Assembly: GCA_019721075.1 (NCBI GenBank)
Contig: JAHEAD010000001.1
Span: 62,001-126,000 of the forward strand
Length of the DNA stretch: 64,000 nt
Source: Candidatus Sysuiplasma jiujiangense
GTDB taxonomy: Archaea; Thermoplasmatota; Thermoplasmata; Sysuiplasmatales; Sysuiplasmataceae
Direction: 5' to 3'
The notes beneath the pieces are model-generated. The model did no database searches, was not told the origin of the DNA, and saw only the letters and a list, made by a program, of their open reading frames with translations. Numbering within the stretch: the first letter of the stretch is position 1; every line of letters starts with the position of its first letter. The translations under genes and the position numbers were made by a program. Shown one piece after another: positions 1 through 64,000 of the stretch.

Positions 1-291
1 TGGAAGGAAGACTTTGTAGCTACCGGAATGGCAGCAAGAGGATGGGCAATGCTTTGCTATGGCCTTGATGATGGGCACCTTCACAATGTTGTTCTTGATG
101 CTCAGAATGCCGGCTTTCCGGCAACAGTCGTACCCGTGATCCTTATGGATGTTTACGAGCATGCTTATTTCATAGACTACGGTACAGCGAGAAAGCCGTA
201 TGTAGAGGCGTTCTTCAAGAACATAAACTGGAACAGGATTTCAAAAAGATTTGAAAAGTGTGTCAGAATGCACAAGGTATGGAGCGAGTGA
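1..291 (+). CDS. sod: Superoxide dismutase [Fe/Mn], C-terminal part (5' truncated by window)
   Basis: This is the C-terminal 96 residues of an iron/manganese superoxide dismutase, which converts superoxide to hydrogen peroxide and oxygen in the cytoplasm. The frame is open from the first base of the window (WKEDF...), so the start lies upstream. The diagnostic metal-binding segment DVYEHAYFIDYG is present; the Asp and His of DxxxH are two of the four metal ligands, with Tyr where many homologues have Trp. The protein ends normally after about 40 further residues. Metal preference cannot be judged from this piece. The next gene is convergent, about 80 bases away. Confidence 0.9.
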   Translation, partial: WKEDFVATGMAARGWAMLCYGLDDGHLHNVVLDAQNAGFPATVVPVILMDVYEHAYFIDYGTARKPYVEAFFKNINWNRISKRFEKCVRMHKVWSE

Positions 292-368
292 TTCACGCAA
301 CTGACAAGTGACTGTGCAGCCGGAAAACCTTTTACCTGTTTTCACTTGTCTTAGGCAGCGGAAACATC

Positions 369-725
369 TCATTTGATCCTCTCAAATATATCTGCCTCCT
401 GCTCCCTTGGCGGTTTTTCCTGCTCCTTCTTCCAGAATCTTCTGTAAACTAAGAAGTAGTTGAGCAAGATGGAAAGCAACGTAATACCGGAAATCAGGAA
501 GGGATTGAACTGTGAAATGCCCGTTGCATATGCTATAATGCCAATCAGAATGAGCGCTTCGAACAGCGCCAGTGTCCAGATGAAATAACGGAGGAAATCG
601 CGGTATACCCATTCGCGCCAGGTTTTTCCGGTGGCATCCAGCGCGTTCACTTTCTGTATTTCCTCGGGTTCCTCATACTGCCCGATTGTGCCATTTTTTC
701 CTGATCCTGCAGCAGGGCTGGTCAC
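369..725 (-). CDS. Small membrane protein, two TM helices, unknown function
   Basis: A 118-residue protein I do not recognise. The first half is hydrophilic. Two predicted membrane helices follow (roughly residues 45-68 and 76-93), then a short tail rich in Lys and Glu. It starts with GTG, preceded at about 8 bases by GAGGAG, a good ribosome-binding site that supports this start. It lies 43 bases downstream of the 851-residue membrane protein on the same strand, so the two are probably cotranscribed. No catalytic motif is visible. Confidence 0.6.
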   Translation of the reverse strand: MTSPAAGSGKNGTIGQYEEPEEIQKVNALDATGKTWREWVYRDFLRYFIWTLALFEALILIGIIAYATGISQFNPFLISGITLLSILLNYFLVYRRFWKKEQEKPPREQEADIFERIK

Positions 726-768
726 CCGTCTCTCCTCTCATTCAGATGATTGCAAAGAACGGGGCCCC

Positions 769-3324
769 TCACTGACTGCGCCTCCTGAATACCCTGAAAT
801 TCCGGATAAGAGCGATTGTGCCCTGATTATAGAGCGGTATGACGATCAGAGCGAGCAGCAGAAGAATCAGACCCGATCCTGAAACAATGTATCCGATTGT
901 GAGCACCTGGAAGGGTGAGAAATAGACTGAAACGGCGGACGGGCCTCCTCCGCTTATCTCATACATCAGGTCACCTATGGAGCGGTAGGACATGCTTGTA
1001 TTGCTGGCCGCATATGATACAAGGTCCGGAGCCGTTTGCCATCCTGAATTAGAGCCTGATGGCGGAACGAAAATCAGGTAGTTCTGATAGCCGAAGTCCA
1101 GCATTCCAGGCAAATAGATGCGATAGTCTGCATCGCTGATCTTTTTTGTGCTGAGGAGCACATATGAACCATTGCCGTATGACGCATTGGTGGCAGCAGT
1201 ATGGCCCGGGGCAATACCCCAGCCGTAATCGAGCATGTTAAGCCTTGCAGACAGGTTTATCAGTTGTTCATATCCTGTTACGATCTGAATGGTGTGGACA
1301 ACGTAAGCCCTTGATACGGGATGCATGTTCTCAAACAGCGCGGAGGATGAACTGTTTTCAACAAGCCTGAGATCCTTCTGCCCGTAGAGGAATGAGTAAT
1401 TCCAGTAATCTGCACTTTTGCTCAGAAAGACATATTTGACGTCCATGAGAGACAGTAAGTTCCCAAGATGTGTGATGCTGTTTCTCTCATTAAGAATTGA
1501 GGACATCAGCGACGAGAAGAGACCGCTTTCTCCCTGACCCGAGAGATAGGTGTCCTGACCACCGTAGATCAGATTCTGGCTGAAAAATTGATTGAAAGGA
1601 GATGCAAATTTGGTGCCGCTCCAGTTATAGTACATGTAGCCGTGCCATGGAAGGACCAGCACTGAGTAGTCGGAAGTGTTCTGATTCATCATATCTTCCG
1701 CCTTATACCATGATGCGGGATACTGGACAGACGTCAGCTGCCCGTCAAAGGAGCCGACCTCCATGTACGAATAAATGAAAGGTGAAATGAGTATCATGAC
1801 AATCACGAGGACGATGATCGCCCGTGCCGGGCCCCTGATTCCGCTCGCATTGAAGTGAAGATGCTTTCCTTCCAGTAATGACTGAAGCTGCAGAACGCTA
1901 AGGCCGCCAAGAAAAGAGTAGGCAAACACCAGCAGTGCGACAAATTTCTGAGGCTCCCTGAAGCCGTTGAAGAGGGGGACGTTATCATAGAGGAAAGTGT
2001 AAAGGCCGGAGGTAAGCGGTGAGGAGAGTCCTGTAGCGAGAACCACAGACAGTACTGCTGCAATTGAAAGCGATATGCAAACAGGCCCTTTTCTGCTGTC
2101 CTGGTAATAGGAAAGGAGACCATAAATAGAAAGGAGCAGGAAGAAAAGGAAAACCAGCAGGAGAGAGGGAAAGGCTGATATTGGATATGGATAACCTGTG
2201 CGGAAAAATCCATACATTGCGGCGACACTGAGCATTGTGTTGTTTAATACAGTTGGTGTGGACTCAAACGCTATTGCATCCAGGAAACTGAACGTCCCAA
2301 TTATCTTCTGCGTGGAGTATGCAGAATAGAGAAGCCAGTAGGCATTAAGGACGGCGAGGACAGATACCAGAAGAGCAATCGCCTTCACTTCAGCAAACAG
2401 ACGTGATGAGAACCGATTGCGACGTATGTAGAAGAGCTGTGTAACAAAGTAGAGGGCAGAGAGCGCCACGTCGAGCACAAAGGTGTGTATATCAAAGACA
2501 ACAACCACAGAAAATACAATCGAAGTCTTTGCAGCGTGCTTCCACATACCTTTGCTTTCCGCATTGTCGAGAAGTTCTATAAAATAAAGGAAGGCAAGAG
2601 GTGAAATTGAATAGGCGAAGAGCAGGCCCCATGCTCCAGCAAGCATCCTTGCGTAGACAAAAGGATTTACAACATAAAGTATTGAGGCAAAATAACTGGA
2701 CAATCCATTCAGTCCAAAATGCCGGCTGAAGCGAAACATCGTAAATCCTGAGAGGAAAAAAATCAGGAAGAGAAAAATCTTTTCAACAGCCCATCCCGGA
2801 ATGATGCCGTACAGCAGGTATTCGAACACGGCAAGGGCGTTTCCGCCGCCAAGAAATGGCGACAGGCCATAAACCCCGGACAGCGGGACGCGCGGGCCGA
2901 AGACCATGTCAGTTACAAGGATGTAGCCTTCATTCAGCAGCGGACCCAGGATCAGTAGAGACAGCAGTGAGAAGACTGCAGCTGGAATCGCATATTCGGA
3001 CAACAGTGTCCGGTGTTTTGCAGCTTGGTCCGAAAGCCAGACGTATAAAGATGAAAAGAAACGTCCGAGTCTTCCCGATCTGTGGCGTGGCCTGTCCAGA
3101 TAGCCGTCAATAATCATCAGGAAAACACCCGCAGTCAGGCAGTAAAAGAAGACAATAGCGATGTCGTTGGCCGAACTCGTGTTGCCTATTGACGATTCTA
3201 CCGCCGACGATACAAGCAGGACAAGAGAAAGTGCAACAAGATATCTAGGATCTATCCTGTACATTACATGGAGAACTACGAATGGAACAAGAATGGCGAG
3301 AGCAACGGCGTTGTATATTTCCAT
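769..3324 (-). CDS. Large polytopic membrane protein (GT-C glycosyltransferase-like or YfhO-like)
   Basis: An 851-residue integral membrane protein with about a dozen hydrophobic helices in the first 500 residues, then a roughly 280-residue extracytoplasmic region and one last helix followed by a basic tail. The order (many helices, then one soluble domain) and segments such as NPFVYARMLAG recall archaeal GT-C/AftD-like or YfhO-like proteins, which move sugars from lipid carriers onto proteins or glycans outside the cell. I cannot point to a catalytic DxD or ExD motif with certainty, so the enzymatic role is inference. Such a protein would suit an organism whose neighbouring genes encode Asn/Ser/Thr-rich surface proteins with many N-glycosylation sequons. 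Confidence 0.6.
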   Translation of the reverse strand: MEIYNAVALAILVPFVVLHVMYRIDPRYLVALSLVLLVSSAVESSIGNTSSANDIAIVFFYCLTAGVFLMIIDGYLDRPRHRSGRLGRFFSSLYVWLSDQAAKHRTLLSEYAIPAAVFSLLSLLILGPLLNEGYILVTDMVFGPRVPLSGVYGLSPFLGGGNALAVFEYLLYGIIPGWAVEKIFLFLIFFLSGFTMFRFSRHFGLNGLSSYFASILYVVNPFVYARMLAGAWGLLFAYSISPLAFLYFIELLDNAESKGMWKHAAKTSIVFSVVVVFDIHTFVLDVALSALYFVTQLFYIRRNRFSSRLFAEVKAIALLVSVLAVLNAYWLLYSAYSTQKIIGTFSFLDAIAFESTPTVLNNTMLSVAAMYGFFRTGYPYPISAFPSLLLVFLFFLLLSIYGLLSYYQDSRKGPVCISLSIAAVLSVVLATGLSSPLTSGLYTFLYDNVPLFNGFREPQKFVALLVFAYSFLGGLSVLQLQSLLEGKHLHFNASGIRGPARAIIVLVIVMILISPFIYSYMEVGSFDGQLTSVQYPASWYKAEDMMNQNTSDYSVLVLPWHGYMYYNWSGTKFASPFNQFFSQNLIYGGQDTYLSGQGESGLFSSLMSSILNERNSITHLGNLLSLMDVKYVFLSKSADYWNYSFLYGQKDLRLVENSSSSALFENMHPVSRAYVVHTIQIVTGYEQLINLSARLNMLDYGWGIAPGHTAATNASYGNGSYVLLSTKKISDADYRIYLPGMLDFGYQNYLIFVPPSGSNSGWQTAPDLVSYAASNTSMSYRSIGDLMYEISGGGPSAVSVYFSPFQVLTIGYIVSGSGLILLLLALIVIPLYNQGTIALIRNFRVFRRRSQ

Positions 3325-3450
3325 TTAATCCATCTCATGCAGAAAACCCAGCAAATAGATAAATGAGTCCGTCAGTTCGGGCAAGCATCGCCGGTTACGC
3401 GATGTCACATTGTTTCTGCGGGCAGTATACCCAAACTTTATTGATTACCT

Positions 3451-3460
3451 AATTTATAGT
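3451..3460 (+). promoter_or_regulatory. TATA box for leaderless transcription of the bactofilin-DUF835 gene
   Basis: AATTTATAGT is centred about 22-24 bases before the ATG at 3477. This is the archaeal spacing that places the transcription start on or next to the start codon. No ribosome-binding site precedes the ATG, which fits a leaderless mRNA. Confidence 0.45.
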
Positions 3461-3476
3461 CTGGCCGAATACTTTC

Positions 3477-4895
3477 ATGCGCATATTCAGAAAATCCGGA
3501 AAGTGGTCCGGCCGGCCGAAGTTTGCATCTGAAATTCTGGCACTGAGTGAAACCGCAGGGAATGGCGCTGATACAGAAAAACATACAGCGAAGGCGGACA
3601 GGCTTTTTGTTGACAGGGAAGGGAATGTGAGCATTTTCGAGACTTCGTTGATTGAAGACAATGTTATCGCGAAGGGTGATCTCTGGGTGGGAAAAAATGC
3701 AACCGTAAGCGGCAGGATACAGGTTGAGGGAGACCTCATCATGGAGGCGAATTCCAGGATCCTGGGTTCTGCATTTGTTAAGGGTTCCGCGCATTTCAAA
3801 GAGAACGCAGTGATAGCTGGGGAAGTAGACATCGTCGGTGCGGTGTACCGCGGAAACAATCCTCCGGAACACATGTTCAGAAACAGGCGAAGGGGGCTGC
3901 ACGCAATGCAGTTTAAGTCCAGCATGGAAACTGCAGGCGTGGAAAATGAAATTGACAGGCTTATTGACACCGAAAAGCTCCAGACGGGGACGCTTGTCAT
4001 TGTACAGGAAAGGAAGACAGACCTTTCCTACGGACTGATCAGGAAGTTTGCCGGAGCAGGAACTGCCTGCATGATAATAGGAAGGGAGCCGCCGGAGAGG
4101 GTACGATCCGTCAGGATGATTGATATCGAGGATGAACAGGTTTTATGGCTTACGACACTGGTAGGAAGAAGGTGCGTGAACCCGACACACCTCGGCTCGA
4201 TACAGAATACCATAGGTCATTTCATTGACTCAAGCATCAGGGGAATTATTCTGGTTGACGGCATAGAGTACCTGATTTCAAATAACGGCTTTGATGCAGT
4301 ATTGAAGTTCATAAACAAGATTGAAGACATGATAATAACGACCGGAACAACAGTTGTAGTTTCGATAGATCCCAGGACACTTGATGCGATGCATCTTGCG
4401 CTGTTTGAGAGGGGTGCGGAAACCATTTACAGGCAGGATACATCAGAGCAGGATGAAGAATCCGGTGGCGAAATTGAGGAGAGGCTGAAAGAGGAAACAG
4501 TGAGAAGACAGCAGCTTGAGGACAGGCTGGACGAATATCTTTCAAGGATCGAGAATGCGATTATGGCCGTTAAGGCAGGAACGCAGATAAGTTCGGAAGA
4601 CCATATCCTCAGCATAAATGAGCTCGAGGATGCCAAGGAAGTGATCAGGCAGGAGATCGGCAGACTGGAGGAGAAACTGAAACAGCGGGAAATTGAACTT
4701 GTCCGTGTGCTGGAGCAAAGGATAGAATCGCATGAGGTGAAGACTGATAAAGATACAAAGATGGAGGAAATGGAAAGGCAGCTCAGGGACAATTCAGAGC
4801 TTCTGCTGAAAGCAGTGCTTCTGGCGGAAAAACTTTCACTGAAAGGAAGAGGAGAAAGCACGGTCGGTCGCGAGAAGGAAATAGATTTGAAATGA
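3477..4895 (+). CDS. Bactofilin-like domain fused to DUF835 and a coiled coil
   Basis: A 472-residue soluble protein with three parts. Residues about 45-125 form a polymer-forming (bactofilin-type) right-handed beta-helix, seen as short repeats with alternating Val/Ile and Gly (VIAKGDLWVGKNATVSGRIQ). Residues about 165-310 are a DUF835 domain with the family-like core ILVDGIEYLISNNGF. Residues about 330-465 are a charged heptad-type coiled coil. Bactofilins self-assemble into filaments or scaffolds on membranes; DUF835 is an archaeal domain of unknown function found in signalling-type proteins. The combination suggests a scaffold that recruits or organises a signalling module, which is inference. 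It sits among genes for surface proteins and converges with the gene at 4901, only 5 bases away. Two more DUF835 proteins occur in this window. Confidence 0.8.
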   Translation: MRIFRKSGKWSGRPKFASEILALSETAGNGADTEKHTAKADRLFVDREGNVSIFETSLIEDNVIAKGDLWVGKNATVSGRIQVEGDLIMEANSRILGSAFVKGSAHFKENAVIAGEVDIVGAVYRGNNPPEHMFRNRRRGLHAMQFKSSMETAGVENEIDRLIDTEKLQTGTLVIVQERKTDLSYGLIRKFAGAGTACMIIGREPPERVRSVRMIDIEDEQVLWLTTLVGRRCVNPTHLGSIQNTIGHFIDSSIRGIILVDGIEYLISNNGFDAVLKFINKIEDMIITTGTTVVVSIDPRTLDAMHLALFERGAETIYRQDTSEQDEESGGEIEERLKEETVRRQQLEDRLDEYLSRIENAIMAVKAGTQISSEDHILSINELEDAKEVIRQEIGRLEEKLKQREIELVRVLEQRIESHEVKTDKDTKMEEMERQLRDNSELLLKAVLLAEKLSLKGRGESTVGREKEIDLK

Positions 4896-4900
4896 GCGGC

Positions 4901-6823
4901 CTATCTTTTTCTGCCGATTCTCAGTTTCCGGTAGATATAAACAGATGAAACAACTCCGGTGAAAAACGGAATAAGGAAGGAAGGGAGAAAATACAGGAAC
5001 GGGATGTTCTGGGCGACAGTGAAGACAATGTAGGGACCGGTACTGTTCACTGTGACCAGATAGACACCCGGTGTTGCTGAAGGTATTGTGAAAGGAATGC
5101 TGAAACTGCCGCTGGAATTTACTGTTAATGAACTGTCAGTATTCAGATGGTTCCACTGAACGGATAAGCTTTCTCCCGGTTTGAAGCCTGTCCCGCTAAC
5201 GATTATTCTTTCACCGGCAAAACCGGTATAGGTGTTTGATGTGAGTGATGGAACGACCATAATGCCCACAGGGGCCGAATTGATGCCGTTCGCCTGTAAT
5301 GCCGAAATGAGCGTCAAACCGCCGGGAACCTGCGGCAGCCGCAGGTCTCCGTTCAGCGTACCGTTGCTGGATGTCATAATTGTGCCTATTATGCCATTGC
5401 CGTCCAGTTCGATATCAACCTGTGAATTCGGTATGAAAAACATCCCGTAAATTTGTAACTGAGAGGATACAGCAATCGATCTGTGGATGATGTCGATGAC
5501 CGGTATTATTACAAAGGAAACAGTGTTTGAAACGAGTGAATTATTCGACGCAAGCATAAGTTCGTAGTAGCCGGATAAAACGCCGGGAATGTAGAAGCTG
5601 ATTTCCACATGGCCTTTGCTGTTTGCTTCTCCCGTCTCATTCGGCAAAATTTTTCCGCCGATATAAAGACTGACGCTGCTGCCGGGAGAAAAACCATAAC
5701 CCTGCACTGGCAACATCTGCCCCGGGCTGCCGTTTTTGCTTTTTATTACCAGAGTGGGCACGTTTACAAAGAAAAATGCCGATGCATTGGGCGTGCCGGA
5801 TGAACTGGCAGTTACCTGATGGTAGCCATATGACATTACAGGCACGGCCAGTGCAACAACAAGGCTCCCGGTAATATTGGCAACCCCTGTATAGCTGACT
5901 GATGAGTCCTCCCATTCCACATTTACATTCTGGTTTGCAGCGAAGCCGGAAAGAAAACCGGTGATCACCTCTCCGACGCTGCCGTTATCCGCTCCGAGAA
6001 GGAGATGTGGAACAACAGATCCATGGCCTATCTCAGCTGGTTGCGCAATAAACCTGACGGAATAATTGCCGAACGGAAGAGCAGGAAGAATAAGTTTGAG
6101 GTATCCGGCACCATTCGTATCCGTCAGCAGGCTTGTGCCTGCATACGATCTGTTACCTATCACCACATTGCCCAGGCTTTCATTTTGAAAAAATCCACCG
6201 GCAAGGATGGTTACTCGTCCGCCGCTGTAGGAGCTGGCAGGATAGGCAAAAATTGACGGATTCACTCCCGGAACGGATACTATACCGGCATCACCCAGTT
6301 CATAAGTTGTTCCACTGCCATGGATTGAGAGGGAGAAGGGTCCTTCCGTTAGATTGCCCGACAAAGTGAAACTGAAATTGACTACCGTTCCGTTGGCGGA
6401 GATGTTATAGGGGATATTTGAACAGTTCAGAACATTGCCGCTGTGGTCCGTAACAGAGGTTGAATTGGAAGGAATCGGTGCTGAGGGGGTAAGACCGTAA
6501 ATCTCAGGTATGACCACTACGGAGTTCACTTTTCCCGGCGTAGACACGGGTGCATCGGAATTGATATAAACCATTTCCGGCTGGGCAGAAGATTGAGCTG
6601 ACGCGGCCGGGTATCCGGCTGCCGCCGTTTCAGGGGTAGCACCGTTTTGCCCGTGCATCTGAGAGGCCGGCACCGTCAGTTGATATGCCTGCCGGGGCTG
6701 CAGGTTTACTGCAGCTGACATCGTACTGCGCGGCATCATAGGCGCGACCGGCTGTGCAATCGAAATTGCAATGACGATTGCGGCGATGATTTTGAAAAGA
6801 GCAACCGACAATTTTCCATTCAC
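4901..6823 (-). CDS. Cell-surface protein with tandem IPT/TIG-like beta repeats and C-terminal anchor
   Basis: A 640-residue exported protein. It has an N-terminal signal sequence (about residues 8-28), then a Ser/Thr/Asn-rich ectodomain of several tandem Ig-like units. In these the motif G-x-G-F-x-P-x-x-x-V recurs (for example GYGFSPGSSVSLYI and GTGFKPGESLSVQW), typical of IPT/TIG folds. A single C-terminal helix (about 610-632) is followed by a short basic tail, so it is anchored in the membrane with the repeats outside. Many NxS/T sequons suggest glycosylation. It starts with GTG after a GAAGG ribosome-binding site. It probably contributes to the envelope or to adhesion; no enzyme motif is visible. 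Confidence 0.75.
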   Translation of the reverse strand: MNGKLSVALFKIIAAIVIAISIAQPVAPMMPRSTMSAAVNLQPRQAYQLTVPASQMHGQNGATPETAAAGYPAASAQSSAQPEMVYINSDAPVSTPGKVNSVVVIPEIYGLTPSAPIPSNSTSVTDHSGNVLNCSNIPYNISANGTVVNFSFTLSGNLTEGPFSLSIHGSGTTYELGDAGIVSVPGVNPSIFAYPASSYSGGRVTILAGGFFQNESLGNVVIGNRSYAGTSLLTDTNGAGYLKLILPALPFGNYSVRFIAQPAEIGHGSVVPHLLLGADNGSVGEVITGFLSGFAANQNVNVEWEDSSVSYTGVANITGSLVVALAVPVMSYGYHQVTASSSGTPNASAFFFVNVPTLVIKSKNGSPGQMLPVQGYGFSPGSSVSLYIGGKILPNETGEANSKGHVEISFYIPGVLSGYYELMLASNNSLVSNTVSFVIIPVIDIIHRSIAVSSQLQIYGMFFIPNSQVDIELDGNGIIGTIMTSSNGTLNGDLRLPQVPGGLTLISALQANGINSAPVGIMVVPSLTSNTYTGFAGERIIVSGTGFKPGESLSVQWNHLNTDSSLTVNSSGSFSIPFTIPSATPGVYLVTVNSTGPYIVFTVAQNIPFLYFLPSFLIPFFTGVVSSVYIYRKLRIGRKR

Positions 6824-6931
6824 CCTTCAAAAACGAACTGATTCTCCGATTCCGACGCGGATCATACTCTCTGCACTTATTTGTAACGGCAATCATATCC
6901 GCATCTGAAAATCAATAGTGATAATGACTGC

Positions 6932-6940
6932 TTTAAATAT
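6932..6940 (+). promoter_or_regulatory. TATA box upstream of the stand-alone DUF835 gene
   Basis: TTTAAATAT lies where it would place a transcription start near 6960. That rules out the TTG at 6949 as the start for this promoter and favours the in-frame GTG at 6976. Confidence 0.4.
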
Positions 6941-6975
6941 AAAACCAATTGCCAGTGTCCCGATCGCCGGTAATA

Positions 6976-7557
6976 GTGCAGCCGAACAAGGATCCGTTGC
7001 TTGAATTTGAAAATCATAGAATCATTTCCGGGGAAGTATACCTGGTTGAAGAGCAGAAGCCTAAACTCTTTTTTGAATTCTGTTCTGAAGCCGGTCTCCA
7101 GGGAACAAAGATATTGCTCATAACACGCGTCTATCCTGAAAGGATCAGGGCAGATTACAGCATCGGAAATTCGGCCATAATCTGGCTCACCCATGTTATC
7201 GGCAGAGATTACATAGAACCTACCCAGACAAATCTGATCCTCAAGAGGATCACCGCCTTCATGAAGGAAAATGCGCCCTGCATAATAATGCTTGACGGAA
7301 TAGAATATCTCATCAATCAGAACAATTTTGATCTCGTGATAGGCTTCCTTAATCATATCAGGGACCTGGTAATCATCAATAATTCAGTCCTGATGATATC
7401 AGTGGACCCTCAGACACTCGATAAGAGGGAGCTGGCGCTCGTGGAGAGAGGGATGACCATTATCAAATCAGGTGAATCGGAAGGAAGGGCAGGTGCAGTG
7501 TTGACGCTTGAGTCGGGAAGCGTAAAGGTAATGCGCAGCCCTTCCTCGAAGGTATAA
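6976..7557 (+). CDS. Stand-alone DUF835 protein
   Basis: A protein of about 193 residues that is almost entirely one DUF835 domain; its core is IIMLDGIEYLINQNNFD. It is clearly paralogous to the DUF835 segments encoded at 3477 and 20081: all three share a WLT/WLS...G-x-x-x-x-x-P segment, the DGxEYLI motif and a SxDPxTLD-like stretch. No membrane helix or signal peptide is present, so it is cytoplasmic. Start choice is uncertain: TTG at 6949 gives nine more residues, but a TATA box at 6932 argues for GTG at 6976. It lies between two surface-protein genes transcribed the other way. Molecular function is unknown; an intracellular signalling or adaptor role is inferred from the company the domain keeps. 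Confidence 0.75.
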   Translation: MQPNKDPLLEFENHRIISGEVYLVEEQKPKLFFEFCSEAGLQGTKILLITRVYPERIRADYSIGNSAIIWLTHVIGRDYIEPTQTNLILKRITAFMKENAPCIIMLDGIEYLINQNNFDLVIGFLNHIRDLVIINNSVLMISVDPQTLDKRELALVERGMTIIKSGESEGRAGAVLTLESGSVKVMRSPSSKV

Positions 7558-7573
7558 GGCACAATCCTGGAGA

Positions 7574-8905
7574 TTATGTCGATTTTCGCCTGTACATTTC
7601 AAAAGTGGCTATTGCAACAATTGCTATGGCAGCAGAAAGAGGTATCACCGTAGCCGAAAACAGACCGATGATCCCGCTCTGAGCACCGGAATTGGCGGTG
7701 ATATTGAGGCTCGTGATCGTCCCCGGCGTATAGACAGCCACCATTGTGTAATGACCTATATCTGTAATGTTGAAAGTGGAACCGGAAAGGGACGATTTGA
7801 ATAACACCATCGCAAGAGATGCTTTGTCTTTAAGAGCAAATCCGTTAAGTGTGAGAGAAAGATGCTTCGAAGTCGCATTCAGCAGATTTCCGCTGAAGAG
7901 AAAGACTGCTGTCGTGCCGTTTGATCCTGTCAATCCGCCAGGAGAGGAAAGCCGTATGTCGTTATGCACAAGTTTGACAGGCAGGACAGATTGCCCGTTC
8001 AGGTTATAATCCATTTCATATCCGTACGATCCGGACACCAATGCAGCCGAAGCAAAATATGAAACCGTCCCCTTTGAGACACCCTCTGCCAGAAGATTCA
8101 TTGCCGAGTTAAGATTGGTTACACCAGCGGCAACCTGAAAGGAGGTCAGGTAGGATGACGGAGGCAGCGAAGTTTGTATCTGGTAGGGGCCGACGGAATC
8201 AAATAGGTTTGACTGATTTATTGTCAAATTGGAATCGGATGACATCAGGTAACCTGTGAAACCCAGGCTCCCGTTATCATAAGTCATTCCCATGAAACTG
8301 CTCTGAACATCGGGTGAAATAAATTTGCTGGCGGGCTGGATGTCCTGGTTCAGGGTAACGGAGCTGTACACCGTCTGCCCGAATGAATACAGTTGTATTA
8401 CTGCCTGAGGGTCATCATGTATGAGCAGAAGCATTGAGTCCGAATAAGCGTAGAAAACCGAGCCGCGCACCCCGCTTTTCAGCGTGTTCAAGGATGCCGA
8501 CTGAAATGTCATCTGGGAGAACAGGAGGGATGAAAAATTGGAAACAGGTTCCTGATCCACCTTGAAGTCAAGAATCTGGATACCGGAAACATTTTTGCCT
8601 GAAATGCTGCTGCTGTCGGGGCCAAAAACGAAACTGACAAAATTGCCGGAAACAAAAAATGGGGAAGATCCGGTATAATTAAAAGGAGAAAACAGCGGAC
8701 CGGAGACCGGACTGCCGGCATACGAGCTGTTGATAATCGATGTCGCGCTCAGGACCGACTGGCTGTTTTCCCCCGATGATGTCATCGCCGATGCTGAATG
8801 CCCGGTTCCACCGGCCGAAAGTATCAACGTGCTTCCCGCAAGCAGAATTGTGATGGCAAGAGTGATGTAAATTGTTCTCCTCTTTGAACCGGTTGAATCA
8901 GACAT
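7574..8905 (-). CDS. Secreted, membrane-anchored surface protein, unknown
   Basis: A 443-residue protein with a signal sequence (about residues 10-30), an ectodomain rich in Ser, Asn, Gly and Thr, and a C-terminal helix (about 415-435) followed by YRRKST. The N-out, C-anchored layout is the same as in the proteins at 4901 and 10668. I recognise no domain. The ectodomain looks all-beta, with several NxS/T sequons. Its 3' end is 16 bases from the end of the DUF835 gene at 6976, which converges on it. Confidence 0.65.
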   Translation of the reverse strand: MSDSTGSKRRTIYITLAITILLAGSTLILSAGGTGHSASAMTSSGENSQSVLSATSIINSSYAGSPVSGPLFSPFNYTGSSPFFVSGNFVSFVFGPDSSSISGKNVSGIQILDFKVDQEPVSNFSSLLFSQMTFQSASLNTLKSGVRGSVFYAYSDSMLLLIHDDPQAVIQLYSFGQTVYSSVTLNQDIQPASKFISPDVQSSFMGMTYDNGSLGFTGYLMSSDSNLTINQSNLFDSVGPYQIQTSLPPSSYLTSFQVAAGVTNLNSAMNLLAEGVSKGTVSYFASAALVSGSYGYEMDYNLNGQSVLPVKLVHNDIRLSSPGGLTGSNGTTAVFLFSGNLLNATSKHLSLTLNGFALKDKASLAMVLFKSSLSGSTFNITDIGHYTMVAVYTPGTITSLNITANSGAQSGIIGLFSATVIPLSAAIAIVAIATFEMYRRKST

Positions 8906-9169
8906 GATTACCTTTGTCCGTTGCAGCCTTTTGATTCACTCTAGACACTATATAAGGATTTACAGATTTCTGCCCTCCCGGAGAAGTGAATCCGCAGATG
9001 TCAATTGACAGCGATGCGGATGACCATTGCCGGTTCGCTCCAAAATTGCCCCCGGATTTCGTCCAGGTTACCGGGTGAATTGTTACGAGAGCATCTCTGG
9101 GCAGATGCATCAAGTAATTAAGATTAAAGAAGCTTATTGAATGCAGAGTGTGCACCGTGAGGGGTTTTA
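8906..9169. other. 264-base intergenic region
   Basis: No gene seen. It holds CTATATAAGGA at about 8947-8957, which can serve as a TATA box on either strand for one of the divergent neighbours, and a second AT-rich patch (TAATTAAGATTAAAG) at about 9116-9130 before the + strand gene at 9170. No repeat or RNA structure is obvious. Confidence 0.4.
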
Positions 9170-9433
9170 ATGAATGATCTGGTACTGCTTTTAATATTCC
9201 TGGTTGTCGGCTTCTCGCTTCTCCTTTTCATCATATCACTTCTGAGTGCAACGAGAATGAAGAGCTGGAAGACAGTTTTCCTTTCCCTCGCATTTGCGTT
9301 CTTCTTCATCAAGGGCCTCTATGTCCTTTATCTCACGGTTTTCACAAATTTCTCGAATCAGGGATTACTCATTACAACAAGTGTGCTCGACCTTGCGATA
9401 CTCTTTTTCATTTACGCTTCCGTGCTGAAATAG
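9170..9433 (+). CDS. Small three-helix membrane protein paired with a winged-helix regulator
   Basis: An 87-residue protein made almost only of three hydrophobic helices (about residues 3-25, 34-55 and 63-84). It starts at ATG with GAGGGG 6-7 bases upstream. It lies 12 bases before the winged-helix gene at 9446 on the same strand, so the two form an operon. Small membrane proteins next to ArsR-like or tandem winged-helix regulators recur in haloarchaea and Thermoplasmata, which suggests a membrane-linked regulatory pair. This is inference from gene order; the protein has no known activity. Confidence 0.65.
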   Translation: MNDLVLLLIFLVVGFSLLLFIISLLSATRMKSWKTVFLSLAFAFFFIKGLYVLYLTVFTNFSNQGLLITTSVLDLAILFFIYASVLK

Positions 9434-9445
9434 ACCGGTATCAGA

Positions 9446-9967
9446 ATGGATAAAGATCCCCTGTCTCTTGCCACGAGACGAAAAATATTCGAACTTATAA
9501 GCCAAAAACCGGGGAGTTATGCAAGGGAAATCGAAAGAGAACTTTCACTTCAATTTGGCGTGATACAGTATCACCTGAGTGTCCTGGAAGAGATGAAGAT
9601 TTTGACCTCCGTGGATGACGGCTTCAGGAAGAGATACTATGTCTCCGGGGAAGTGAGCAGATATGACAGGGAGATGCTTTCCGTTCTGAAACTGAAGACG
9701 CCAAGACGTATCGTGTTATTCCTTGTCCAGAATGGAGACAGCTCGTTCGAAGATATCCTTTCACAATTTGATTTTTCAAAGAGCGCACTTTCATTCCACC
9801 TGAAAAGGCTCCTTCGGAGCAGAATAGTAAGTGAGAATGTCTCCGGAAGCGGCACCACTTACGGGATAATCAACAGGGATGAGATTATAAGAGTGCTTAT
9901 AACATACAGATCGTCCTTTGTGGATAACCTTGTCGACAGCTTCATTGATTCCTGGCTCAGGCTCTGA
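9446..9967 (+). CDS. Transcriptional regulator with two winged-helix domains
   Basis: A 173-residue DNA-binding protein. Residues about 5-70 form an ArsR/MarR-like winged helix: KPGSYAREIERELSL is the helix-turn-helix and the recognition helix contains VIQYHLSVLE. Residues about 80-150 form a second winged helix with SKSALSFHLKRLL. A short amphipathic C-terminus follows. Tandem winged helices of this kind are common archaeal regulators. No Cys cluster or other ligand pocket is evident. It follows the small membrane protein by 12 bases. Its targets are unknown; the neighbouring surface-protein genes are the simplest guess. Confidence 0.8.
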   Translation: MDKDPLSLATRRKIFELISQKPGSYAREIERELSLQFGVIQYHLSVLEEMKILTSVDDGFRKRYYVSGEVSRYDREMLSVLKLKTPRRIVLFLVQNGDSSFEDILSQFDFSKSALSFHLKRLLRSRIVSENVSGSGTTYGIINRDEIIRVLITYRSSFVDNLVDSFIDSWLRL

Positions 9968-10033
9968 TGACTCCGGCAATTCGAATGCAATAGTTAAAAT
10001 TCAAACGGCGTATTGACTCTCAGGGTGCGGGAA

Positions 10034-10489
10034 ATGGACGATACAGGACCTGACAAACTCGATCGTTCTATACTTCATTCGCTTCAACAGAATGCACGGA
10101 AGAGTTACAGGGATATAGCCAGGGAACTTGGTGTTTCGCTTAATACCGTTTCATCGAGGATCAGGAAAATGGAAGAGCAGGGCACAATAAGGGGGTATTC
10201 AGCACTTGTTGATCCTTCGAAGGCCGGCTATGACATGACAGCAATAATCGGAATACAGATTTCAAAGGGTAAACTGATGGAGGTTCAGAAGAAGATTTCA
10301 GCCGACAGGCATATTTCGGCGGTTTATGACGTAACAGGCGAATGGGACTCCATCATAATTGCGAGGTTTACGAGCAGATACGATCTGAATTCCTTCATAA
10401 AGAGAATACTCACAACAGAGTATATCGAGAGGACGCTGACACAGGTCGTCCTTAACACTGTGAAGGAAACTTATGAGCTGCCTGTTTGA
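10034..10489 (+). CDS. Lrp/AsnC family transcriptional regulator
   Basis: A protein of about 151 residues with the classic Lrp layout: an N-terminal helix-turn-helix (LDRSILHSLQQNARKSYRDI, then the recognition helix SLNTVSSRIRKME) and a C-terminal RAM (ligand-binding, oligomerising) domain ending in TLTQVVLNTVKETYELPV. Members sense amino acids or related metabolites and act locally or globally. The start is ATG 10034 or GTG 10025; a TATA-like GTTAAAATTC at about 9993 would make the GTG leaderless. It stands alone between the winged-helix gene and a large surface-protein gene. Confidence 0.9.
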   Translation: MDDTGPDKLDRSILHSLQQNARKSYRDIARELGVSLNTVSSRIRKMEEQGTIRGYSALVDPSKAGYDMTAIIGIQISKGKLMEVQKKISADRHISAVYDVTGEWDSIIIARFTSRYDLNSFIKRILTTEYIERTLTQVVLNTVKETYELPV

Positions 10490-10667
10490 AAGGCCGTCTT
10501 CAGACTTAACGGAATTTTCCGCACCACCCCCCTGCTCTGGCTAGGTTTGTTCATCTGCAGGATAAAAAAAAGCATAGAATGATGAAATTCGATTTTTGTC
10601 TAGAAAGTTAATTAAATCCTGATAAGGACAATTGTCCTCGGAGTTTGAAATACCTACGGGTGCATAA

Positions 10668-13430
10668 ATGAACAGGATAATGATACTCTTAGCAGTCGCA
10701 ATTATGATTGTTTCCGCTGTCCTGGTGGTTGTGCCTTCGAACGCTGCAGCGTCCTCCAGCACGATAACGGCAAATAATGCATATGGAAATCTGCAATCCA
10801 GGTTTACCGTAAACGGCGCACTGTTCTACGGTGTATACACAACCGGCAATTCAGCCGTAATAATTTCCATACAGAACAGGTCCACGGGAAACATTGTGGC
10901 TACAACGTCAATTACGGAACCTTCCAGTGGAGCTTATCAATCCTGGGTTTCCTCAAATTTCAATTTCTTCGATCTGACGGGATACAGCCTCGGAAGCTAT
11001 GTGATGAACGCCTCCATAAATGGAGCTGTTGTCGCAAGCACTACGTTCAGTGTATTTAATCCTGTTTACACGACGTCTGTAGAATTCACGCTCTCTAACT
11101 TCTCGACACCAAACCAGTATTTCATTGACAGCGGCTACATTTATGCACACACGAAATCCGTTGATCAGTTCGGCAATCCGATGAGCGGGAACACCAGTGC
11201 CGGCCTTCAGCTTTTCTTCACGATGGGGATGTCCGGATCAGGCAACACTTTCAATCTCGGAACATATTCACCAGACGATTTTGGCATCGTTTTAATCAGT
11301 TTTCCGGCATACTACGGATTCAGCGGCTATGGTGCATATAATCTCACAGCTTATTTTGCAGGAACACCGAGCGGTTCGACCCTGAATAATCCACAGACCG
11401 GAAATTCTACCTATTTCATAATGAGCAATCAGATAACGATCTCCCCTCCTTCCACGAACAATGTATACGGGCAGGGGCTGCTGCTGAAGTTCTACGGCCA
11501 GTTTGAACCATACAATGGTTATGTAAACGCAACGATAACGAGCCTCAGCACGGGCCAGAGATATTTCGATTTGACGCAGAGCCGTGTTTACAGCGGCAAC
11601 TGGAATGCATCCTACTATGTTAATTACAGCGTACCCGACGGCCACTACATATTCAATGTTACTGAGACATCAAACGGGTACTTGTTCTACTCCAATGTCA
11701 TATCATTCCAGGCAATTTCAATCCAGGCGTACCCCAACCAGTTCAACTATCTGCCCGGTGAGCCTGCGGTAATTGACTACACCATTACAAATACCTCCAA
11801 CAATGCACCTGCAAGTAATGTGAGTGTAACCTATACTCTGAACTACACGACAAGCAATGGAAAACAGAGTGAAAGCGGAGTTGTCACCGGCGGAGTGCTC
11901 AATGTGATTATACCCGTTACTGCACAGTTCAGGTCAAAGGTGACCGTAACGCTTAATGCAATTGACAGTTTCGGCCACACTGCGTCGACAACTGTTGTTG
12001 TCGGAGTCAACGACCTAGCGAGCTACGTCTATACTGGCGCCTCAGCATATTACCACGGTGAGCCCATCACTGTCTATGTCGGCGCATTCGTATCACCATT
12101 CCGCGCCTTCCCCTCGTCACCTGTCACGGACGCCCTGGTTTATGCAAATATCAGCTTCCAGGGCACTGTTCTTGGCAGTTTCAGCCAGAGGGGCCTGACA
12201 ACGGACGGAAACGGGCAGGCCTCGTTTGTGCTGCTGTTTCCGGGCAACGCAACGCTTGGGACATACAGCATCAACGTCAGTGTGAGTGCCTATGGATGGC
12301 AGAGTCTGGCGGAAACAACGTTCGAACTTGTAAAACAAACGGCACAGTACTCGCTCGTCCTTGTGCCCTCGGAGGAAGCTTATGTCAGCGGCTCAGACTT
12401 CAGTGCAACATGGGAGCTGGTGAGCAACGGAACAGCATTGACTGGAGCTTCAGCCTCATATTCAGCCACAATCAACAACGGGGCGATAACTGCGGGAACA
12501 AGTTCAAACGGCCTGATTAAATTCCAGATACCTGCAGGCGATTACGGAACAATGACACTTTCGGTCCTGGCGGGCGATGTGAATGGCAACAGTGCTTCAG
12601 CCGTAATCAATGTACCTGTCGTCGAAGCCATGCTTGTAATAAACACGGGTGGAACATTCTACCTGCCCTCGCAGACAGTACAGGTATCATACTACATCGT
12701 CGGAAACGGATTTAATGCGCCTGAATACTACTACACGGTGACCGACGGGAATGGTTATACGGTGTTGAGCGGAAGCACCTTGAAAACCTCCTTTACATTC
12801 AAGGTGCCAAAGGTGCCAGCCGGCAGTTACACCATAACAGTCGTTGCGGCAAACGGCAGCTCGGGCAGAACAATAACATCATCTGACGCAATATTTCTCC
12901 AGTCGGGATTCCAGATATTCTTTTCACTATCCAGCTCCAGCTATGTCACCGACACATACACGCAGGGAAGCACTATAACCATCTACTACCGTATCGACAC
13001 ATACCAGCAGTCTTCAGCATCGCCGACTTACACGCTTCAGATTTCAATCCTCGGAGTTCCGGATTCATCGGTCACGCTGACTGTCGCATCGTCACAGGGC
13101 AGCATCAGATACAATGTCCCCTCATCGATTGGAAACGGCAATTATATTATTTCCGTGACGGCAATAGATGACAATGGACTTATCAGCTCTGCACTTCAAA
13201 ACATGGCAATTTCGAATGCACAGCCTGTGTGGAACTACAACGTAATAGGCGGAGTAAGTCTTGGCTCGGTATTATGGGGACTGATAACACTGATTGCACT
13301 CGGTGTTGCATTCATGGCCTATACCGGAAGGAAAATGCATCCCAGGGATCTTGGAAGAAGCGGGAAGAAGGAAGAAACCGAAAAGAAGAATGACAGCCCT
13401 CAGGATTCAGGCAAACAGGAACAGAAATAA
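10668..13430 (+). CDS. Large cell-surface protein with Ig-like repeats and C-terminal membrane anchor
   Basis: A 920-residue exported protein. Its signal sequence is about residues 3-27 (ILLAVAIMIVSAVLVVVPSNA). The ectodomain is a series of about seven Ig/MG2-like beta units, each opening with a pattern such as YLPGEPAVIDYTI, YHGEPITVYV, YLPSQTVQVSYYI or YTQGSTITIYYRI. One helix (about 865-887) and a charged Lys/Glu-rich cytoplasmic tail close the protein. It is rich in Tyr, Asn, Ser and Thr, with many sequons. The layout fits an S-layer-associated or adhesion protein. No catalytic motif is seen. Confidence 0.75.
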   Translation: MNRIMILLAVAIMIVSAVLVVVPSNAAASSSTITANNAYGNLQSRFTVNGALFYGVYTTGNSAVIISIQNRSTGNIVATTSITEPSSGAYQSWVSSNFNFFDLTGYSLGSYVMNASINGAVVASTTFSVFNPVYTTSVEFTLSNFSTPNQYFIDSGYIYAHTKSVDQFGNPMSGNTSAGLQLFFTMGMSGSGNTFNLGTYSPDDFGIVLISFPAYYGFSGYGAYNLTAYFAGTPSGSTLNNPQTGNSTYFIMSNQITISPPSTNNVYGQGLLLKFYGQFEPYNGYVNATITSLSTGQRYFDLTQSRVYSGNWNASYYVNYSVPDGHYIFNVTETSNGYLFYSNVISFQAISIQAYPNQFNYLPGEPAVIDYTITNTSNNAPASNVSVTYTLNYTTSNGKQSESGVVTGGVLNVIIPVTAQFRSKVTVTLNAIDSFGHTASTTVVVGVNDLASYVYTGASAYYHGEPITVYVGAFVSPFRAFPSSPVTDALVYANISFQGTVLGSFSQRGLTTDGNGQASFVLLFPGNATLGTYSINVSVSAYGWQSLAETTFELVKQTAQYSLVLVPSEEAYVSGSDFSATWELVSNGTALTGASASYSATINNGAITAGTSSNGLIKFQIPAGDYGTMTLSVLAGDVNGNSASAVINVPVVEAMLVINTGGTFYLPSQTVQVSYYIVGNGFNAPEYYYTVTDGNGYTVLSGSTLKTSFTFKVPKVPAGSYTITVVAANGSSGRTITSSDAIFLQSGFQIFFSLSSSSYVTDTYTQGSTITIYYRIDTYQQSSASPTYTLQISILGVPDSSVTLTVASSQGSIRYNVPSSIGNGNYIISVTAIDDNGLISSALQNMAISNAQPVWNYNVIGGVSLGSVLWGLITLIALGVAFMAYTGRKMHPRDLGRSGKKEETEKKNDSPQDSGKQEQK

Positions 13431-13458
13431 AAGTGTCCGCAGGTGAGCCAGTGTTGGC

Positions 13459-14277
13459 TCACTCTATTTTTATTGCGCCGTATCCGACAACATTTTCCAT
13501 TGGTTCGACCTGGCCGGAATGGCCATAGGAGAGAAGTGTTCCCTTGGTTGAATCCACGGCTGAAAGCATTGCTGCAACGGGACCGTAACCACACATGGTT
13601 ATTCTTTCACCGATGACTGTTTTGACGAGTCTGACAGGATCGAGGGCAAGTATCGATTCTATCGCCTTCATGTCTTTCACCTGAGCAGAGGCTGCAGGCA
13701 CATAGTGAGAGAAATCACTGGATGCAATGATTACGGCATCCTTCCCTTTCAGTACTCCGGCAATTCTTGACCCAAGCGAAATTGCGGTGTCCACATTCTG
13801 CGCTCCCATGCATACTGGTAAAAATTCAAAATCGCCCGATAAAAACTGCAGGAACGGAAGCTGAACCTCTATGGAATGTTCGGATGCCTGGGATATGTCA
13901 TCGAACTGAATATACCCGCCTTCCAGCATTTTTGATGTATGCATGTCCACTCCGACCTCACCAAAAGGCGTAAGGTAGTTCTCGCTCGACAGTGCCGTTG
14001 CCGGCCAGTCCGAATAGTGGTTTGGACCAATGACGACTATTGTCTCAGGAATGCCATCCTTCCAGAGCTCAAGATATGCATGGGCAGCTATTTCCCCGGA
14101 GTACACGTAGCCGGCATGCGGAACGACCATTCCCCTGATCTTTCTGCTGCTGCCTCTGTTATGCTCATCTGGAAGCTCGCCGGGTCCCCGGCCCGAGAGA
14201 AAGCACCTTCTGATGTCTTTCCTCAATTTGGCAGGGTCGGCATCATAAAACGTTCCGGAAACTGCAGGAAATCTCAT
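13459..14277 (-). CDS. MEMO-family protein (AmmeMemoRadiSam system protein B)
   Basis: A 272-residue member of the MEMO1 family, starting at MRFPAVSGTFYDAD, the usual family N-terminus; an ATG 13 codons upstream is less likely. Conserved His-containing segments that would form the metal or active site are visible: VVPHAGYVYSG, IGPNHYSD and SSDFSHY. The fold resembles extradiol dioxygenases, but the archaeal function is unproven; human MEMO1 has been linked to redox, copper and iron handling. It lies downstream of rpsB on the same strand (89 bases apart), an association widespread in archaea, so it is probably part of the ribosomal/RNA polymerase operon. Confidence 0.9.
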   Translation of the reverse strand: MRFPAVSGTFYDADPAKLRKDIRRCFLSGRGPGELPDEHNRGSSRKIRGMVVPHAGYVYSGEIAAHAYLELWKDGIPETIVVIGPNHYSDWPATALSSENYLTPFGEVGVDMHTSKMLEGGYIQFDDISQASEHSIEVQLPFLQFLSGDFEFLPVCMGAQNVDTAISLGSRIAGVLKGKDAVIIASSDFSHYVPAASAQVKDMKAIESILALDPVRLVKTVIGERITMCGYGPVAAMLSAVDSTKGTLLSYGHSGQVEPMENVVGYGAIKIE

Positions 14278-14366
14278 AGCATGTATAACGACAGCCGGGC
14301 GTAAAAATGATTCCAAAACGAAAACTGGATTTCGGGCAGAAGGAGACAGAACTTTGCTTTTCTTAA

Positions 14367-14987
14367 TCAGATGGTCGCTTCGTAGTCGTCTATCGTGGGA
14401 GTGAACTCCTCATCTGATTTTACAGTTCCTCTTGCCTTTAGCACTTCCCTGGTGAGTAGCCAGTAAATGCACGCGAGCGCCCTCCTTCCCTTGTTATTGG
14501 TCGGAATGACTATATCGACGTTTCTGGTCTCGTTGTTTGCATCGCACAAACCCATGATGGGTATGCCGATGTTGAGCGCTTCATGCAGCGCCTGCTGATC
14601 GGCAGCAGGATCGGTGACGAAGAGCACTTCGGGTTCCGTGAATTCGGGAAGATTGGGATTCGTCATGGTGCCGGGTACAAACCTGCCCGGAAATGTTTTT
14701 GCGCCAATCCTGTCGCCAAAGAGTTTTGACGGCTTCTGGCCATACTGCCGTGCCGATACCACAAGTATGTTTGAAGGCTCGAATCTGGAAAGAAATTTAG
14801 AGGCGATCCTAAGCCTGGAGTCAGTCTGCTTTACATCCAGAACATAAAGACCGTCGCTCCTGATCTTGAAGATGAACGACTTCATATCCGCGCTCTTCTG
14901 CTGCGTTCCAATGTGAACACCTGACGTAAGGTAGACGTCTTCAGGTATCAGAAGATCTGTTGCGATCTGGGTCTGCTCACCTATCAT
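14367..14987 (-). CDS. rpsB: 30S ribosomal protein uS2
   Basis: A 206-residue archaeal uS2, a structural protein on the back of the small ribosomal subunit. Typical segments are visible: [11 protein letters not shown] near the N-terminus, [16 protein letters not shown] in the middle, and the [11 protein letters not shown] / [14 protein letters not shown] stretch. Length matches archaeal relatives. It starts 15 bases after the stop of the RNA polymerase subunit K gene, giving the order rpoK-rpsB-MEMO. Many euryarchaea have enolase between rpoK and rpsB; it is absent here. Confidence 0.97.
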
Positions 14988-15002
14988 TTAATTCCGTCCT
15001 CA

Positions 15003-15191
15003 TTAATTGTTCTTCTTCCGTCTAACTGTCATCGGTATTAAGTTTTTGCTGAACTCGAGCATTGAAATGTCAACAGGATCGATAAGCTCCCGGGGGACCT
15101 CAATCAATATCGGTGCGCCCATCGATATTTGAAGTGCCCTTGCTCCGATTATTCTTGCTCTTTCAAATCTCGTGTACTGCATGGTATTCAT
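15003..15191 (-). CDS. rpoK: DNA-directed RNA polymerase subunit K (Rpo6)
   Basis: A 62-residue archaeal Rpo6/RpoK, the counterpart of eukaryotic RPB6 and bacterial omega, which helps assemble and stabilise the polymerase. The hallmark [22 protein letters not shown]-like segment spans nearly the first half, followed by the conserved P(R/K)ELIDP and a basic end. Start is ATG 15191 or the ATG three codons later. CTTATAAAATG on the minus strand at about 15231-15241 is a good TATA box for the operon. It heads the rpoK-rpsB-MEMO operon. Confidence 0.95.
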
Positions 15192-15527
15192 AAAGTCACT
15201 TCTGGTTTTGGGATTTACCGATTATATGCTCATTTTATAAGTATTTCGGCAGTTTTGCTGGCTTACAGGAGAGCTCTTCAGATATAAACCTGAGCATGAG
15301 ATGCCTTCCGGCTCAATAACTTGCATTATAATACGATATTCGTAGTATATTATATTTTTATACACTCGCCTTATAGAATTTGAAATAGCATATCGATACT
15401 TATAAACAATAAGATTAATTTGCACAATAATATTATTATTTCTCCTTCTCCACTCTGAGACTCGATCTGGCTCCAATCTGGTTCATTCAAATATACGATC
15501 CATACATTCGACTGACAGGTGTCATTT
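15192..15527. promoter_or_regulatory. AT-rich divergent intergenic region with promoters and a short inverted repeat
   Basis: 336 bases without a gene. On the minus strand CTTATAAAATG (15231-15241) is a probable TATA box for rpoK. On the plus strand TATATTATATTTTTATA (about 15346-15362) and ACTTATAAAC (about 15398-15407) could serve the aminotransferase gene, which would then have a leader over 100 bases long. An inverted repeat TACGA-TAT-TCGTA lies at 15332-15344, just before the first of these, and could be an operator. Confidence 0.4.
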
Positions 15528-16856
15528 ATGCCAAAGGTTCCCGATATCAAAATTGAGCCCCCGGGCCCTGCCGCCAGGGAGATAATAGCCAAAGACGACA
15601 GCTATGTTGCGACCACCACCAAATCGCTGCAGATTGTCGCCAAACGGGCCAGGGGACTTGATGTCGAGGATGTGGATGGAAATATGTTCCTGGACTTTTC
15701 CAGCGGAATAAGTGTGCTTAACGTAGGGCACTGTCATCCCAGGATTGTAGAAGCAGTCAAGAGGCAGTCCGGGGAACTGATGCATTTTGCAGGAACGGAT
15801 TTTTATTATGATATCCAGGCTTCACTCGCCCAGAGACTTTCGGAAGTAACTCCAGGCACGTATGAAAAGAAGACGTTTTTCAGCAACAGTGGGACCGAAT
15901 CCGTAGAGGCGGCAATCAAAATCGCACGCTGGTCCACCCGCAGATCTAGAATGATCGCATTTATCGGTGCGTTTCATGGAAGGACAATGGGCTCGCTGTC
16001 ATTGACAGCCAGCAAGCCCGTTCAGCAGCAGAGGTTTTTTCCTGGCGTGCCGGGAGTGACACACCTCCCTTTCGCATACTGTTACAGATGCCCATACCAT
16101 CTGGAGTATCCTTCCTGTGATCTTTGGTGTGCAAAAACGCTTGAGGAGACATACTTCAGCACATTTGTACCTCCAGACGAGGTTGCGGCGCTATTTGGCG
16201 AACCCGTCCAGGGGGAGGGTGGATATGTGGTTCCGCCAAAGGAATTTTACCCTACCATACACAAAATCATCAAGAAACACGGAATTCTCTTTGCTGATGA
16301 TGAGGTCCAGGCGGGGCTTGGAAGAACAGGGAGGATGTGGGGAATAGAAAACTGGGGCATACAGCCGGATATAATGTCAATGTCGAAGTCCCTGGGATCC
16401 GGGATACCCATTGCCGCCACCGTCTTCAGGAAAGAACTTGATTTCGGTGTGGAGGGATCTCATTCGAACACCTTCGGAGGAAATCTGGTGGGCTGTGCCG
16501 CGTCTCTTGCAACACTCGATGTAATTAAGGACGAAAGGCTCGTAGAGAATTCCGCAAAGATGGGCGAATATTTCAGGAAGAGACTGGCTGAGCTTCAGGA
16601 GAAACATGAAATAATAGGTGATGTCAGGGGCCTCGGTCTGATGATAGCAGTCGAATTTGTCCGAAACAGAAAGACAAAGGAATTCGCTGTCAAGGAGAGG
16701 GACGACATCATCAATGGAGCGTTCAAGAGGGGACTGATACTGCTTGGCTGCGGCAAGTCAGGCGTCAGGCTGATACCTTCTCTGAACGTTACAAAAGAGC
16801 AGATTGATACAGCAACAGAAATAATCGACTCGTCGATTAGTGCCGTTGTAGACTGA
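15528..16856 (+). CDS. Class III PLP-dependent aminotransferase (GABA/ornithine-type or amino acid racemase)
   Basis: A 442-residue fold-type I PLP enzyme. The cofactor lysine is Lys287 in MSKSLGSGIP; the preceding DDEVQAGLGRTGRMW carries the Asp that pairs with the pyridine nitrogen, and FFSNSGTESVEAA and GAFHGRTMGSLSLT are the phosphate and ring contacts. A cysteine-rich insert, YCYRCPYHLEYPSCDLWC, is characteristic of an archaeal subgroup that includes both GABA/ornithine aminotransferases and broad-specificity amino acid racemases of Thermococcales. Specificity is therefore open. ATG 15528 is chosen because ACAGGTG lies 7 bases before it; GTG 15519 would add three residues. It faces an acyl-CoA dehydrogenase gene with no gap. 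Confidence 0.9.
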   Translation: MPKVPDIKIEPPGPAAREIIAKDDSYVATTTKSLQIVAKRARGLDVEDVDGNMFLDFSSGISVLNVGHCHPRIVEAVKRQSGELMHFAGTDFYYDIQASLAQRLSEVTPGTYEKKTFFSNSGTESVEAAIKIARWSTRRSRMIAFIGAFHGRTMGSLSLTASKPVQQQRFFPGVPGVTHLPFAYCYRCPYHLEYPSCDLWCAKTLEETYFSTFVPPDEVAALFGEPVQGEGGYVVPPKEFYPTIHKIIKKHGILFADDEVQAGLGRTGRMWGIENWGIQPDIMSMSKSLGSGIPIAATVFRKELDFGVEGSHSNTFGGNLVGCAASLATLDVIKDERLVENSAKMGEYFRKRLAELQEKHEIIGDVRGLGLMIAVEFVRNRKTKEFAVKERDDIINGAFKRGLILLGCGKSGVRLIPSLNVTKEQIDTATEIIDSSISAVVD

Positions 16857-17996
16857 TCACTGGAGCATTTTTCTTGAGATTACAAGGCGCTGTATCTCAC
16901 TTGTGCCTTCATATATCTCCGTCACCCGTGCGTCACGGTAGAATCGCTCTACCGGTGTTCCCCTTATATAGCCAAGGCCGCCATGTATCTGAACAGCCCT
17001 GTCGGCCGCCATATTCGCTGTTTCCGAAGCGTATAGTTTTGCCATGGACGCGAGCAGGGAGAAATCCATTCCCTTATCCTTCAGGCAGGCGGCCTTGTAA
17101 AGCAGGAGTCTGGATGCTTCTATCCTTGTAGCCATATCGGCAATCATCCACTGGATTGCCTGAAATTCCGAAATCCGTTTGCCGAACTGCTCCCTCTGTT
17201 TTGAATAATCTATCGCTGCCTCCAGCGATCCCTGAGCGATGCCCAGACTTTGTGCCGCCACGCCTATCCTGCCGGCATCAAGCGTGGAAAGGGCAATCTT
17301 CATTCCCATTCCCTCTGTTCCAAGCAGATTCTCTTCAGGAACCTCACAGTTGTCCATCTTCACAGAAACCGTGCCGGATGCATTGAGCCCCATTTTCTTC
17401 TCAGGGGCAGATACTCTAAAACCGGGAAAATCCCTTTCCACTATGAAAGCACTCAAGCTGTGTGTCCTGTCGGAATGCCCGGTCCTTGCCATAACAAAAA
17501 ATGTGTCTGCCTTTTCACCATTTGTAATATAGAGTTTCTCACCATTGAGGATATAACTCTTCCCGTGTTTTACCGCAGTCGACCTCTCATTTGAAACGTC
17601 AGATCCTGCAGTTGCCTCCGTGATGCAGTATGCACCAAGCCTCCTGCCTGCCGCCAGCTCAGTAACATACTTCATCTTCTGTCCCCCGTTGCCGTACTTC
17701 AGAAAGGGATGCAGGACGAGCGAGTTATGCACTGAAACGATTATCGACACGGAAGCACTTATCCTTGCCAGTTCCTCTATAGCAAGTGCATAACTAACGG
17801 TATCCAGATCGCTCCCGCCGAGTTCCTGCGGGACCTGCATTCCCATGAGACCAATTTGAGACATTTTAGGAATCAGCTCTACGGGAAAGTGCATTGTTTC
17901 CTCGATATCGGAGGCGATGGGCCTTACCTCTCTTTCAGCAAAATCACGAACAGTTGAAAGCAGCAGCTTCTGTTCCTCATTGAGTTCGAAATTCAT
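16857..17996 (-). CDS. Acyl-CoA dehydrogenase
   Basis: A 379-residue FAD-dependent acyl-CoA dehydrogenase, full length for the short/branched-chain class. It catalyses the first alpha,beta-desaturation of an acyl-CoA, passing electrons to ETF. Signatures: YCITEATAGSDVS (FAD/substrate loop), QFGKRISEFQAIQWMIADM and the C-terminal IHGGLGYIRGTPVERFYRDARVTEIYEGTSEIQ, of which Glu363 in YEGT is the usual catalytic base. The substrate could be a fatty or branched-chain amino-acid derived acyl-CoA. An enoyl-CoA hydratase, the next beta-oxidation step, lies at 53716 in this window but is not linked. Confidence 0.93.
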   Translation of the reverse strand: MNFELNEEQKLLLSTVRDFAEREVRPIASDIEETMHFPVELIPKMSQIGLMGMQVPQELGGSDLDTVSYALAIEELARISASVSIIVSVHNSLVLHPFLKYGNGGQKMKYVTELAAGRRLGAYCITEATAGSDVSNERSTAVKHGKSYILNGEKLYITNGEKADTFFVMARTGHSDRTHSLSAFIVERDFPGFRVSAPEKKMGLNASGTVSVKMDNCEVPEENLLGTEGMGMKIALSTLDAGRIGVAAQSLGIAQGSLEAAIDYSKQREQFGKRISEFQAIQWMIADMATRIEASRLLLYKAACLKDKGMDFSLLASMAKLYASETANMAADRAVQIHGGLGYIRGTPVERFYRDARVTEIYEGTSEIQRLVISRKMLQ

Positions 17997-18424
17997 GCCT
18001 TCACCGTCGTTATATGAAGAGAGATTGATAAAAGATTATTGCGGAAGAGAAGGAGCGGCTGAACCTTTTCGGCCTGATATCACGGCCAGTCCTGCTTCAC
18101 CCTGTCCGGATATTTTTCCTTATAGTGCTTGTAGCAGTCGTCATCACAGAAGAGGGGAACATTGACCCTGGCAGCTTCAGGATTATATCCGATCCTCAAT
18201 TCGCAATAGGAGCAGTGCATTACATGCGGATCATCCGGCATTCGATAACACCGTTCATCACATCGTCCTCCAGGTTATTATTCCTTTGCGGTCTATCCGG
18301 CAGTGTAACGGGGGGATGCCGATGCTGGTCCGCTCCCGCAATATGTGTGAGAGCAGTGTGGTATTGCCCGCGGATTAAACAAACTTGAAATATCACGCCG
18401 TTATAGCAACGACAGGGTGGTTAG
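17997..18424. other. Gap between acyl-CoA dehydrogenase and rhodanese, containing one very small gene
   Basis: The only gene I can support here is the 53-codon zinc-protein gene at 18080-18241 on the minus strand. The remaining 180 bases before the rhodanese hold a weak TATA-like TTGAAATATC at about 18385-18394. Confidence 0.35.
18080..18241 (-). CDS. 53-residue zinc-binding protein (two Cys pairs)
   Basis: A very short gene, MPDDPHVMHCSYCELRIG..., with a first knuckle HCSYC and a second FCDDDC, spaced about 20 residues apart. It ends in a basic and aromatic helix (YKHYKEKYPDRVKQDWP). The pattern CxxC-x18-CxxxC followed by a YxxY-type helix is that of small treble-clef or TRASH-like zinc fingers, which in archaea often bind metals or act as tiny DNA- or protein-binding factors. 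ATG start; no ribosome-binding site was checked beyond sequence inspection. It lies between the acyl-CoA dehydrogenase and rhodanese genes. Function unknown. Confidence 0.7.
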   Translation of the reverse strand: MPDDPHVMHCSYCELRIGYNPEAARVNVPLFCDDDCYKHYKEKYPDRVKQDWP

Positions 18425-19267
18425 ATGGATTATGCTGACAAGGACGTACTGGTAAGCACGCAGTGGGTACACGATAACCTGAATAAAAAGGACATCAGAG
18501 TCGTAGAGGTCGATTACGACCCCGTTCCAAACTACAACCAGGGTCATATACCCGGCGCGGTACTCTTTGACTGGAAGAAGGATCTGAATAACCAGCTTAC
18601 GAGAGACATACTCACCAGGAAACAGCTCGAAGATCTTTTCAGCAACAGCGGAATCGACGAAAAGACCACGATCGTGCTTTATGGGGATTTCAATAACTGG
18701 TTCGCTGCATATGCTTTCTGGGATTTCAGGTATTATGGTGTGGAAAGGGTCAGGCTGATGAACGGAGGAAGGAAAAAATGGCTTTCCGAAGACAGACCGG
18801 TGACCAGGGATGTCCCTTCTTACAGTAAAACGGCATTCCGGGCAAGGGAGCCCAATCCGAAGATAAGGGCATTTATCGGTGATGTGAAAAAGGCGGCGGG
18901 CCAGAAAGACTGGAGACTTGTCGATGTCAGAAGCCCGGCTGAGTACACCGGACAGATTCTAGCCCCGCCTGAATACCCCAACGAGGGCGCACAGAGGGGC
19001 GGGCACATTCCCGGTGCGGCAAATATTCCCTGGTCGCAGGCCGTTAACGAAGACGGGACATTCAAGAGTGCCGATGAGCTGAAGAAACTCTATGAGCAGA
19101 AGGGAATAACGCCGGACAAGAACATTATAACGTACTGCAGGATCGGCGAAAGGTCATCGCACACATGGTTTGTTCTGCATCGTCTGCTTGGTTACAGAAA
19201 TGTCTGGAATTACGACGGTTCATGGTCTGAATGGGGAAATTCCGTTGGAATACCGATTGAGAAATGA
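18425..19267 (+). CDS. sseA: Thiosulfate sulfurtransferase (tandem rhodanese)
   Basis: A 280-residue protein with two rhodanese domains (about 1-140 and 150-280). It moves sulfane sulfur from thiosulfate or a similar donor to a thiol or cyanide. The active Cys238 sits in the loop YCRIGERSSHTWF of the second domain; the first domain has YGDFNNWF at this place and is inactive, as usual. CRIGERSS is close to the archaeal/bacterial CRxGERSS loop. A ribosome-binding site (GGGTGG) precedes the ATG. It faces, 4 bases away, the gene for an H-protein-like/TusA-like fusion, which suggests a shared role in sulfur transfer. Confidence 0.93.
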   Translation: MDYADKDVLVSTQWVHDNLNKKDIRVVEVDYDPVPNYNQGHIPGAVLFDWKKDLNNQLTRDILTRKQLEDLFSNSGIDEKTTIVLYGDFNNWFAAYAFWDFRYYGVERVRLMNGGRKKWLSEDRPVTRDVPSYSKTAFRAREPNPKIRAFIGDVKKAAGQKDWRLVDVRSPAEYTGQILAPPEYPNEGAQRGGHIPGAANIPWSQAVNEDGTFKSADELKKLYEQKGITPDKNIITYCRIGERSSHTWFVLHRLLGYRNVWNYDGSWSEWGNSVGIPIEK

Positions 19268-19271
19268 GGCG

Positions 19272-19928
19272 TCACTGTTTTTTCAGAATGAAATGGAAAA
19301 TGTTTTCAATTTTCCTTCTCTCCATTATTCTGTTGCCTGTTTCATCAGACCATCTTACCATTTCGATCGGAGAGGTCTGATCGTCCGTTACCAGATGAAG
19401 GATGAAACCAGCCTTTTTCCCCTCCAGTTCCTGGTTGACCCTCGAGAGAACTGCATTGCATTCGCTGCCGATCTCTATCATTTCAACATCCGGCAGGTCG
19501 GAAAAGCATGTCAGCCTCAATTCTGAAACCTTCTTTTCAATGATCCCAGCGGCGCTGCCAGACGGGAGAAGGGAGCTCAATGCATTTTCAATGCTGACAG
19601 GCTCAATGACAGCAATCCAGTCGCTGCCATATATGGATGCGGAAGAAATGCCTGATGCACCGAGCGATTTGTTTATTTCGACAATTCTTGCAGAAAATGG
19701 CAGTCTGAGGGTCCCGAAATACCTGTCGCTTTCTACGGATGCAAGGCTCTTCCCTTCCTCTATGATCTCAGCGGTGTTTCTGGTTTTTATTCTGATGCCC
19801 TTGCCGCATGTCCAGAGTATGACGGAGCTGATTCCTGTGACAAATCCGTTTCCGGAGGGAGTGAACCAGAGATCCGCATCAGGGGAATAAAGAAGGTTGT
19901 CTGGGAAAACACATCCGTTGAAATTCAT
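19272..19928 (-). CDS. Degenerate glycine-cleavage H-like domain fused to a TusA-like sulfurtransferase domain
   Basis: A 218-residue protein in two parts. Residues about 10-112 align with GcvH: LLYSPDADLWFTPSGNGFVTGIS corresponds to the H-protein start and SVESDRYFGTLRLPFSA to the lipoyl hairpin, but the modified lysine is replaced by Arg69. Residues about 140-218 resemble TusA/SirA: Cys157 is the right distance from VTDD, followed by MVRWSDETGNRI and a final FHFILKK strand, although the usual CPxP is CNAV. TusA passes persulfide sulfur; lipoate-binding H-like proteins work with such carriers in archaeal and bacterial sulfur oxidation (sHdr system). The rhodanese at 18425 is its neighbour. 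A non-lipoylated scaffold for sulfur relay is my inference. A normal GcvH is encoded at 57291. Confidence 0.65.
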   Translation of the reverse strand: MNFNGCVFPDNLLYSPDADLWFTPSGNGFVTGISSVILWTCGKGIRIKTRNTAEIIEEGKSLASVESDRYFGTLRLPFSARIVEINKSLGASGISSASIYGSDWIAVIEPVSIENALSSLLPSGSAAGIIEKKVSELRLTCFSDLPDVEMIEIGSECNAVLSRVNQELEGKKAGFILHLVTDDQTSPIEMVRWSDETGNRIMERRKIENIFHFILKKQ

Positions 19929-20080
19929 GTTTCAAGACACCGAGTCTTCAATACTCATTACCGGCATAAAATTTGCCTTGGCCTGAGCCGTGACCATAAC
20001 ATCCGACCAGGAAGCACAATCGGTTTCGGCCATTTTGAATGCTGCCGCCTCCTGCGCTGATCAAAATGACTGATGCCTGC

Positions 20081-22573
20081 CTAGTCCACTATTCTGTCCA
20101 CTTCACGTTTTATGAGGCTGACCTCACTGTCTTTTATCGCATGCTGGTTAATCGAAATAATGAGGACCGAACGATTTACCGCTGTCGCATCACGCAGGAA
20201 CTGAAGCAGTTTGAGGACGCTAATGAAGCCGTTGTTTGTAATAAGATATTCCAGTCCGTCAATGAGTATAACACTCTGGGATGAAGCAAGGAGCTCATTG
20301 CACTGAAGCGTGATCTTTTCCAGATCTTTGGGTCTGATGGTATCCTGGCTGCCGATGTTCGAAAGCCATACAACCGCTGCGTCCTTGAGGTCATGTCTCT
20401 GTCTGAGCTTTTCGGGATATTCCCTCGTAAAACAGAGACCCTTCAGTCCCTTCTTTAAACCAATTTCGAACAGCTGTACTGATTTTTCAGCCTTTTCTTC
20501 AAAGAATGCAAATGAATTCCCGTATTCAAGAATGGAAGACAGTTGCGGCACGCCTGCCGTACCTGCAATTTTTTTGTCCGACGGCAGACCGTCTTCTGCA
20601 TCTCGCCCGGCATTCAACGGCAGTGATGGGGAAACGACGGCGGATGCAACGGCCCCGCCTGATTGGGAAGAATTTTCCTCAACCATTTCTGAAACCGGTT
20701 TCTGCCTATTAAGGGAGTGGTCAGGTTTGCCATTTGGTCCCGGCCTGTTTTTATCGCCTCCTTCGCCACTCCTTGATCTGGTCCTTCTGAAGTAGTAAAA
20801 TGAGGCAATTATCTCAATCTGCACAAGTATAATCAGTATTACTGCGAAATAGAACAGGTTGAGCGGTTTGGAGAAAAACAGCGAATTCCCGTTGGCTGAA
20901 GCTGGAGAGAACGTCACACCGACGGTGAGATTACCTGAAACAACAGATATTGTGCCGGATGATATCGACAGACTGTACCCTTTGACGGTTCCGATCGAAT
21001 AATTGTATGAGCCGAGAGTCTCATAGAAAGTTATCGTAGTGCTGTTATTGGATTTTGTGGCTCCATTCAGCGTAACAGACCACTTGGAAGCCGAATGGAG
21101 ACCATTTTCGACGAATGTTATTCTGTAGAAGATAAGATCGAATGTAACGCTTACAGTCGTTGTACTGCCTGTTACACTGAAAATCCCCCTGGACGGAGAA
21201 GAGCTGTAGCCCGGGACTTTCATTACAGAGTAATTGTAAGTGCCATTGGGCAACAGCATGCTACTGGATGTTGAGTTTATGGTGTAGTTCACCGAAAATG
21301 TGGAGTTGGAAACAATCAAACTCCAGGCGGTACCGTTAGCAAGACCGGTCTCTTCAAAAGCCACATTGAAGGTTGCAACTGTAAAATTAACCAGAATAGT
21401 CTGATTGCTCCCATTCACATATATCGAGGAAGGATATGAACCGGTTCTGTAACCCGGAACAGAGGGAATAAAAAGTGAATAGGTTCCATTAATCATTGTG
21501 AATAAAGAATAACTCGTCGATTGACTGGCACGACTGCCATTCAAATAGACAGCCCATTGAGTTCCTTTTTTGAGACCATGCTCCTGAATATCTACGACGT
21601 AGAGTTTTTCAAGAACAATATCCACCGCATAGGAAAAACCCGATTTGACCGCGATATAGTTTGTAAAATTCGAGTAGCCTGCCAGCGTCGCGTTCAGGAT
21701 GTAATCTCCGGGGCCCAGTGTTATGTTGAAAATGCCTGCCGAAGAAACCGTAACAGGATAGCCGTCCACAGTGACGACTGATCGCGCGGGGGAGACGGTT
21801 CCGTTAAGCCAGCCAAAATCAGGATATTCGATGGAGTATGAAGAATCGTTATTGCCTCCAACGTCCAATGTGATTATATATGCTCCGGTGCTCGCAAATG
21901 AAGAAAGATTCAGATAAAGTTCAACGAAAAGATGATCTGTCTGTGTAAAGATGAACGAAGTGTCGTTAAAAGAAATGTTTACATAATGAGTTCCGGCAGA
22001 TGCACTTTCGATGTGAAAAGTGTTGTTTTGCACGCTCATAAGCTTACTGAAAGTCCGACTTGAGATATTCGATGAGTAAATGGACGCACCAAGTAAAATG
22101 CTTCCCGAGAGCGACAGTCCTGAGGAAGAAGGTAATGTGACGGCTGCCCTTATGGTCCACCTGCCCTCCGGAACAGTCGCATTGATAGCGCTGGAAGATA
22201 TCCACCCGTATGCCTGCGAGCTGGTTGGAACCGGAATAGTTGTACTTACAGTAGTTGAATCATTTTTACCCGGGAAAAAAAGCGCAAAGCCTGACTCGCT
22301 GACTGTGTTAAGGTATACGCTTGTCTGGTTGGCAGGAACCGTTGTATTCGGAGAACTTGAGAGATTCCACGCGTGCTGGTATATGCTGGACTTTGCAGGT
22401 GTCAGATACAGTGTACCGACGCTTGATCCGCCATCGGCAATGGAAGCGTGGGGAGATCCGGCATGAAGACCGGATTTCGTGGGAAACATGGAATGTAAAT
22501 TAGGTGCTATGGCACTGCCTGCAATGAGTGCAAAAAGCATTAGCGATACAATGAGGATTCTGAGTTTTATCAT
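20081..22573 (-). CDS. Transmembrane surface receptor: beta-repeat ectodomain, one TM helix, cytoplasmic DUF835
   Basis: An 830-residue protein. It has a signal sequence (about 5-25) and a Ser/Thr/Asn-rich ectodomain. This includes a carboxypeptidase-regulatory/PEGA-like unit (about 255-325) and three tandem units opening with variants of V-x-F-x-E-x-G-L-x-x-G-T-x-W-S-V (about 325-590), a repeat seen in thermopsin-type and other Thermoplasmata surface proteins. One helix (about 600-625) is followed by a flexible linker of about 70 residues and a C-terminal DUF835 domain (about 690-830) with the core VILIDGLEYLITNNGF. The topology places the repeats outside and DUF835 inside, like a one-pass receptor. 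Ligand and output are unknown. Confidence 0.75.
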   Translation of the reverse strand: MIKLRILIVSLMLFALIAGSAIAPNLHSMFPTKSGLHAGSPHASIADGGSSVGTLYLTPAKSSIYQHAWNLSSSPNTTVPANQTSVYLNTVSESGFALFFPGKNDSTTVSTTIPVPTSSQAYGWISSSAINATVPEGRWTIRAAVTLPSSSGLSLSGSILLGASIYSSNISSRTFSKLMSVQNNTFHIESASAGTHYVNISFNDTSFIFTQTDHLFVELYLNLSSFASTGAYIITLDVGGNNDSSYSIEYPDFGWLNGTVSPARSVVTVDGYPVTVSSAGIFNITLGPGDYILNATLAGYSNFTNYIAVKSGFSYAVDIVLEKLYVVDIQEHGLKKGTQWAVYLNGSRASQSTSYSLFTMINGTYSLFIPSVPGYRTGSYPSSIYVNGSNQTILVNFTVATFNVAFEETGLANGTAWSLIVSNSTFSVNYTINSTSSSMLLPNGTYNYSVMKVPGYSSSPSRGIFSVTGSTTTVSVTFDLIFYRITFVENGLHSASKWSVTLNGATKSNNSTTITFYETLGSYNYSIGTVKGYSLSISSGTISVVSGNLTVGVTFSPASANGNSLFFSKPLNLFYFAVILIILVQIEIIASFYYFRRTRSRSGEGGDKNRPGPNGKPDHSLNRQKPVSEMVEENSSQSGGAVASAVVSPSLPLNAGRDAEDGLPSDKKIAGTAGVPQLSSILEYGNSFAFFEEKAEKSVQLFEIGLKKGLKGLCFTREYPEKLRQRHDLKDAAVVWLSNIGSQDTIRPKDLEKITLQCNELLASSQSVILIDGLEYLITNNGFISVLKLLQFLRDATAVNRSVLIISINQHAIKDSEVSLIKREVDRIVD

Positions 22574-22716
22574 TGTTTAAGTTTACCGATTGACGGTGCT
22601 ATTTAAAAGCCTTTGTTCTAACATTTCTTTGAAGCGAATTCAAGTCACGGGGAATGCCCCGCTCAGATGAATCAGCGTTCTGAATACTGAGAATGCAGAA
22701 TGGCATGCTGTGAAAA

Positions 22717-22725
22717 GTGTTTAAT
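22717..22725 (+). promoter_or_regulatory. TATA-like element for the zincin gene
   Basis: GTGTTTAAT is centred 26 bases before ATG 22747, which supports leaderless initiation there. It also argues against the in-frame GTG at 22717, which falls inside this element. Confidence 0.35.
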
Positions 22726-22746
22726 CATGGCAGCCATTGGCCAGAC

Positions 22747-23244
22747 ATGGATTCAGAGATTGAACAGAAACTGGGCGTAAGTATCAGGAGAGAGGCAAAG
22801 CCAGTGCTTTTCCCTTTTATGGATTATTTTCAAGGCTTTGAAAAGGTGGAAGTCGTCAGGAAAGTTTTCGGTGCTGAAACTGAAAGAGTTCTATCCAGCC
22901 TAAAAGTTGAGTTTTTTTCGTCTAAATGGGGATATATGAGTACTAGCGATGTGGATGGCCACCTCATCATAAGTTCGCATCATCTGAAAAACAGTGATTT
23001 TGAGACTGTCTATCTTGATATTGTGCACGAACTCTGCCACGTGAAGCAGTTCCTGGACGGAAGGGTGCTCTTCGACATGCGGTACGATTATGCCGACAGC
23101 CCGATAGAGATTGAAGCGTACAAAATCACAGTGGATGAAGCAAAGAGGATTGGCTTCACGGATGAAATGATCAGGGAATATCTCAGGGTTGAATGGATGT
23201 CGGAGGACGACGTCCAGAAATTGATAAAAAACATCGGGCTCTAA
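22747..23244 (+). CDS. Putative zinc metallopeptidase (HExxH)
   Basis: A 165-residue soluble protein with a zincin signature: His94 and His98 in IVHELCHVKQF, with a later Glu (121 or 123) in SPIEIEAY that could be the third zinc ligand. The protein is too short for a standard peptidase family and resembles small archaeal and bacterial predicted zincins that may act on one partner protein. No signal peptide, so cytoplasmic. Substrate unknown. Convergent with the hydrolase gene at 23261, 16 bases away. Confidence 0.75.
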   Translation: MDSEIEQKLGVSIRREAKPVLFPFMDYFQGFEKVEVVRKVFGAETERVLSSLKVEFFSSKWGYMSTSDVDGHLIISSHHLKNSDFETVYLDIVHELCHVKQFLDGRVLFDMRYDYADSPIEIEAYKITVDEAKRIGFTDEMIREYLRVEWMSEDDVQKLIKNIGL

Positions 23245-23260
23245 CAGGAGCTTCCCGCTG

Positions 23261-24019
23261 TTATTTTTTCCTATTGCCGTTAACCGCCGATTCGGCGTAT
23301 TCTGCTGCACTCCTGACGAAAGACTCGAACAGCTTCATGTCCATTTCGCAATGGCCGATCAGTTCTTCCGGATGCCACTGGACTGCAACCTTGAAAACAT
23401 TTCCCGGCAGCTCCATCGCTTCGACTATTCCATCATCGGAGAAGGCAGTGACATTCCAGCCTGGAGGCGGTGTTTTGACGGACTGGTGGTGAAGGGAGTT
23501 GACCATCCTCGATCCTGTGCCGAATATGCTGTAAAGTCTGCTGCCCTCGTTTATTGTTATGTAATGCGAAAATTGGCTTCTGTGCTCTTTCTGCCTGTGA
23601 TTCAACGTCCTGTTGGAGGATGCAGACTTCTGGTAAGCGGGGATGTCCTGTATCAGTTTCCCTCCAAGAAATACAGAAAGCGCCTGGATGCCACGGCATA
23701 TTCCAAGTACAGGTTTTTCGGCGAATTCGGGATTCAGGACAATTTCCCTCTCAGTTCTGTCCCTCTCTGCTTCCACTGAAGACATCTCTGTTCCATCGGG
23801 TTTATCGCCATACAGAGATGGATCTATGTCACCACCTCCGGGAAGCAGTATCCCGTCACAGTAACCTGCGAGTTCTACTCCTGATGCTGAGTTGGTCAAG
23901 GGTACCGGAACACCACCAGCCTTTGCTACCGCTTCAATGTAGGAAACGTTTATCGATTCCCGTGTTCCTTCTTTATCACGCCTGGACATTGTTATGCCAA
24001 TCAGGGGTTTCCTTCTCAT
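23261..24019 (-). CDS. Class I glutamine amidotransferase-like hydrolase (peptidase C26, gamma-glutamyl-GABA hydrolase type)
   Basis: A 252-residue PuuD-like enzyme that hydrolyses gamma-glutamyl amide bonds. Catalytic residues are visible: Cys108 in LGICRGIQ, His216 and Glu218 in VQWHPEEL. The family opening KPLIGITMS and the LLPGGGDIDPSLYG segment are intact. No synthetase domain is attached or adjacent, so it acts alone, perhaps on gamma-glutamyl-polyamines or gamma-glutamyl-GABA. A GABA-type aminotransferase at 15528 is a possible downstream partner, though it is not linked. Confidence 0.9.
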   Translation of the reverse strand: MRRKPLIGITMSRRDKEGTRESINVSYIEAVAKAGGVPVPLTNSASGVELAGYCDGILLPGGGDIDPSLYGDKPDGTEMSSVEAERDRTEREIVLNPEFAEKPVLGICRGIQALSVFLGGKLIQDIPAYQKSASSNRTLNHRQKEHRSQFSHYITINEGSRLYSIFGTGSRMVNSLHHQSVKTPPPGWNVTAFSDDGIVEAMELPGNVFKVAVQWHPEELIGHCEMDMKLFESFVRSAAEYAESAVNGNRKK

Positions 24020-24127
24020 CCATTACAGGCATTGAGAGGAAAGTGATATAGATATTGTTTACCGGAGAAAGCCTGGGCGCCTTCCGAAAACGAAAGCAAT
24101 AATTGAGCGATTGCGTTAATCAACGGC

Positions 24128-26043
24128 ATGACTGGACTTAAACTGAAGGATTTTTACAGGGTGAAATATCTCAGTGACGTGCACTGAAACGGCAACCGCA
24201 TACTCTTTGTCGTTACAAAACCTGAGGACAAGAAAAACGATTACGAATCCAGCATCTGGTTATTTGACGGAAAGCCAAAGCGTTTCACTGGCGGAACGAA
24301 GGACAGCAGCCCGAGGTGGTCAAAGAACGGGAAAAACATTGCATTTGTTTCCGAGAGGGGGAGGGAGAAGAGATCTGGTATTTATCTTATCAGTCCCGAG
24401 GGGGGAGAGGCGGAGTCTGTCTGCGAATTTGACGGCAAAATTTCCTCTCCTGTATGGTCGGCTGACGGGAAGAGCATATTTTTCCTGGGAACAAAGGAGC
24501 AGAAAGTGAATCGGAAAGATAAGAGCGATATCAGGACAATAAGAAAGTTTCCGTTTTATTTCAACGGAAAGGGGTTTCTTGACAACAAGGAGACGCACCT
24601 CTACCGTACAACTCTGAAAGGAAAGGTCGTCCAGATCACTCACGGACCGTTAACCGTAAACCAGTTTGATGTTTCGCTCGCAGCTTCAAAGATTGTAATG
24701 ACGTTGAGAAAGGATGCCTGGGATGTCTATACGACAGATCTCTACACATGTGATGCTGGCGGAGGGGGATTGAAGAGCATCACGGGCAAGCCTGCCGGAT
24801 ACAGCTTTCCCGCATTTTCGCCGGACGGAAAGCAGATTGCATTTCTATACAGGGATTTGAAAAATGGGCTGTTCCGGCATAGCCTGACAAGCATCATATC
24901 GGCTACCGGGAAAGATATGAGACACATATCGGATCTTGACAGGAATCCTGGCAATTCAGTCAATTCAGACAGCAGAACAGCCGCAGACACGCTTCTGAAA
25001 TGGAGTGATGATGCCAGACTCCTGTATTATACGGCCACAGACGGCGGAATGTGCAATATCTACGTAACAGATATTGCATCGGGAAAACAAAGAAGGTCGA
25101 CGATTTTGAGGGCAGCATAGAATCGTTTGATTTCCTTGGAGACGGGTTCGCGATAATAGCACAGGATTCATCACTTCCGACGGAACTATATGCATTCGAA
25201 TCAGGAAAAACAGATAGGTTGACGAATTTGAACAGGGAGATTGAGGCGAGGAGACTCAGGAAGGCCGAGCATTTCAATTTCTCTTCGTTTGACGGTGCAA
25301 CAATTGACGGCTGGTATCTGTCTTACGGCAGAAAGAAGAAACCCGGAATACTGGAAATACATGGGGGACCCAAGACGGCATACGGCAATGCGTTCATGTT
25401 TGAATTTCAACTTTTGTCATCGAGTGGATACGCTGTGGTTTACTTCAACCCGCGGGGAAGCGACGGCTATGAAAATTCATTTTCCCAGGCTGTCAGAGAG
25501 CATTTCGGAGAAGGCGACTACCAGGATCTGATGAAGGGGGTGGAAGCCGCACTGCTTAGATGCAGGAGCATTGACGCTACAAGACTCGGTGTCACAGGCG
25601 GCTCTTACGGCGGGTTCATGACAAACTGGATAATAGGCCACACATCCCTGTTCAAGGCAGCCGTAACGCAAAGATCTATAAGCAATCAGATCTCCTTCTT
25701 CGGAACATCGGATATCGGACCGTGGTTTAACGGGGACCAGATAGGTGGAAGCCCATGGGAAAACATCGCGGCATACTGGGATAAATCCCCGCTCAAATTT
25801 GCGGAGAAAGTTAAAACACCATTGCTCATAATACACTCGGAGGAAGATTACAGGTGCCCTGTAGAGCAGGCTTATCAGTTCTATTCTGCACTGAAATTCT
25901 TCGGTAAGGAGGTGGAGATGAAGCTGTTTCCGGGAGAGAATCATGAGCTGTCCAGGAGCGGCAAACCGCATCACAGAATTGAAAGGTTGCAATCAATCTG
26001 CGGTTGGTTTGACAGTCATCTGAAGCAAACGAAGGTGGAGTGA
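24128..26043 (+). pseudogene. Acylaminoacyl-peptidase/prolyl oligopeptidase S9 gene with in-frame TGA and -1 frameshift
   Basis: The three pieces join into one S9 peptidase of about 638 residues: a seven-bladed propeller (KPKRFTGGTKDSSPRWSKNG and WSADGKSIFFLG are blade motifs), then an alpha/beta hydrolase with the nucleophile Ser in GGSYGGFMTNW, Asp in HSEEDYRCP and His in GENHELSR. Two lesions break it: a TGA at 24185-24187 after 19 codons, and a shift of frame near 25081-25090. There the zero frame reads TCG GGA AAA CAA and ends at 25120, while the continuation needs ACA AAG AAG after GGA AAA. One missing A in a run of As explains this, and so would -1 slippage on G GGA AAA. The nearest downstream start (GTG 24506) would lose 126 residues. 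Both lesions could be sequencing or assembly errors; catalytic residues are all intact. Confidence 0.75.
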
Positions 26044-26055
26044 AATGAAACAATG

Positions 26056-26820
26056 TCAGTTCTCTCTCCATCTGGCTTTTGTCCTCGCTATCAGGAAGAG
26101 AGCGAGTGTTACACCAAGCAGCACGAGCCAGTCAATCACAACGGCCTGTGTGGAGAGCTGAATATAACCTCCGGCATTCTGAGCAAGTTCAGCGGCATAA
26201 GTTGTAGGGGACAGATATGCGAAATACCTGTATGGTAACGGTATATATGTGATCGGATAATAGACTGGAGGGATGGTCGAAAACAGGGTCGATATCAGCC
26301 TTGAAAATGCAAAACTCTGGACTATGTCGCTTGAAAATGTGGCAAACGTATAGCCGATGGCTATAGATGTCACGAACATCATGAGTAACACACCCATCAA
26401 CGTCAGCAGGCTTACAAACGTGCCATGAATGAAATACACCGCCATGATGCCGAGAACAGCAAGAGCCGGAAGGGAATAAACTATCTCCGAGACAGCCATG
26501 CCTGAGACATAAATCTGCCACGATGCGGGCGAACTGACAACCATATCCTGCAGCTTGAAATCGTTCTTGAGATGAGACATGTCGGAGAGAAGGGAAGTTC
26601 CTGCCCCGAACATGGACATTATCAGTCCTCCCTCTATGGCCTCGCCAATCAGTTTTCCGTGACTCACGAAAACAATCAGAATCAGAAATGATAGTGGTGA
26701 GAGCATCGTGTTGATAAGTACCACAGGATAGTTCTTCATTTCATAGATGGCGTTGACATATACTGACGCAAGAAACTGATTGAACCTGTTACGGTTAATC
26801 TGGCCAGCGTTTCTCCCCAT
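26056..26820 (-). CDS. ABC-2 type transporter permease
   Basis: A 254-residue membrane protein with six hydrophobic helices and the ABC-2 family pattern, including the loop PPVYYPITYIPLPYRYFAYLSPTTYAAEL before the last helix. It forms the membrane channel of an exporter (drug, lipid or polysaccharide). The start is taken as ATG 26820, one base after the stop of the upstream ATPase gene; the longer reading (to 26883) would overlap that gene by 60 bases. With the ATPase at 26822 it makes a two-gene exporter. Confidence 0.9.
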   Translation of the reverse strand: MGRNAGQINRNRFNQFLASVYVNAIYEMKNYPVVLINTMLSPLSFLILIVFVSHGKLIGEAIEGGLIMSMFGAGTSLLSDMSHLKNDFKLQDMVVSSPASWQIYVSGMAVSEIVYSLPALAVLGIMAVYFIHGTFVSLLTLMGVLLMMFVTSIAIGYTFATFSSDIVQSFAFSRLISTLFSTIPPVYYPITYIPLPYRYFAYLSPTTYAAELAQNAGGYIQLSTQAVVIDWLVLLGVTLALFLIARTKARWREN

Positions 26821-26821
26821 T

Positions 26822-27736
26822 TTACTTTCCCCCGTCAGCGATTGTTCCGGTTTTGGCGACAAGGTAAAAGAATATGTCTTCAAGTGAGACTGGATTTATA
26901 GTAAAACGTACGCCAATTTTGGCAAGATCCCGGGAAATGCTGTATGCTTCTTCCTCAACAGTCAGTATGTGCAGAACGTCTGTTCCGTCAAACAGTTCTC
27001 CTTCCGCAATTTCAGGCAGGCGGAATGGCCGATCCTTTTGCACTTTGAGACTGAAATTGAAATCAATGCTTTTCCTCAAACTCTGAAGTGTCCCAATTCT
27101 TATCAGCTTCCCGCTGTCCAGTATACATATCTCATCAGCCAGTGCTTCGGCTTCTTCCAGATAGTGAGTTGTGAGGAAGACAAATCGGTCCTTTGAGGTT
27201 CTGCGCAGAATTTCCCAGAATTCCTTTCTTGATATTGGATCAAGCCCAGTTGTAGGCTCGTCCAGAAAAATAATGTCTGCTTCAGACGCAAGAACGGTTG
27301 CAACAAGTACCTTCCTCTTCATGCCGCCTGAAAGTGTACGGTTCAGACTGTTTGCGAATTTATTCATGCCGAGCTCTTCAAGAGAGCGCGCTGCTCTTTC
27401 TTTCGCCTCCGATCTGCTGAATCCCCTCCACAGAAGATATGAAAAAGCGGTTTGCATCGGCGTCATCCAGTTAACTGTCCTTGCCTCCTGCGGAACGATT
27501 GCAATCCTTTTCCTGATATCAGCGGGATTGCCGATAACATCCACACCGTCAATAGACACTGATCCGGCAGTCGGCTCGAGCTCGGTGGAAAATATTCTGA
27601 CCATAGTCGTCTTCCCTGAGCCGTTCCTGCCTATGAGAACGAAGATGCCTCTGCCTGAAGTGGTGAAGGTGACGGAATCGAGCGCTTTTCTGCCGCTCTT
27701 TCCGTAAATCTTTGTCAAACCATCGCATGAAATCAA
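26822..27736 (-). CDS. ABC transporter ATP-binding protein
   Basis: A 304-residue ATPase of the ABC-2 exporter (DrrA/CcmA-like). Walker A is GRNGSGKTT (about 37-45), the Q-loop lies in IVPQEARTV, the signature is LSGGMKRK, Walker B is IIFLDEPTTGLDP, and the H-loop is FLTTHYLEEAE. A C-terminal extension of about 90 residues is typical of this subfamily. It is cotranscribed with the permease gene immediately downstream. Cargo is unknown. Confidence 0.95.
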   Translation of the reverse strand: MISCDGLTKIYGKSGRKALDSVTFTTSGRGIFVLIGRNGSGKTTMVRIFSTELEPTAGSVSIDGVDVIGNPADIRKRIAIVPQEARTVNWMTPMQTAFSYLLWRGFSRSEAKERAARSLEELGMNKFANSLNRTLSGGMKRKVLVATVLASEADIIFLDEPTTGLDPISRKEFWEILRRTSKDRFVFLTTHYLEEAEALADEICILDSGKLIRIGTLQSLRKSIDFNFSLKVQKDRPFRLPEIAEGELFDGTDVLHILTVEEEAYSISRDLAKIGVRFTINPVSLEDIFFYLVAKTGTIADGGK

Positions 27737-27829
27737 CAGGCTGTCCTCCGGTTGGATATGTTTTATGTATCCGCTAATCCCGGGCTGATTAATAACCTGA
27801 TTGCAATGGACCGGGACGATCCGGCGGTA

Positions 27830-30520
27830 TCATGCACCGTCGGCCGGTACGTGTATTACATTAGATTCCAGGGATGAATAGGGAGTGTCATTGCAGGTCG
27901 CAATGATGATCTGGCAACTCCTTGCAGCATCTGACAGTATGTCACAGAATCTTTTCATCCTGACAGTATCGGCATTGACCAGCCTGTCGTCAATAACAAT
28001 TAGATTTCGCTCCTCCGTGCTTGCAATAACGCCTATTGCAAGGCGAAGCAGAACAATGATCTGTTCACGCATGCCGTGACTTAGACTTTCAACGGGCATC
28101 GAGCTTTCATATACAGGAACTGAGACAGAAGACGGCTTCAGCTCCAAGTCGAGATTCAATGCGCCATAGTTGCCATCGGTAAGAAATTTCAGCCACGGAT
28201 CCAGCTTCCGGCTTACGGGTGCAGAAAGAGCTTCTGTTTTGCTCCTTTCATATTGCTCTGCAAGTTCTTTGAGCAGTCTGACGCCCTCTGAACGCAACTG
28301 AAGCATCCTGACCCGTTTTTTAGCCGCATTCAGCTTTATTTCGAGGTCGGCCATAGCTGTATACCCTTTCCTGCTGACATCTCCCTCTATCAGTGCATTC
28401 AGCCTGCTTGTTTCTATATCGATGCCATGCATCTGCTCCTTCAGCCTGCCGATGAGTGCTTCCGTCCTGCTGTATTTCTCTTTAGGAGCAGTTACCTTCT
28501 CACCGTAGTTTTTGCGAAGCGTTTCAAGTCTTTCGCTTTTGGCTTTCCTGTCATTTTCGGCGGCGGCAATTAAATTATCGAGGTTGTCGAACGTGCCATA
28601 ATTTCTCAAAACCCTTTCAATTTCATTTTCATCCTTCTGTTTTCTGGCCCTTCTGTCAGAGAGCTTGGAGGCAATTGAGATGACTCCGTTCTGCAGATCT
28701 TCATACCTTTTCCTCTCGTCTGATGCAGTTTTCTGCGTCTGTGATATATCACCAATAAGTTTCTCCTTCTTCTCTTCCCTCTCCAGTATCATTTCACGGA
28801 TCACGCTTCCTTTATTGTCTTCCGGGCTCAGTTCGAAGAATGTGGAGAAACGTTTCTCCTCAGCTATGCCTTTGAGAACGCGTTCGAGTTCTGTCTCAGC
28901 ATCCGGATTGGCTCTCTCAACATCGTCAAGGCGCTGTTTCAGGTTGACAATTGCACCCTCAATTTCCCTGCGCCGTTCGTAGAGATTCATAAGTTCATCT
29001 GATGTATTCACTCCAAATCTGGAATACAGCCCATCGATTTTCTTTTTAAGATCATCATGCCTGGAGAGAAGTTCCTTAAGCTCCTCAGCACCGCTGCGAA
29101 CTGTAATTGTCCCCACTCCGCGAATATTGAACTCTGTTGCCTCTCTTACAACGAATTCATCTGCATTAACAGCAGTGGCAGGCGGTGTTGCAGTTACATC
29201 CCTTCTCTCTCCGAGCCATTTAAAGTAAACACGTACTGCACTTGCTTCGATCTTAGCATTCAGATTTGCAAAATCTTCATTGAGTCTTTCAAACTTCCTG
29301 ATCTCCCTGATATCAGGTGCTGAAAGCCCGGAAAGATCCTGCTGCTTCAGTTCAATTTCATTTTTCAGCGCTTTGATTCTTCTGAGATGATCTTCAAGTA
29401 TATTCCTGTTTTTTTCCAGATTCCTCAAGTTTCTGGCAGACTGGAGTCCCTTCAGTTCTCTTTCTATCAGCTGCAGAGAAGGCTCCAGTCTGTTTTTAAT
29501 ATCAGCATTGTACCTTTCGGTGTTTTCCAAAACTGTCCTGAGTTCTCTCTTTTCATCCGAGAGATTCTGTTCCAGAATTGCTATTTCTTCCGCAAGAGAT
29601 TGAATCTCCTTCCGGTTCTCCAGTATAAGGCTCCTGTCCTTTTGCAGATCCCTCAGGTTCTTTTCAAGTTCCGCAGCATTTGACTCCAATGCTGCCAGTT
29701 CATTTTCATATATTTCTGCATCATCGAGTTTCTTCGACAGGGTTTTCAGTTCAGCCTGCTGAGCCTCCAGTTCCACGGATTTTAACCTTTTATGCTCCAG
29801 CAAACTTTCAAGGTCCTGGCGAAAGCCGTTAAGCCTCAACTCAGCTTCCCGGAACTCCGAGAGCTCCTTCTCCATCACATCAATCTCTGCCTCAAGAGAT
29901 GCGATTTCGCCTTTAGCCGGTTTTCTGCCTTCAGGGGTCCAGTATTTTCTGTATTCGGTTTCAAGTCTCCTGAGAAACGTCTCTTCGGCATCAGATTTGA
30001 CAGCAAGATTAACCAGCCCCTGTATACCATGCTTTACTCCTTCATTCCATTCACTCTGTGGAACTGCCCCGTCTGACTGAAGATACCAGAGGGCCTGTGC
30101 AAGACCGCGATTTTCAGGTTTTGCGGTGCCTTTCAGAGACGTTTCACCTCCAAGTATCTTCCTTAGTTTCATATCAGAAGTGTCGCCATCATCGTTCATG
30201 ACCCACGTTCCATTGATTTCGGTATAGAACTCACTGATGGGATCCTGCAAAAAGCGTTTGTGGATCCTGTATCGTTTCTGACCTGATGTGAAAATCATCC
30301 ATGCTTCAGGGCCAAGGGAACTGCCCAGCGGCTGTGCAAGTCTTATTTCCTCACTCTTTGTATTGTGCCTGTCAAACATCAATCTGGTCATAATTTCGAA
30401 AAGTGTGGATTTGCCGGCCTCATTTCTTCCTACTATCAGATTAATTCTCGGGTCGAATCGGAATGTATGCAACTTCCTGTATGAACGCCAGTTGCAAACA
30501 GCGATCTCCTCAATTATCAG
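27830..30520 (-). CDS. Rad50/SbcC/YhaN-like SMC-type ATPase without zinc hook
   Basis: A DNA-repair type ATPase of about 896 residues with Walker A in LIVGRNEAGKST near the N-terminus, signature SLSHGMREQ and Walker B LIVIDDRLV near the C-terminus, and about 650 residues of coiled coil between. There is no CxxC zinc hook. Instead the middle carries a small beta-rich hinge (VYFKWLGERRDV ... IRGVGTITVRSGAEEL), closer to bacterial YhaN. The first plausible codon is CTG at 30520: it overlaps the Mre11-like stop as CTGA, has GGAGG seven bases upstream, and restores the family N-terminus IIEEIAVCNWRSYRKL. The first conventional start, TTG 30472, would remove that strand. It presumably forms a nuclease complex with the upstream Mre11-like protein. 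Confidence 0.85.
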   Translation of the reverse strand: MIIEEIAVCNWRSYRKLHTFRFDPRINLIVGRNEAGKSTLFEIMTRLMFDRHNTKSEEIRLAQPLGSSLGPEAWMIFTSGQKRYRIHKRFLQDPISEFYTEINGTWVMNDDGDTSDMKLRKILGGETSLKGTAKPENRGLAQALWYLQSDGAVPQSEWNEGVKHGIQGLVNLAVKSDAEETFLRRLETEYRKYWTPEGRKPAKGEIASLEAEIDVMEKELSEFREAELRLNGFRQDLESLLEHKRLKSVELEAQQAELKTLSKKLDDAEIYENELAALESNAAELEKNLRDLQKDRSLILENRKEIQSLAEEIAILEQNLSDEKRELRTVLENTERYNADIKNRLEPSLQLIERELKGLQSARNLRNLEKNRNILEDHLRRIKALKNEIELKQQDLSGLSAPDIREIRKFERLNEDFANLNAKIEASAVRVYFKWLGERRDVTATPPATAVNADEFVVREATEFNIRGVGTITVRSGAEELKELLSRHDDLKKKIDGLYSRFGVNTSDELMNLYERRREIEGAIVNLKQRLDDVERANPDAETELERVLKGIAEEKRFSTFFELSPEDNKGSVIREMILEREEKKEKLIGDISQTQKTASDERKRYEDLQNGVISIASKLSDRRARKQKDENEIERVLRNYGTFDNLDNLIAAAENDRKAKSERLETLRKNYGEKVTAPKEKYSRTEALIGRLKEQMHGIDIETSRLNALIEGDVSRKGYTAMADLEIKLNAAKKRVRMLQLRSEGVRLLKELAEQYERSKTEALSAPVSRKLDPWLKFLTDGNYGALNLDLELKPSSVSVPVYESSMPVESLSHGMREQIIVLLRLAIGVIASTEERNLIVIDDRLVNADTVRMKRFCDILSDAARSCQIIIATCNDTPYSSLESNVIHVPADGA

Positions 30521-31641
30521 AAATTTCCCTCCTTTGAAAGACGTTTCAGCAGAGACATGGCCTCAAGAACAGCCTGCTTGTCTGTGTTGGCATAGTTCAC
30601 ATAACCGTCGGGTGTTTTTCCCTCAGAAAGTGCGTGGAGCAGAGCAGCCATATCGGACATGAGGCCCGGCGGCAAATTATCAGTTGAACCTACAGGCTGA
30701 AGCATTGATTCCTCCGGCCAGTCTACATACAGTGCGTTTTCCATCAATTCCGAACGCAGGGATGAGAGAGAACGGAATGCATCGTCTGGAATATTCTCGT
30801 CAAGTCTGACAGAAATACGAAGAAGCTGTGAGCTTAATTGAGCATCGGAAAATATCCTGGAACGCATCCTTTCCACGTCGGTTTCATCACTTACGAAGAC
30901 ATCATGCTCAAACCATTTGAGCTGCCCCACACGTCTTCTTTCAATTTTGGGCTGATCCTGAGCCTTTCCTATGTCAACAATGACGATATTCCCTGCGTCT
31001 GATTCTCCAAATGTTGTTTGCTCGTGGGTACCGGAATAGACTGTCCTGCCGCTTGCCCGAAAACTGTGCCAGTCGCCGAGTGCAAGATAATCGAGACCAG
31101 AGATGTCAGCTCGGTCGGCAGGTATTGGAAAGTTGACTGAATCAGATACTGTCCTGAGGGAGCCATGCGCTATGCCTATTCTGATGCATTCATCCTTTTT
31201 CCTTTCTGGTATCCAGTAAGTAGGATCCCTGCTGCTCAGTTTCTGGGAAACAGGGCAAGGATAGACGAAAGTGCCCTCAACAACCTCCTTCTCGGCCTCT
31301 TCTGCCATCAGCGTGATATGTTTTCCGGCGTGCTTCCACGCCCCCCTGTCCCAAACGCCTCCTGCCAACAGGGGATCATGATTCCCCGGAAGTATCAGAA
31401 CGGGGACGGGTGAAAATCCGTTGAGTATATCAATGGTATATCTGACGACCGAGTCGTCGACATTGTGGTTGTCGAACGTATCACCGGAAATAATTACAAA
31501 GTCGACCTTTTCACTCTTTGCGATATTTGCTATGAGCGAAGCTGTCTGATACCTCTTTTTTCTGACCTCGCCTGCTTTCTCTCCTATCTGTACCGCCTTG
31601 AGACCCATATGCCAGTCTGAAGTATGAAGCATCCTCACCAT
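30517..31641 (-). CDS. Mre11/SbcD/YhaO-like DNA-repair exonuclease
   Basis: A 374-residue calcineurin-like phosphoesterase. Metal-binding motifs are in order: LHTSDWHMG, ISGDTFDNH, LPGNHD, and later IAHGS and LGDWHSFRA. These bind two Mn ions for 3'-5' exonuclease and endonuclease activity on DNA ends. ATG 31641 gives the family start MVRMLHTSDWH; an upstream start at 31725 would add 28 unlikely residues. The stop overlaps the proposed CTG start of the Rad50-like gene by four bases, indicating coupled translation of the two subunits. Confidence 0.92.
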   Translation of the reverse strand: MVRMLHTSDWHMGLKAVQIGEKAGEVRKKRYQTASLIANIAKSEKVDFVIISGDTFDNHNVDDSVVRYTIDILNGFSPVPVLILPGNHDPLLAGGVWDRGAWKHAGKHITLMAEEAEKEVVEGTFVYPCPVSQKLSSRDPTYWIPERKKDECIRIGIAHGSLRTVSDSVNFPIPADRADISGLDYLALGDWHSFRASGRTVYSGTHEQTTFGESDAGNIVIVDIGKAQDQPKIERRRVGQLKWFEHDVFVSDETDVERMRSRIFSDAQLSSQLLRISVRLDENIPDDAFRSLSSLRSELMENALYVDWPEESMLQPVGSTDNLPPGLMSDMAALLHALSEGKTPDGYVNYANTDKQAVLEAMSLLKRLSKEGNF

Positions 31642-31890
31642 AGGTGCATCACTTACCTCTGCCGTCACAGCGACAAAACTCTCGGCCTTCCAGCTTTCGA
31701 TGAAACATTGAACTGAGCCGGACAAGTGAGTAATTTTTCAGATATTATTAATTTGGCAGGGGCATATCGAAAGCCGCTTTGATTCGATTTGAACTGTTTC
31801 GGGCGTTTCCAGAGCCGCAGAGATTATGCCTACGTTCAGTTTTCAGCAGTACCAAATCATATCCTCGGCGGGGCGCAACAAAATTGTCTG

Positions 31891-31965
31891 CGGGCTCGCC
31901 GGGATTCGAACCCGGGTCGCTGGTTCCGAAGACCAGCAGGATGATCCTGACTACCCTACGAGCCC
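31891..31965 (-). tRNA. tRNA-Arg (anticodon TCG)
   Basis: Folds as a full cloverleaf on the minus strand: acceptor GGGCTCG/CGAGCCC with discriminator G, D arm GGGT...ATCC, anticodon stem CTGGT/ACCAG with the seven-base loop CTTCGGA (anticodon TCG), and T arm CCGGG-TTCGAAT-CCCGG. No intron and no encoded CCA. It decodes CGA and probably other CGN codons. Confidence 0.93.
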
Positions 31966-32012
31966 CGTTCACCGTTAGCTTCAACACATTCAAAAAACTA
32001 TCATAAGAAAAA

Positions 32013-32021
32013 CCAATATAG
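32013..32021 (+). promoter_or_regulatory. TATA box for tRNA-Val
   Basis: CCAATATAG lies about 50 bases before the 5' end of tRNA-Val, which predicts a start near 32043 and a 24-base leader removed by RNase P. This is normal archaeal tRNA promoter spacing. Confidence 0.45.
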
Positions 32022-32066
32022 AGAAAACAATTAATGCACGTAGCCATTTTTGCGACCGGAGAACGA

Positions 32067-32153
32067 GGGCTGGTGGTCTAGTGGTTATGACGTCGCGCTT
32101 ACATCCTGTGGTAGGAAACGCGGAGGTCGGCGGTTCAATTCCGCCTCAGCCCA
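32067..32153 (+). tRNA. tRNA-Val (anticodon TAC) with a 14-base intron
   Basis: Cloverleaf: acceptor GGGCTGG/TCAGCCC (one G-U pair) with discriminator A, anticodon stem TCGCG/CGCGG, T arm GGCGG-TTCAATT-CCGCC. The loop reads CTTACA, intron, A, giving anticodon TAC. The intron is 32104-32117 at position 37/38. The precursor forms a textbook bulge-helix-bulge: central helix CTTA/TAGG, 3-base bulges CAT and AAA, and a two-pair CC/GG cap. Mature length is 73 bases; CCA is not encoded. Confidence 0.93.
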
Positions 32154-32216
32154 CTTATCCTCAGGCAGGTACGGACTGTTTACCGAAAAGATGATGCCGC
32201 CAGACGGTCTTTGGCA

Positions 32217-32966
32217 TTAAATCAAATTTACCGCAAAACCTGTCAAAAATCCGGCGAATATTCCGATGTACGCAAGATTGCGCAATTTTCTGTCCCTGTC
32301 AGAAAAAAGCGATTTTATCATAGGCAGAATGACATACATGATAGTCCCCATTGCCAGACCATCAAACAAGAGCCCGATGAGTTTCAAATTGAAGTAATAG
32401 CCGAACGCACCTCCAATGATGTCTGGCACACCGCCTATTAGAAGCAGCCCGATAATCTGCCTTTCTCTGTTTTTCAGGTTTCCGAGAAATGGAGATGAGA
32501 TAGGAAAGCCTTCAGTCATGTTCTGCAATATGAAGCCGAGAAGTATCACCGTAGCGGCGCCGCTGAGGCCTATGAGTGCACCCGTGGAGCCAAAGACAAG
32601 ACCTTCAGTCAGATTCTGAAAACCTATCCCGAGAGCCATAAGCAGGGCAGTCCTTGAAGCCGTCAGTCCTTCCTTGGATCTGTTCTCCATAAGATAGAGT
32701 ATGCCGAAGCCAGCGGCAAATGAAAGAATGAAAATAACATCTGCAACCGGACTGCTGCCATAGCCGTAAAGTGCACCATTGTAGATGACAGGAGTGGCAT
32801 TGGAGAAAATATCCGCAAGAAGGAACATCAGTATGCCGATAGCACCTGCATTAAGAAGCTTCAAAATCTCTGCCCCGGTTCCGCTCCTGAGGACTACGGG
32901 TATCGACAGGTAAATAGAAAATCCCATGACAGCTGATAGAAGGATAACCTCGATGAAAGATAACAT
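32217..32966 (-). CDS. ZIP-like metal transporter with altered metal site
   Basis: A 249-residue membrane protein with about eight helices. Two helices carry the ZIP family site in modified form: GIGFQNLTEGLVFG and FILQNMTEGFPIS. In ordinary ZIP proteins these read HNxxEG and HExxE/HNxxEG; here each His is Gln while the Asn and Glu remain. It is thus a ZIP homologue that may carry another divalent metal or have changed coordination. ATG 32966 is preferred: a TATA box (GAATATAAGC, 32988-32997) lies 26 bases before it, giving a leaderless mRNA. It is divergent from a HTH/ferritin-like regulator gene across a palindrome-rich gap. Confidence 0.8.
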   Translation of the reverse strand: MLSFIEVILLSAVMGFSIYLSIPVVLRSGTGAEILKLLNAGAIGILMFLLADIFSNATPVIYNGALYGYGSSPVADVIFILSFAAGFGILYLMENRSKEGLTASRTALLMALGIGFQNLTEGLVFGSTGALIGLSGAATVILLGFILQNMTEGFPISSPFLGNLKNRERQIIGLLLIGGVPDIIGGAFGYYFNLKLIGLLFDGLAMGTIMYVILPMIKSLFSDRDRKLRNLAYIGIFAGFLTGFAVNLI

Positions 32967-32987
32967 GATTTTAAACACAGTAATATG

Positions 32988-32997
32988 CTTATATTCA
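32988..32997 (-). promoter_or_regulatory. TATA box of the ZIP-like transporter gene
   Basis: GAATATAAGC on the minus strand, centred 26 bases upstream of ATG 32966. The palindromic elements at 33001-33040 lie immediately upstream of it, where a regulator could control access of the basal factors. Confidence 0.5.
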
Positions 32998-33000
32998 TAG

Positions 33001-33040
33001 ATAACGGCGTTAACTAGTTATGTTAACAGTGTTATTAACA
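33001..33040. promoter_or_regulatory. Cluster of palindromes (GTTAAC-type), candidate operator
   Basis: GTTAAC occurs at 33009-33014 and 33022-33027 and ATTAAC at 33034-33039, spaced 12-13 bases, close to one helical turn. Within this, TAACTAGTTA (33011-33020) is a perfect palindrome, and GTTAA/TTAAC form an inverted repeat around 33022-33039. The cluster lies between the ZIP-like promoter and the regulator gene and is the natural binding site for that regulator. This is inferred from position and symmetry only. Confidence 0.55.
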
Positions 33041-33101
33041 GTCGATTTGCTTGAAAATACAAATCGGTAGTTCTCCGAAACCTACAGGTGAGGAAAAGCT
33101 G

Positions 33102-33794
33102 ATGCCGGCCATCAGGTCAAGAATTGCGTCAAGACTGTATTCAATGGGATTCAGAGTGAGGGATATAGCGGTTGTAGTCGGCACGACACAGCCGGCCGTG
33201 ATACAATATCTGAAAGGCAGAAGGGGCAAGGGCACTCCTGGCATGCAAGTGCTTGACAGTCTGATAGAACCTGTTGTTGCCAGGGCAGCGGGTCTCATAA
33301 AATTGCAGGAAGGAAGGATTGAGACGGTAGAACTGCTCGAAATTGCAAGGCAGTTCACAATAATCAGCACAGGGAGACACTTTATTCAGAGCGGGGAGAA
33401 GATTAACGACGAGTCGCTGTCACTGCTGAGGAAAAGACTTCAGCTTGAGCTGTCCGCCGCTGAAAAATACCTTGAAATGTCGAACCGCACGGACGACGAA
33501 TATACAAAACTGCTGCTCAGAATGATTGCATCGGACAGCATAAGGCATGGTGATGTGGTTTCCCAGATCATTTCATGGATGGAATCTGGAAAAGGAGCGG
33601 ATTTCTCCCTTCCTGACAGGACATTCCTCGAAATGATGCTGTCTATCGAGGACAGGGCTTCCGAGTCCAGTCTGACAGGGAACATCAAAATAGAGCACCC
33701 CGTTGCAAGACTCCTCCTTGAATGGATTGATGAGGATGAGAGGAAACATGAGCATACGATGGAAAAGATAATTTCACTTGTTGACTCAGAATAA
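33102..33794 (+). CDS. HTH regulator fused to a ferritin-like four-helix domain
   Basis: A 230-residue protein. Residues about 1-45 are a helix-turn-helix of the COG2522 type (FRVRDIAVVVGTTQPAVIQYLKG). Residues about 100-225 are four helices with Glu/His spaced as in ferritin-like (rubrerythrin) di-metal proteins: ELSAAEKYLEMS, ASDSIRHGDVVS, MLSIEDRASE and DEDERKHEHTME. This suggests a DNA-binding domain controlled by iron or another metal bound in a helical bundle. ATG 33102 is preferred because AGGTGAGG lies 8 bases before it; TTG 33051 would add 17 residues. It is divergent from the ZIP-like transporter gene, its likely target. Confidence 0.7.
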   Translation: MPAIRSRIASRLYSMGFRVRDIAVVVGTTQPAVIQYLKGRRGKGTPGMQVLDSLIEPVVARAAGLIKLQEGRIETVELLEIARQFTIISTGRHFIQSGEKINDESLSLLRKRLQLELSAAEKYLEMSNRTDDEYTKLLLRMIASDSIRHGDVVSQIISWMESGKGADFSLPDRTFLEMMLSIEDRASESSLTGNIKIEHPVARLLLEWIDEDERKHEHTMEKIISLVDSE

Positions 33795-34013
33795 CGTCTC
33801 TGCACTGAACACTTCTAGGTAAGATATCGGTTGAGCACACGACTCTTCAGAAGGACTGCTCCTGGTCGTTGGCAATCAAATTTTTCGGATATGGACCAGC
33901 AGATTGTGTGTCAAGCGACTTAAAGCCGATCATAATGCAAGAAGCGGGATTTTGGCATCTATTGATGAAGTTCAGAAAAGCATGTTCCGTTTTGGCCGTG
34001 GGCGGTAAATGGA
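33795..34013. other. 219-base convergent gap
   Basis: I see no gene, repeat or clear structure here. It separates the convergent regulator gene and the DUF1634 gene. Confidence 0.3.
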
Positions 34014-34382
34014 TCAGATGTGTGGAATTATGACTATTGCAATAAACAGATTGATTATTACTATGATGGATAACAACAGATAGAGTCTGTCCTTAACGCT
34101 TGCAAACTTGCCTATGAGCAGGATCACACGTGAAATCGGTGTGAATATCAGGACGACCAGACCGGTATAAATCAGTGTGATTCCGCTGAAGTGCGAATAG
34201 GCCTCGAAGAAGCCATACGTCTTGGTGTTGAGGGTTGAATGGACATTCCCGATGGCTCCCAGCGAATAACCCGGTATTCCTCCCTGCACGAACAACATGA
34301 TGACACCCGAAGTAATAAGCAGTGCGCTTATGACGACACCCGTGATCAGTGAATAGCTGATAATATCTTCAATGTCCCTCAA
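34014..34382 (-). CDS. DUF1634 family membrane protein
   Basis: A 122-residue protein with three hydrophobic helices (about 8-32, 68-90 and 98-120) and the DUF1634 opening IISYSLITGVVISAL. DUF1634 genes are typically found next to TauE/SafE exporters, as here: its ATG overlaps the TauE stop by four bases. It is therefore probably an accessory subunit of the exporter. No charged residues suggesting catalysis are seen in the helices. Confidence 0.85.
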   Translation of the reverse strand: MRDIEDIISYSLITGVVISALLITSGVIMLFVQGGIPGYSLGAIGNVHSTLNTKTYGFFEAYSHFSGITLIYTGLVVLIFTPISRVILLIGKFASVKDRLYLLLSIIVIINLFIAIVIIPHI

Positions 34383-35242
34383 AATATACCAAGCCCCCTG
34401 AGAATCATCTGAATTCCCAAAATGGCAAGCAGAACGAGAAATACCAGACGTATCCGCTTGTTCTTCATCCTTACCAGAACGCGCGTGCCCAGCAATGCAC
34501 CGATGAGAACGCCAACAGCAGTAGGAGCGATGATGAACGCCTGCAGGAGACCGTCTGCCCAGTAAATGCCGCTGCTTGTAGCTGCCGTCACACCGATCAT
34601 GAAATTGCTTGTTGTCGTCGTGACCTTAATCGGAAGCGCCATCGCATAATCCATTCCGAGTACCTTCAGAGCGCCAGATCCTATTCCTAGCAGACCCGAA
34701 ATGAAGCCGGCCGCAAACATCACTGTCAGACCAAGCAACCATTTGCTGCCGTTGTAATGAACTGTTTTTTTCAACGATTCGTCATAATATTCGCCCGAAA
34801 GGCCGAAAAAACGTGTTGTCCAGTCAGGTTTCCTGGAGCTGGGAATATCACCCGTGATCTTCTTTGCCGTGGGATATATGGATAGAAGCAAAACTATCCC
34901 AAACAGAACAAATATGAAACTTGAAAGATGGTGGGCATAAATATAGGTTGCAGTCAGAGAACCAACTATTGCTCCGGATGTTGTTCCTATTTCAAGACCG
35001 ATGCCAATTTTGACATTCGTCAGTCTCTCCTTGACGTAAGCGCTTGCTGCGCCGCTCGATGTGGAAATTGTGGAAATCAGGCTGGCACCGGTAGCATATG
35101 CAATAGGAACGCCGACATAGAGCGAGAGTATGGGAACAAGAATTGTTCCCCCGCCGAGGCCGGTCAAAGCACCCAGGAATCCGGCGATAATTCCAGATAA
35201 AAATATAAATAAGAAAAGTAAGAGCGGTGCGATAAATATCAC
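34379..35242 (-). CDS. TauE/SafE family anion exporter
   Basis: A 287-residue membrane protein with about eight helices and the two family repeats: GFLGALTGLGGGTILVP near the N-terminus and GFISGLLGIGSGALKVLG after the central loop. Family members export sulfite, sulfoacetate or related organic anions. It begins with GTG, overlapping a preceding reading frame of doubtful reality. It is followed by DUF1634 with a four-base overlap. Given the rhodanese and TusA-like genes elsewhere in the window, sulfite or thiosulfate export is a reasonable but unproven guess. Confidence 0.88.
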   Translation of the reverse strand: MIFIAPLLLFLFIFLSGIIAGFLGALTGLGGGTILVPILSLYVGVPIAYATGASLISTISTSSGAASAYVKERLTNVKIGIGLEIGTTSGAIVGSLTATYIYAHHLSSFIFVLFGIVLLLSIYPTAKKITGDIPSSRKPDWTTRFFGLSGEYYDESLKKTVHYNGSKWLLGLTVMFAAGFISGLLGIGSGALKVLGMDYAMALPIKVTTTTSNFMIGVTAATSSGIYWADGLLQAFIIAPTAVGVLIGALLGTRVLVRMKNKRIRLVFLVLLAILGIQMILRGLGIF

Positions 35243-35606
35243 CTGCTGTCAATAAATTTGTTCCCGGTGACAGAGCATGTGCGGTTCAACAGCTCCGTTG
35301 AGTTCGGCCGCGTTTTGACTGTGCCGTAAATATGATAGCCCGCATGTGACAATGAAATATTATCGCAAAATGCCAGGCGGCAGGGCAGGAAGGTGAATGA
35401 AAAAAGTCCGAAAACCGCATTGTTTTCCTGAACCTGAAAATCATCCGGAAACAGCGATTTGGACATGATTAGGTAACCAGAAAGACAAATGATATAAATG
35501 ATTAATGCCGCAATGGGATGGGACCTGACTGCGATCGCATCAGGCAAAATAGAAATAAACTGAACTGTTGTATTCGACTGCGAGCAGTGTCAGAGGAAGT
35601 GGTGCT
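35243..35606. other. 364-base gap upstream of TauE and the hydroxyacid dehydrogenase
   Basis: This divergent gap holds no gene I can support. A 102-codon frame on the minus strand (35239-35547) overlaps the TauE start by four bases, but its composition is irregular and only one hydrophobic segment is seen. CAATAAATTTG at about 35250-35260 is AT-rich and may be promoter DNA. Confidence 0.35.
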
Positions 35607-36575
35607 TTGAAGGTAGTTGTTCTCGGTTCCATACGGAATGAGATAAAAAAAGAACTTGATGATTCCTGCAGGAATTCCAAAATTCAGCTGATTTACTTTG
35701 AGAGTGCTGCAGAAGCGGATTTATCGGACTGTGAAGTGATGTTCCTCGGTTTCGGCGCCAGGGAAAAGCTGAAGGATGCGATTGCAAAATGCAACGGTAT
35801 CAGGATGATCCAAACACAGTCAGCAGGGGTGGATTATCTCAACTTCTCAGAGATACCGGAAACCATACTCGTCTGCACTAACGCGGGTGCATTTGCGAAA
35901 CCCATTGCAGAACATGTTTTTGCAATGATCCTCGCGCTGTCAAAGAACCTTAAGAAAAATGAAATTGCCATGAAGAATGGAATTTTTCAGAGAAGTGAAA
36001 TCAGCAGGGAACTGAGGGGTAGAATTCTCGGCATATACGGTTATGGTGGGATCGGGAGGGAAGTAGCAAAAATTGGCAGAGCCTTTGGTATGCAGATTCA
36101 TGCCATTTCGAGGAATCCAAACAGCGAACCGCGACCTGACTGGTATGGCAAACCGGCGGATCTCGACAGAATGCTGATGAGCTCCGATGTGATTGTTATT
36201 TCAGCGCCGCTGAACAGGGAGACAAAGCACAAATTTAACAGTGAAAAACTGTCGATAATGAAGGATGACGCGATACTCATCAATGTCGCTAGAGGTGAAA
36301 TAATAGTCGAGCGGGATCTGTTCGAACACCTCAGGAATAACAAGAAATTTTGCGCGGGAATTGATACCTGGTGGGATGAACCACGTGATGATCGAATATA
36401 TACTCCCAGATATGACTTTTTATCCTTGCCAAATGTGATAGGATCCCCGCATAATTCAGGCAATGTGGAAGAACAGGGAGATTATTCAGTCCGTGTGGCT
36501 TTTGAGAACATTTTTCGATATGCCAGACATGAGGAACCGCTCAACAAAGTAAACAGATCCGACTACACTCCATAG
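35607..36575 (+). CDS. D-2-hydroxyacid dehydrogenase (NAD-binding, PGDH-like)
   Basis: A protein of about 322 residues that interconverts a 2-ketoacid and a D-2-hydroxyacid with NAD(P). The Rossmann motif is GIYGYGGIGREVAKIG; the catalytic Arg is in NVARGEIIVE, the Glu in DTWWDEP and the His in GSPHNSG. There is no C-terminal ACT domain, so it is unlikely to be serine-pathway PGDH. The start is either TTG 35607, which has AGAGG about 10 bases upstream and gives MKVVVLGS, or TTG 35568. The substrate is unknown. Confidence 0.9.
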   Translation: MKVVVLGSIRNEIKKELDDSCRNSKIQLIYFESAAEADLSDCEVMFLGFGAREKLKDAIAKCNGIRMIQTQSAGVDYLNFSEIPETILVCTNAGAFAKPIAEHVFAMILALSKNLKKNEIAMKNGIFQRSEISRELRGRILGIYGYGGIGREVAKIGRAFGMQIHAISRNPNSEPRPDWYGKPADLDRMLMSSDVIVISAPLNRETKHKFNSEKLSIMKDDAILINVARGEIIVERDLFEHLRNNKKFCAGIDTWWDEPRDDRIYTPRYDFLSLPNVIGSPHNSGNVEEQGDYSVRVAFENIFRYARHEEPLNKVNRSDYTP

Positions 36576-36639
36576 TTGCAACACTCCAAGCCAACTAACA
36601 ATGGATTGCTTTTATTACCGTACGCGATACCATCATCTC

Positions 36640-36999
36640 ATGCATAAGGATGATGAAAAGATCGCCGAAATGAGAAGAAGCATGTTCATTACCCTGAAGA
36701 ATGAGGGATTCCATGCTGTTGCCGCCCTCATCGACGCAGAGACCATGCCGGGCAAGATTAACGGTGTTCAGCCTGACTTAATCGGTTTCAATGAAAAAGG
36801 CATCGGCGTAGTGGTTCAGGTAGAGACCTGTGAAACTGTCAGAAGCACGGAGGCGGAGGAACGCCTGTCATCTCTCATCATGGTTCAGGCAGAAGAGCAT
36901 GAATACAGATTGCTGGTCCCTACGGAATGCATGGACAGTGTCGTGGAGTGGGTAAAGAAACTTGGACTCGATGAAGATATCGTTTGGGAGTATTTCTGA
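36640..36999 (+). CDS. Predicted PD-(D/E)xK-fold-like small protein
   Basis: A 119-residue soluble protein, mixed alpha/beta. The segment QPDLIGFNEKGIGVVVQVETCETV looks like the core of a PD-(D/E)xK nuclease fold (Asp, then E-x-E in the next strand), but the terminal Lys is missing; a C-terminal EYRLLVPTECMDSVVEWVKKLGL fits the last strand and helix. It may be a nuclease relative or a non-catalytic member. ATG 36640 is preferred: CTTTTATTAC at 36608-36617 would be its TATA box. It lies just after the dehydrogenase gene and converges with the flippase gene. Confidence 0.6.
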   Translation: MHKDDEKIAEMRRSMFITLKNEGFHAVAALIDAETMPGKINGVQPDLIGFNEKGIGVVVQVETCETVRSTEAEERLSSLIMVQAEEHEYRLLVPTECMDSVVEWVKKLGLDEDIVWEYF

Positions 37000-37007
37000 C
37001 GTATCGG

Positions 37008-38558
37008 CTAACGTCTGTCACCCTTGAAATCAGAGGAAAGTTCGTCTGAAACATAACGGTGCATGGCCAGCGGGTTAAGCGCATCGATATATACTTTCAA
37101 ATCCTCGATGGAGGCTATTCTTGACAGAAGACATAATACCAGGTATACGGCGCCACTGACTAACGCAAAGAAGACGGCATCATACCACCTCCACTGCTGG
37201 AGAGGAATGAGCAGTGTAAGCGGCATCACCATCAGATCGGATATGACAGCAATGATGAAAAAATAGACGACACTGAAGTCAAAGTGCGTGTCGGCCAGTT
37301 TCTTCGAGTGGTATTGAGACATTGCATACAGTACGACAGCGCCTGCGAGAAGTCCAAGGGCGGCTCCTGCAGGTCCCATTCCCAGTAATGGAATGCCGAA
37401 TATTGAAACAGGTATCGCGACTACCATCACGGCAAGAGAGACAAGGGTAGACACAATTGTTATCCAGGCTGAAATCTTGGGCCTGTTCATTCCTGTAATT
37501 ACGCTGTTCTTGGGACCGGAGATGCTTGTAACATAAAGCCAGACTGCAAGGATGGCGAGAGGGGTTGCCGCGCCATAGAAATGGTTGGAGAGTATTACAT
37601 GCAGTATTCCGATTGGAAAAAATACCATAAATAGCGAAAGCGGTGCGAGCACAAATGAGAGAAAGTATTCCGATGTAAGCGTACTCTCCCTGATCTGCAG
37701 ATGCTTCCCCATACTGTGCAGTTCTGATATCCTGGGAAATACGACCGAAGTGACGCTTCCGCCGAGAACGACAAACACCGACGCTATCCTGTAACTGGCA
37801 TAAAACTGTCCGGCCCCTGCCAGATGCCAGAAAAGCTCCACAAGAACAACAGACAGGCTTGTCGGCAGGAGGCCTATCAGTGAAGGTATAAGGAGCGGAT
37901 CTGCAAATTTCCTGTACTCCCTGATGAGCTCCTTTGACGGTTTACTGACAGGATATCCACGGAAATAATAGAATGTGACTGCAGTAGATGCGACGCCGCC
38001 CAGCAGGTACGTCCATATCACATCGATCGGGGACAATTTAGAAAAAACGACAAATATAATTGCGATGACCCTTACGATATGACCTGCAAATGTACCAATC
38101 TGCGCTTTTACTGTCTCCCTCCTTGCATTGAAAGTTGATGCAGGCACGGTGGCAAGAGTGCTTATTATGGTATAGGCAAGCATTATCCAAATTCCCTGAA
38201 CCTCCAGCGGCGATTCGAATCCCTTGCCCAGAACATATATCCAGAAGAATATAGTTCCAAAAACCAGAAGCGACATCAGACCTGTCAACAGTGCAGTGAT
38301 GAGAAGAAATGAGCCGTTGCACTGCCCTAAATCGGCACCTTCCGACACTTTTTTTATGTGGGCTGTCTGGAAGCCAAGTCTGCTTACAGGCAGATAGACG
38401 CCAACGTAGCTTGAGGTGAAGCCTATGAGACCGATTGTGAAAACTGCGCTCGATCCCATATATTTCGAAATTGTGAGTATGCCAACATACGCAATGACTG
38501 CGCCGACGAGATTTATCAGTGTGGAGAAAAATGACTTTCTCGCCAGAGATTCCGCCAT
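37008..38558 (-). CDS. Oligosaccharide flippase-like membrane protein (Wzx/MATE-like fold)
   Basis: A 516-residue protein with about 14 hydrophobic helices, arranged as in polysaccharide biosynthesis (RfbX/Wzx) proteins of the MOP superfamily. Such proteins flip lipid-linked oligosaccharides across the membrane for protein glycosylation or envelope polymers. Motifs are weak, as usual in this family; LARKSFFSTLINLVGAVIAYVG and STLATVPASTFNARR are the conserved-type segments. No glycosyltransferase gene is adjacent, so the cargo is unknown. The many sequon-rich surface proteins nearby would need such a transporter. Confidence 0.85.
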   Translation of the reverse strand: MAESLARKSFFSTLINLVGAVIAYVGILTISKYMGSSAVFTIGLIGFTSSYVGVYLPVSRLGFQTAHIKKVSEGADLGQCNGSFLLITALLTGLMSLLVFGTIFFWIYVLGKGFESPLEVQGIWIMLAYTIISTLATVPASTFNARRETVKAQIGTFAGHIVRVIAIIFVVFSKLSPIDVIWTYLLGGVASTAVTFYYFRGYPVSKPSKELIREYRKFADPLLIPSLIGLLPTSLSVVLVELFWHLAGAGQFYASYRIASVFVVLGGSVTSVVFPRISELHSMGKHLQIRESTLTSEYFLSFVLAPLSLFMVFFPIGILHVILSNHFYGAATPLAILAVWLYVTSISGPKNSVITGMNRPKISAWITIVSTLVSLAVMVVAIPVSIFGIPLLGMGPAGAALGLLAGAVVLYAMSQYHSKKLADTHFDFSVVYFFIIAVISDLMVMPLTLLIPLQQWRWYDAVFFALVSGAVYLVLCLLSRIASIEDLKVYIDALNPLAMHRYVSDELSSDFKGDRR

Positions 38559-38643
38559 GGTATACCAGACAGTATCGAATCATATGCACTTCAATAAGCT
38601 TTTGATAACAGAAGTATGGCTGCAAGTCAGAAATGCCGGTATA

Positions 38644-38748
38644 AGCCACTGGAGGGAATTGAACCCTCGACCTACGCCTATTTGTATCGGTGATACCAAG
38701 GCGTCGCTATATAGTGGTGCCCGTGCACTACCACTAAGCTACAGTGGC
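38644..38748 (-). tRNA. tRNA-Thr (anticodon GGT) with two introns
   Basis: The minus strand folds into a tRNA after removal of two inserts: acceptor GCCACTG/CAGTGGC with discriminator T, anticodon stem ACGCC/GGCGT with loop TTGGTA-A (anticodon GGT), variable AGGTC, and T arm GAGGG-TTCAATT-CCCTC. Insert 1 (38712-38728, 17 bases) is in the D loop. There GTGG pairs with CCAC between the three-base bulges TAG and TAT, a bulge-helix-bulge. Insert 2 (38680-38693, 14 bases) is at position 37/38, with a weaker central helix TTG/CAA. The mature length would be 74 bases. U73 agrees with many archaeal tRNA-Thr. Confidence 0.85.
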
Positions 38749-38818
38749 GCATTCGCTCAGAGAACTGACCGCCGTATTAATTTTTTGTGAAATGGCTTCT
38801 CACCACTTGAAAATTAAC

Positions 38819-38828
38819 CTATATAAGT
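38819..38828 (+). promoter_or_regulatory. TATA box of the RqcH gene
   Basis: CTATATAAGT, centred about 29 bases before the TTG at 38853 and 47 before the ATG at 38871. It supports a transcription start near 38850. Confidence 0.45.
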
Positions 38829-38852
38829 AAGTTAATCGGAAGTCAGATAGGA

Positions 38853-40712
38853 TTGAAAACAAAAAACTCAATGACCTCACTAGATGTCAGGCTCATCCGG
38901 CAAGAGATGGAGGTGCTCAAGGGCTCCTATGCGGAGAAGGCCTACGGGCTTTCGCCCTTTTCGTTGCGGTTCAATCTGCAGGGTTCAAAGAAGGAGCTCC
39001 TCCTGATAGACGATCTCTTCCTCAGCCTGACCGACAGAATAGAGCATGATGAGAATGAAGTGATGAGCGACTTTGCTTCTGCGGTGAGGAGGAAATTCGA
39101 CAACTCGAGGGTCACAGGAATCGAACAGGCAGGATTCGACAGGGTCATCAGGATTAAATTCTCAAGGCCTGAAGGATCTGAAATTGTATTCGAACTCTTT
39201 GGAAAAGGCAACGCGATCATTGCCGAGAATGGCGTAGTGGCTTCTGCTCTTAAATTTGACCGGAGAGGCAAATTTGAGACAAAGGCAGGGATGATTTATG
39301 AACTCCCTCAAAGCAGATTTGACCCGCTGATATCAGACGCTGATGCATTGGGCAGGTTGCTTGAAGCTTCCAGGGGGGATACCGTCAGATCGCTTGCGAC
39401 GATGGCAGGCCTCGGCCCAGACATGTCGGAGGAGGTCTGTGCTAGAGCCGGAGTGGAAAGAAACAGAAAGCCGTCTGAATTGTCTGACCGGGAAGTGAGG
39501 GCAATGTCGGAGAACATCAGAGATATGATACACACCACAGACACGGATCCATCGCCTTGCGTTTACTACCAGAACGGAAGCGCTGTCCAGTTCACGCCTG
39601 TTCCCTTCACCATATTTTCAGACCTCGAGAGCAAACCGTTCAATTCCATAAGCGAGGCAATTGTCGAATTCATAACAAAAAGGAAAAAGGAGGAAAAGGG
39701 AGGCGAGGAGGATAGACACGGCAAATTAATACAGAAACAGAAGGAGGCAATAGACAGGCTCACGTCAGAAAGAGACAAAGCCAAAAAATTTGCACAATCC
39801 ACTTACGAAAAATATGCGGACTTCGAGAAGATTGTATCTGCCATCAGGGAAGGAAAAACCCTTGATTACAGCTACAGACGTATGAACAGGAACAGGGTAA
39901 TCCTCGACGTGGATGGTGTGAAATTCGATTTCAATCCTAACGAGGACATTCATACGGTCGTCTCTTCGATATACGACAGCGTCAAGGAGATTGAGAGGAA
40001 ACTCAGGAGAGCCCGGGAAGCGCTTGAAGAAATAGAGAGACAGAAGCCGAAGGAGGCGGAAATGCCACGCGGCCTGGTGATGAGGAAATCTTCGAAGAGA
40101 TTCTGGTTCGAGGATTACAGGTGGTTTGTCAGCAGCGAGGGCTGTCTTGTTGTGGGCGGCAGGGATGCGAGGACAAATGACAGGCTCGTATCAAAACACA
40201 TGTCCTCCGGCGACAGGTACGCTCATGCAGATATCTACGGAGCTCCGAGCACTGTCGTGAAATGGAACGCCACGGCAACGGATATTACGCTTGAGGAGGC
40301 ATGTATTTTTGCCGTGAGCTTCTCAAGGGCGTGGAACTCCAAAATTGGCAGCGCCTCTGCCTACTGGGTCATGCCGGAACAGGTCAGCAAGACACCGCAG
40401 ACCGGCGAATTTCTGCCGCGGGGTGCTTTTGTAATCAGAGGCAAGAGGAATTATTTCCCCAAGCTTCCGTTACAGCTTGCGATCGGCACAGTAAGATATG
40501 AAGGAGAAATCAGGACTGTCTGCGGACCCCAGAGGGCAATGGAAGCAAATGCGCTGAAATTCGTAAAGTTAATTCCGGGATCAATGACAAAAGAGCAGAT
40601 AGCGTCCGTCCTGGCGGAAACGCTGGGGGTTACGAGGGATTCAATCGTATCTGCACTCCCCCCCGGGAACAGTGATCTTGACGGCACAGTAAAATTCGTG
40701 GAGACAAAATAG
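38853..40712 (+). CDS. rqcH: RqcH/NFACT family protein (ribosome-associated quality control)
   Basis: A 619-residue archaeal homologue of Rqc2/NEMF and bacterial RqcH. These bind the large ribosomal subunit with a stalled peptidyl-tRNA and add C-terminal Ala tails that mark the chain for decay. Order: NFACT-N (about 1-190, opening MTSLDVRLIRQEME; AGFDRVIRIKF holds the Asp-Arg pair), a helix-hairpin-helix-like stretch, coiled coil (about 285-420), and NFACT-R (about 420-530, FWFEDYRWFVSSEGCLVVGGRDARTND in two pieces). The start is TTG 38853 or ATG 38871 (MTSLDV); archaeal relatives usually begin a few residues before MTS/MSS. Confidence 0.92.
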   Translation: MKTKNSMTSLDVRLIRQEMEVLKGSYAEKAYGLSPFSLRFNLQGSKKELLLIDDLFLSLTDRIEHDENEVMSDFASAVRRKFDNSRVTGIEQAGFDRVIRIKFSRPEGSEIVFELFGKGNAIIAENGVVASALKFDRRGKFETKAGMIYELPQSRFDPLISDADALGRLLEASRGDTVRSLATMAGLGPDMSEEVCARAGVERNRKPSELSDREVRAMSENIRDMIHTTDTDPSPCVYYQNGSAVQFTPVPFTIFSDLESKPFNSISEAIVEFITKRKKEEKGGEEDRHGKLIQKQKEAIDRLTSERDKAKKFAQSTYEKYADFEKIVSAIREGKTLDYSYRRMNRNRVILDVDGVKFDFNPNEDIHTVVSSIYDSVKEIERKLRRAREALEEIERQKPKEAEMPRGLVMRKSSKRFWFEDYRWFVSSEGCLVVGGRDARTNDRLVSKHMSSGDRYAHADIYGAPSTVVKWNATATDITLEEACIFAVSFSRAWNSKIGSASAYWVMPEQVSKTPQTGEFLPRGAFVIRGKRNYFPKLPLQLAIGTVRYEGEIRTVCGPQRAMEANALKFVKLIPGSMTKEQIASVLAETLGVTRDSIVSALPPGNSDLDGTVKFVETK

Positions 40713-40749
40713 TAAGTATTCTTTTGGATATCACAAGAAGGGTGAATCG

Positions 40750-42324
40750 ATGCCGTTTACGAATGAGGCAACATACCAGAAGATGAAGATTTCGGGCAGT
40801 GAGAATGATTTTCACTCCAGATATGACGATGCTCTGCAGGTTTCACTGAAGGGTATCGGTGGCACCTATCCTGCATATATTGGCAATTCCAGGTACATAT
40901 CCGTTAATGGCACGTTTGAGGTGCGCTCCCCCTCGGACAGAGAAATGCTCATCGGAAAGTTCCAGAGCTGCAGCAGGGAAGAGACGGGCATAGCGATTAG
41001 AGCTGCTGCCGACGCATTCCATAAATGGAGCGGCACCGATTACAGGAGACGGATTTCGATTGTCATGAAGGCCGCAGAGATTGCGGCGGAGATGAAATTC
41101 GAACTTGCAGCAATGATGACACTGGAGAACGGGAAAAACAGGTTCGAAGCAGTGGCAGACGTTGATGAGGCAATAGATTTCATGAGATACTATAGCGAAC
41201 TGATGACTGTGAATAAAGGATACATGACAGCAATGGGCACTTTATCGCAGGCTGAAGAAAACAGGAGCGTTCTAAGACCCTACGGAGTGTGGGGTGTTAT
41301 TGCACCTTTCAATTTTCCGTTTGCGATTTCATGTGGAATGACCACGGGCGCGCTTATTACAGGAAACACTGCTGTCCTGAAGCCCAGCAGTTATACTCCA
41401 CTTCTCTCCCTGAAATTACACGAGATTTACGTGAAGGCAGGCATTCCGGACGGTGTTTTGAGTTATGTCACAGGTCCGGGAGATACCGTCGGCACCGAAC
41501 TGATGGAAAACGAGGCTGTTTCGGGTATTGTGTTTACGGGCTCTAGAGAAGTCGGCCTTTCCTCTGCAAGGAAGTTTAACAGGAGGAGCTTCAAGCCTTT
41601 CATATCCGAGATGGGAGGAAAGAATGCTGTCATAGTCACGGAAAATGCCGATCTGCCAAAGGCAGTGGAAGGCACTGCGAAGGCGGCATTTGGCTTCGGG
41701 GGCCAGAAATGCAGCGCCGCGTCAAGGGCAATTATACAGTCGTCTGTCAAAGACAGATTCCTGAAGGATTTGGCAGCATTCACAAAGAAGCTGAATATCG
41801 GCGATCCTTCTGACAGGAGCACTTACCTTGGACCCGTGATAAGCGAGGAGGCGGTCACGCGGTTTGAGAGAGCAATGGCTGAGGCAGGAGAAAGAGGACA
41901 GATTCTGGCAGGCGGAAATGTCATCCGGGAAGGGAAACTGGCTAAAGGATATTTTATTGAGCCTACGATTGTTGATAAACTTCCGCCTGATTCCTGGCTT
42001 CTGAAGGAAGAGCTTTTTCTGCCCGTTCTTGTCACGGTTGAATATAACGATTTCGATGAGGCTCTCAGGATGGCAAACTCGCTTGATTACGGACTGACAG
42101 CCGGAATATTCAGCGAGGACAGCAGCCAGATTAAAAAGTTTTTCGATGAGATAGAGGCAGGAGTTTGTTACGCAAACAAGGGTAGCGGTGCAACGACTGC
42201 CGCAATGGTCGGAGCCCAGCCGTTTGTAGGCTGGAAGATGAGCGGTTCAACCGGAAAGGGGGCAGGCGGCCTTTACTATCTGCTGCAGTTCATGAGGGAG
42301 CAGACGCAGGCAGTGTTTTCATGA
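40750..42324 (+). CDS. Aldehyde dehydrogenase family protein (1-pyrroline-5-carboxylate dehydrogenase-like)
   Basis: A 524-residue NAD(P)-dependent aldehyde dehydrogenase. The catalytic Cys lies in FGGQKCSAASRA and the general-base Glu in ISEMGGKNAVIV; GVWGVIAPFNFPFAIS holds the conserved Asn, and the nucleotide loop is FTGSREVGLS. The QKCSAASR motif, the extended N-terminus and the C-terminal TGKGAGGLYYLLQFMREQT resemble P5C dehydrogenase, the second step of proline breakdown to glutamate. A proline dehydrogenase is not adjacent, so assignment within the family is tentative. It follows the rqcH gene by 37 bases. Confidence 0.9.
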   Translation: MPFTNEATYQKMKISGSENDFHSRYDDALQVSLKGIGGTYPAYIGNSRYISVNGTFEVRSPSDREMLIGKFQSCSREETGIAIRAAADAFHKWSGTDYRRRISIVMKAAEIAAEMKFELAAMMTLENGKNRFEAVADVDEAIDFMRYYSELMTVNKGYMTAMGTLSQAEENRSVLRPYGVWGVIAPFNFPFAISCGMTTGALITGNTAVLKPSSYTPLLSLKLHEIYVKAGIPDGVLSYVTGPGDTVGTELMENEAVSGIVFTGSREVGLSSARKFNRRSFKPFISEMGGKNAVIVTENADLPKAVEGTAKAAFGFGGQKCSAASRAIIQSSVKDRFLKDLAAFTKKLNIGDPSDRSTYLGPVISEEAVTRFERAMAEAGERGQILAGGNVIREGKLAKGYFIEPTIVDKLPPDSWLLKEELFLPVLVTVEYNDFDEALRMANSLDYGLTAGIFSEDSSQIKKFFDEIEAGVCYANKGSGATTAAMVGAQPFVGWKMSGSTGKGAGGLYYLLQFMREQTQAVFS

Positions 42325-42332
42325 GCTGTGTT

Positions 42333-42534
42333 CCCCGGCATTAACTGCTGCGTTCACGGAACGCTCGGCGCACTCCCGCATCTGACCCATGCCGGGGTGT
42401 TGTGCAGCGGGGTTGTCCCAGTGTCACTCAGGGACGGCACGTCCCAGTCCAAAGGGGACCCATTAAGCGCTGCACTGTAGTCGCAGGTTATTTTGCCGGA
42501 GTCACGAAGAGTCATCCGGAATTGAGCTTGCGAC
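42333..42534. ncRNA. Candidate structured RNA, strand and class unknown
   Basis: Between the aldehyde dehydrogenase stop and the DUF72 promoter lies a GC-rich stretch with three consecutive stems: CCCCGGCAT/ATGCCGGGG (42333-42341 with 42389-42397, enclosing GCGTT-CACGG-AACGC), GTGCAGCG/CGCTGCAC (42402-42409 with 42468-42475, enclosing GGGAC-GGCAC-GTCCC), and GTCGCA/TGCGAC (42480-42485 with 42529-42534, enclosing CCGGA/TCCGG). Such strong nested pairing in non-coding DNA of a moderate-GC archaeon suggests an RNA. I find neither the RNase P nor the SRP RNA core sequences. On the minus strand, CATATATTAATAG (about 42558-42570) could be its TATA box. Confidence 0.4.
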
Positions 42535-42605
42535 GGTACGCAGATCCGTTCCGTTCCTATTAATATATGGCAGTACAGATGGCTTTCGGAACGGCGGTGT
42601 AAAGG

Positions 42606-42612
42606 TTTATTA
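42606..42612 (+). promoter_or_regulatory. TATA box for the DUF72 gene
   Basis: TTTATTA centred 27 bases before the GTG at 42636, consistent with a leaderless mRNA starting at that codon. Confidence 0.4.
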
Positions 42613-42635
42613 GTGCACAGGATGAATAATATAGC

Positions 42636-43526
42636 GTGAATATTTTAACAGGTTGCAGCGGCTGGTCCTATACCGACTGGATTGGCCCGTTCTACCCGCG
42701 CAGCTTAGCTGGCAGGCACTCTGAGTGGTTGCGTTATTATTCATCATTCTTCATGACGACAGAGGTAAACAGCACATTCTACTCAGTTCCCGGAAGAACC
42801 ACCGTAAACGCATGGATTGACAGAACATCCGATTTTAGCGGCTTCCAGTTTTCACTCAAGCTGCCGCAGAAGATATCGCATGAACTCCTCCCCTCGGGAA
42901 AGATCGGGGAGGCGAGGGAAGAACTGAGGAGGTTTGAGGAAACATGCATTGTGCCGCTCCAGTCTGCAGGGAGAATGGGCGCAGCGCTCCTCCAGCTTCC
43001 CCCTGATTTCAAAATGAAAGACTCTGCCGATATCGAGGGATTGAGGAGGATAGCAGAAAGCATGGCCGAGGGACACTATGACATGGCTGTGGAATTCAGA
43101 GACCGAAGCTGGCTCTCTGAGGAAAGAGCGGAACTCAGGGCGGATATCACCGAACTTCTCAGGGATTTACGATGCAGCCAGGTGTTTGTAGACAGCCCGG
43201 CCTTCATGCCGACCAGTGAAATAACCGCGGAACATGCTTATTTCCGATTTCATGGCAGAAACCAGGACATTTGGTACCGGAAGGCAGGCGAGGATGACGG
43301 CAGAATCAACAGATACGACTACCTCTATTCAAGGGGACAGCTGGAGAGCTGGATTCCCAGAATAGATGAGGCATCGGAGCGCTGCAGGACTGTAAGAATT
43401 TACTTTAACAACCATGGAAGGGCCAAGGCTGCCAAGAACGCCCTTGAACTGATGGACATGCTCGGCATCCCGCACCAGCCCAAGGAAATACACATAACTG
43501 ATCAGGTAAAACTCGGATCGTTCTGA
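42636..43526 (+). CDS. DUF72 (YecE-like) TIM-barrel protein
   Basis: A 296-residue protein of the DUF72 family, widespread in bacteria and archaea and without an assigned reaction. Recognisable family segments are TGCSGWSYTDWIGPFYP at the N-terminus, the strand VNSTFYSVPG, FSLKLPQKISH, LLQLPPDF, VEFRDRSWL, YFRFHGRN and YFNNHGRAKAAKNALEL. The conserved acidic and His residues line a barrel reminiscent of endonuclease IV-type TIM barrels, which is why nucleic-acid or sugar processing has been suggested. GTG start after a TATA box. Stands alone. Confidence 0.9.
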   Translation: MNILTGCSGWSYTDWIGPFYPRSLAGRHSEWLRYYSSFFMTTEVNSTFYSVPGRTTVNAWIDRTSDFSGFQFSLKLPQKISHELLPSGKIGEAREELRRFEETCIVPLQSAGRMGAALLQLPPDFKMKDSADIEGLRRIAESMAEGHYDMAVEFRDRSWLSEERAELRADITELLRDLRCSQVFVDSPAFMPTSEITAEHAYFRFHGRNQDIWYRKAGEDDGRINRYDYLYSRGQLESWIPRIDEASERCRTVRIYFNNHGRAKAAKNALELMDMLGIPHQPKEIHITDQVKLGSF

Positions 43527-43542
43527 ACCTGATGGAAAACAG

Positions 43543-45312
43543 CTATCTCATCAGCATTTCGAGGATGTCATTTTCTCCGCCCTTCATTGTAACGGGTTCA
43601 GTCTTCGTCTTTCCGTTGACTGCCGGCTTGCCGCTGGCAGAGGGTATGGAGAACTGCAAATCCGAAACACCCTTCCAGAGGAGAAATATCACCAGTGCCG
43701 AGGCGATTACAGACACTGCCGCAATCATCGGCTCGATGTAAAAGAGGTTTGAAAGCGCTGATGCAATCACGATATATCCCATTATGACGTAGAGGGCCAT
43801 CAGTATCCTCTTGATGAGCCTGGATACAAAACTGTATTTCAGTTCCTCTCTTCCGAAGAATGAATCGGCCTCATTCATGAGTGTGTTGAGCGAAGCGTAT
43901 AGAAGGAGGACGACAACTACCACGTAGCCCAGGTACAGGAGAACCGTATCCGCCCCGATCCTGAAGGAAAGACTCGATGTGTAGCTGACGAAATACTTTG
44001 TCATTACCAGTATCGCGATGACAACCATCATGTTCAGAAGGAACGTGACGAACATTGCACGCGAAGATCTGTCCATCTTAAAAGGATTCCTGATCTGCCC
44101 GAGTGCCCTGTCAAAAAAATTTCTTATCGCAAGGGTATAGAGCGCAACGGATTTGGGTACTCTGCCTCTAATTGCGCCGTATATCTTTTCATTTCTTCTG
44201 ATTGTCTGTGGAAGTATTACTATTGTGACTGTCGATATAAGAACGATGAGTGTGTAAATCTTTCCGCTGAATACGCCGAACTGCAGGCCGAGGCTGCCAA
44301 TGACAAATGAGAATTCGCCCATCGCGCCTGCTGCAATGCCGACATAAGATGCATTCTGCAGTCCGTAACCCATAGACGAAAATCCAAATGTGACGGAAAT
44401 AAATTTCCAGAATACGAAAAAGAGGCCGAGGATAACTGCGACCGGTATCAGGGAAATGAGGTAGGAGGTCTGTATAAGTGTGCCTATAGATACGAAGAAG
44501 ACAGCAAGAAATATGTCTCTGACAGGGACCATTTTCGAATATATCCTGTCCTTATGATCCGATTCTGCGACAGCCACTCCGACGATGAATGCTCCGATTA
44601 CGAAGGAAAAGCCGAGTTCCTTTGCAAAGAGTGCGAGCGCAAAGCACAGACCAAGTGAGGTTATGACTATGATCTCATCACTCCCGAGATCTACTATATG
44701 ATTGATGATGCGCGGGATGACATTTATTGCCAGTATCATGCTGACTGCCGCGAAGAAAGCCATTCCGCCCATTACTTCCAGCAGCTGTATGAGATTTATC
44801 GCCCTGTGGGTTCCGGCACTCGAAAGGAATGCGAGTATAACAACAGTCAGCAGATCTTCGACAACAAGCAGTCCCAGGACAAGGTCGGAGTAAGACTTTA
44901 TTGTCTGTCTGCAGTCCCTCATTGTTTTCGTGACGACCGTTGTGCTCGTGAGCGCAAAAGCCGCCGCAAAGAATATTGCGGTTGCTGGAGACCATCCCAT
45001 GACATAGGAAACGATGTAACCTGCAGGAATCATCAGTGTAAGCTCGATAATGCCTGCCATGATGACTTTCTTGCCAATCTCTCTGAGAATCTTCAGGCTC
45101 AGTTCCATTCCCATAGTGAATGCAAGCAGTGTTATACCGAGGTCGGATATCAGTGAAATGATGTTTGTGTCGGAAACCAGGAAGGATGCCGAAAAGACGC
45201 CGGCTACGATATATCCCAGAATGAGCGGCTGCCGCAGCTTCCTGAACAGAATACTGACGACTGCTGCTGCAGTGAAGAGTATGGCCATTCCTTCGTATCC
45301 TAGAGAGGGCAA
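43543..45312 (-). CDS. CPA2-family cation:proton antiporter (KefB-like)
   Basis: A 589-residue membrane protein. Residues about 1-380 form the Na+/H+ exchanger fold of the CPA2 family with some twelve helices; FAMG-like LLAFTMGMELSLKIL, AAAFALTSTTVVTKTMRD and LGLLVVEDLLTVVIL (with the conserved acidic pair region) are diagnostic. Unlike KefB/KefC it has no TrkA-N nucleotide-binding domain; the C-terminal 200 residues instead carry about four additional helices and a short polar tail. It probably exchanges K+ or Na+ for protons. It starts with TTG at 45312 or ATG at 45288. Confidence 0.9.
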   Translation of the reverse strand: MPSLGYEGMAILFTAAAVVSILFRKLRQPLILGYIVAGVFSASFLVSDTNIISLISDLGITLLAFTMGMELSLKILREIGKKVIMAGIIELTLMIPAGYIVSYVMGWSPATAIFFAAAFALTSTTVVTKTMRDCRQTIKSYSDLVLGLLVVEDLLTVVILAFLSSAGTHRAINLIQLLEVMGGMAFFAAVSMILAINVIPRIINHIVDLGSDEIIVITSLGLCFALALFAKELGFSFVIGAFIVGVAVAESDHKDRIYSKMVPVRDIFLAVFFVSIGTLIQTSYLISLIPVAVILGLFFVFWKFISVTFGFSSMGYGLQNASYVGIAAGAMGEFSFVIGSLGLQFGVFSGKIYTLIVLISTVTIVILPQTIRRNEKIYGAIRGRVPKSVALYTLAIRNFFDRALGQIRNPFKMDRSSRAMFVTFLLNMMVVIAILVMTKYFVSYTSSLSFRIGADTVLLYLGYVVVVVLLLYASLNTLMNEADSFFGREELKYSFVSRLIKRILMALYVIMGYIVIASALSNLFYIEPMIAAVSVIASALVIFLLWKGVSDLQFSIPSASGKPAVNGKTKTEPVTMKGGENDILEMLMR

Positions 45313-45413
45313 AGATCTACCTGATCATCCAGCCAAATATTCCATTATAAAGGTAATATCAAAAATTTCATTTCTGATAAGCTGAATACAGTGAAACCTG
45401 AAAGTGATGCATA

Positions 45414-46277
45414 TTGTCAGTCGTGAGGATAAGTACGCCTGAAGCGAGGAGAATCAGACCGCTTTTGATTTCATGCGGAGGAGGCGGAAAAAACATTGCG
45501 TCGGCATTCGGAGATGCGGAAAAACTGAGCGTCGATGTTACAGAAGATGCGCAGCTTGTGATTGATGCCGCAGTCCTGTCGCTCAGCGACATGGATGACA
45601 GATTCGTAAAGTTCGCTGATTTTCATTTTGTCAGGGAACTCAGGCGTGCGCTCCAGGGACACGACTGTCTGATGATTGTGGCTGGACTCGGCGGGATCGC
45701 CGGAGGCGCAGCATGTGTGTCGGTTGCCCGTATTGCAGCAGCCCTTTCGATTCCGTCCATAGCATCCGTAGCGATGCCTTTCAATGTTGAGGGGGCAATG
45801 AGGAAGGGGGAAGCGCGAAGGGCGCTATTGAGGATAGAAAAAACTGCAAATATAACTATTTCTTTCGACAACAATTTGGTGGTGGAAGGCACGCCGAACC
45901 TGACGCTCTCCAGGGCGCTTGCAATAATGAACAGGATAATAGTTTCCCCTCTTGAGGACATTTCAATTGCCTCCGATCTGGAGTGGCTGGGATCGCTGAA
46001 GGGGAGGCATTACCGCGGCAGCTATTCGGTTGAATACATCATAGGCAGCAACTGGGAGCGGAAGGCGGTTGCCGGCCTCCTTTCAAAAATGCATGAATCA
46101 GCAAGAAATGTGAAGAGGATAGGACTGTTCGTGGAATGTGCAGACGGACACTCAGATAACTGCATGCTGCTGGCAGAAGAGTTTGAAAGACTCGCGGTAA
46201 CGGAGGAAATAACGATCTTCAGCCGGAGGGAAGGCAGCGAATCAAGGAACAGGGTTTCAGCCATCGCACTGTACTGA
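45414..46277 (+). CDS. Divergent FtsZ/tubulin-superfamily protein
   Basis: A 287-residue protein with the FtsZ layout but degenerate GTP motifs. LISCGGGGKNIASAF matches the FtsZ T1 loop; LGGIAGGAACVSVARIAAAL stands for the tubulin signature (GGGTGTG) with its Thr residues lost; IASVAMPFNVEGAMRKGEARRALLRIE is the familiar strand-helix after it (given here as the region near residues 118-145). In the T7 position, where N-x-D-x-x-D stimulates hydrolysis, the sequence reads SIASDLEWL. It therefore may bind nucleotide weakly but should not hydrolyse GTP like FtsZ. Start is TTG 45414 or GTG 45423. Role in division or cell shape is inference. Confidence 0.75.
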   Translation: MSVVRISTPEARRIRPLLISCGGGGKNIASAFGDAEKLSVDVTEDAQLVIDAAVLSLSDMDDRFVKFADFHFVRELRRALQGHDCLMIVAGLGGIAGGAACVSVARIAAALSIPSIASVAMPFNVEGAMRKGEARRALLRIEKTANITISFDNNLVVEGTPNLTLSRALAIMNRIIVSPLEDISIASDLEWLGSLKGRHYRGSYSVEYIIGSNWERKAVAGLLSKMHESARNVKRIGLFVECADGHSDNCMLLAEEFERLAVTEEITIFSRREGSESRNRVSAIALY

Positions 46278-46284
46278 TGGCTAA

Positions 46285-47085
46285 TCAGTCAATGAGATGT
46301 CTCAGTTCATCAATAGATGCACCTGAAAATGCAACAAGCGCTTCCGCTTCCTCAAAATGAAGTTTCGATGGTATAATAATGCAGTGCGGCGGTTCGCCGA
46401 AATCTCTTTTCAACATTGAGGAAACAGTTCCTGCAACTGTCTCCATGCTTTTCATCCCGGCCCTCGACACCACACAAATTATACGCTCCTCACTGAAGGC
46501 TGTCGAACGTTCCCTGGATGACAGCTCCAGCAGCTGGGACATGCATTCGTCGGGCTGCATGTAGTAGTTTCTTGACTCGTCGACGTCGAGCAGCACGAGT
46601 GTATGCAGGCCGTTTTTCAGGTTGAATTCCACATTTCTGATGGGACTTGCCGGTCTGAAGGACGCGGTGAACTGCGGCATGGAGACTATCCTGCCGAATC
46701 TGTAATGCTGGAGACCCAGGAATGATGCGGCGGCGGTGAGGATGGATGGGGCAGGAATAATAACTGTGTCGATGCCATGCTTCTTCGCAGACAGCCTCAT
46801 TGAAACGTGTGTCGTTGCTGACATCGGATCTCCGCCAGAGATAAAGACACACCTGCTTTTCATCGCAGCCCCGATTACGATACTGCCTCGTTCAACTTCA
46901 CCTCTGGAAAGGCGTTTTACTCTTTTCCCCGTCCGCCTGAACAGTTCTTCCTCGAATTCTCGCGGAATAAAAGTCGTATATGCTTCCATGAATATGCAGT
47001 CGGCTTCCGATATCTCCTGAAGCGCGTCAACCGTCAGGCTGCCCGTTCCGTTCAGTCCTGCACCTACAAATACAAGCCTTCCCAT
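46285..47085 (-). CDS. dphB: Diphthine synthase
   Basis: A 266-residue SAM-dependent methyltransferase that trimethylates the amino group in diphthamide synthesis on translation elongation factor 2. The N-terminus LVFVGAGLNGTGSLTVDAL and the SAM-binding VFISGGDPMSATTHV are classic for the tetrapyrrole-methylase-like fold, and EAYTTFIP and PAPSILTAAASFLGLQHYRFG are specific to DphB. Length matches the family. It is divergent from trm5, with 15 bases between start codons, so the two promoters overlap the opposing genes. Confidence 0.95.
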   Translation of the reverse strand: MGRLVFVGAGLNGTGSLTVDALQEISEADCIFMEAYTTFIPREFEEELFRRTGKRVKRLSRGEVERGSIVIGAAMKSRCVFISGGDPMSATTHVSMRLSAKKHGIDTVIIPAPSILTAAASFLGLQHYRFGRIVSMPQFTASFRPASPIRNVEFNLKNGLHTLVLLDVDESRNYYMQPDECMSQLLELSSRERSTAFSEERIICVVSRAGMKSMETVAGTVSSMLKRDFGEPPHCIIIPSKLHFEEAEALVAFSGASIDELRHLID

Positions 47086-47100
47086 TTTTCCCGGCAGTTG

Positions 47101-48120
47101 ATGTACAACAAGGGCATTAGAGTATCGCTCAGGGACGCTGAAAAGGCAAAGAATGTTCTTCGCAGCAGTGGACTTATACAGAGGAATCTCGAGATCGTAA
47201 GGGATGGAGAGTATCTGATATTTCCCGTGTCAGAATTCCCTAAGCATACCGATGGGATGTGGGAGAAATGCTTTGCCGATTTCTCGGAAAGGAGACCGGT
47301 TGTCGGCGATTACAGGGAACTGATTACCGGATATAAGGGCAGAGAGGAACTGCTGCCTTCCTCCTACGACGTCATAGGAACGAAGATACTGATAAAGATA
47401 CCTCGGGAAATCAGGGGCATTGAAAGCGATATAGGAAATGCCCTCCTTTCTATGCACAGATCGGTCGACAGTGTTTTCAGGGATGACGGAGTAGGTGGAA
47501 AATACAGAACAAGAACTGTAGAGCTTGTCGCAGGAAAAGGCGGCACCGAAACAGTGCTGACAGAATACGGCTTCAGGTTCAGGCTTGACGTTTCGAAGAC
47601 ATTCTTCTCCCCCCGCCTTGCATCTGAGCGAAATAGAGTTGCCTCGACGATAGGCAGAAATGAGAAAATACTTGACATGTTTGCTGGCGTGGGCCCGTTT
47701 TCGATATATGCCGCGGCCAAAACAGTCGACGGAAGCGTAGAGGCGTATGACATCAATCATTACGCTGTTTCCTACCTCAGGGAAAATGCCAGGATCAACA
47801 AACTTGCAAACATAACGGCGCACAGGATGGATTCTGCCGAAATCAGCTCTGTCGGAGAGTTTGACAGGGTTATAATGAATCTGCCCAGGGGATCGTCGGG
47901 TATGCTGGTGAAGGCTTTGTCCATGCTTGCCGGTGGCGGCGTAATTGACTACTATGAACTCATAGAAGACAGCACACTTAATGAGAGATGTGGTGAACTC
48001 GAAGGGTTAATGGGCGTCAGGGTTGAGGATATCAGGAAGGTAAAGACTTATTCAGCCGGCGGGAGCATATATCATCTGCTTCTCAGGAAATACAGCTCCG
48101 CCGGCGCTATTCGAGTCTGA
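47101..48120 (+). CDS. trm5: tRNA (guanine37-N1)-methyltransferase Trm5
   Basis: A 339-residue class I methyltransferase that makes m1G37, needed to keep reading frame. The SAM site is ILDMFAGVGPFSIYAA, followed by AYDINHYAVSYLRENARIN, and the catalytic MNLPRGS (NPPY-like) motif near residue 263. The N-terminal part (about 1-80) is the D1 docking domain and the central region precedes the Rossmann fold. The ATG at 47101 is used; a TTG precedes it by one codon. The 3' end overlaps the dUTPase gene by 14 bases in convergent orientation. Confidence 0.93.
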   Translation: MYNKGIRVSLRDAEKAKNVLRSSGLIQRNLEIVRDGEYLIFPVSEFPKHTDGMWEKCFADFSERRPVVGDYRELITGYKGREELLPSSYDVIGTKILIKIPREIRGIESDIGNALLSMHRSVDSVFRDDGVGGKYRTRTVELVAGKGGTETVLTEYGFRFRLDVSKTFFSPRLASERNRVASTIGRNEKILDMFAGVGPFSIYAAAKTVDGSVEAYDINHYAVSYLRENARINKLANITAHRMDSAEISSVGEFDRVIMNLPRGSSGMLVKALSMLAGGGVIDYYELIEDSTLNERCGELEGLMGVRVEDIRKVKTYSAGGSIYHLLLRKYSSAGAIRV

Positions 48121-48580
48121 TTTCACTCTGGTTCTGGTAATGTCCCGAGCGGCTGCCGTAGCCTCTTTCCGCCTCACCGCACATCTTCTCGAATACAATC
48201 TGGGTTATCCTGTCCCCCCGCTCAAGCATGAGCTCTTCCGAAGAAGAATTGAAGAACGAAAGAGTGAGAGTGCCGGAGAAACCGGCATCCACCTTTCCGA
48301 AACTGCCCATTATTCCTCTCCTCGCATAACTGCTGCGCAGCCAGAGCTGAGCAGTGATATCTGCCGGGAGAAGAACCTTCTCAATCGTCGATACGGCAAA
48401 TCTGGAGAGGGATGGAATTCTTGCGATCCCTGCGGATTCCTTTGACCTGTCAGGCAGCATGACTTCAGAGACGCGGAGGTCGTATCCGTTGGGGGTCAGG
48501 GACTGCTCACTGAAACCGGCGGCAATGAGTTTTCCTTCAGAAGCCAGCCGGAAGATCTGTGAATCGCTGAGTATACACAT
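48107..48580 (-). CDS. dut: dUTPase of the archaeal dCTP-deaminase family
   Basis: A 157-residue protein of the dCTP deaminase/dUTPase fold: CILSDSQIFRL at the start, LTPNGYDLRVSE, RSSYARRGIMG, GKVDAGFSGTLTLSFFN and the C-terminal RSGHYQNQ. The Glu that activates water for deamination in dCTP deaminases (LEF-type position) is Ser here (TLTLSFFN), whereas the dUTPase Asp (KVDAG) is kept. That and the short length favour dUTP pyrophosphatase over dCTP deaminase. ATG 48580 gives the expected N-terminus; a start further up at 48646 is unlikely. Confidence 0.85.
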   Translation of the reverse strand: MCILSDSQIFRLASEGKLIAAGFSEQSLTPNGYDLRVSEVMLPDRSKESAGIARIPSLSRFAVSTIEKVLLPADITAQLWLRSSYARRGIMGSFGKVDAGFSGTLTLSFFNSSSEELMLERGDRITQIVFEKMCGEAERGYGSRSGHYQNQSEIRLE

Positions 48581-48674
48581 AATACCACTGATTCGCTCTC
48601 GATATTTTATGCTCTTCACGGTTTGGCCGTGCACTGCCTGAGGCAAAAATCACGGGACAGGTTATCGGGGAAAA

Positions 48675-48884
48675 TCACCTGATAAAGGGGGCAACTTGAT
48701 ATTTATCTGCCTTGCGAGGGGGAGGAGTAGGCAAAACCATCTTCGTTGCGTCGCTCTTTGAGGTGTTTCCCATCATAAGTCCGAGCAGCAGAAATCCGAC
48801 CTTAACCGCACTTTCCATTTCTCCGCGATTGAGTTCCCGAAGAAAACGAAGCGCCGTATCAATCAGCAATTCCTGACTGCTCAT
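48675..48884 (-). CDS. Small hypothetical protein, 69 residues
   Basis: A short frame, MSSQELLIDTALRFLREL..., with an amphipathic helical N-terminal half, a hydrophobic stretch VGFLLLGLMMG (about 29-39) and a Pro-rich end (VLPTPPPRKADKYQVAPFIR). I do not recognise it. It starts with ATG and lies in the gap between dut and the giant surface-protein gene, all on the minus strand. Codon use looks ordinary, but its reality rests on length and context only. Confidence 0.45.
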   Translation of the reverse strand: MSSQELLIDTALRFLRELNRGEMESAVKVGFLLLGLMMGNTSKSDATKMVLPTPPPRKADKYQVAPFIR

Positions 48885-49007
48885 GCCTGTCCCTTGCTTC
48901 TTAATCCATGAATTGGCTATTAAAGCAATATAACCAGAATATCAGTATTGCAAATAATATGCAGTACATGCCCGGAAGGAGCACGGTTTCACTCGTTAGA
49001 AGAAGAT

Positions 49008-52000
49008 TCACTGAAAAAGTTTAGAAATCATATCATCGATGCCCGTGATACTTGAGCGGCTGCCGTCCCAGTTTTCCAGCGACTGATATCTCCTTTCAAC
49101 AGAAGAGACGAACGCACTCATCCTTTCATTCCACCCTCCTGGTGCCTGACCGGAATAAATGGAGATGGCGAATATGTTCCTCCCCCTGTCTATTGAAATG
49201 GAATATCTTCCGAGTTCTATTCTCCTGACGGATTCTGCATTTTCCGTGCCGGAAAATGAAGTTGACACAAAATCCTGTATGGCCGTAAACATTCCTACAA
49301 CGATGTCACGGTCTACTCCCTCGTACCCTTCCCTGTTGTGTGACGATATGAGCCGACCGTCGTTGCTTATAAGAAGAACGGTCTCGAGCCGGAATAGATG
49401 TGGTTTGAAACGCATATACAAAAGCGCTGCACCAAGGACGGCAACCAGCGAAAGCAGAGCATAGAACGAGACTGCATAGATGTTAACAGGTGATGCCCTG
49501 ACATGAACGTATATTGTGCTCACCGTCACATGCCCCTGCAGAGTTGAAACGAACACCGTGATTGTTTCCTCGTCAATACCTGACGGAAGCGATATCAGGA
49601 TGTCATTGCCTATTGCTGAAGCGCCCATGCCGGAAACAGCGATCGAGATTGGTTCATGATTGGGATTATTGATGTATTGTGAGAGATTGATGATGAAGAC
49701 AGAAGACCTAGTGTAGACGGATGCCGGAATGGAGACTGTAGGAGGTATCTCGATCGGATAGACAAAAATGACAACACTGTAGTCGATGAAGCCTGCGCTT
49801 GAGTTTATGAAAAAATCCGCCCTAACGCTGCCGGTAAAATACTTTGACGGTGCAATGTTCACGAGTCCTTCAGATGATATCGTAATCGAAATATTGGAGG
49901 CGCTGCCTGAGAAACTGAGCGGTTCACCCTGAGGTGAGAAGAAGAGCGCAGACAGATTGATGGATTGCGAAACACCGTTTTCAGGTACGCTTATTATCGA
50001 CGGCAATACAACTCCTTCCATGACCGCAGGCGGTTCAAGCGATGATACATAGACTGTGATGGTGATGCTCACCGAATCATTTGATGACGGTGAAATTGGT
50101 CCTCCTATGAAGAGCAGTGAAGTGTTGTACCAGTAAGGACCCAGATAGGTCGAACCGCCGCTTGAATTTGCCGGCATTGAGAAGAGCAGAGAGAAGTTTC
50201 CCCTGCTGAACAGAATCATGTCCGAACCCGTGAGCACTGATATCTGATCCAGTGGAACATATGTGTCCGAAACATAGGGAAGCAGTGAGAGAGCATAGTT
50301 CGTTCCGCCGTCCGTGGCATAATGGACCCTGATTACTGGTATCGGCGCAACGGCAGGCGGTGTAACGATGTCTGCAATTCCCACTCTGATGAGAAGGAAG
50401 GCAAACTCCCCCTGCGTATTGTTGGCCTCAATGAGGAGTGTGCCCTGAAGCGTTGAAGGCATGGCAGGTGCACTCAGCTCTAGCGATCCTGAATTAGAAA
50501 TATGCGCGGATACGACAGTTGAATAGACGGAGTAGGACAGGGAAGTTGTGCTGTAGAAATAGCTGTTGAGGGTATAGGGAAGGGATTCAGTCTCGCCCCT
50601 GTCTATCGATATAAATGAAGGCGGTGCGTTCCTGACATCGACAGAAGGCGCGACAGACGGTGAAACCGTCACTATCTGTATGAAACCTGCAGTCATGTTG
50701 TCCGGTCCCGACGCTGTTATGAGCACGGGAAAAGACTGATGCACTGCTGCGGATGGAAAAAGGTATGTCAGCATATCCGCGTTCCTGGAAACGTACGGGG
50801 AGGTTGTTGTTACTTTCATATCATTAACCGCGTAAGGTGCGAACCCCAGGAAATATGTAAAATTCAATGAGAATGCAACGCCGTCCTGGACTGCCAGATA
50901 ATGCGGCATCGATGCGTTCCACTTCGGAACGGGAAGCACTTTTATCTGCAGTTCGGTTGACGCAGAGTAACCCTCACGGTTTACAACCACAAGTGTGGCA
51001 TTGACGAATCCGTAGACACCGGGGTATGAGACGAATGTAATATTTGCGTCACCGAAGGAACCCGAGCCGTATGTATAGAAGAGGCTATTCCCGCCGTACA
51101 GAAACCACTGCAGATTTGCCAGGTACGGATCATTCGGATCCTGAACATAGGGCGCCAGATTCAATTGCCAGCTGTAGTTAGAAGGCTCCTGCATTGCAGG
51201 TATTGCTGAGATGAAACGGGGACTGAATGCTGAAGGCACCACCGTAAGACGCGCCTGAGCAGTGACGCCTGCAGAGGCTGCTTCTAAGTAGCCTGAGGAG
51301 AGAGGTTGCGTCGATACATTAAGCACAGCAAAACTCCCGTTGACATAAAGCGTTCCGGCATTGGTTGTCCAGAGTACATTTTCAACCTGCACCTGATTGC
51401 CGTACGCATCGTACCCGATGGCACTGAAGAAATAGGTTTGTCCGGCCATGAGTGTCTCGCTTGATGGACTTATTTCAAGTGTGAAGAGCGGAGCCGAGGA
51501 CACTGAGACTGACGCATAGCCGCTTGCACCGCTGACAGTGTCGGAAACAACCACTCTTCCGGTTCCGTTTCTCAGTGCCTGAAATACGCCAGTCCGTGAT
51601 ATGTTGCCTATATTCCCCGTAACATTCCACTGCGGGGACCAGCTGTTGTTCAGATTGCCGTATACGTCAAATCCCTGTGCAGTGAACGTTTCAGTTTCAC
51701 CCGCAACCATAGAGTAGTTGCCCGGGCTGATCACTATCCTGCTCACGTAAGAGGCGACCACGCCAACGGACGACGAACCGTAAACGGCACCGTATACGAT
51801 GTGAAGCGTGAAATTGCCTGACAGGTATATGGTCAGATTCATGGCTGAATAGCCATTTCTGAACATAGCTGTTCCTGGAACATATTCTGCAGCACTGACC
51901 CGGCTTCCGTTCCCGGACAGGAGTATCACGTTAGCGGTCCCATTAAATGACTGCATTACGGCACCGTTATCGGCAACTGCGTAGGAATTGACAGTTTCTG

Positions 52001-53024
52001 TGCTTCCTGCAGTCACATTAACTGTTGCGGGTAGAGAGAAATATTCCAGGGACGGTCTGACGTATATTGAGCTGTTGAGGTAATAAGACTCCAGATAACC
52101 CGTCAGATTCGCCGCCGTAAACGCCCTGAACTCGATGGTGTAGCTGCCGTATCTGATGGGGGCTGAGGAGAAATTGAATATGCGGAAGTAGCCTCCCGCT
52201 GAATAATTCGTCATAAGGCCCGAAGCAACCACGTAGCCCGTACTGTTCACTATGGTGAGGGAAACACCCGCAATATCACTGTAACCGAGCGCATCTGTGA
52301 CATTTGCCTGAATCAGGAGACTCTGATTATCATACACGGCGTTTCCGTCATTAACATTAGCCTGCAGCGAGGAGATCCTCGGTGTAATGTTTAATCTGAA
52401 GTTCGAAGGGACATTGTTATAGTCAAACTCGACATATACGCTCGTGAAAACATTACTGTCGATTCTTGTTGCATTCAGGACAATGCTGCTCCCTGCCGCA
52501 AGAGTATATGATGAAATTTTTGCCAAATCGACATAGACGCGTTCGTTCGGAACAAGCGAAATATCCCCCGTGGCGCCGGAAGATATATTGTAAGATTTTC
52601 CACTGGTCACATTCTGCAGACTGATTGCGATATCCACTGGACTTCCTGTTGATGTGTTTGATGGTGTCAGATAAAGGGTTACATTGACTGTCCCGCTCAG
52701 TTCCATTGGCACTCCGGCAGCCGGAAAAACAATCCATTTAAACGAGTTGTCAGGAGCGTCCGCATTAAGGGCGATGCCCTGATAACTGTTGCTTATGAAG
52801 TAGGGATTCGGCGGGTTATACGGCACTGATGTGTTTGCCCAGTCGAATCTCTTTGAATAATCACCCGATCCATGCTGGTCATCGTGCAGGTAGAATGTCG
52901 TGGTAATCGGCTGAGGCACCGATCCTTTGGCTGTGGCGGTCGCGACGAAATATGATGCGGGGAGAAGAATGATGAGAGATATGAACACAATTGATATTCC
53001 TCTGAAATTTGGACCAGACCTCAT
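49008..53024 (-). CDS. Giant cell-surface protein with cytoplasmic roadblock/longin-like domain
   Basis: A protein of about 1338 residues: signal sequence (about 10-32 from ATG 53024), then about 1150 extracellular residues made of Ig/cadherin-like beta units rich in Ser, Asn and Tyr, with several Big2-like units (EISPSSETLMAGQTYFFSA) and Ig-type units (IPVIRVHYATDG). One helix (about 1190-1212) follows, and the last 125 residues are cytoplasmic. That tail (VLLISNDGRLISSHN ... MFTAIQDFVSTSFSG ... SVERRYQSLENWDG) has the strand-helix pattern of roadblock/LC7 or longin-like domains, which in prokaryotes bind small GTPases. A Ras-like GTPase gene lies directly upstream. TTG 53066 is an alternative start. 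Confidence 0.75.
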   Translation of the reverse strand: MRSGPNFRGISIVFISLIILLPASYFVATATAKGSVPQPITTTFYLHDDQHGSGDYSKRFDWANTSVPYNPPNPYFISNSYQGIALNADAPDNSFKWIVFPAAGVPMELSGTVNVTLYLTPSNTSTGSPVDIAISLQNVTSGKSYNISSGATGDISLVPNERVYVDLAKISSYTLAAGSSIVLNATRIDSNVFTSVYVEFDYNNVPSNFRLNITPRISSLQANVNDGNAVYDNQSLLIQANVTDALGYSDIAGVSLTIVNSTGYVVASGLMTNYSAGGYFRIFNFSSAPIRYGSYTIEFRAFTAANLTGYLESYYLNSSIYVRPSLEYFSLPATVNVTAGSTETVNSYAVADNGAVMQSFNGTANVILLSGNGSRVSAAEYVPGTAMFRNGYSAMNLTIYLSGNFTLHIVYGAVYGSSSVGVVASYVSRIVISPGNYSMVAGETETFTAQGFDVYGNLNNSWSPQWNVTGNIGNISRTGVFQALRNGTGRVVVSDTVSGASGYASVSVSSAPLFTLEISPSSETLMAGQTYFFSAIGYDAYGNQVQVENVLWTTNAGTLYVNGSFAVLNVSTQPLSSGYLEAASAGVTAQARLTVVPSAFSPRFISAIPAMQEPSNYSWQLNLAPYVQDPNDPYLANLQWFLYGGNSLFYTYGSGSFGDANITFVSYPGVYGFVNATLVVVNREGYSASTELQIKVLPVPKWNASMPHYLAVQDGVAFSLNFTYFLGFAPYAVNDMKVTTTSPYVSRNADMLTYLFPSAAVHQSFPVLITASGPDNMTAGFIQIVTVSPSVAPSVDVRNAPPSFISIDRGETESLPYTLNSYFYSTTSLSYSVYSTVVSAHISNSGSLELSAPAMPSTLQGTLLIEANNTQGEFAFLLIRVGIADIVTPPAVAPIPVIRVHYATDGGTNYALSLLPYVSDTYVPLDQISVLTGSDMILFSRGNFSLLFSMPANSSGGSTYLGPYWYNTSLLFIGGPISPSSNDSVSITITVYVSSLEPPAVMEGVVLPSIISVPENGVSQSINLSALFFSPQGEPLSFSGSASNISITISSEGLVNIAPSKYFTGSVRADFFINSSAGFIDYSVVIFVYPIEIPPTVSIPASVYTRSSVFIINLSQYINNPNHEPISIAVSGMGASAIGNDILISLPSGIDEETITVFVSTLQGHVTVSTIYVHVRASPVNIYAVSFYALLSLVAVLGAALLYMRFKPHLFRLETVLLISNDGRLISSHNREGYEGVDRDIVVGMFTAIQDFVSTSFSGTENAESVRRIELGRYSISIDRGRNIFAISIYSGQAPGGWNERMSAFVSSVERRYQSLENWDGSRSSITGIDDMISKLFQ

Positions 53025-53084
53025 CCTAAATCGCCGCCGTTTGTTGGAGCAAAGGATTCCATTCAAAGGAGCAATTGCCCATTC

Positions 53085-53624
53085 CTACTTTCTTGATGTC
53101 AGCATAGAAGCCAGCCGCATGAACGCGTTCTCCACACCTTCGCCCGTTTTGGCACTGGTGACCATTGCCGGCGAGCCATATGAAGTTGCAACCTTTTCCA
53201 GATCCTGTTTTGTCACTGTGGCCTTGTCCGTGAGATCGCACTTGTTGCCAATGAAAATCATCGGTATGTGGCCGGTTATGCTCTCCATCGACTTTATCCA
53301 GTATTTCAGCTCCTCAAGCGATTCCCTGCTTGTAACATCACAAACACAAATGGCCCCTTCAGCACCATAGAAATAAGATTCGCGCAGGAGTTCCCTGAAC
53401 CCCTTCTGACCCATTATATCCCATATGAGCATTGAAAGATTTATATCCCGGCCGTTGTCCTTCTTGACGGTAACCTCCTTCTTCGTGACCTTGGTGCCTA
53501 TTGTGGAAGTGTACTTGTCGTCAAATGTATCCAGTACGAATCGCCTGATCAGACTCGTCTTGCCGACATTGTTGTCCCCGACCAGACAAATCTTTGTCTT
53601 AATTTCCTCGTTCAGCCAAATCAC
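53085..53624 (-). CDS. Ras/Rab-like small GTPase
   Basis: A 179-residue GTPase with all five motifs: G1 GDNNVGKTS (16-24), switch I Thr in YTSTIGTKV (39-47), G3 WDIMGQKGF (68-76) with the catalytic Gln73, G4 NKCD (127-130) and G5 TSAK (156-159). It is close to eukaryotic Rab/Ras and to archaeal Ras-superfamily relatives rather than to bacterial MglA, because it keeps DxxGQ. There is no C-terminal Cys for lipidation. It starts with GTG and is followed after a short gap by the giant surface-protein gene, forming a two-gene operon. It probably cycles on the cytoplasmic tail of that protein; this is inference. Confidence 0.92.
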   Translation of the reverse strand: MIWLNEEIKTKICLVGDNNVGKTSLIRRFVLDTFDDKYTSTIGTKVTKKEVTVKKDNGRDINLSMLIWDIMGQKGFRELLRESYFYGAEGAICVCDVTSRESLEELKYWIKSMESITGHIPMIFIGNKCDLTDKATVTKQDLEKVATSYGSPAMVTSAKTGEGVENAFMRLASMLTSRK

Positions 53625-53669
53625 CCTTGCCTAGATGCCGATGTCACTTCAGCTATTGCAACAATCATT

Positions 53670-53705
53670 GATAAATATATTTCATTATGCTTTCATTTAA
53701 TGAAA
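53670..53705. promoter_or_regulatory. GTPase promoter and adjacent palindrome
   Basis: On the minus strand AAATATATTTATC (about 53671-53683) is a strong TATA box for the GTPase operon. Just upstream in that direction lies TTTCATTTAATGAAA (53691-53705), a near-perfect palindrome that could be an operator or part of the 3' end of the enoyl-CoA hydratase transcript. Confidence 0.45.
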
Positions 53706-53715
53706 TTAACGGTTG

Positions 53716-54498
53716 TCACCTGTCCGAGAAGCTGGCCTTTCTCTTTTTCAGGAACGCTTCCATTCCTTCCTTTCTGTCCTCAGTGGAGAATAGTGCGTAA
53801 AAGAGCTGTCTTTCATATCTCAGCCCCTGCTGAAGTCCCTGCTCCTGTGATGCATTGACCGCCTCCTTGGCCAGCATAATAGGTATCAGTGATTTCTGCG
53901 ATATGACTTTTGCAATCCTGATTGCCTCTTCGAGCGCCTTCCCATCCGGAACGAGGGAGCTTATGAGTCCCATTTTCTGTGCATCCTGGGCGGTGAAAAG
54001 CTCCCCGGTAAGTATGTACCTCATGGCACTGTATCTTCCTATTGCCCTGGTCAGACGCTGGGTACCCCCAGCTCCGGGAATAATGCCGAGATTTATTTCA
54101 GGCTGGCCAAACTTGGCACCTTCGGATGAAACTATGATATCGCATGACATAGCGAGTTCACATCCGCCCCCAAGTGCATAACCCTCAACAGCCGCTATGA
54201 CTGGCTTGCGGCAGCGTAGCATATCATCCCAGACCGAAAAATCATCTTCATGCTCGAAGGAGACAAAACTCTTGCCCGACATGTCGGCAACGTCCGCACC
54301 TGCCGAAAATGCCTTTCCGTTTCCGCTAAGCACAATTACCTTTACTCCGTCATCTTTGTCAGCGGCCCTCATTGTTTCAGCAATGTGGCCCACAAGTCTG
54401 AAGTTCAATGCGTTGAGCACGTTCGGCCTGTTCAGTTTGAGCAAGAGAATGGCGTCTGTTTTTTCCACTATAAGATCTTCGTATGAGACAAAGGACAT
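53716..54498 (-). CDS. Enoyl-CoA hydratase/isomerase family protein
   Basis: A 260-residue crotonase-fold enzyme, adding water to 2-enoyl-CoA in beta-oxidation or a related CoA pathway. The oxyanion-hole segments AFSAGADVADM and ALGGGCELAMSCD, and the two Glu residues (in GGCELA and GQPEINLGIIPG) typical of hydratases, are present. ATG 54498 is preferred: TTTATT at 54521-54526 lies 26 bases upstream as a TATA box. Longer starts up to 54585 overlap the amidohydrolase gene. It may act with the acyl-CoA dehydrogenase at 16857. Confidence 0.92.
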   Translation of the reverse strand: MSFVSYEDLIVEKTDAILLLKLNRPNVLNALNFRLVGHIAETMRAADKDDGVKVIVLSGNGKAFSAGADVADMSGKSFVSFEHEDDFSVWDDMLRCRKPVIAAVEGYALGGGCELAMSCDIIVSSEGAKFGQPEINLGIIPGAGGTQRLTRAIGRYSAMRYILTGELFTAQDAQKMGLISSLVPDGKALEEAIRIAKVISQKSLIPIMLAKEAVNASQEQGLQQGLRYERQLFYALFSTEDRKEGMEAFLKKRKASFSDR

Positions 54499-54581
54499 GC
54501 CATTCACATACATTTTGTTGAATAAATCATTTTCATTCCCGACTTGTAGAAGAAACAAGGCCAATGTTTGACATGGGATGT

Positions 54582-55763
54582 TCACCCTGAGCCAAAAGTC
54601 ATGGCAATCTGTGCAAGCGAGGCAGTTCCAAGTTTCAGGACCGCTTCATCGACCTTGAACATCGAGCTGTGGTTTGGATAGACGCATCCCTTCTTCCTGT
54701 TACCCGTACCCAGAAAGTAGAAGGTTCCGGGGGCCCTCTGAAGGAAACGGGAGAAATCCTCTCCTCCCATGATCTGTCGCGCTTCAACCACACGGATGCC
54801 CTTCAGCTCCCTGAGTATTGCCTCCGCCCTCCTGGTTGCGGAGGGGTCGTTCTCAGTCACTGGATAAGCATTTTCAATAAATTTCACCTCGCACTTTGCA
54901 CCTGTTGAAGTACAGACAGACTTTGAGATGTGTTCCACCAATGATTTTGCCCTTCTTCTGGTAATCCTGTCGAATGTTCTCACTGTACCTTCAAGAAGTG
55001 CATCGTCAGGTATGATGTTGTCCTTTGTTCCGGAATGGAAACTGCATACGGAGAGAGCAAATGGCTCGACAGGGTCTATCATTCGTGAACGAATCCCGTA
55101 AAGAGCCGAAACCAGTTCGGCGGCTGTATACAAGGGATCAATCGTTTCATGAGGTGAGGAGCCGTGGCCCCCCTTCCCGATAATCCTGATCCTGAACGAG
55201 TCCGGCGCTGCCATTATGGGCCCGGGTCGGAGCGCTATGGTGCCGGAGGGGTACTGCGAGCTTATATGGAGGCCGAAGACATAATCCACTTTCGGGTTAT
55301 CCATCGTACCCGCCCTTATCATTGGTTCTGCTCCGCCTAAACCGCCGTGCTCTTCTGCCGGCTGGAAAATAAGTTTAACTGTCCCCTTGAGATGGTCACG
55401 ATGGCGCATGATAAGTGCGGCAGCGCCGAGAAGCATGGCTACGTGGGTATCATGACCGCATGCATGCATTATTCCGGACTTCCGCGATCTGAAGGGTATG
55501 TCAGCCAGCTCTTCTAGAGGGAGTGCGTCCATATCCGCCCTGAGGCCTATGCATGGTCCCTTTTCACGTCCTTCTATTAGACCTACGACACCGTAGCCGC
55601 CTACGCCTGTCTTGTGTTTAATTCCAAGGGAGCGGAGTTTTGATGAAATGAGATAGGATGTTTCCTCCTCATGATAAGAGAGTTCCGGATTTTCATGAAG
55701 TTTACGCCTTGTTTCAATTAGTTCATCTTCGATCTCACGCGCTTCGTCAATTATTGAAGGCAT
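54582..55763 (-). CDS. M20 family amidohydrolase (N-acyl-amino acid/IAA-conjugate hydrolase type)
   Basis: A 393-residue metal-dependent amidohydrolase of the M20D family, which removes acyl groups from amino acids or related conjugates. The metal-binding motifs are MHACGHDTHVAMLLG, PAEEHGGLGGAEPMI and, near the C-terminus, MGGEDFSRFL. The central dimerisation lid (GKGGHGSSPHETIDP) is intact. Length is typical. It precedes the enoyl-CoA hydratase gene on the same strand, which it nearly abuts. Substrate not determinable. Confidence 0.93.
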   Translation of the reverse strand: MPSIIDEAREIEDELIETRRKLHENPELSYHEEETSYLISSKLRSLGIKHKTGVGGYGVVGLIEGREKGPCIGLRADMDALPLEELADIPFRSRKSGIMHACGHDTHVAMLLGAAALIMRHRDHLKGTVKLIFQPAEEHGGLGGAEPMIRAGTMDNPKVDYVFGLHISSQYPSGTIALRPGPIMAAPDSFRIRIIGKGGHGSSPHETIDPLYTAAELVSALYGIRSRMIDPVEPFALSVCSFHSGTKDNIIPDDALLEGTVRTFDRITRRRAKSLVEHISKSVCTSTGAKCEVKFIENAYPVTENDPSATRRAEAILRELKGIRVVEARQIMGGEDFSRFLQRAPGTFYFLGTGNRKKGCVYPNHSSMFKVDEAVLKLGTASLAQIAMTFGSG

Positions 55764-55879
55764 AACGGTACAATCGATTTGGAATATAAACGGATGTGAT
55801 TAATGGTGGAACATTTTATGCGTTGCAAAAGAAGGATTAATAACCGGTATGCTCTTTCACCGCCTGAGGCTACCTGACT

Positions 55880-56374
55880 ATGGGCAATACAGCTGAGGGG
55901 GCAAAAGCCGGCCTGCTGGCGGGGATAGTATACGGCATACTGGATTCAGTATTAGGTGTCCTTTTTCTGACAATTTTCAAAAGCGAAATAATTTCTGTTC
56001 TGAAATCCTCCCTTCCGGCAGGCTCGCCGATAAGTGCGGCTTCCCTGTATGATCTCACGCTGTCACTTGCCGTTGTGGCAGCAATCATCGGAGGCATCAT
56101 AATAGGTCTGATCCTCGGCCTGATATTCAGTGCGGTATATGGTCATCTGCCGGGCAGCAGCAGTACGTCGAAGGGACTTGTCTTTGGAGTTATAATGTGG
56201 CTCGTGCTCAATGTCCTCCTTGGACTGGGTGATCTGCGATATGGTCTCCTATACTACGTGCTGGGCGTGACTGCAGGACTGCTCATATCTCTGATATTCG
56301 GGGCGATAATGGGAAAACTGTATGACAGAGGAATGAGGAAATTGTCCCGGAATCAGGTTACAGTCGTGAACTGA
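55880..56374 (+). CDS. Hypothetical membrane protein, four TM helices
   Basis: A 164-residue Gly- and Leu-rich membrane protein with helices at about 10-32, 60-84, 95-115 and 122-146 and a basic C-terminus. Glycines every three to four positions (GGIIIGLILGLIFSAVYG) suggest tight packing. I know no function. ATG start; the next gene, also a membrane protein, begins 38 bases later on the same strand. Confidence 0.65.
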   Translation: MGNTAEGAKAGLLAGIVYGILDSVLGVLFLTIFKSEIISVLKSSLPAGSPISAASLYDLTLSLAVVAAIIGGIIIGLILGLIFSAVYGHLPGSSSTSKGLVFGVIMWLVLNVLLGLGDLRYGLLYYVLGVTAGLLISLIFGAIMGKLYDRGMRKLSRNQVTVVN

Positions 56375-56412
56375 TCTGGTTGAAATGGCCTGCGTAACCG
56401 GGGTGGTAAGGG

Positions 56413-57186
56413 CTGGATATAAACTCAACGCTCTTTCTTGATCCTGTTACTGCAATAATTGTAGGTTCAATTCCGATCATTTTCTTCAGGAAAAGCTGGT
56501 CGCTGATTGGCATCGCATCTGCCGCATATTTCGTTGCAATAACTGCAAAAATTGTTGTTGAAACGACGTTTTCCCGCTTCTTCGGAACAGGCCAAATTGC
56601 GACATACATCGCCTACGGACTGCTCACCTCTGCCTTTGAAATAGGAATTGCATATTTTCTCATCAGGCTCTTCAGGAAAGTCACACTTCGCGATGGACTG
56701 ACAGGACTCTTCTACGGATTCAGCCTTTCATTCTGGGAAAATGCAGTCTATATCGGCCTTCTGGCGGAACCTTACAACTTATTTAGCCTTGCCCTTGTCT
56801 ATACGCTTCCTGCTGGAGTACTGTCTCCGGCCATTCAACATATGTATTCGCTGAATTACGTTCCTTTGTTATTGCCTCATCTTCTGGACAGGGGCTCATC
56901 CATGGTTGCACATCTGATGTTCGGTTTCATGACATTTGCTTCTGTGAAATACGGCAAGATCGGCAAATTCTTAGTCGTGCTGCCGCTTGGATTCACAGAT
57001 TCCCTGGCAGCCTGGTACGATCTGGCCAGACCACCGCTTACCTACCTTGAAATTTCACTGATATTGCTGACGCTCACCATTATCGCTTCGCTGGCCATTC
57101 TGGTTGTATCAGGCGAACTGAAAGAGTTCAGAGATTCGCTTACATCAGAGTTCATCCTCCACAGAGTACAAGACGAAAGTAGGTGA
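56413..57186 (+). CDS. Polytopic membrane protein, PrsW/YhfC-like, with a probable CTG start
   Basis: An open frame runs from a TAA at 56407-56409 to 57186, encoding about 257 residues with seven or eight hydrophobic helices: DINSTLFLDPVTAIIVGSIP at the start, YGFSLSFWENAVYIGLL and SSMVAHLMFGFMTFASV in the middle. The helix pairs with FxxE(N) and HxxxGF resemble PrsW or YhfC intramembrane proteases, but the match is loose. No ATG, GTG or TTG occurs before 56842, which would leave only 114 residues. CTG at 56413, with GGTGGT upstream, restores the missing N-terminal helices. Confidence 0.6.
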   Translation: MDINSTLFLDPVTAIIVGSIPIIFFRKSWSLIGIASAAYFVAITAKIVVETTFSRFFGTGQIATYIAYGLLTSAFEIGIAYFLIRLFRKVTLRDGLTGLFYGFSLSFWENAVYIGLLAEPYNLFSLALVYTLPAGVLSPAIQHMYSLNYVPLLLPHLLDRGSSMVAHLMFGFMTFASVKYGKIGKFLVVLPLGFTDSLAAWYDLARPPLTYLEISLILLTLTIIASLAILVVSGELKEFRDSLTSEFILHRVQDESR

Positions 57187-57290
57187 GAGAACACAGGACC
57201 AGTTCCGGCAACAGCTAATTAAAAATAATAGACACAAATGCATAGGGGTATTGTCCTGAGCCGTGAAACGGAACAGGAAGGCGATATGAA

Positions 57291-57674
57291 ATGAGCAATG
57301 TTCCTGAAAAACTGCTTTACACTGCAACACACGAATGGCTGAAAAGGGAAGGAAAGAACTATAAGATCGGCATAACCGATCATGCCCAATCCGAGCTCAC
57401 TGACGTTGTTTTTGTTGAGTTTGAAAAGAAAGGAAAAAAGGTAAAGAAGGGCGATGTTGTCGCAAATGTCGAATCTGTCAAAACAGTTTCTGAAATTTAT
57501 GCACCGGTAAGCGGAACTGTAACTGAGTTAAATGAGGAATTGACAAAATCGCCCGAAAACATCAACAGGGACCCCTACGGGGAGGGCTGGTTCGTTATAA
57601 TAGAACCTGACGCAGAAACGGATTCCGCGGAACTTCTTTCACCTGCAGCCTACAGGAAGGCAATTGGTGAATAA
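57291..57674 (+). CDS. gcvH: Glycine cleavage system H protein
   Basis: A 127-residue lipoyl carrier that shuttles the aminomethyl group between P, T and L proteins of the glycine cleavage system. The lipoylated Lys64 is in VESVKTVSEIYAP, followed by GTVTELNEEL and YGEGWFVIIEP. A ribosome-binding site (AGGAAGG) precedes the ATG. Its TAA stop abuts the ATG of the uridine phosphorylase gene, so the two form an operon, an unexpected pairing. No other glycine cleavage genes occur in the window. Confidence 0.96.
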   Translation: MSNVPEKLLYTATHEWLKREGKNYKIGITDHAQSELTDVVFVEFEKKGKKVKKGDVVANVESVKTVSEIYAPVSGTVTELNEELTKSPENINRDPYGEGWFVIIEPDAETDSAELLSPAAYRKAIGE

Positions 57675-58460
57675 ATGGCAAGGCAGATAATAACCGGTAT
57701 CACGGAAAAAGAAGGAGCGAGATATGCGCTTATCTGCGGCGACCCGGAGAGGGTTCCGAAGATTGCTTCAAAACTCTCTTCCGCGAAAAATATCATGCGC
57801 GTACGGGAGTACAACATAATGGCAGGAACGCTTGAAGGTGAAAAGGCGGTTGTTGCATCCACGGGGATTGGCGGGCCATCTACCGCGATCCTGATGGAGG
57901 AACTGGCCAATACAGGCACTGACACTTTCATCAGGGTTGGGACCTCGGGTGGCATCGCCAACGGACTCACAAAGGGAGATCTTGTCATAACAACAGGAGC
58001 TTACAGAAAGGACGGAACGAGCAGAAGCTATGTTCCAGACACTTTCCCGGCTCTTGCACACACGGATATTATATCAGCTCTGACGGCAGCGGCAAAAAAA
58101 TTAGGACTGCGTTATCAGTCTGGTCTTACGCTTTCGGTTGACGGTTTCTATTCTGAAAATAAAATAATTGATAAGGGCATCATAAAATCCATGTCCCATC
58201 TCGGTTTCGCTCTTTCAGGAACCGAAAACAGTCTTGGGGATGCAAAAAAACTGGGTGTGAAAAATATAGAGATGGAGATGGGGACGGTTCTGACATTAAC
58301 CACACTCTGGGGGATCCGTGGAGGAGGAGTATGCCTTGTTTCAGATGTTGCACCTTGGCACTATACCGAAGATGTCATCGACCCGGAAACAGGGATGGAA
58401 AACTGCATAGCTGTCGGTATAGAGGCAACGAGGAATATTATTCGCTCTGACAGGAAATAG
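57675..58460 (+). CDS. udp: Uridine phosphorylase
   Basis: A 261-residue nucleoside phosphorylase of the NP-I family, cleaving uridine with phosphate to uracil and ribose 1-phosphate. Family segments: CGDPERVPKIAS, VASTGIGGPSTAILMEEL (phosphate site), RVGTSGGIANGL and EMEMGTVLTL, where the Glu-Met-Glu binds ribose. Length agrees. The ATG follows directly on the gcvH stop codon. It could equally act on related nucleosides; the uridine assignment rests on overall resemblance. Confidence 0.9.
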   Translation: MARQIITGITEKEGARYALICGDPERVPKIASKLSSAKNIMRVREYNIMAGTLEGEKAVVASTGIGGPSTAILMEELANTGTDTFIRVGTSGGIANGLTKGDLVITTGAYRKDGTSRSYVPDTFPALAHTDIISALTAAAKKLGLRYQSGLTLSVDGFYSENKIIDKGIIKSMSHLGFALSGTENSLGDAKKLGVKNIEMEMGTVLTLTTLWGIRGGGVCLVSDVAPWHYTEDVIDPETGMENCIAVGIEATRNIIRSDRK

Positions 58461-58496
58461 ATGTTTTTTTGCCTTTGCAGGGGATGCAGGTATCGT

Positions 58497-59381
58497 TCAG
58501 CACGTGGAGTCCAGGAAACCGGATACAGCTGAGAGGAATTTTTCTCTCTCTTCCCACATTGGAAGATGTGAACTGTTTGGAAATATTTTCAGGACTGAAT
58601 CGGGTATGCCGTCGTGTATGTGTTTCGCCACCGCCGGAGTTACTTCGTCGTACTTTCCGCCGGTGACAAATGCTGGCACCCCGATGCCATGAAGGCTGCC
58701 CGAAACGTCCCAGTAGCGTATGTTCCCTATTATTGTAAATTCATTCGGTCCGTTCATAGTATTGTAAACCGGAGCGCTTATGTGCTCCAGCGAATAAACA
58801 AGCTCGGCCGGCCATTCTTTGAGACGGCATACGTGCCGCCTGTAAAACACTTCCACGGCCCTGAGATATTCTGGATTGGTATACTCACCGCTGTTTTCAT
58901 ATTTTTCAAGCACCGTTCTGATAGAGGCTGGGAGAAGTCGCTTCAGACGCTGCATTTCACTGCTTGCAAGTGGTACACTGGCAACCCCGCCTTCGGTGAT
59001 AATACTCCTGAGATTTTTTTGATACTTGAGTGCGTATGCGATGGCCAGAAGTCCACCGTAACTTGAACCCATAAGATGTATCTTGCCGAGTTTCAACTTA
59101 CGTCTCAGCTCCTCAAGCTCCTCGACACCGTTCTCGATTGTAAACAGTGCGATATTTTTCGGGAGCTCTGATTTTCCGCATCCCAGCTGATCATACAGCA
59201 AAACTTCATATCCTTCTGAAACAAGGTCAGTCATAGGAAGCAGATAATCGTGTGTTGCACCGGGTCCGCCGTGCAGACAGACTACCGTCCCCTTCCGCTT
59301 ACCGCCGGCATTATCCGCTTTGAAGTATCTAAAATAGATATTGAAGCCGCGTACAGTGATTCTTCCCCCCGAACTATTCAT
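58497..59381 (-). CDS. pip: Proline iminopeptidase (tricorn-interacting factor F1-like)
   Basis: A 294-residue alpha/beta hydrolase that removes N-terminal Pro and other residues from peptides, in Thermoplasma downstream of the tricorn protease. The oxyanion hole is HGGPGATHDYL, the nucleophile Ser is in GSSYGG, the acid Asp in GGKYDEVTP and the His in SSHLPMWEE. The cap domain (about 135-225) is of the F1 type. CATAAATAAG on the minus strand at 59401-59410 puts the transcription start on ATG 59381, so it is leaderless. Confidence 0.93.
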   Translation of the reverse strand: MNSSGGRITVRGFNIYFRYFKADNAGGKRKGTVVCLHGGPGATHDYLLPMTDLVSEGYEVLLYDQLGCGKSELPKNIALFTIENGVEELEELRRKLKLGKIHLMGSSYGGLLAIAYALKYQKNLRSIITEGGVASVPLASSEMQRLKRLLPASIRTVLEKYENSGEYTNPEYLRAVEVFYRRHVCRLKEWPAELVYSLEHISAPVYNTMNGPNEFTIIGNIRYWDVSGSLHGIGVPAFVTGGKYDEVTPAVAKHIHDGIPDSVLKIFPNSSHLPMWEEREKFLSAVSGFLDSTC

Positions 59382-59400
59382 ATAAATGAATTGAATTTGG

Positions 59401-59410
59401 CTTATTTATG
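59401..59410 (-). promoter_or_regulatory. TATA box of the proline iminopeptidase gene
   Basis: CATAAATAAG, centred 24-25 bases before ATG 59381; leaderless arrangement. Confidence 0.4.
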
Positions 59411-59552
59411 ATTTATTAAAATAGGCAATCCTGCGATGCTACCGTAAAATGCGATGATGCGAATGCCAAAAGTGATTCAACCGCCTTTTCATGCTGATGC
59501 TCCTGTCCCGGTACCAAAATAAATCTACTTGACGCACCTGAACCATTGCATT

Positions 59553-59990
59553 ATGGACATGAACGCAGATTTCAGCGGCAATCTCGCTTTTATCGGGGTA
59601 TCTGAGGAAAATATTCGTATGGCCATTTTGTTTTACAGTGCATTCATCAACGAAACGTTTGAAGGAGAAAAAAATATGCCCGGAAGCATATATTTTTCCG
59701 GGGTTTACTGCATCCGCCAGAACTTCAACAACGTTGATGGAATGATTGCGGCTGCACCTGATAACGGGTATGGTGTAGAAGCACTCCTGGAGGCTGCGGA
59801 GCGACATGAAATACGGCTTGGGTTGAACGGAATGGACGGCTCCATAGCATACACCAGTGCCTGCAGCAGGAATAATCAAAAAACTGAAGAAATGGCAGCA
59901 ATTGTGAATTACCAGCACAGCTGCGTTACCTGCGCAAAAGTGCCTGATATCCCGTTAAACTGGGCTGTTCATTCGACCCAAAAGTGGTGA
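59553..59990 (+). CDS. Small protein of unknown function upstream of the HAD phosphatase
   Basis: A 145-residue soluble protein, MDMNADFSGN..., of mixed composition, with a CxxC near the end (HSCVTCAKV). I do not recognise it. It stops one base before the ATG of the HAD hydrolase, which argues for translation as the first gene of a pair, and AAAATAAATC at 59517-59526 could be its TATA box. A frame of similar length on the other strand (59439-59918) overlaps it and is considered a shadow because its composition is poor in typical core residues. Confidence 0.5.
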   Translation: MDMNADFSGNLAFIGVSEENIRMAILFYSAFINETFEGEKNMPGSIYFSGVYCIRQNFNNVDGMIAAAPDNGYGVEALLEAAERHEIRLGLNGMDGSIAYTSACSRNNQKTEEMAAIVNYQHSCVTCAKVPDIPLNWAVHSTQKW

Positions 59991-59991
59991 T

Positions 59992-61113
59992 ATGGTGATG
60001 CCTGCGGAGAGACCTGAAAAGATGCTGAATTCAATGATACTTCAGGATGAAACTGACGGCAGGCAGGAGCATTGCCGTCGCCTGCCTGACACACCTGATT
60101 TCAGACTGCCGGAAGATGTGGCGATAGCGTTTGACTGCGATGGTGTCCTTGTTGACACAAGGAACTCTTACGATATAGCCGCAGTCAAAACAATCAATGA
60201 ACTTCTTTCGCACCGATACGGCAACCTCTACGGCATTGGAAACATTGTCGAAAGACTCCTTTTCAGACTGCGTCTCACAGGGGAATACAATAACGACTGG
60301 GACAGTACCTACGCAATCACTGTGATCGCCTCAATAGCATTGTCGGAAACCGAGCGAAAGGAGCGGGTTCCTGAGGACACGAAGGTGCTGGAAAGAATAG
60401 GTAATCTAACTGAAATCTTCATCTCATCAGGATACTCAATATTCGATGACGGGATTCGCAGGTTCATACATACCTTCGGAGACGAAGAACTGCGCAGCAG
60501 CGTACTGAAATTCGAGAATTCGCTTGAATACGCATCAAAATACAGGAACAGCAGACTTGCCAGAACGTTTGACGCCTACTATTACGGCGATCGCATGTAC
60601 ACAGAAATATATGGAAAGGCTCCGGAAATGAGCAGGGGAGAGGGACTGATAAATAACGAGCTGAACGTTCTCGACGGCCACAATGCCGCAAAACTCAGGA
60701 CCATTTCAAAAAACAGAATGGCGATGGTCACCGGACGGCCTTTTCAGTCTGTAGCCAGAGTACTCGGCAATTCGATGAACTACTTCAACATGGACGCATC
60801 CATTTTCCTGGGTGACTTTGACATCGATGACAAAAGACTGCTCAAATACAGAAAGCCAAATCCTGATGCGCTGTTACGATGCATGAAGTATTTCGGTGTC
60901 GATACGCTGCTGTACTGCGGCAACGGTATCGAGGACATACAGATGGCGAAGAAGGCGAAAATACTGGATTCAGGTGTCATGTTCGCAGGCATCTGCGGTT
61001 ACAGTTCATATCCGGTGGAACTTGCCGGATATTTCAGGAATCAGGATGCCGAGATAATTGCTTCCGATCTCACTGAGCTCACTTCCGTGCTGCAGTCTTT
61101 CACAGAAAGCTGA
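59992..61113 (+). CDS. HAD-superfamily hydrolase (phosphatase, unknown substrate)
   Basis: A 373-residue HAD hydrolase. Motif I is FDCDGVLVDT (nucleophile Asp in DCD), motif II MVTGRP, motif III KPNPDAL and motif IV GNGIEDIQMAKKA. About 150 residues of helical cap lie between motifs I and II, larger than in most phosphatases, and the first 40 residues are an extra, polar segment. It resembles archaeal HAD-IA proteins found beside amino-acid biosynthesis genes. It ends one base before the end of trpA on the other strand, which is suggestive but not proof of a tryptophan or aromatic link. Confidence 0.85.
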   Translation: MVMPAERPEKMLNSMILQDETDGRQEHCRRLPDTPDFRLPEDVAIAFDCDGVLVDTRNSYDIAAVKTINELLSHRYGNLYGIGNIVERLLFRLRLTGEYNNDWDSTYAITVIASIALSETERKERVPEDTKVLERIGNLTEIFISSGYSIFDDGIRRFIHTFGDEELRSSVLKFENSLEYASKYRNSRLARTFDAYYYGDRMYTEIYGKAPEMSRGEGLINNELNVLDGHNAAKLRTISKNRMAMVTGRPFQSVARVLGNSMNYFNMDASIFLGDFDIDDKRLLKYRKPNPDALLRCMKYFGVDTLLYCGNGIEDIQMAKKAKILDSGVMFAGICGYSSYPVELAGYFRNQDAEIIASDLTELTSVLQSFTES

Positions 61114-61896
61114 TCATGAGCGTACCGTTCCTTTTTTCAGAGATGCGACGAAATCCGATATATCTGACGCTTTCTCTCCCTTACCGATCCTTGAAACTAT
61201 CGCGCTCCCGACAACCACACCGTCTGCACCGGCGGACGCTATCGTTTTCACCTGATCCGGCGAGGATATGCCGAAACCTATGGCGATCGGCTTGTCTGAG
61301 ATCTTTCTGTATTTAGAAATCATCGGAATTACCTGACCGGACAGCGAAGACTGCTCTCCGGTGACACCGTACCTGCTTATAACATAGAGAAATCCGGATG
61401 TATATCGGGCTATTTTCGCTGCTCTCACGTTGCCCGTAGCCGGGGATGCAAGCAGTATACTGTCTATTCCGCCTGAATGGCATTCCCGCCTGAGCGCGGT
61501 GCCTTCTTCGTAAGGCAGATCCGGAACGATAACACCGCTTACGCCTGCGGCCAGCATCTGGGACACGAACATCTTTTCGCCCATCCGGTGAATCGTGTTG
61601 TAATAGCACATGACAGCGACAGGTGCCCGCTTTGAAATTTCGGAACATGCCTCGAAGACAGTTCCCACCCTTGTGTGGCTGCCTAGCGCCCTGACTGACG
61701 CGGCCTGTATCGTTGGACCGTCCGCTATGGGATCCGAAAATGGTATTCCCACTTCCACTATATCAGACACGGACGCAACTGCCCTGGCATATTCAATGAA
61801 TGAAACGGGATCAGGGTCGCCCCCCATCACATATGAGATGAGTACCGACCTGTTTTCATCGCCCGCCCTGGAGAATGTCTCTGAAATAAGTGTCAT
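61114..61896 (-). CDS. trpA: Tryptophan synthase alpha subunit
   Basis: A 260-residue TIM barrel that cleaves indole-3-glycerol phosphate to indole and glyceraldehyde 3-phosphate. The catalytic Glu is in [15 protein letters not shown], which also carries the catalytic Asp region; [21 protein letters not shown] and the phosphate loop [10 protein letters not shown] complete the fold. Its ATG overlaps the trpB stop by four bases, so the two subunits are translationally coupled. Last gene of trpC-trpF-trpB-trpA. Confidence 0.97.
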
Positions 61897-63071
61897 GGCA
61901 CCACTCCCAGACGGGCGGCCGCGGTCTCGACATCCTTGTCACCCCTGCCGCTCAGATTGATTACAATGACTGCATCCTTCGGCATGCGTCTTGCTTCTTC
62001 GACGCCCGCGTAAACAGCATGGGCGGATTCGAGCGCAGGTATTATTCCTTCGAGCTTCGAAAGGAGGCTGAAGCCTTCGAGCGCCTGGGCATCTGTGACG
62101 GCAACATACCTTGCCCTGCCGGTCTGCTGAAGAAATGCATGTTCCGGTCCTACAGAAGGATAATCAAGTCCGGCGCTTATGCTTGAAGTTTCCATGATCT
62201 GCCCGTCCTCATCCTGAAGGATTCTGCTTCTCGAACCGTGAAGGACTCCCGTGCTGCCGGCTATCAGGGGGGCGGAGTGCTTTCCTGTCCCGATGCCTTC
62301 TCCGCCCGCCTGGGCGCCAAGCAGGGAAACACTGTTATCCTTCAGGAACGGGTAGAACGCACCGATAGCGTTGCTGCCACCGCCGACGCATGCGACAATC
62401 ATGTCGGGAAGACGGCCTTCGGCAGAAAGCGACTGTTTCCTAATCTCTTTGCCTATTACGCTCTGAAAATCTCTTACTATCGTCGGATACGGATGAGGGC
62501 CGACAGCGCTTCCAAGCAGATAGTGCGTATCCTCGATGTTTGTTACCCAGTCGCGAAGGGCTTCGTTTATTGCATCTTTGAGTGTCATCGAACCGGATTC
62601 GACGGTATGCACCCTGGCACCGAGTATGTTCATGCGTATGAGATTCAGTCTCTGTCTTTCGGTGTCTTTTCTGCCCATGTATATTTCGGTTCTGATGCCG
62701 AGAGCGGCACCGGCTATGGCAGCGGCAACGCCATGCTGCCCCGCCCCGGTTTCAGCAATTATTCTGGTCTTTCCCATCGCCTGGGTAAGCAGTGCCTGTC
62801 CCATGACATTATTGAATTTATGGGCTCCCCCATGCAGCAGATCTTCCCTCTTGAGATATATCTTCGCGCCTCCGGCATAATCGGTCATCCTTTCCGCAAA
62901 ATAGAGTGGTGTAGGTCTTCCGCCGAAATTGGCATAATAGTAGCTGAGTTTCGAGCGAAATTCGCTGTCATGCCTGAATTTGCGGTATGCTTTTTCCAGT
63001 TCATCGAGCGCAGTTACAAGCGTTTCAGGCACGTACCTTCCACCGAACTCACCAAACCAACCTTTAGGCAT
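61893..63071 (-). CDS. trpB: Tryptophan synthase beta subunit (TrpB1 type)
   Basis: A 392-residue PLP enzyme that condenses indole with serine to tryptophan. The PLP lysine is in the segment HGGAHKFNN, the phosphate cradle is [10 protein letters not shown], and AETGAGQHG contains the Glu that orients indole. The start [16 protein letters not shown] is the family N-terminus; this ATG (63071) overlaps the end of trpF by eight bases. A longer reading to 63155 would overlap trpF by 90 bases and is rejected. It is the standard TrpB1 that pairs with TrpA. Confidence 0.97.
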
Positions 63072-63693
63072 TGTAATTCTCCCTTGCCCTTGCAATAAAC
63101 CGTCTGACCAGATCTCTAGATTTTGCACCCCGGCTTTCCACGCCGGACGAAACATCTACTGCAGCGGGTTTCACCATAGATACTGCATTAGCGACGTTTT
63201 TCTCATTCAGTCCGCCGGAAAGCATGAGCCTGGCAGGATGTATTCTTTCCCTTATCGCAGAAGTGACGTTCCAGTCATGAACTCTGCCCGTTCCGCCGCT
63301 TGTCCCGCCGGAAAAGGTATCCGCAATAACCATGTCCGATGCGGAAGCTATAACCGCTGCTTCATCAATCCGGTTGCTGTCCGGAGCAATTAGGCATATC
63401 AGGCCGGACGAAATCGTGTTCCTCAGATGAATTATTTCCTCACCGGACAGAAGCGTGTGCACCTGGATGTAATCCGGATGAAGGAGCCGGTCAATACGTT
63501 CCAGCAACTTCGCCTCAGGTGAACGGACAACCGCGACTGTCTTTGCAAAGTCTGATGCAAGTTTGAAGAGAGGCTTCGCTTCTTCAACGGTGACTGACCT
63601 GTGGGAATCGCTTACCTCGATTATGAAGCCGATGTAATCGGCAGTTCTGCATGCGCCGACATCGGCGCTTGATCGGTTTCCGCAAATCTTCAC
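63064..63693 (-). CDS. trpF: Phosphoribosylanthranilate isomerase
   Basis: A 209-residue TIM barrel that isomerises phosphoribosylanthranilate. It begins with GTG (VKICGN, the usual start with the catalytic Cys), which overlaps the trpC stop as [20 protein letters not shown] in the position of the catalytic Asp/His strand, [18 protein letters not shown] and SGGLNEKNV are conserved-type segments. It is somewhat divergent in the middle, where IQVHTL replaces the common VQLHG. Part of the trp operon. Confidence 0.9.
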
Positions 63694-64000
63694 CTCCGTC
63701 GTTGCAGTAACACCTCCCTGATGCTTTTGAGCAACCCTGTGTCTCCGCCCATGACGGAAGTTCCGACAAGCACGGCGTCTGCGCCCGCAGCAAGAATGGA
63801 TTTCACCCTTTCCGCACTTCTTATTCCGCTCATGCCGATGACTGGCCTGTCCTTGCTGCATGACGAGAGTATTCTCTCACTCCTGCCTTCCTCAAGCTGA
63901 AGGGTACGCAGGTTCCTGTTATTGATTCCTATAATTTCAGCATCCGTTTCCTTGGCCTTCTCGAACTGTTCTGTAGAATTTACCTCGATGACCACTTCCA
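63690..64000 (-). CDS. trpC: Indole-3-glycerol phosphate synthase, C-terminal part (truncated by window)
   Basis: The C-terminal 103 residues of TrpC, which closes the indole ring. IIGINNRNLRTL carries the catalytic Asn-Asn/Arg segment, and VIGMSGIRSAE and GADAVLVGTSVM are the phosphate-binding strands of the barrel. The frame remains open to the end of the window, so the N-terminal part and the remaining trp genes lie beyond. The stop overlaps the trpF start by four bases. Confidence 0.95.
   Translation of the reverse strand, partial: EVVIEVNSTEQFEKAKETDAEIIGINNRNLRTLQLEEGRSERILSSCSKDRPVIGMSGIRSAERVKSILAAGADAVLVGTSVMGGDTGLLKSIREVLLQRRR

Follow-up and report, generated by a model that had tools for sequence, protein, structure and literature searches.

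Does a small Ras-like GTPase encoded directly upstream of a giant surface protein in an archaeal genome work together with that protein at the cell envelope, and if so through which part of it? The question arises from a locus of Candidatus Sysuiplasma jiujiangense (phylum Thermoplasmatota; contig JAHEAD010000001.1, positions 62,001–126,000), in a stretch of 64,000 nucleotides that is called the window here. The initial annotation, made from the sequence alone, had proposed the two genes as a candidate signalling pair of the envelope. We find this proposal supported by the predicted longin-type tail of the surface protein, by conservation of the gene pair and by co-occurrence across genomes, with binding and signal direction being inferred. 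The reading that we prefer, in which the tail docks or regulates the soluble Rab-like GTPase as part of a receptor–GTPase module, has in our estimate a probability of roughly 0.65. The features of the locus are collected in Table 1.

Table 1. Features of the GTPase–surface protein locus (positions in the window).
Feature	Position	Strand	Basis
Cytoplasmic longin-type tail domain (predicted), residues 1208–1338	49011..49403	−	AlphaFold2, Foldseek, hhalign, weak Pfam matches in relatives
Single transmembrane (TM) helix, basic residues directly after	49419..49475	−	Hydropathy 2.31 over 19 residues
Ectodomain, tandem all-beta (Ig/cadherin/S-layer-like) modules	49440..52925	−	AlphaFold2, Foldseek, 41 sequons
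Predicted N-terminal signal segment	52929..53024	−	Hydropathy; hydrophobic N-terminus in homologues too
Giant single-pass surface protein, 1338 aa	49008..53024	−	ORF; full-length homologues; alternative TTG start at 53066
Rab-like small GTPase, 179 aa, without C-terminal cysteine	53085..53624	−	Pfam Ras 4e-40; best PDB matches Rab1A/Rab8A; order relatives
TATA-like promoter block ATGAAATATATTTA	53672..53685	−	Invariant in alignment of seven upstream regions (order)
Imperfect palindrome TTTCATTAAATGAAA	53691..53705	−	Sequence; in conserved upstream block, symmetry not kept

The GTPase gene is intact and starts with GTG. Its product carries, just as the initial annotation had stated, the motifs of a Ras protein (P-loop GDNNVGKT, DIMGQ and NKCD), and so meets the G-motif criterion for the Ras superfamily, i.e. 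a catalytic DxxGQ together with NKxD; among 48 related GTPases DxxGQ was found in 34 and NKxD in 47. It is the sole Ras-family gene above the Pfam cut-off in the window's genome, is 86–92% identical to the proteins of six relatives of the order, and by sequence comparison its closest PDB entries lie at E ~1e-31. A cysteine within the last six residues was found in none of the 48 related GTPase ORFs, the window protein ending in TSRK. The criterion of prenylatable C-terminal cysteines that true eukaryotic Rabs meet is therefore failed, and 'Rab-like' is used here for similarity only, not for membership of the Rab family. Given this lack of terminal cysteines, a protein partner is the likely route to the membrane and the tail of the neighbouring protein a plausible membrane recruiter.

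The giant gene follows downstream in the same direction after a gap of about 60 bp, in an operon-like arrangement. A longer ORF (49008–53066, minus strand) opens with TTG, but homologues favour the ATG over this start, as the initial annotation had implied in describing a single-pass protein of over 1300 residues beside the GTPase. Full-length homologues share 42–57% identity within the order and 22–25% in a second family (f3), with E-values down to 4e-55. The protein has one strong TM segment (residues ~1184–1202 of 1338); N-glycosylation sequons (N-X-S/T) in the ectodomain number 41, against 16.9 ± 3.6 in shuffled sequence, and there are none in the tail. A signal segment, a sequon-rich ectodomain, one TM and a sequon-free tail together make up a type I single-pass pattern with a cytosolic C-terminus, so that the criteria for a single-pass receptor-like protein (signal segment, glycosylatable ectodomain, one TM, cytoplasmic C-terminal domain) are satisfied, on sequence and model evidence only. 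The ectodomain model is of low to moderate confidence (pLDDT 70, pTM 0.38), and the Foldseek matches obtained with it are Ig, cadherin and S-layer arrays.

For the last ~130 residues of the giant protein there is no match in Pfam or NCBIfam, and a profile of 17 tail sequences recovered nothing convincing among PDB sequences. An AlphaFold2 model built from 81 relatives, this being the check that the initial annotation had proposed for what it took to be a roadblock/LC7 or longin-type tail, reached a pLDDT of 80.5 and a pTM of 0.74, with its elements in the order b1-b2-a1-b3-b4-b5-a2-a3, which is that of longins and not of roadblock domains. Longins differ from roadblock domains in lacking an N-terminal helix and in having an extra C-terminal helix (PMC10933270), and the model satisfies the criterion of a longin order without the N-terminal helix. 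In a Foldseek search of the PDB the leading matches were AP-1/2/3 sigma and mu, TRAPP subunits, Mon1-Ccz1, Sec22b, COP zeta and Ragulator, with MglB (6izw, 6hjm) and an Asgard roadblock protein ranked lower. Compared with solved longin domains (AP sigma/mu, TRAPP, Sec22b, Ykt6, Mon1-Ccz1), the tail gave E-values of 8.5e-5 to 1.8e-3 and TM-scores of 0.49–0.64; since TM-scores to longins are moderate overall (0.4–0.64), the assignment is one at superfamily level and no proof of a particular longin subfamily. From the model we predict a longin-type domain of the longin/roadblock superfamily. A roadblock/LC7 domain of the MglB type was considered and rejected, as no N-terminal helix precedes b1 in the model and PF03259 has no match to the window tail. 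What had been claimed for the tail is thus narrowed: the longin topology and the longin/roadblock matches in the PDB stand, the MglB-type roadblock falls.

Sequence comparison lends this link to longin and roadblock proteins weak but consistent support. Aligned with Thermoplasmata roadblock proteins by hhalign, the tail is collinear over 97 columns (E 3.7e-4, probability 37%; unrelated control, E 0.027), and among the 81 tail relatives the only Pfam models recurring in more than two members are Robl_LC7 (six members, best E 0.0038) and Fuz_longin_1 (four members, best E 0.0029), both as weak matches. One roadblock protein (L187:3713–4135, minus strand) matches the roadblock profile (1e-20) as well as the tail profile (6.6e-7), and is a possible bridge between the two families to judge by these profiles. 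Two stand-alone roadblock/LC7 genes (L001 and L002; G000:C2) lie elsewhere in the window's genome, and their products might partner either the GTPase or the longin tail.

The window tail belongs to a domain family that is unnamed in Pfam and NCBIfam and recurs across Thermoplasmatota. A narrow tail profile matched 135 of 300 genomes of the class, and the domain was found in other classes too (28 of 243 genomes in a sample of the phylum). A scan of the genome collection yielded at least 510 tail relatives, and the best 80 of these come, by their titles, from Thermoplasmatota or unclassified euryarchaeal MAGs. Two architectures dominate. In one, the domain is C-terminal and follows a TM in secreted, sequon-rich proteins of about 900–2500 aa, and modules of the PKD, FG-GAP beta-propeller, cadherin-like, beta-helix or carboxypeptidase-regulatory kind are among those seen in the ectodomains; in the other, proteins without a TM and poor in sequons carry two to three copies together with CARDB/HYDIN-like or TPR segments. 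Proteins with one copy alongside WD40/HEAT or zinc-ribbon segments were also found. Some genomes have expanded the family to ten or more copies, while the window genome, with exactly one GTPase and one tail protein, is the minimal version of the system.

Several members of the family deserve individual mention. L082, L095, L130 and L097 encode TM-less proteins of about 2000–2400 aa with two or three longin-like copies, some with CARDB/HYDIN-like Ig segments, and these are probably cytoplasmic. In a different class of the phylum, L183:6743–8467 and L185:7292–9022 encode proteins of 574–576 aa in which two longin-like domains stand back to back and some four TM segments are predicted. The giant proteins of L186, L187 and L191, which have a divergent roadblock gene 1.3–1.8 kb upstream in a pyrBI-like pyrimidine-biosynthesis neighbourhood, combine repeated FG-GAP-like and PKD-like segments with a TM and a longin tail, and are integrin-alpha-like by layout only.

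If the tail has to do with the GTPase, the two genes should keep company in relatives, and a pair that was not conserved had been named in the initial annotation as grounds for refutation. Conservation was found. In the order the GTPase lies directly upstream of the giant gene on the same strand in all seven genomes with upstream DNA, and in f3 it lies 36–109 bp upstream of the giant-protein homologue at 12 of 12 loci. Elsewhere tail and GTPase genes are convergent (L116, L136, L169, G142) or divergent (L105, L188), or the GTPase gene is upstream (L099, L115) or downstream (L124) of the tail gene. Counted over 80 loci, the two genes adjoin in 22, whereas 564 kb of flanking DNA farther out contains four other GTPase ORFs; the order and f3 account for most of these 22 cases, which cannot be taken as independent. 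Fusion of the two genes, which the initial annotation had suggested surveying, was not seen in any of the 80 loci.

At the level of genomes the association is strong. Scored with the narrow profile, the 300 genomes of the class comprise 134 with both tail and GTPase, one with the tail only (a genome 57% complete), 16 with the GTPase only and 149 with neither; a wider tail profile adds two to those with both (136, 1, 14 and 149, respectively). For most of the genomes scored as lacking the tail, the search used the narrower profile, A2, and the counts are not corrected for phylogeny. Tail-bearing genomes that were checked directly contained a GTPase in 20 of 20 cases, including four families of other classes, and the co-occurrence extends through the phylum. 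The tail tracks the genera having closer GTPases in families f13 and f17, and one genus of f9 has a GTPase without a tail. Copy numbers of tail and GTPase are 1:1 in single-copy families, some of which, f20, f29 and f30 among them, have the two genes unlinked.

The f3 GTPase nearest to that of the window is, by a small margin and with modest support (96/74), a paralogue not adjoining the giant gene, and no second tail gene was found beside this paralogue within the neighbourhoods examined (L172–L175, L182). The paralogue lies near a nucleoside phosphorylase-like gene at these loci, and so does the window GTPase (with such a gene at 57675–58460), hinting at gene shuffling between GTPase paralogues. 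Three to four Rab-like GTPase genes also stand in tandem at L177 (7942–10392) and L176 (8983–10813), several of the copies lacking DxxGQ.

How might such a pair work? In the receptor–GTPase module, the surface protein would be anchored in the membrane by one helix, with a long glycosylated array of beta-sandwich domains outside and the longin-type domain inside. This domain is probably dimeric, through the meeting of two surface proteins or with a separate roadblock protein, and the dimer would serve as a docking and regulatory platform for the soluble GTPase, which itself lacks a lipid anchor. Once the ectodomain bound a ligand or clustered, the platform would be altered, and the GTPase would be recruited or its nucleotide state changed (outside-in). 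Direct contact between the two proteins, dimerisation, a GEF/GAP or effector-dock activity and the direction of the signal are inferred throughout. We prefer this reading because of the longin topology, with PDB matches led by longins that contact small GTPases or sit within their regulators, and because of the synteny, the varied adjacencies, the co-occurrence, the 1:1 copy number and the cysteine-less GTPases. It is weakened by the unlinked genes in f20, f29 and f30, by the closeness of the f3 paralogue, by the moderate TM-scores and by the roles that longin folds also have independently of GTPases, as in SNAREs. More tentatively, and at somewhat less than even odds, Thermoplasmatota may possess a large class of TM receptors that signal directly to soluble Rab-like GTPases via a conserved longin-type tail, with interchangeable adhesin-like ectodomains (Ig-like, cadherin-like, PKD, FG-GAP beta-propellers), outside Asgard archaea and eukaryotes.

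The same structural matches can be read in the opposite direction. AP sigma/mu and COP zeta, adaptor subunits among the top matches, would suit a tail that is a sorting or positioning signal, with the GTPase steering placement, export or clustering of the surface protein and no signal passing inward, much as Rab/Arf act with longin adaptor subunits or SR-beta with the SRX longin; one tail type on many unrelated ectodomains is likewise what a sorting tag would produce. Proteins that carry the domain two or three times and have no TM are not cargo, however, and with one such protein and one GTPase the window genome would maintain a sorting system for a single cargo, so that we consider delivery of this kind unlikely. 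It is also conceivable that the tail, as a longin-like domain for dimerisation or scaffolding, never touches the GTPase, the genes being neighbours because both serve the envelope. Longin domains that do not act on GTPases exist, and several single-copy families have the two genes apart, but the near one-way co-occurrence across genomes, the several adjacencies in different orientations and lineages and the 1:1 copy number in single-copy families make such a bystander role improbable.

A further possibility moves the regulation of the GTPase to the separate roadblock proteins, in the manner of MglA/MglB, and leaves the tail as merely a subunit of that complex. Roadblock genes were found in nearly all tail-bearing genomes sampled, and in f20, f29 and f30 one lies divergently 1.3–1.8 kb upstream of the tail gene, which speaks for such a complex; yet they occur in genomes without the tail as well, and those of the window's genome are not near the pair. 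We regard this division of labour as doubtful.

Docking of a small GTPase on the tail would have precedents, as longin and roadblock domains are well known as small-GTPase platforms. MglA/MglB, the polarity GTPase of Myxococcus and its roadblock GAP/GEF, likewise pair a small Ras-superfamily GTPase with a protein of the roadblock/longin superfamily; MglB, however, is a small soluble roadblock protein, whereas here a longin-type domain forms the cytoplasmic tail of a giant surface protein, and the window GTPase is nearer to Rab1/Rab8 than to MglA in the PDB. The eukaryotic TRAPP core, Mon1-Ccz1 and Ragulator resemble the tail in predicted fold and in their association with Rab/Rag-type GTPases, but are soluble or peripheral complexes and not C-terminal tails of glycosylated surface proteins. 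Genetic coupling of a small Ras-like GTPase to a sensor in the membrane or a protein of the envelope is also seen in actinobacterial conservons (CvnA-D) and in Group 1 Rup neighbourhoods (PMC4316618). The conservons have a histidine-kinase-like sensor and a separate roadblock protein, the Rup neighbourhoods an OmpA-type protein (PMC4316618), and in neither case has the surface protein been described as carrying a longin domain of its own.

A longin-tailed archaeal receptor was not described in the literature that we searched, which was limited to open-licence papers. For Rab-like GTPases outside Asgard archaea we know of no named partner so far. Such GTPases were reported from Thermoplasmatales and Aciduliprofundum, one copy per species (PMC4915359); the words neighbour, operon and synteny do not occur in that paper, and hence no partner seems to be named. 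The GTPase is of the same kind as ours, for which a candidate partner family, with expansions, is now identified. Asgard archaea share Rab-like GTPases and longin folds with our system, and have roadblock/TRAPPC3 proteins besides (PMC10933270). In the Asgard archaeon MK-D1 GTPase genes generally lie outside operons with roadblock or longin genes, and longin–GTPase fusions are reported (PMC10933270), whereas here the gene pair is conserved, the longin stands on a transmembrane receptor-like protein and the 80 loci contain no fusion. As far as our searches show, the placing of a longin domain at the cytoplasmic end of modular surface proteins, the conservation of the two genes as a pair and the association of tail and Rab-like GTPase throughout the phylum are new. 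They provide a specific, testable partner family for non-Asgard Rab-like GTPases, and suggest that coupling of surface proteins to Rab-type switches via longin platforms is widespread in a euryarchaeal phylum and that a receptor-to-GTPase signalling system exists outside eukaryotes and Asgard archaea. This is relevant to the question of how eukaryotic GTPase platforms arose, and to the means by which archaea might sense surface contact.

The pair had also been credited with its own promoter and an adjacent palindrome. The TATA-like block next to the palindrome is invariant in seven genomes. The palindrome is indeed present, but its symmetry is gone in most relatives in the alignment of upstream regions. 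The stretch is conserved, though not as a palindrome, and a role of TTTCATTAAATGAAA as an operator is therefore unsupported. On the other side, about 3 kb downstream of the pair, lies a gene (45414–46274, plus strand) for a divergent tubulin/FtsZ-family protein of 287 aa (Pfam Tubulin, 6e-10), which is syntenic in relatives at only 35–47% identity.
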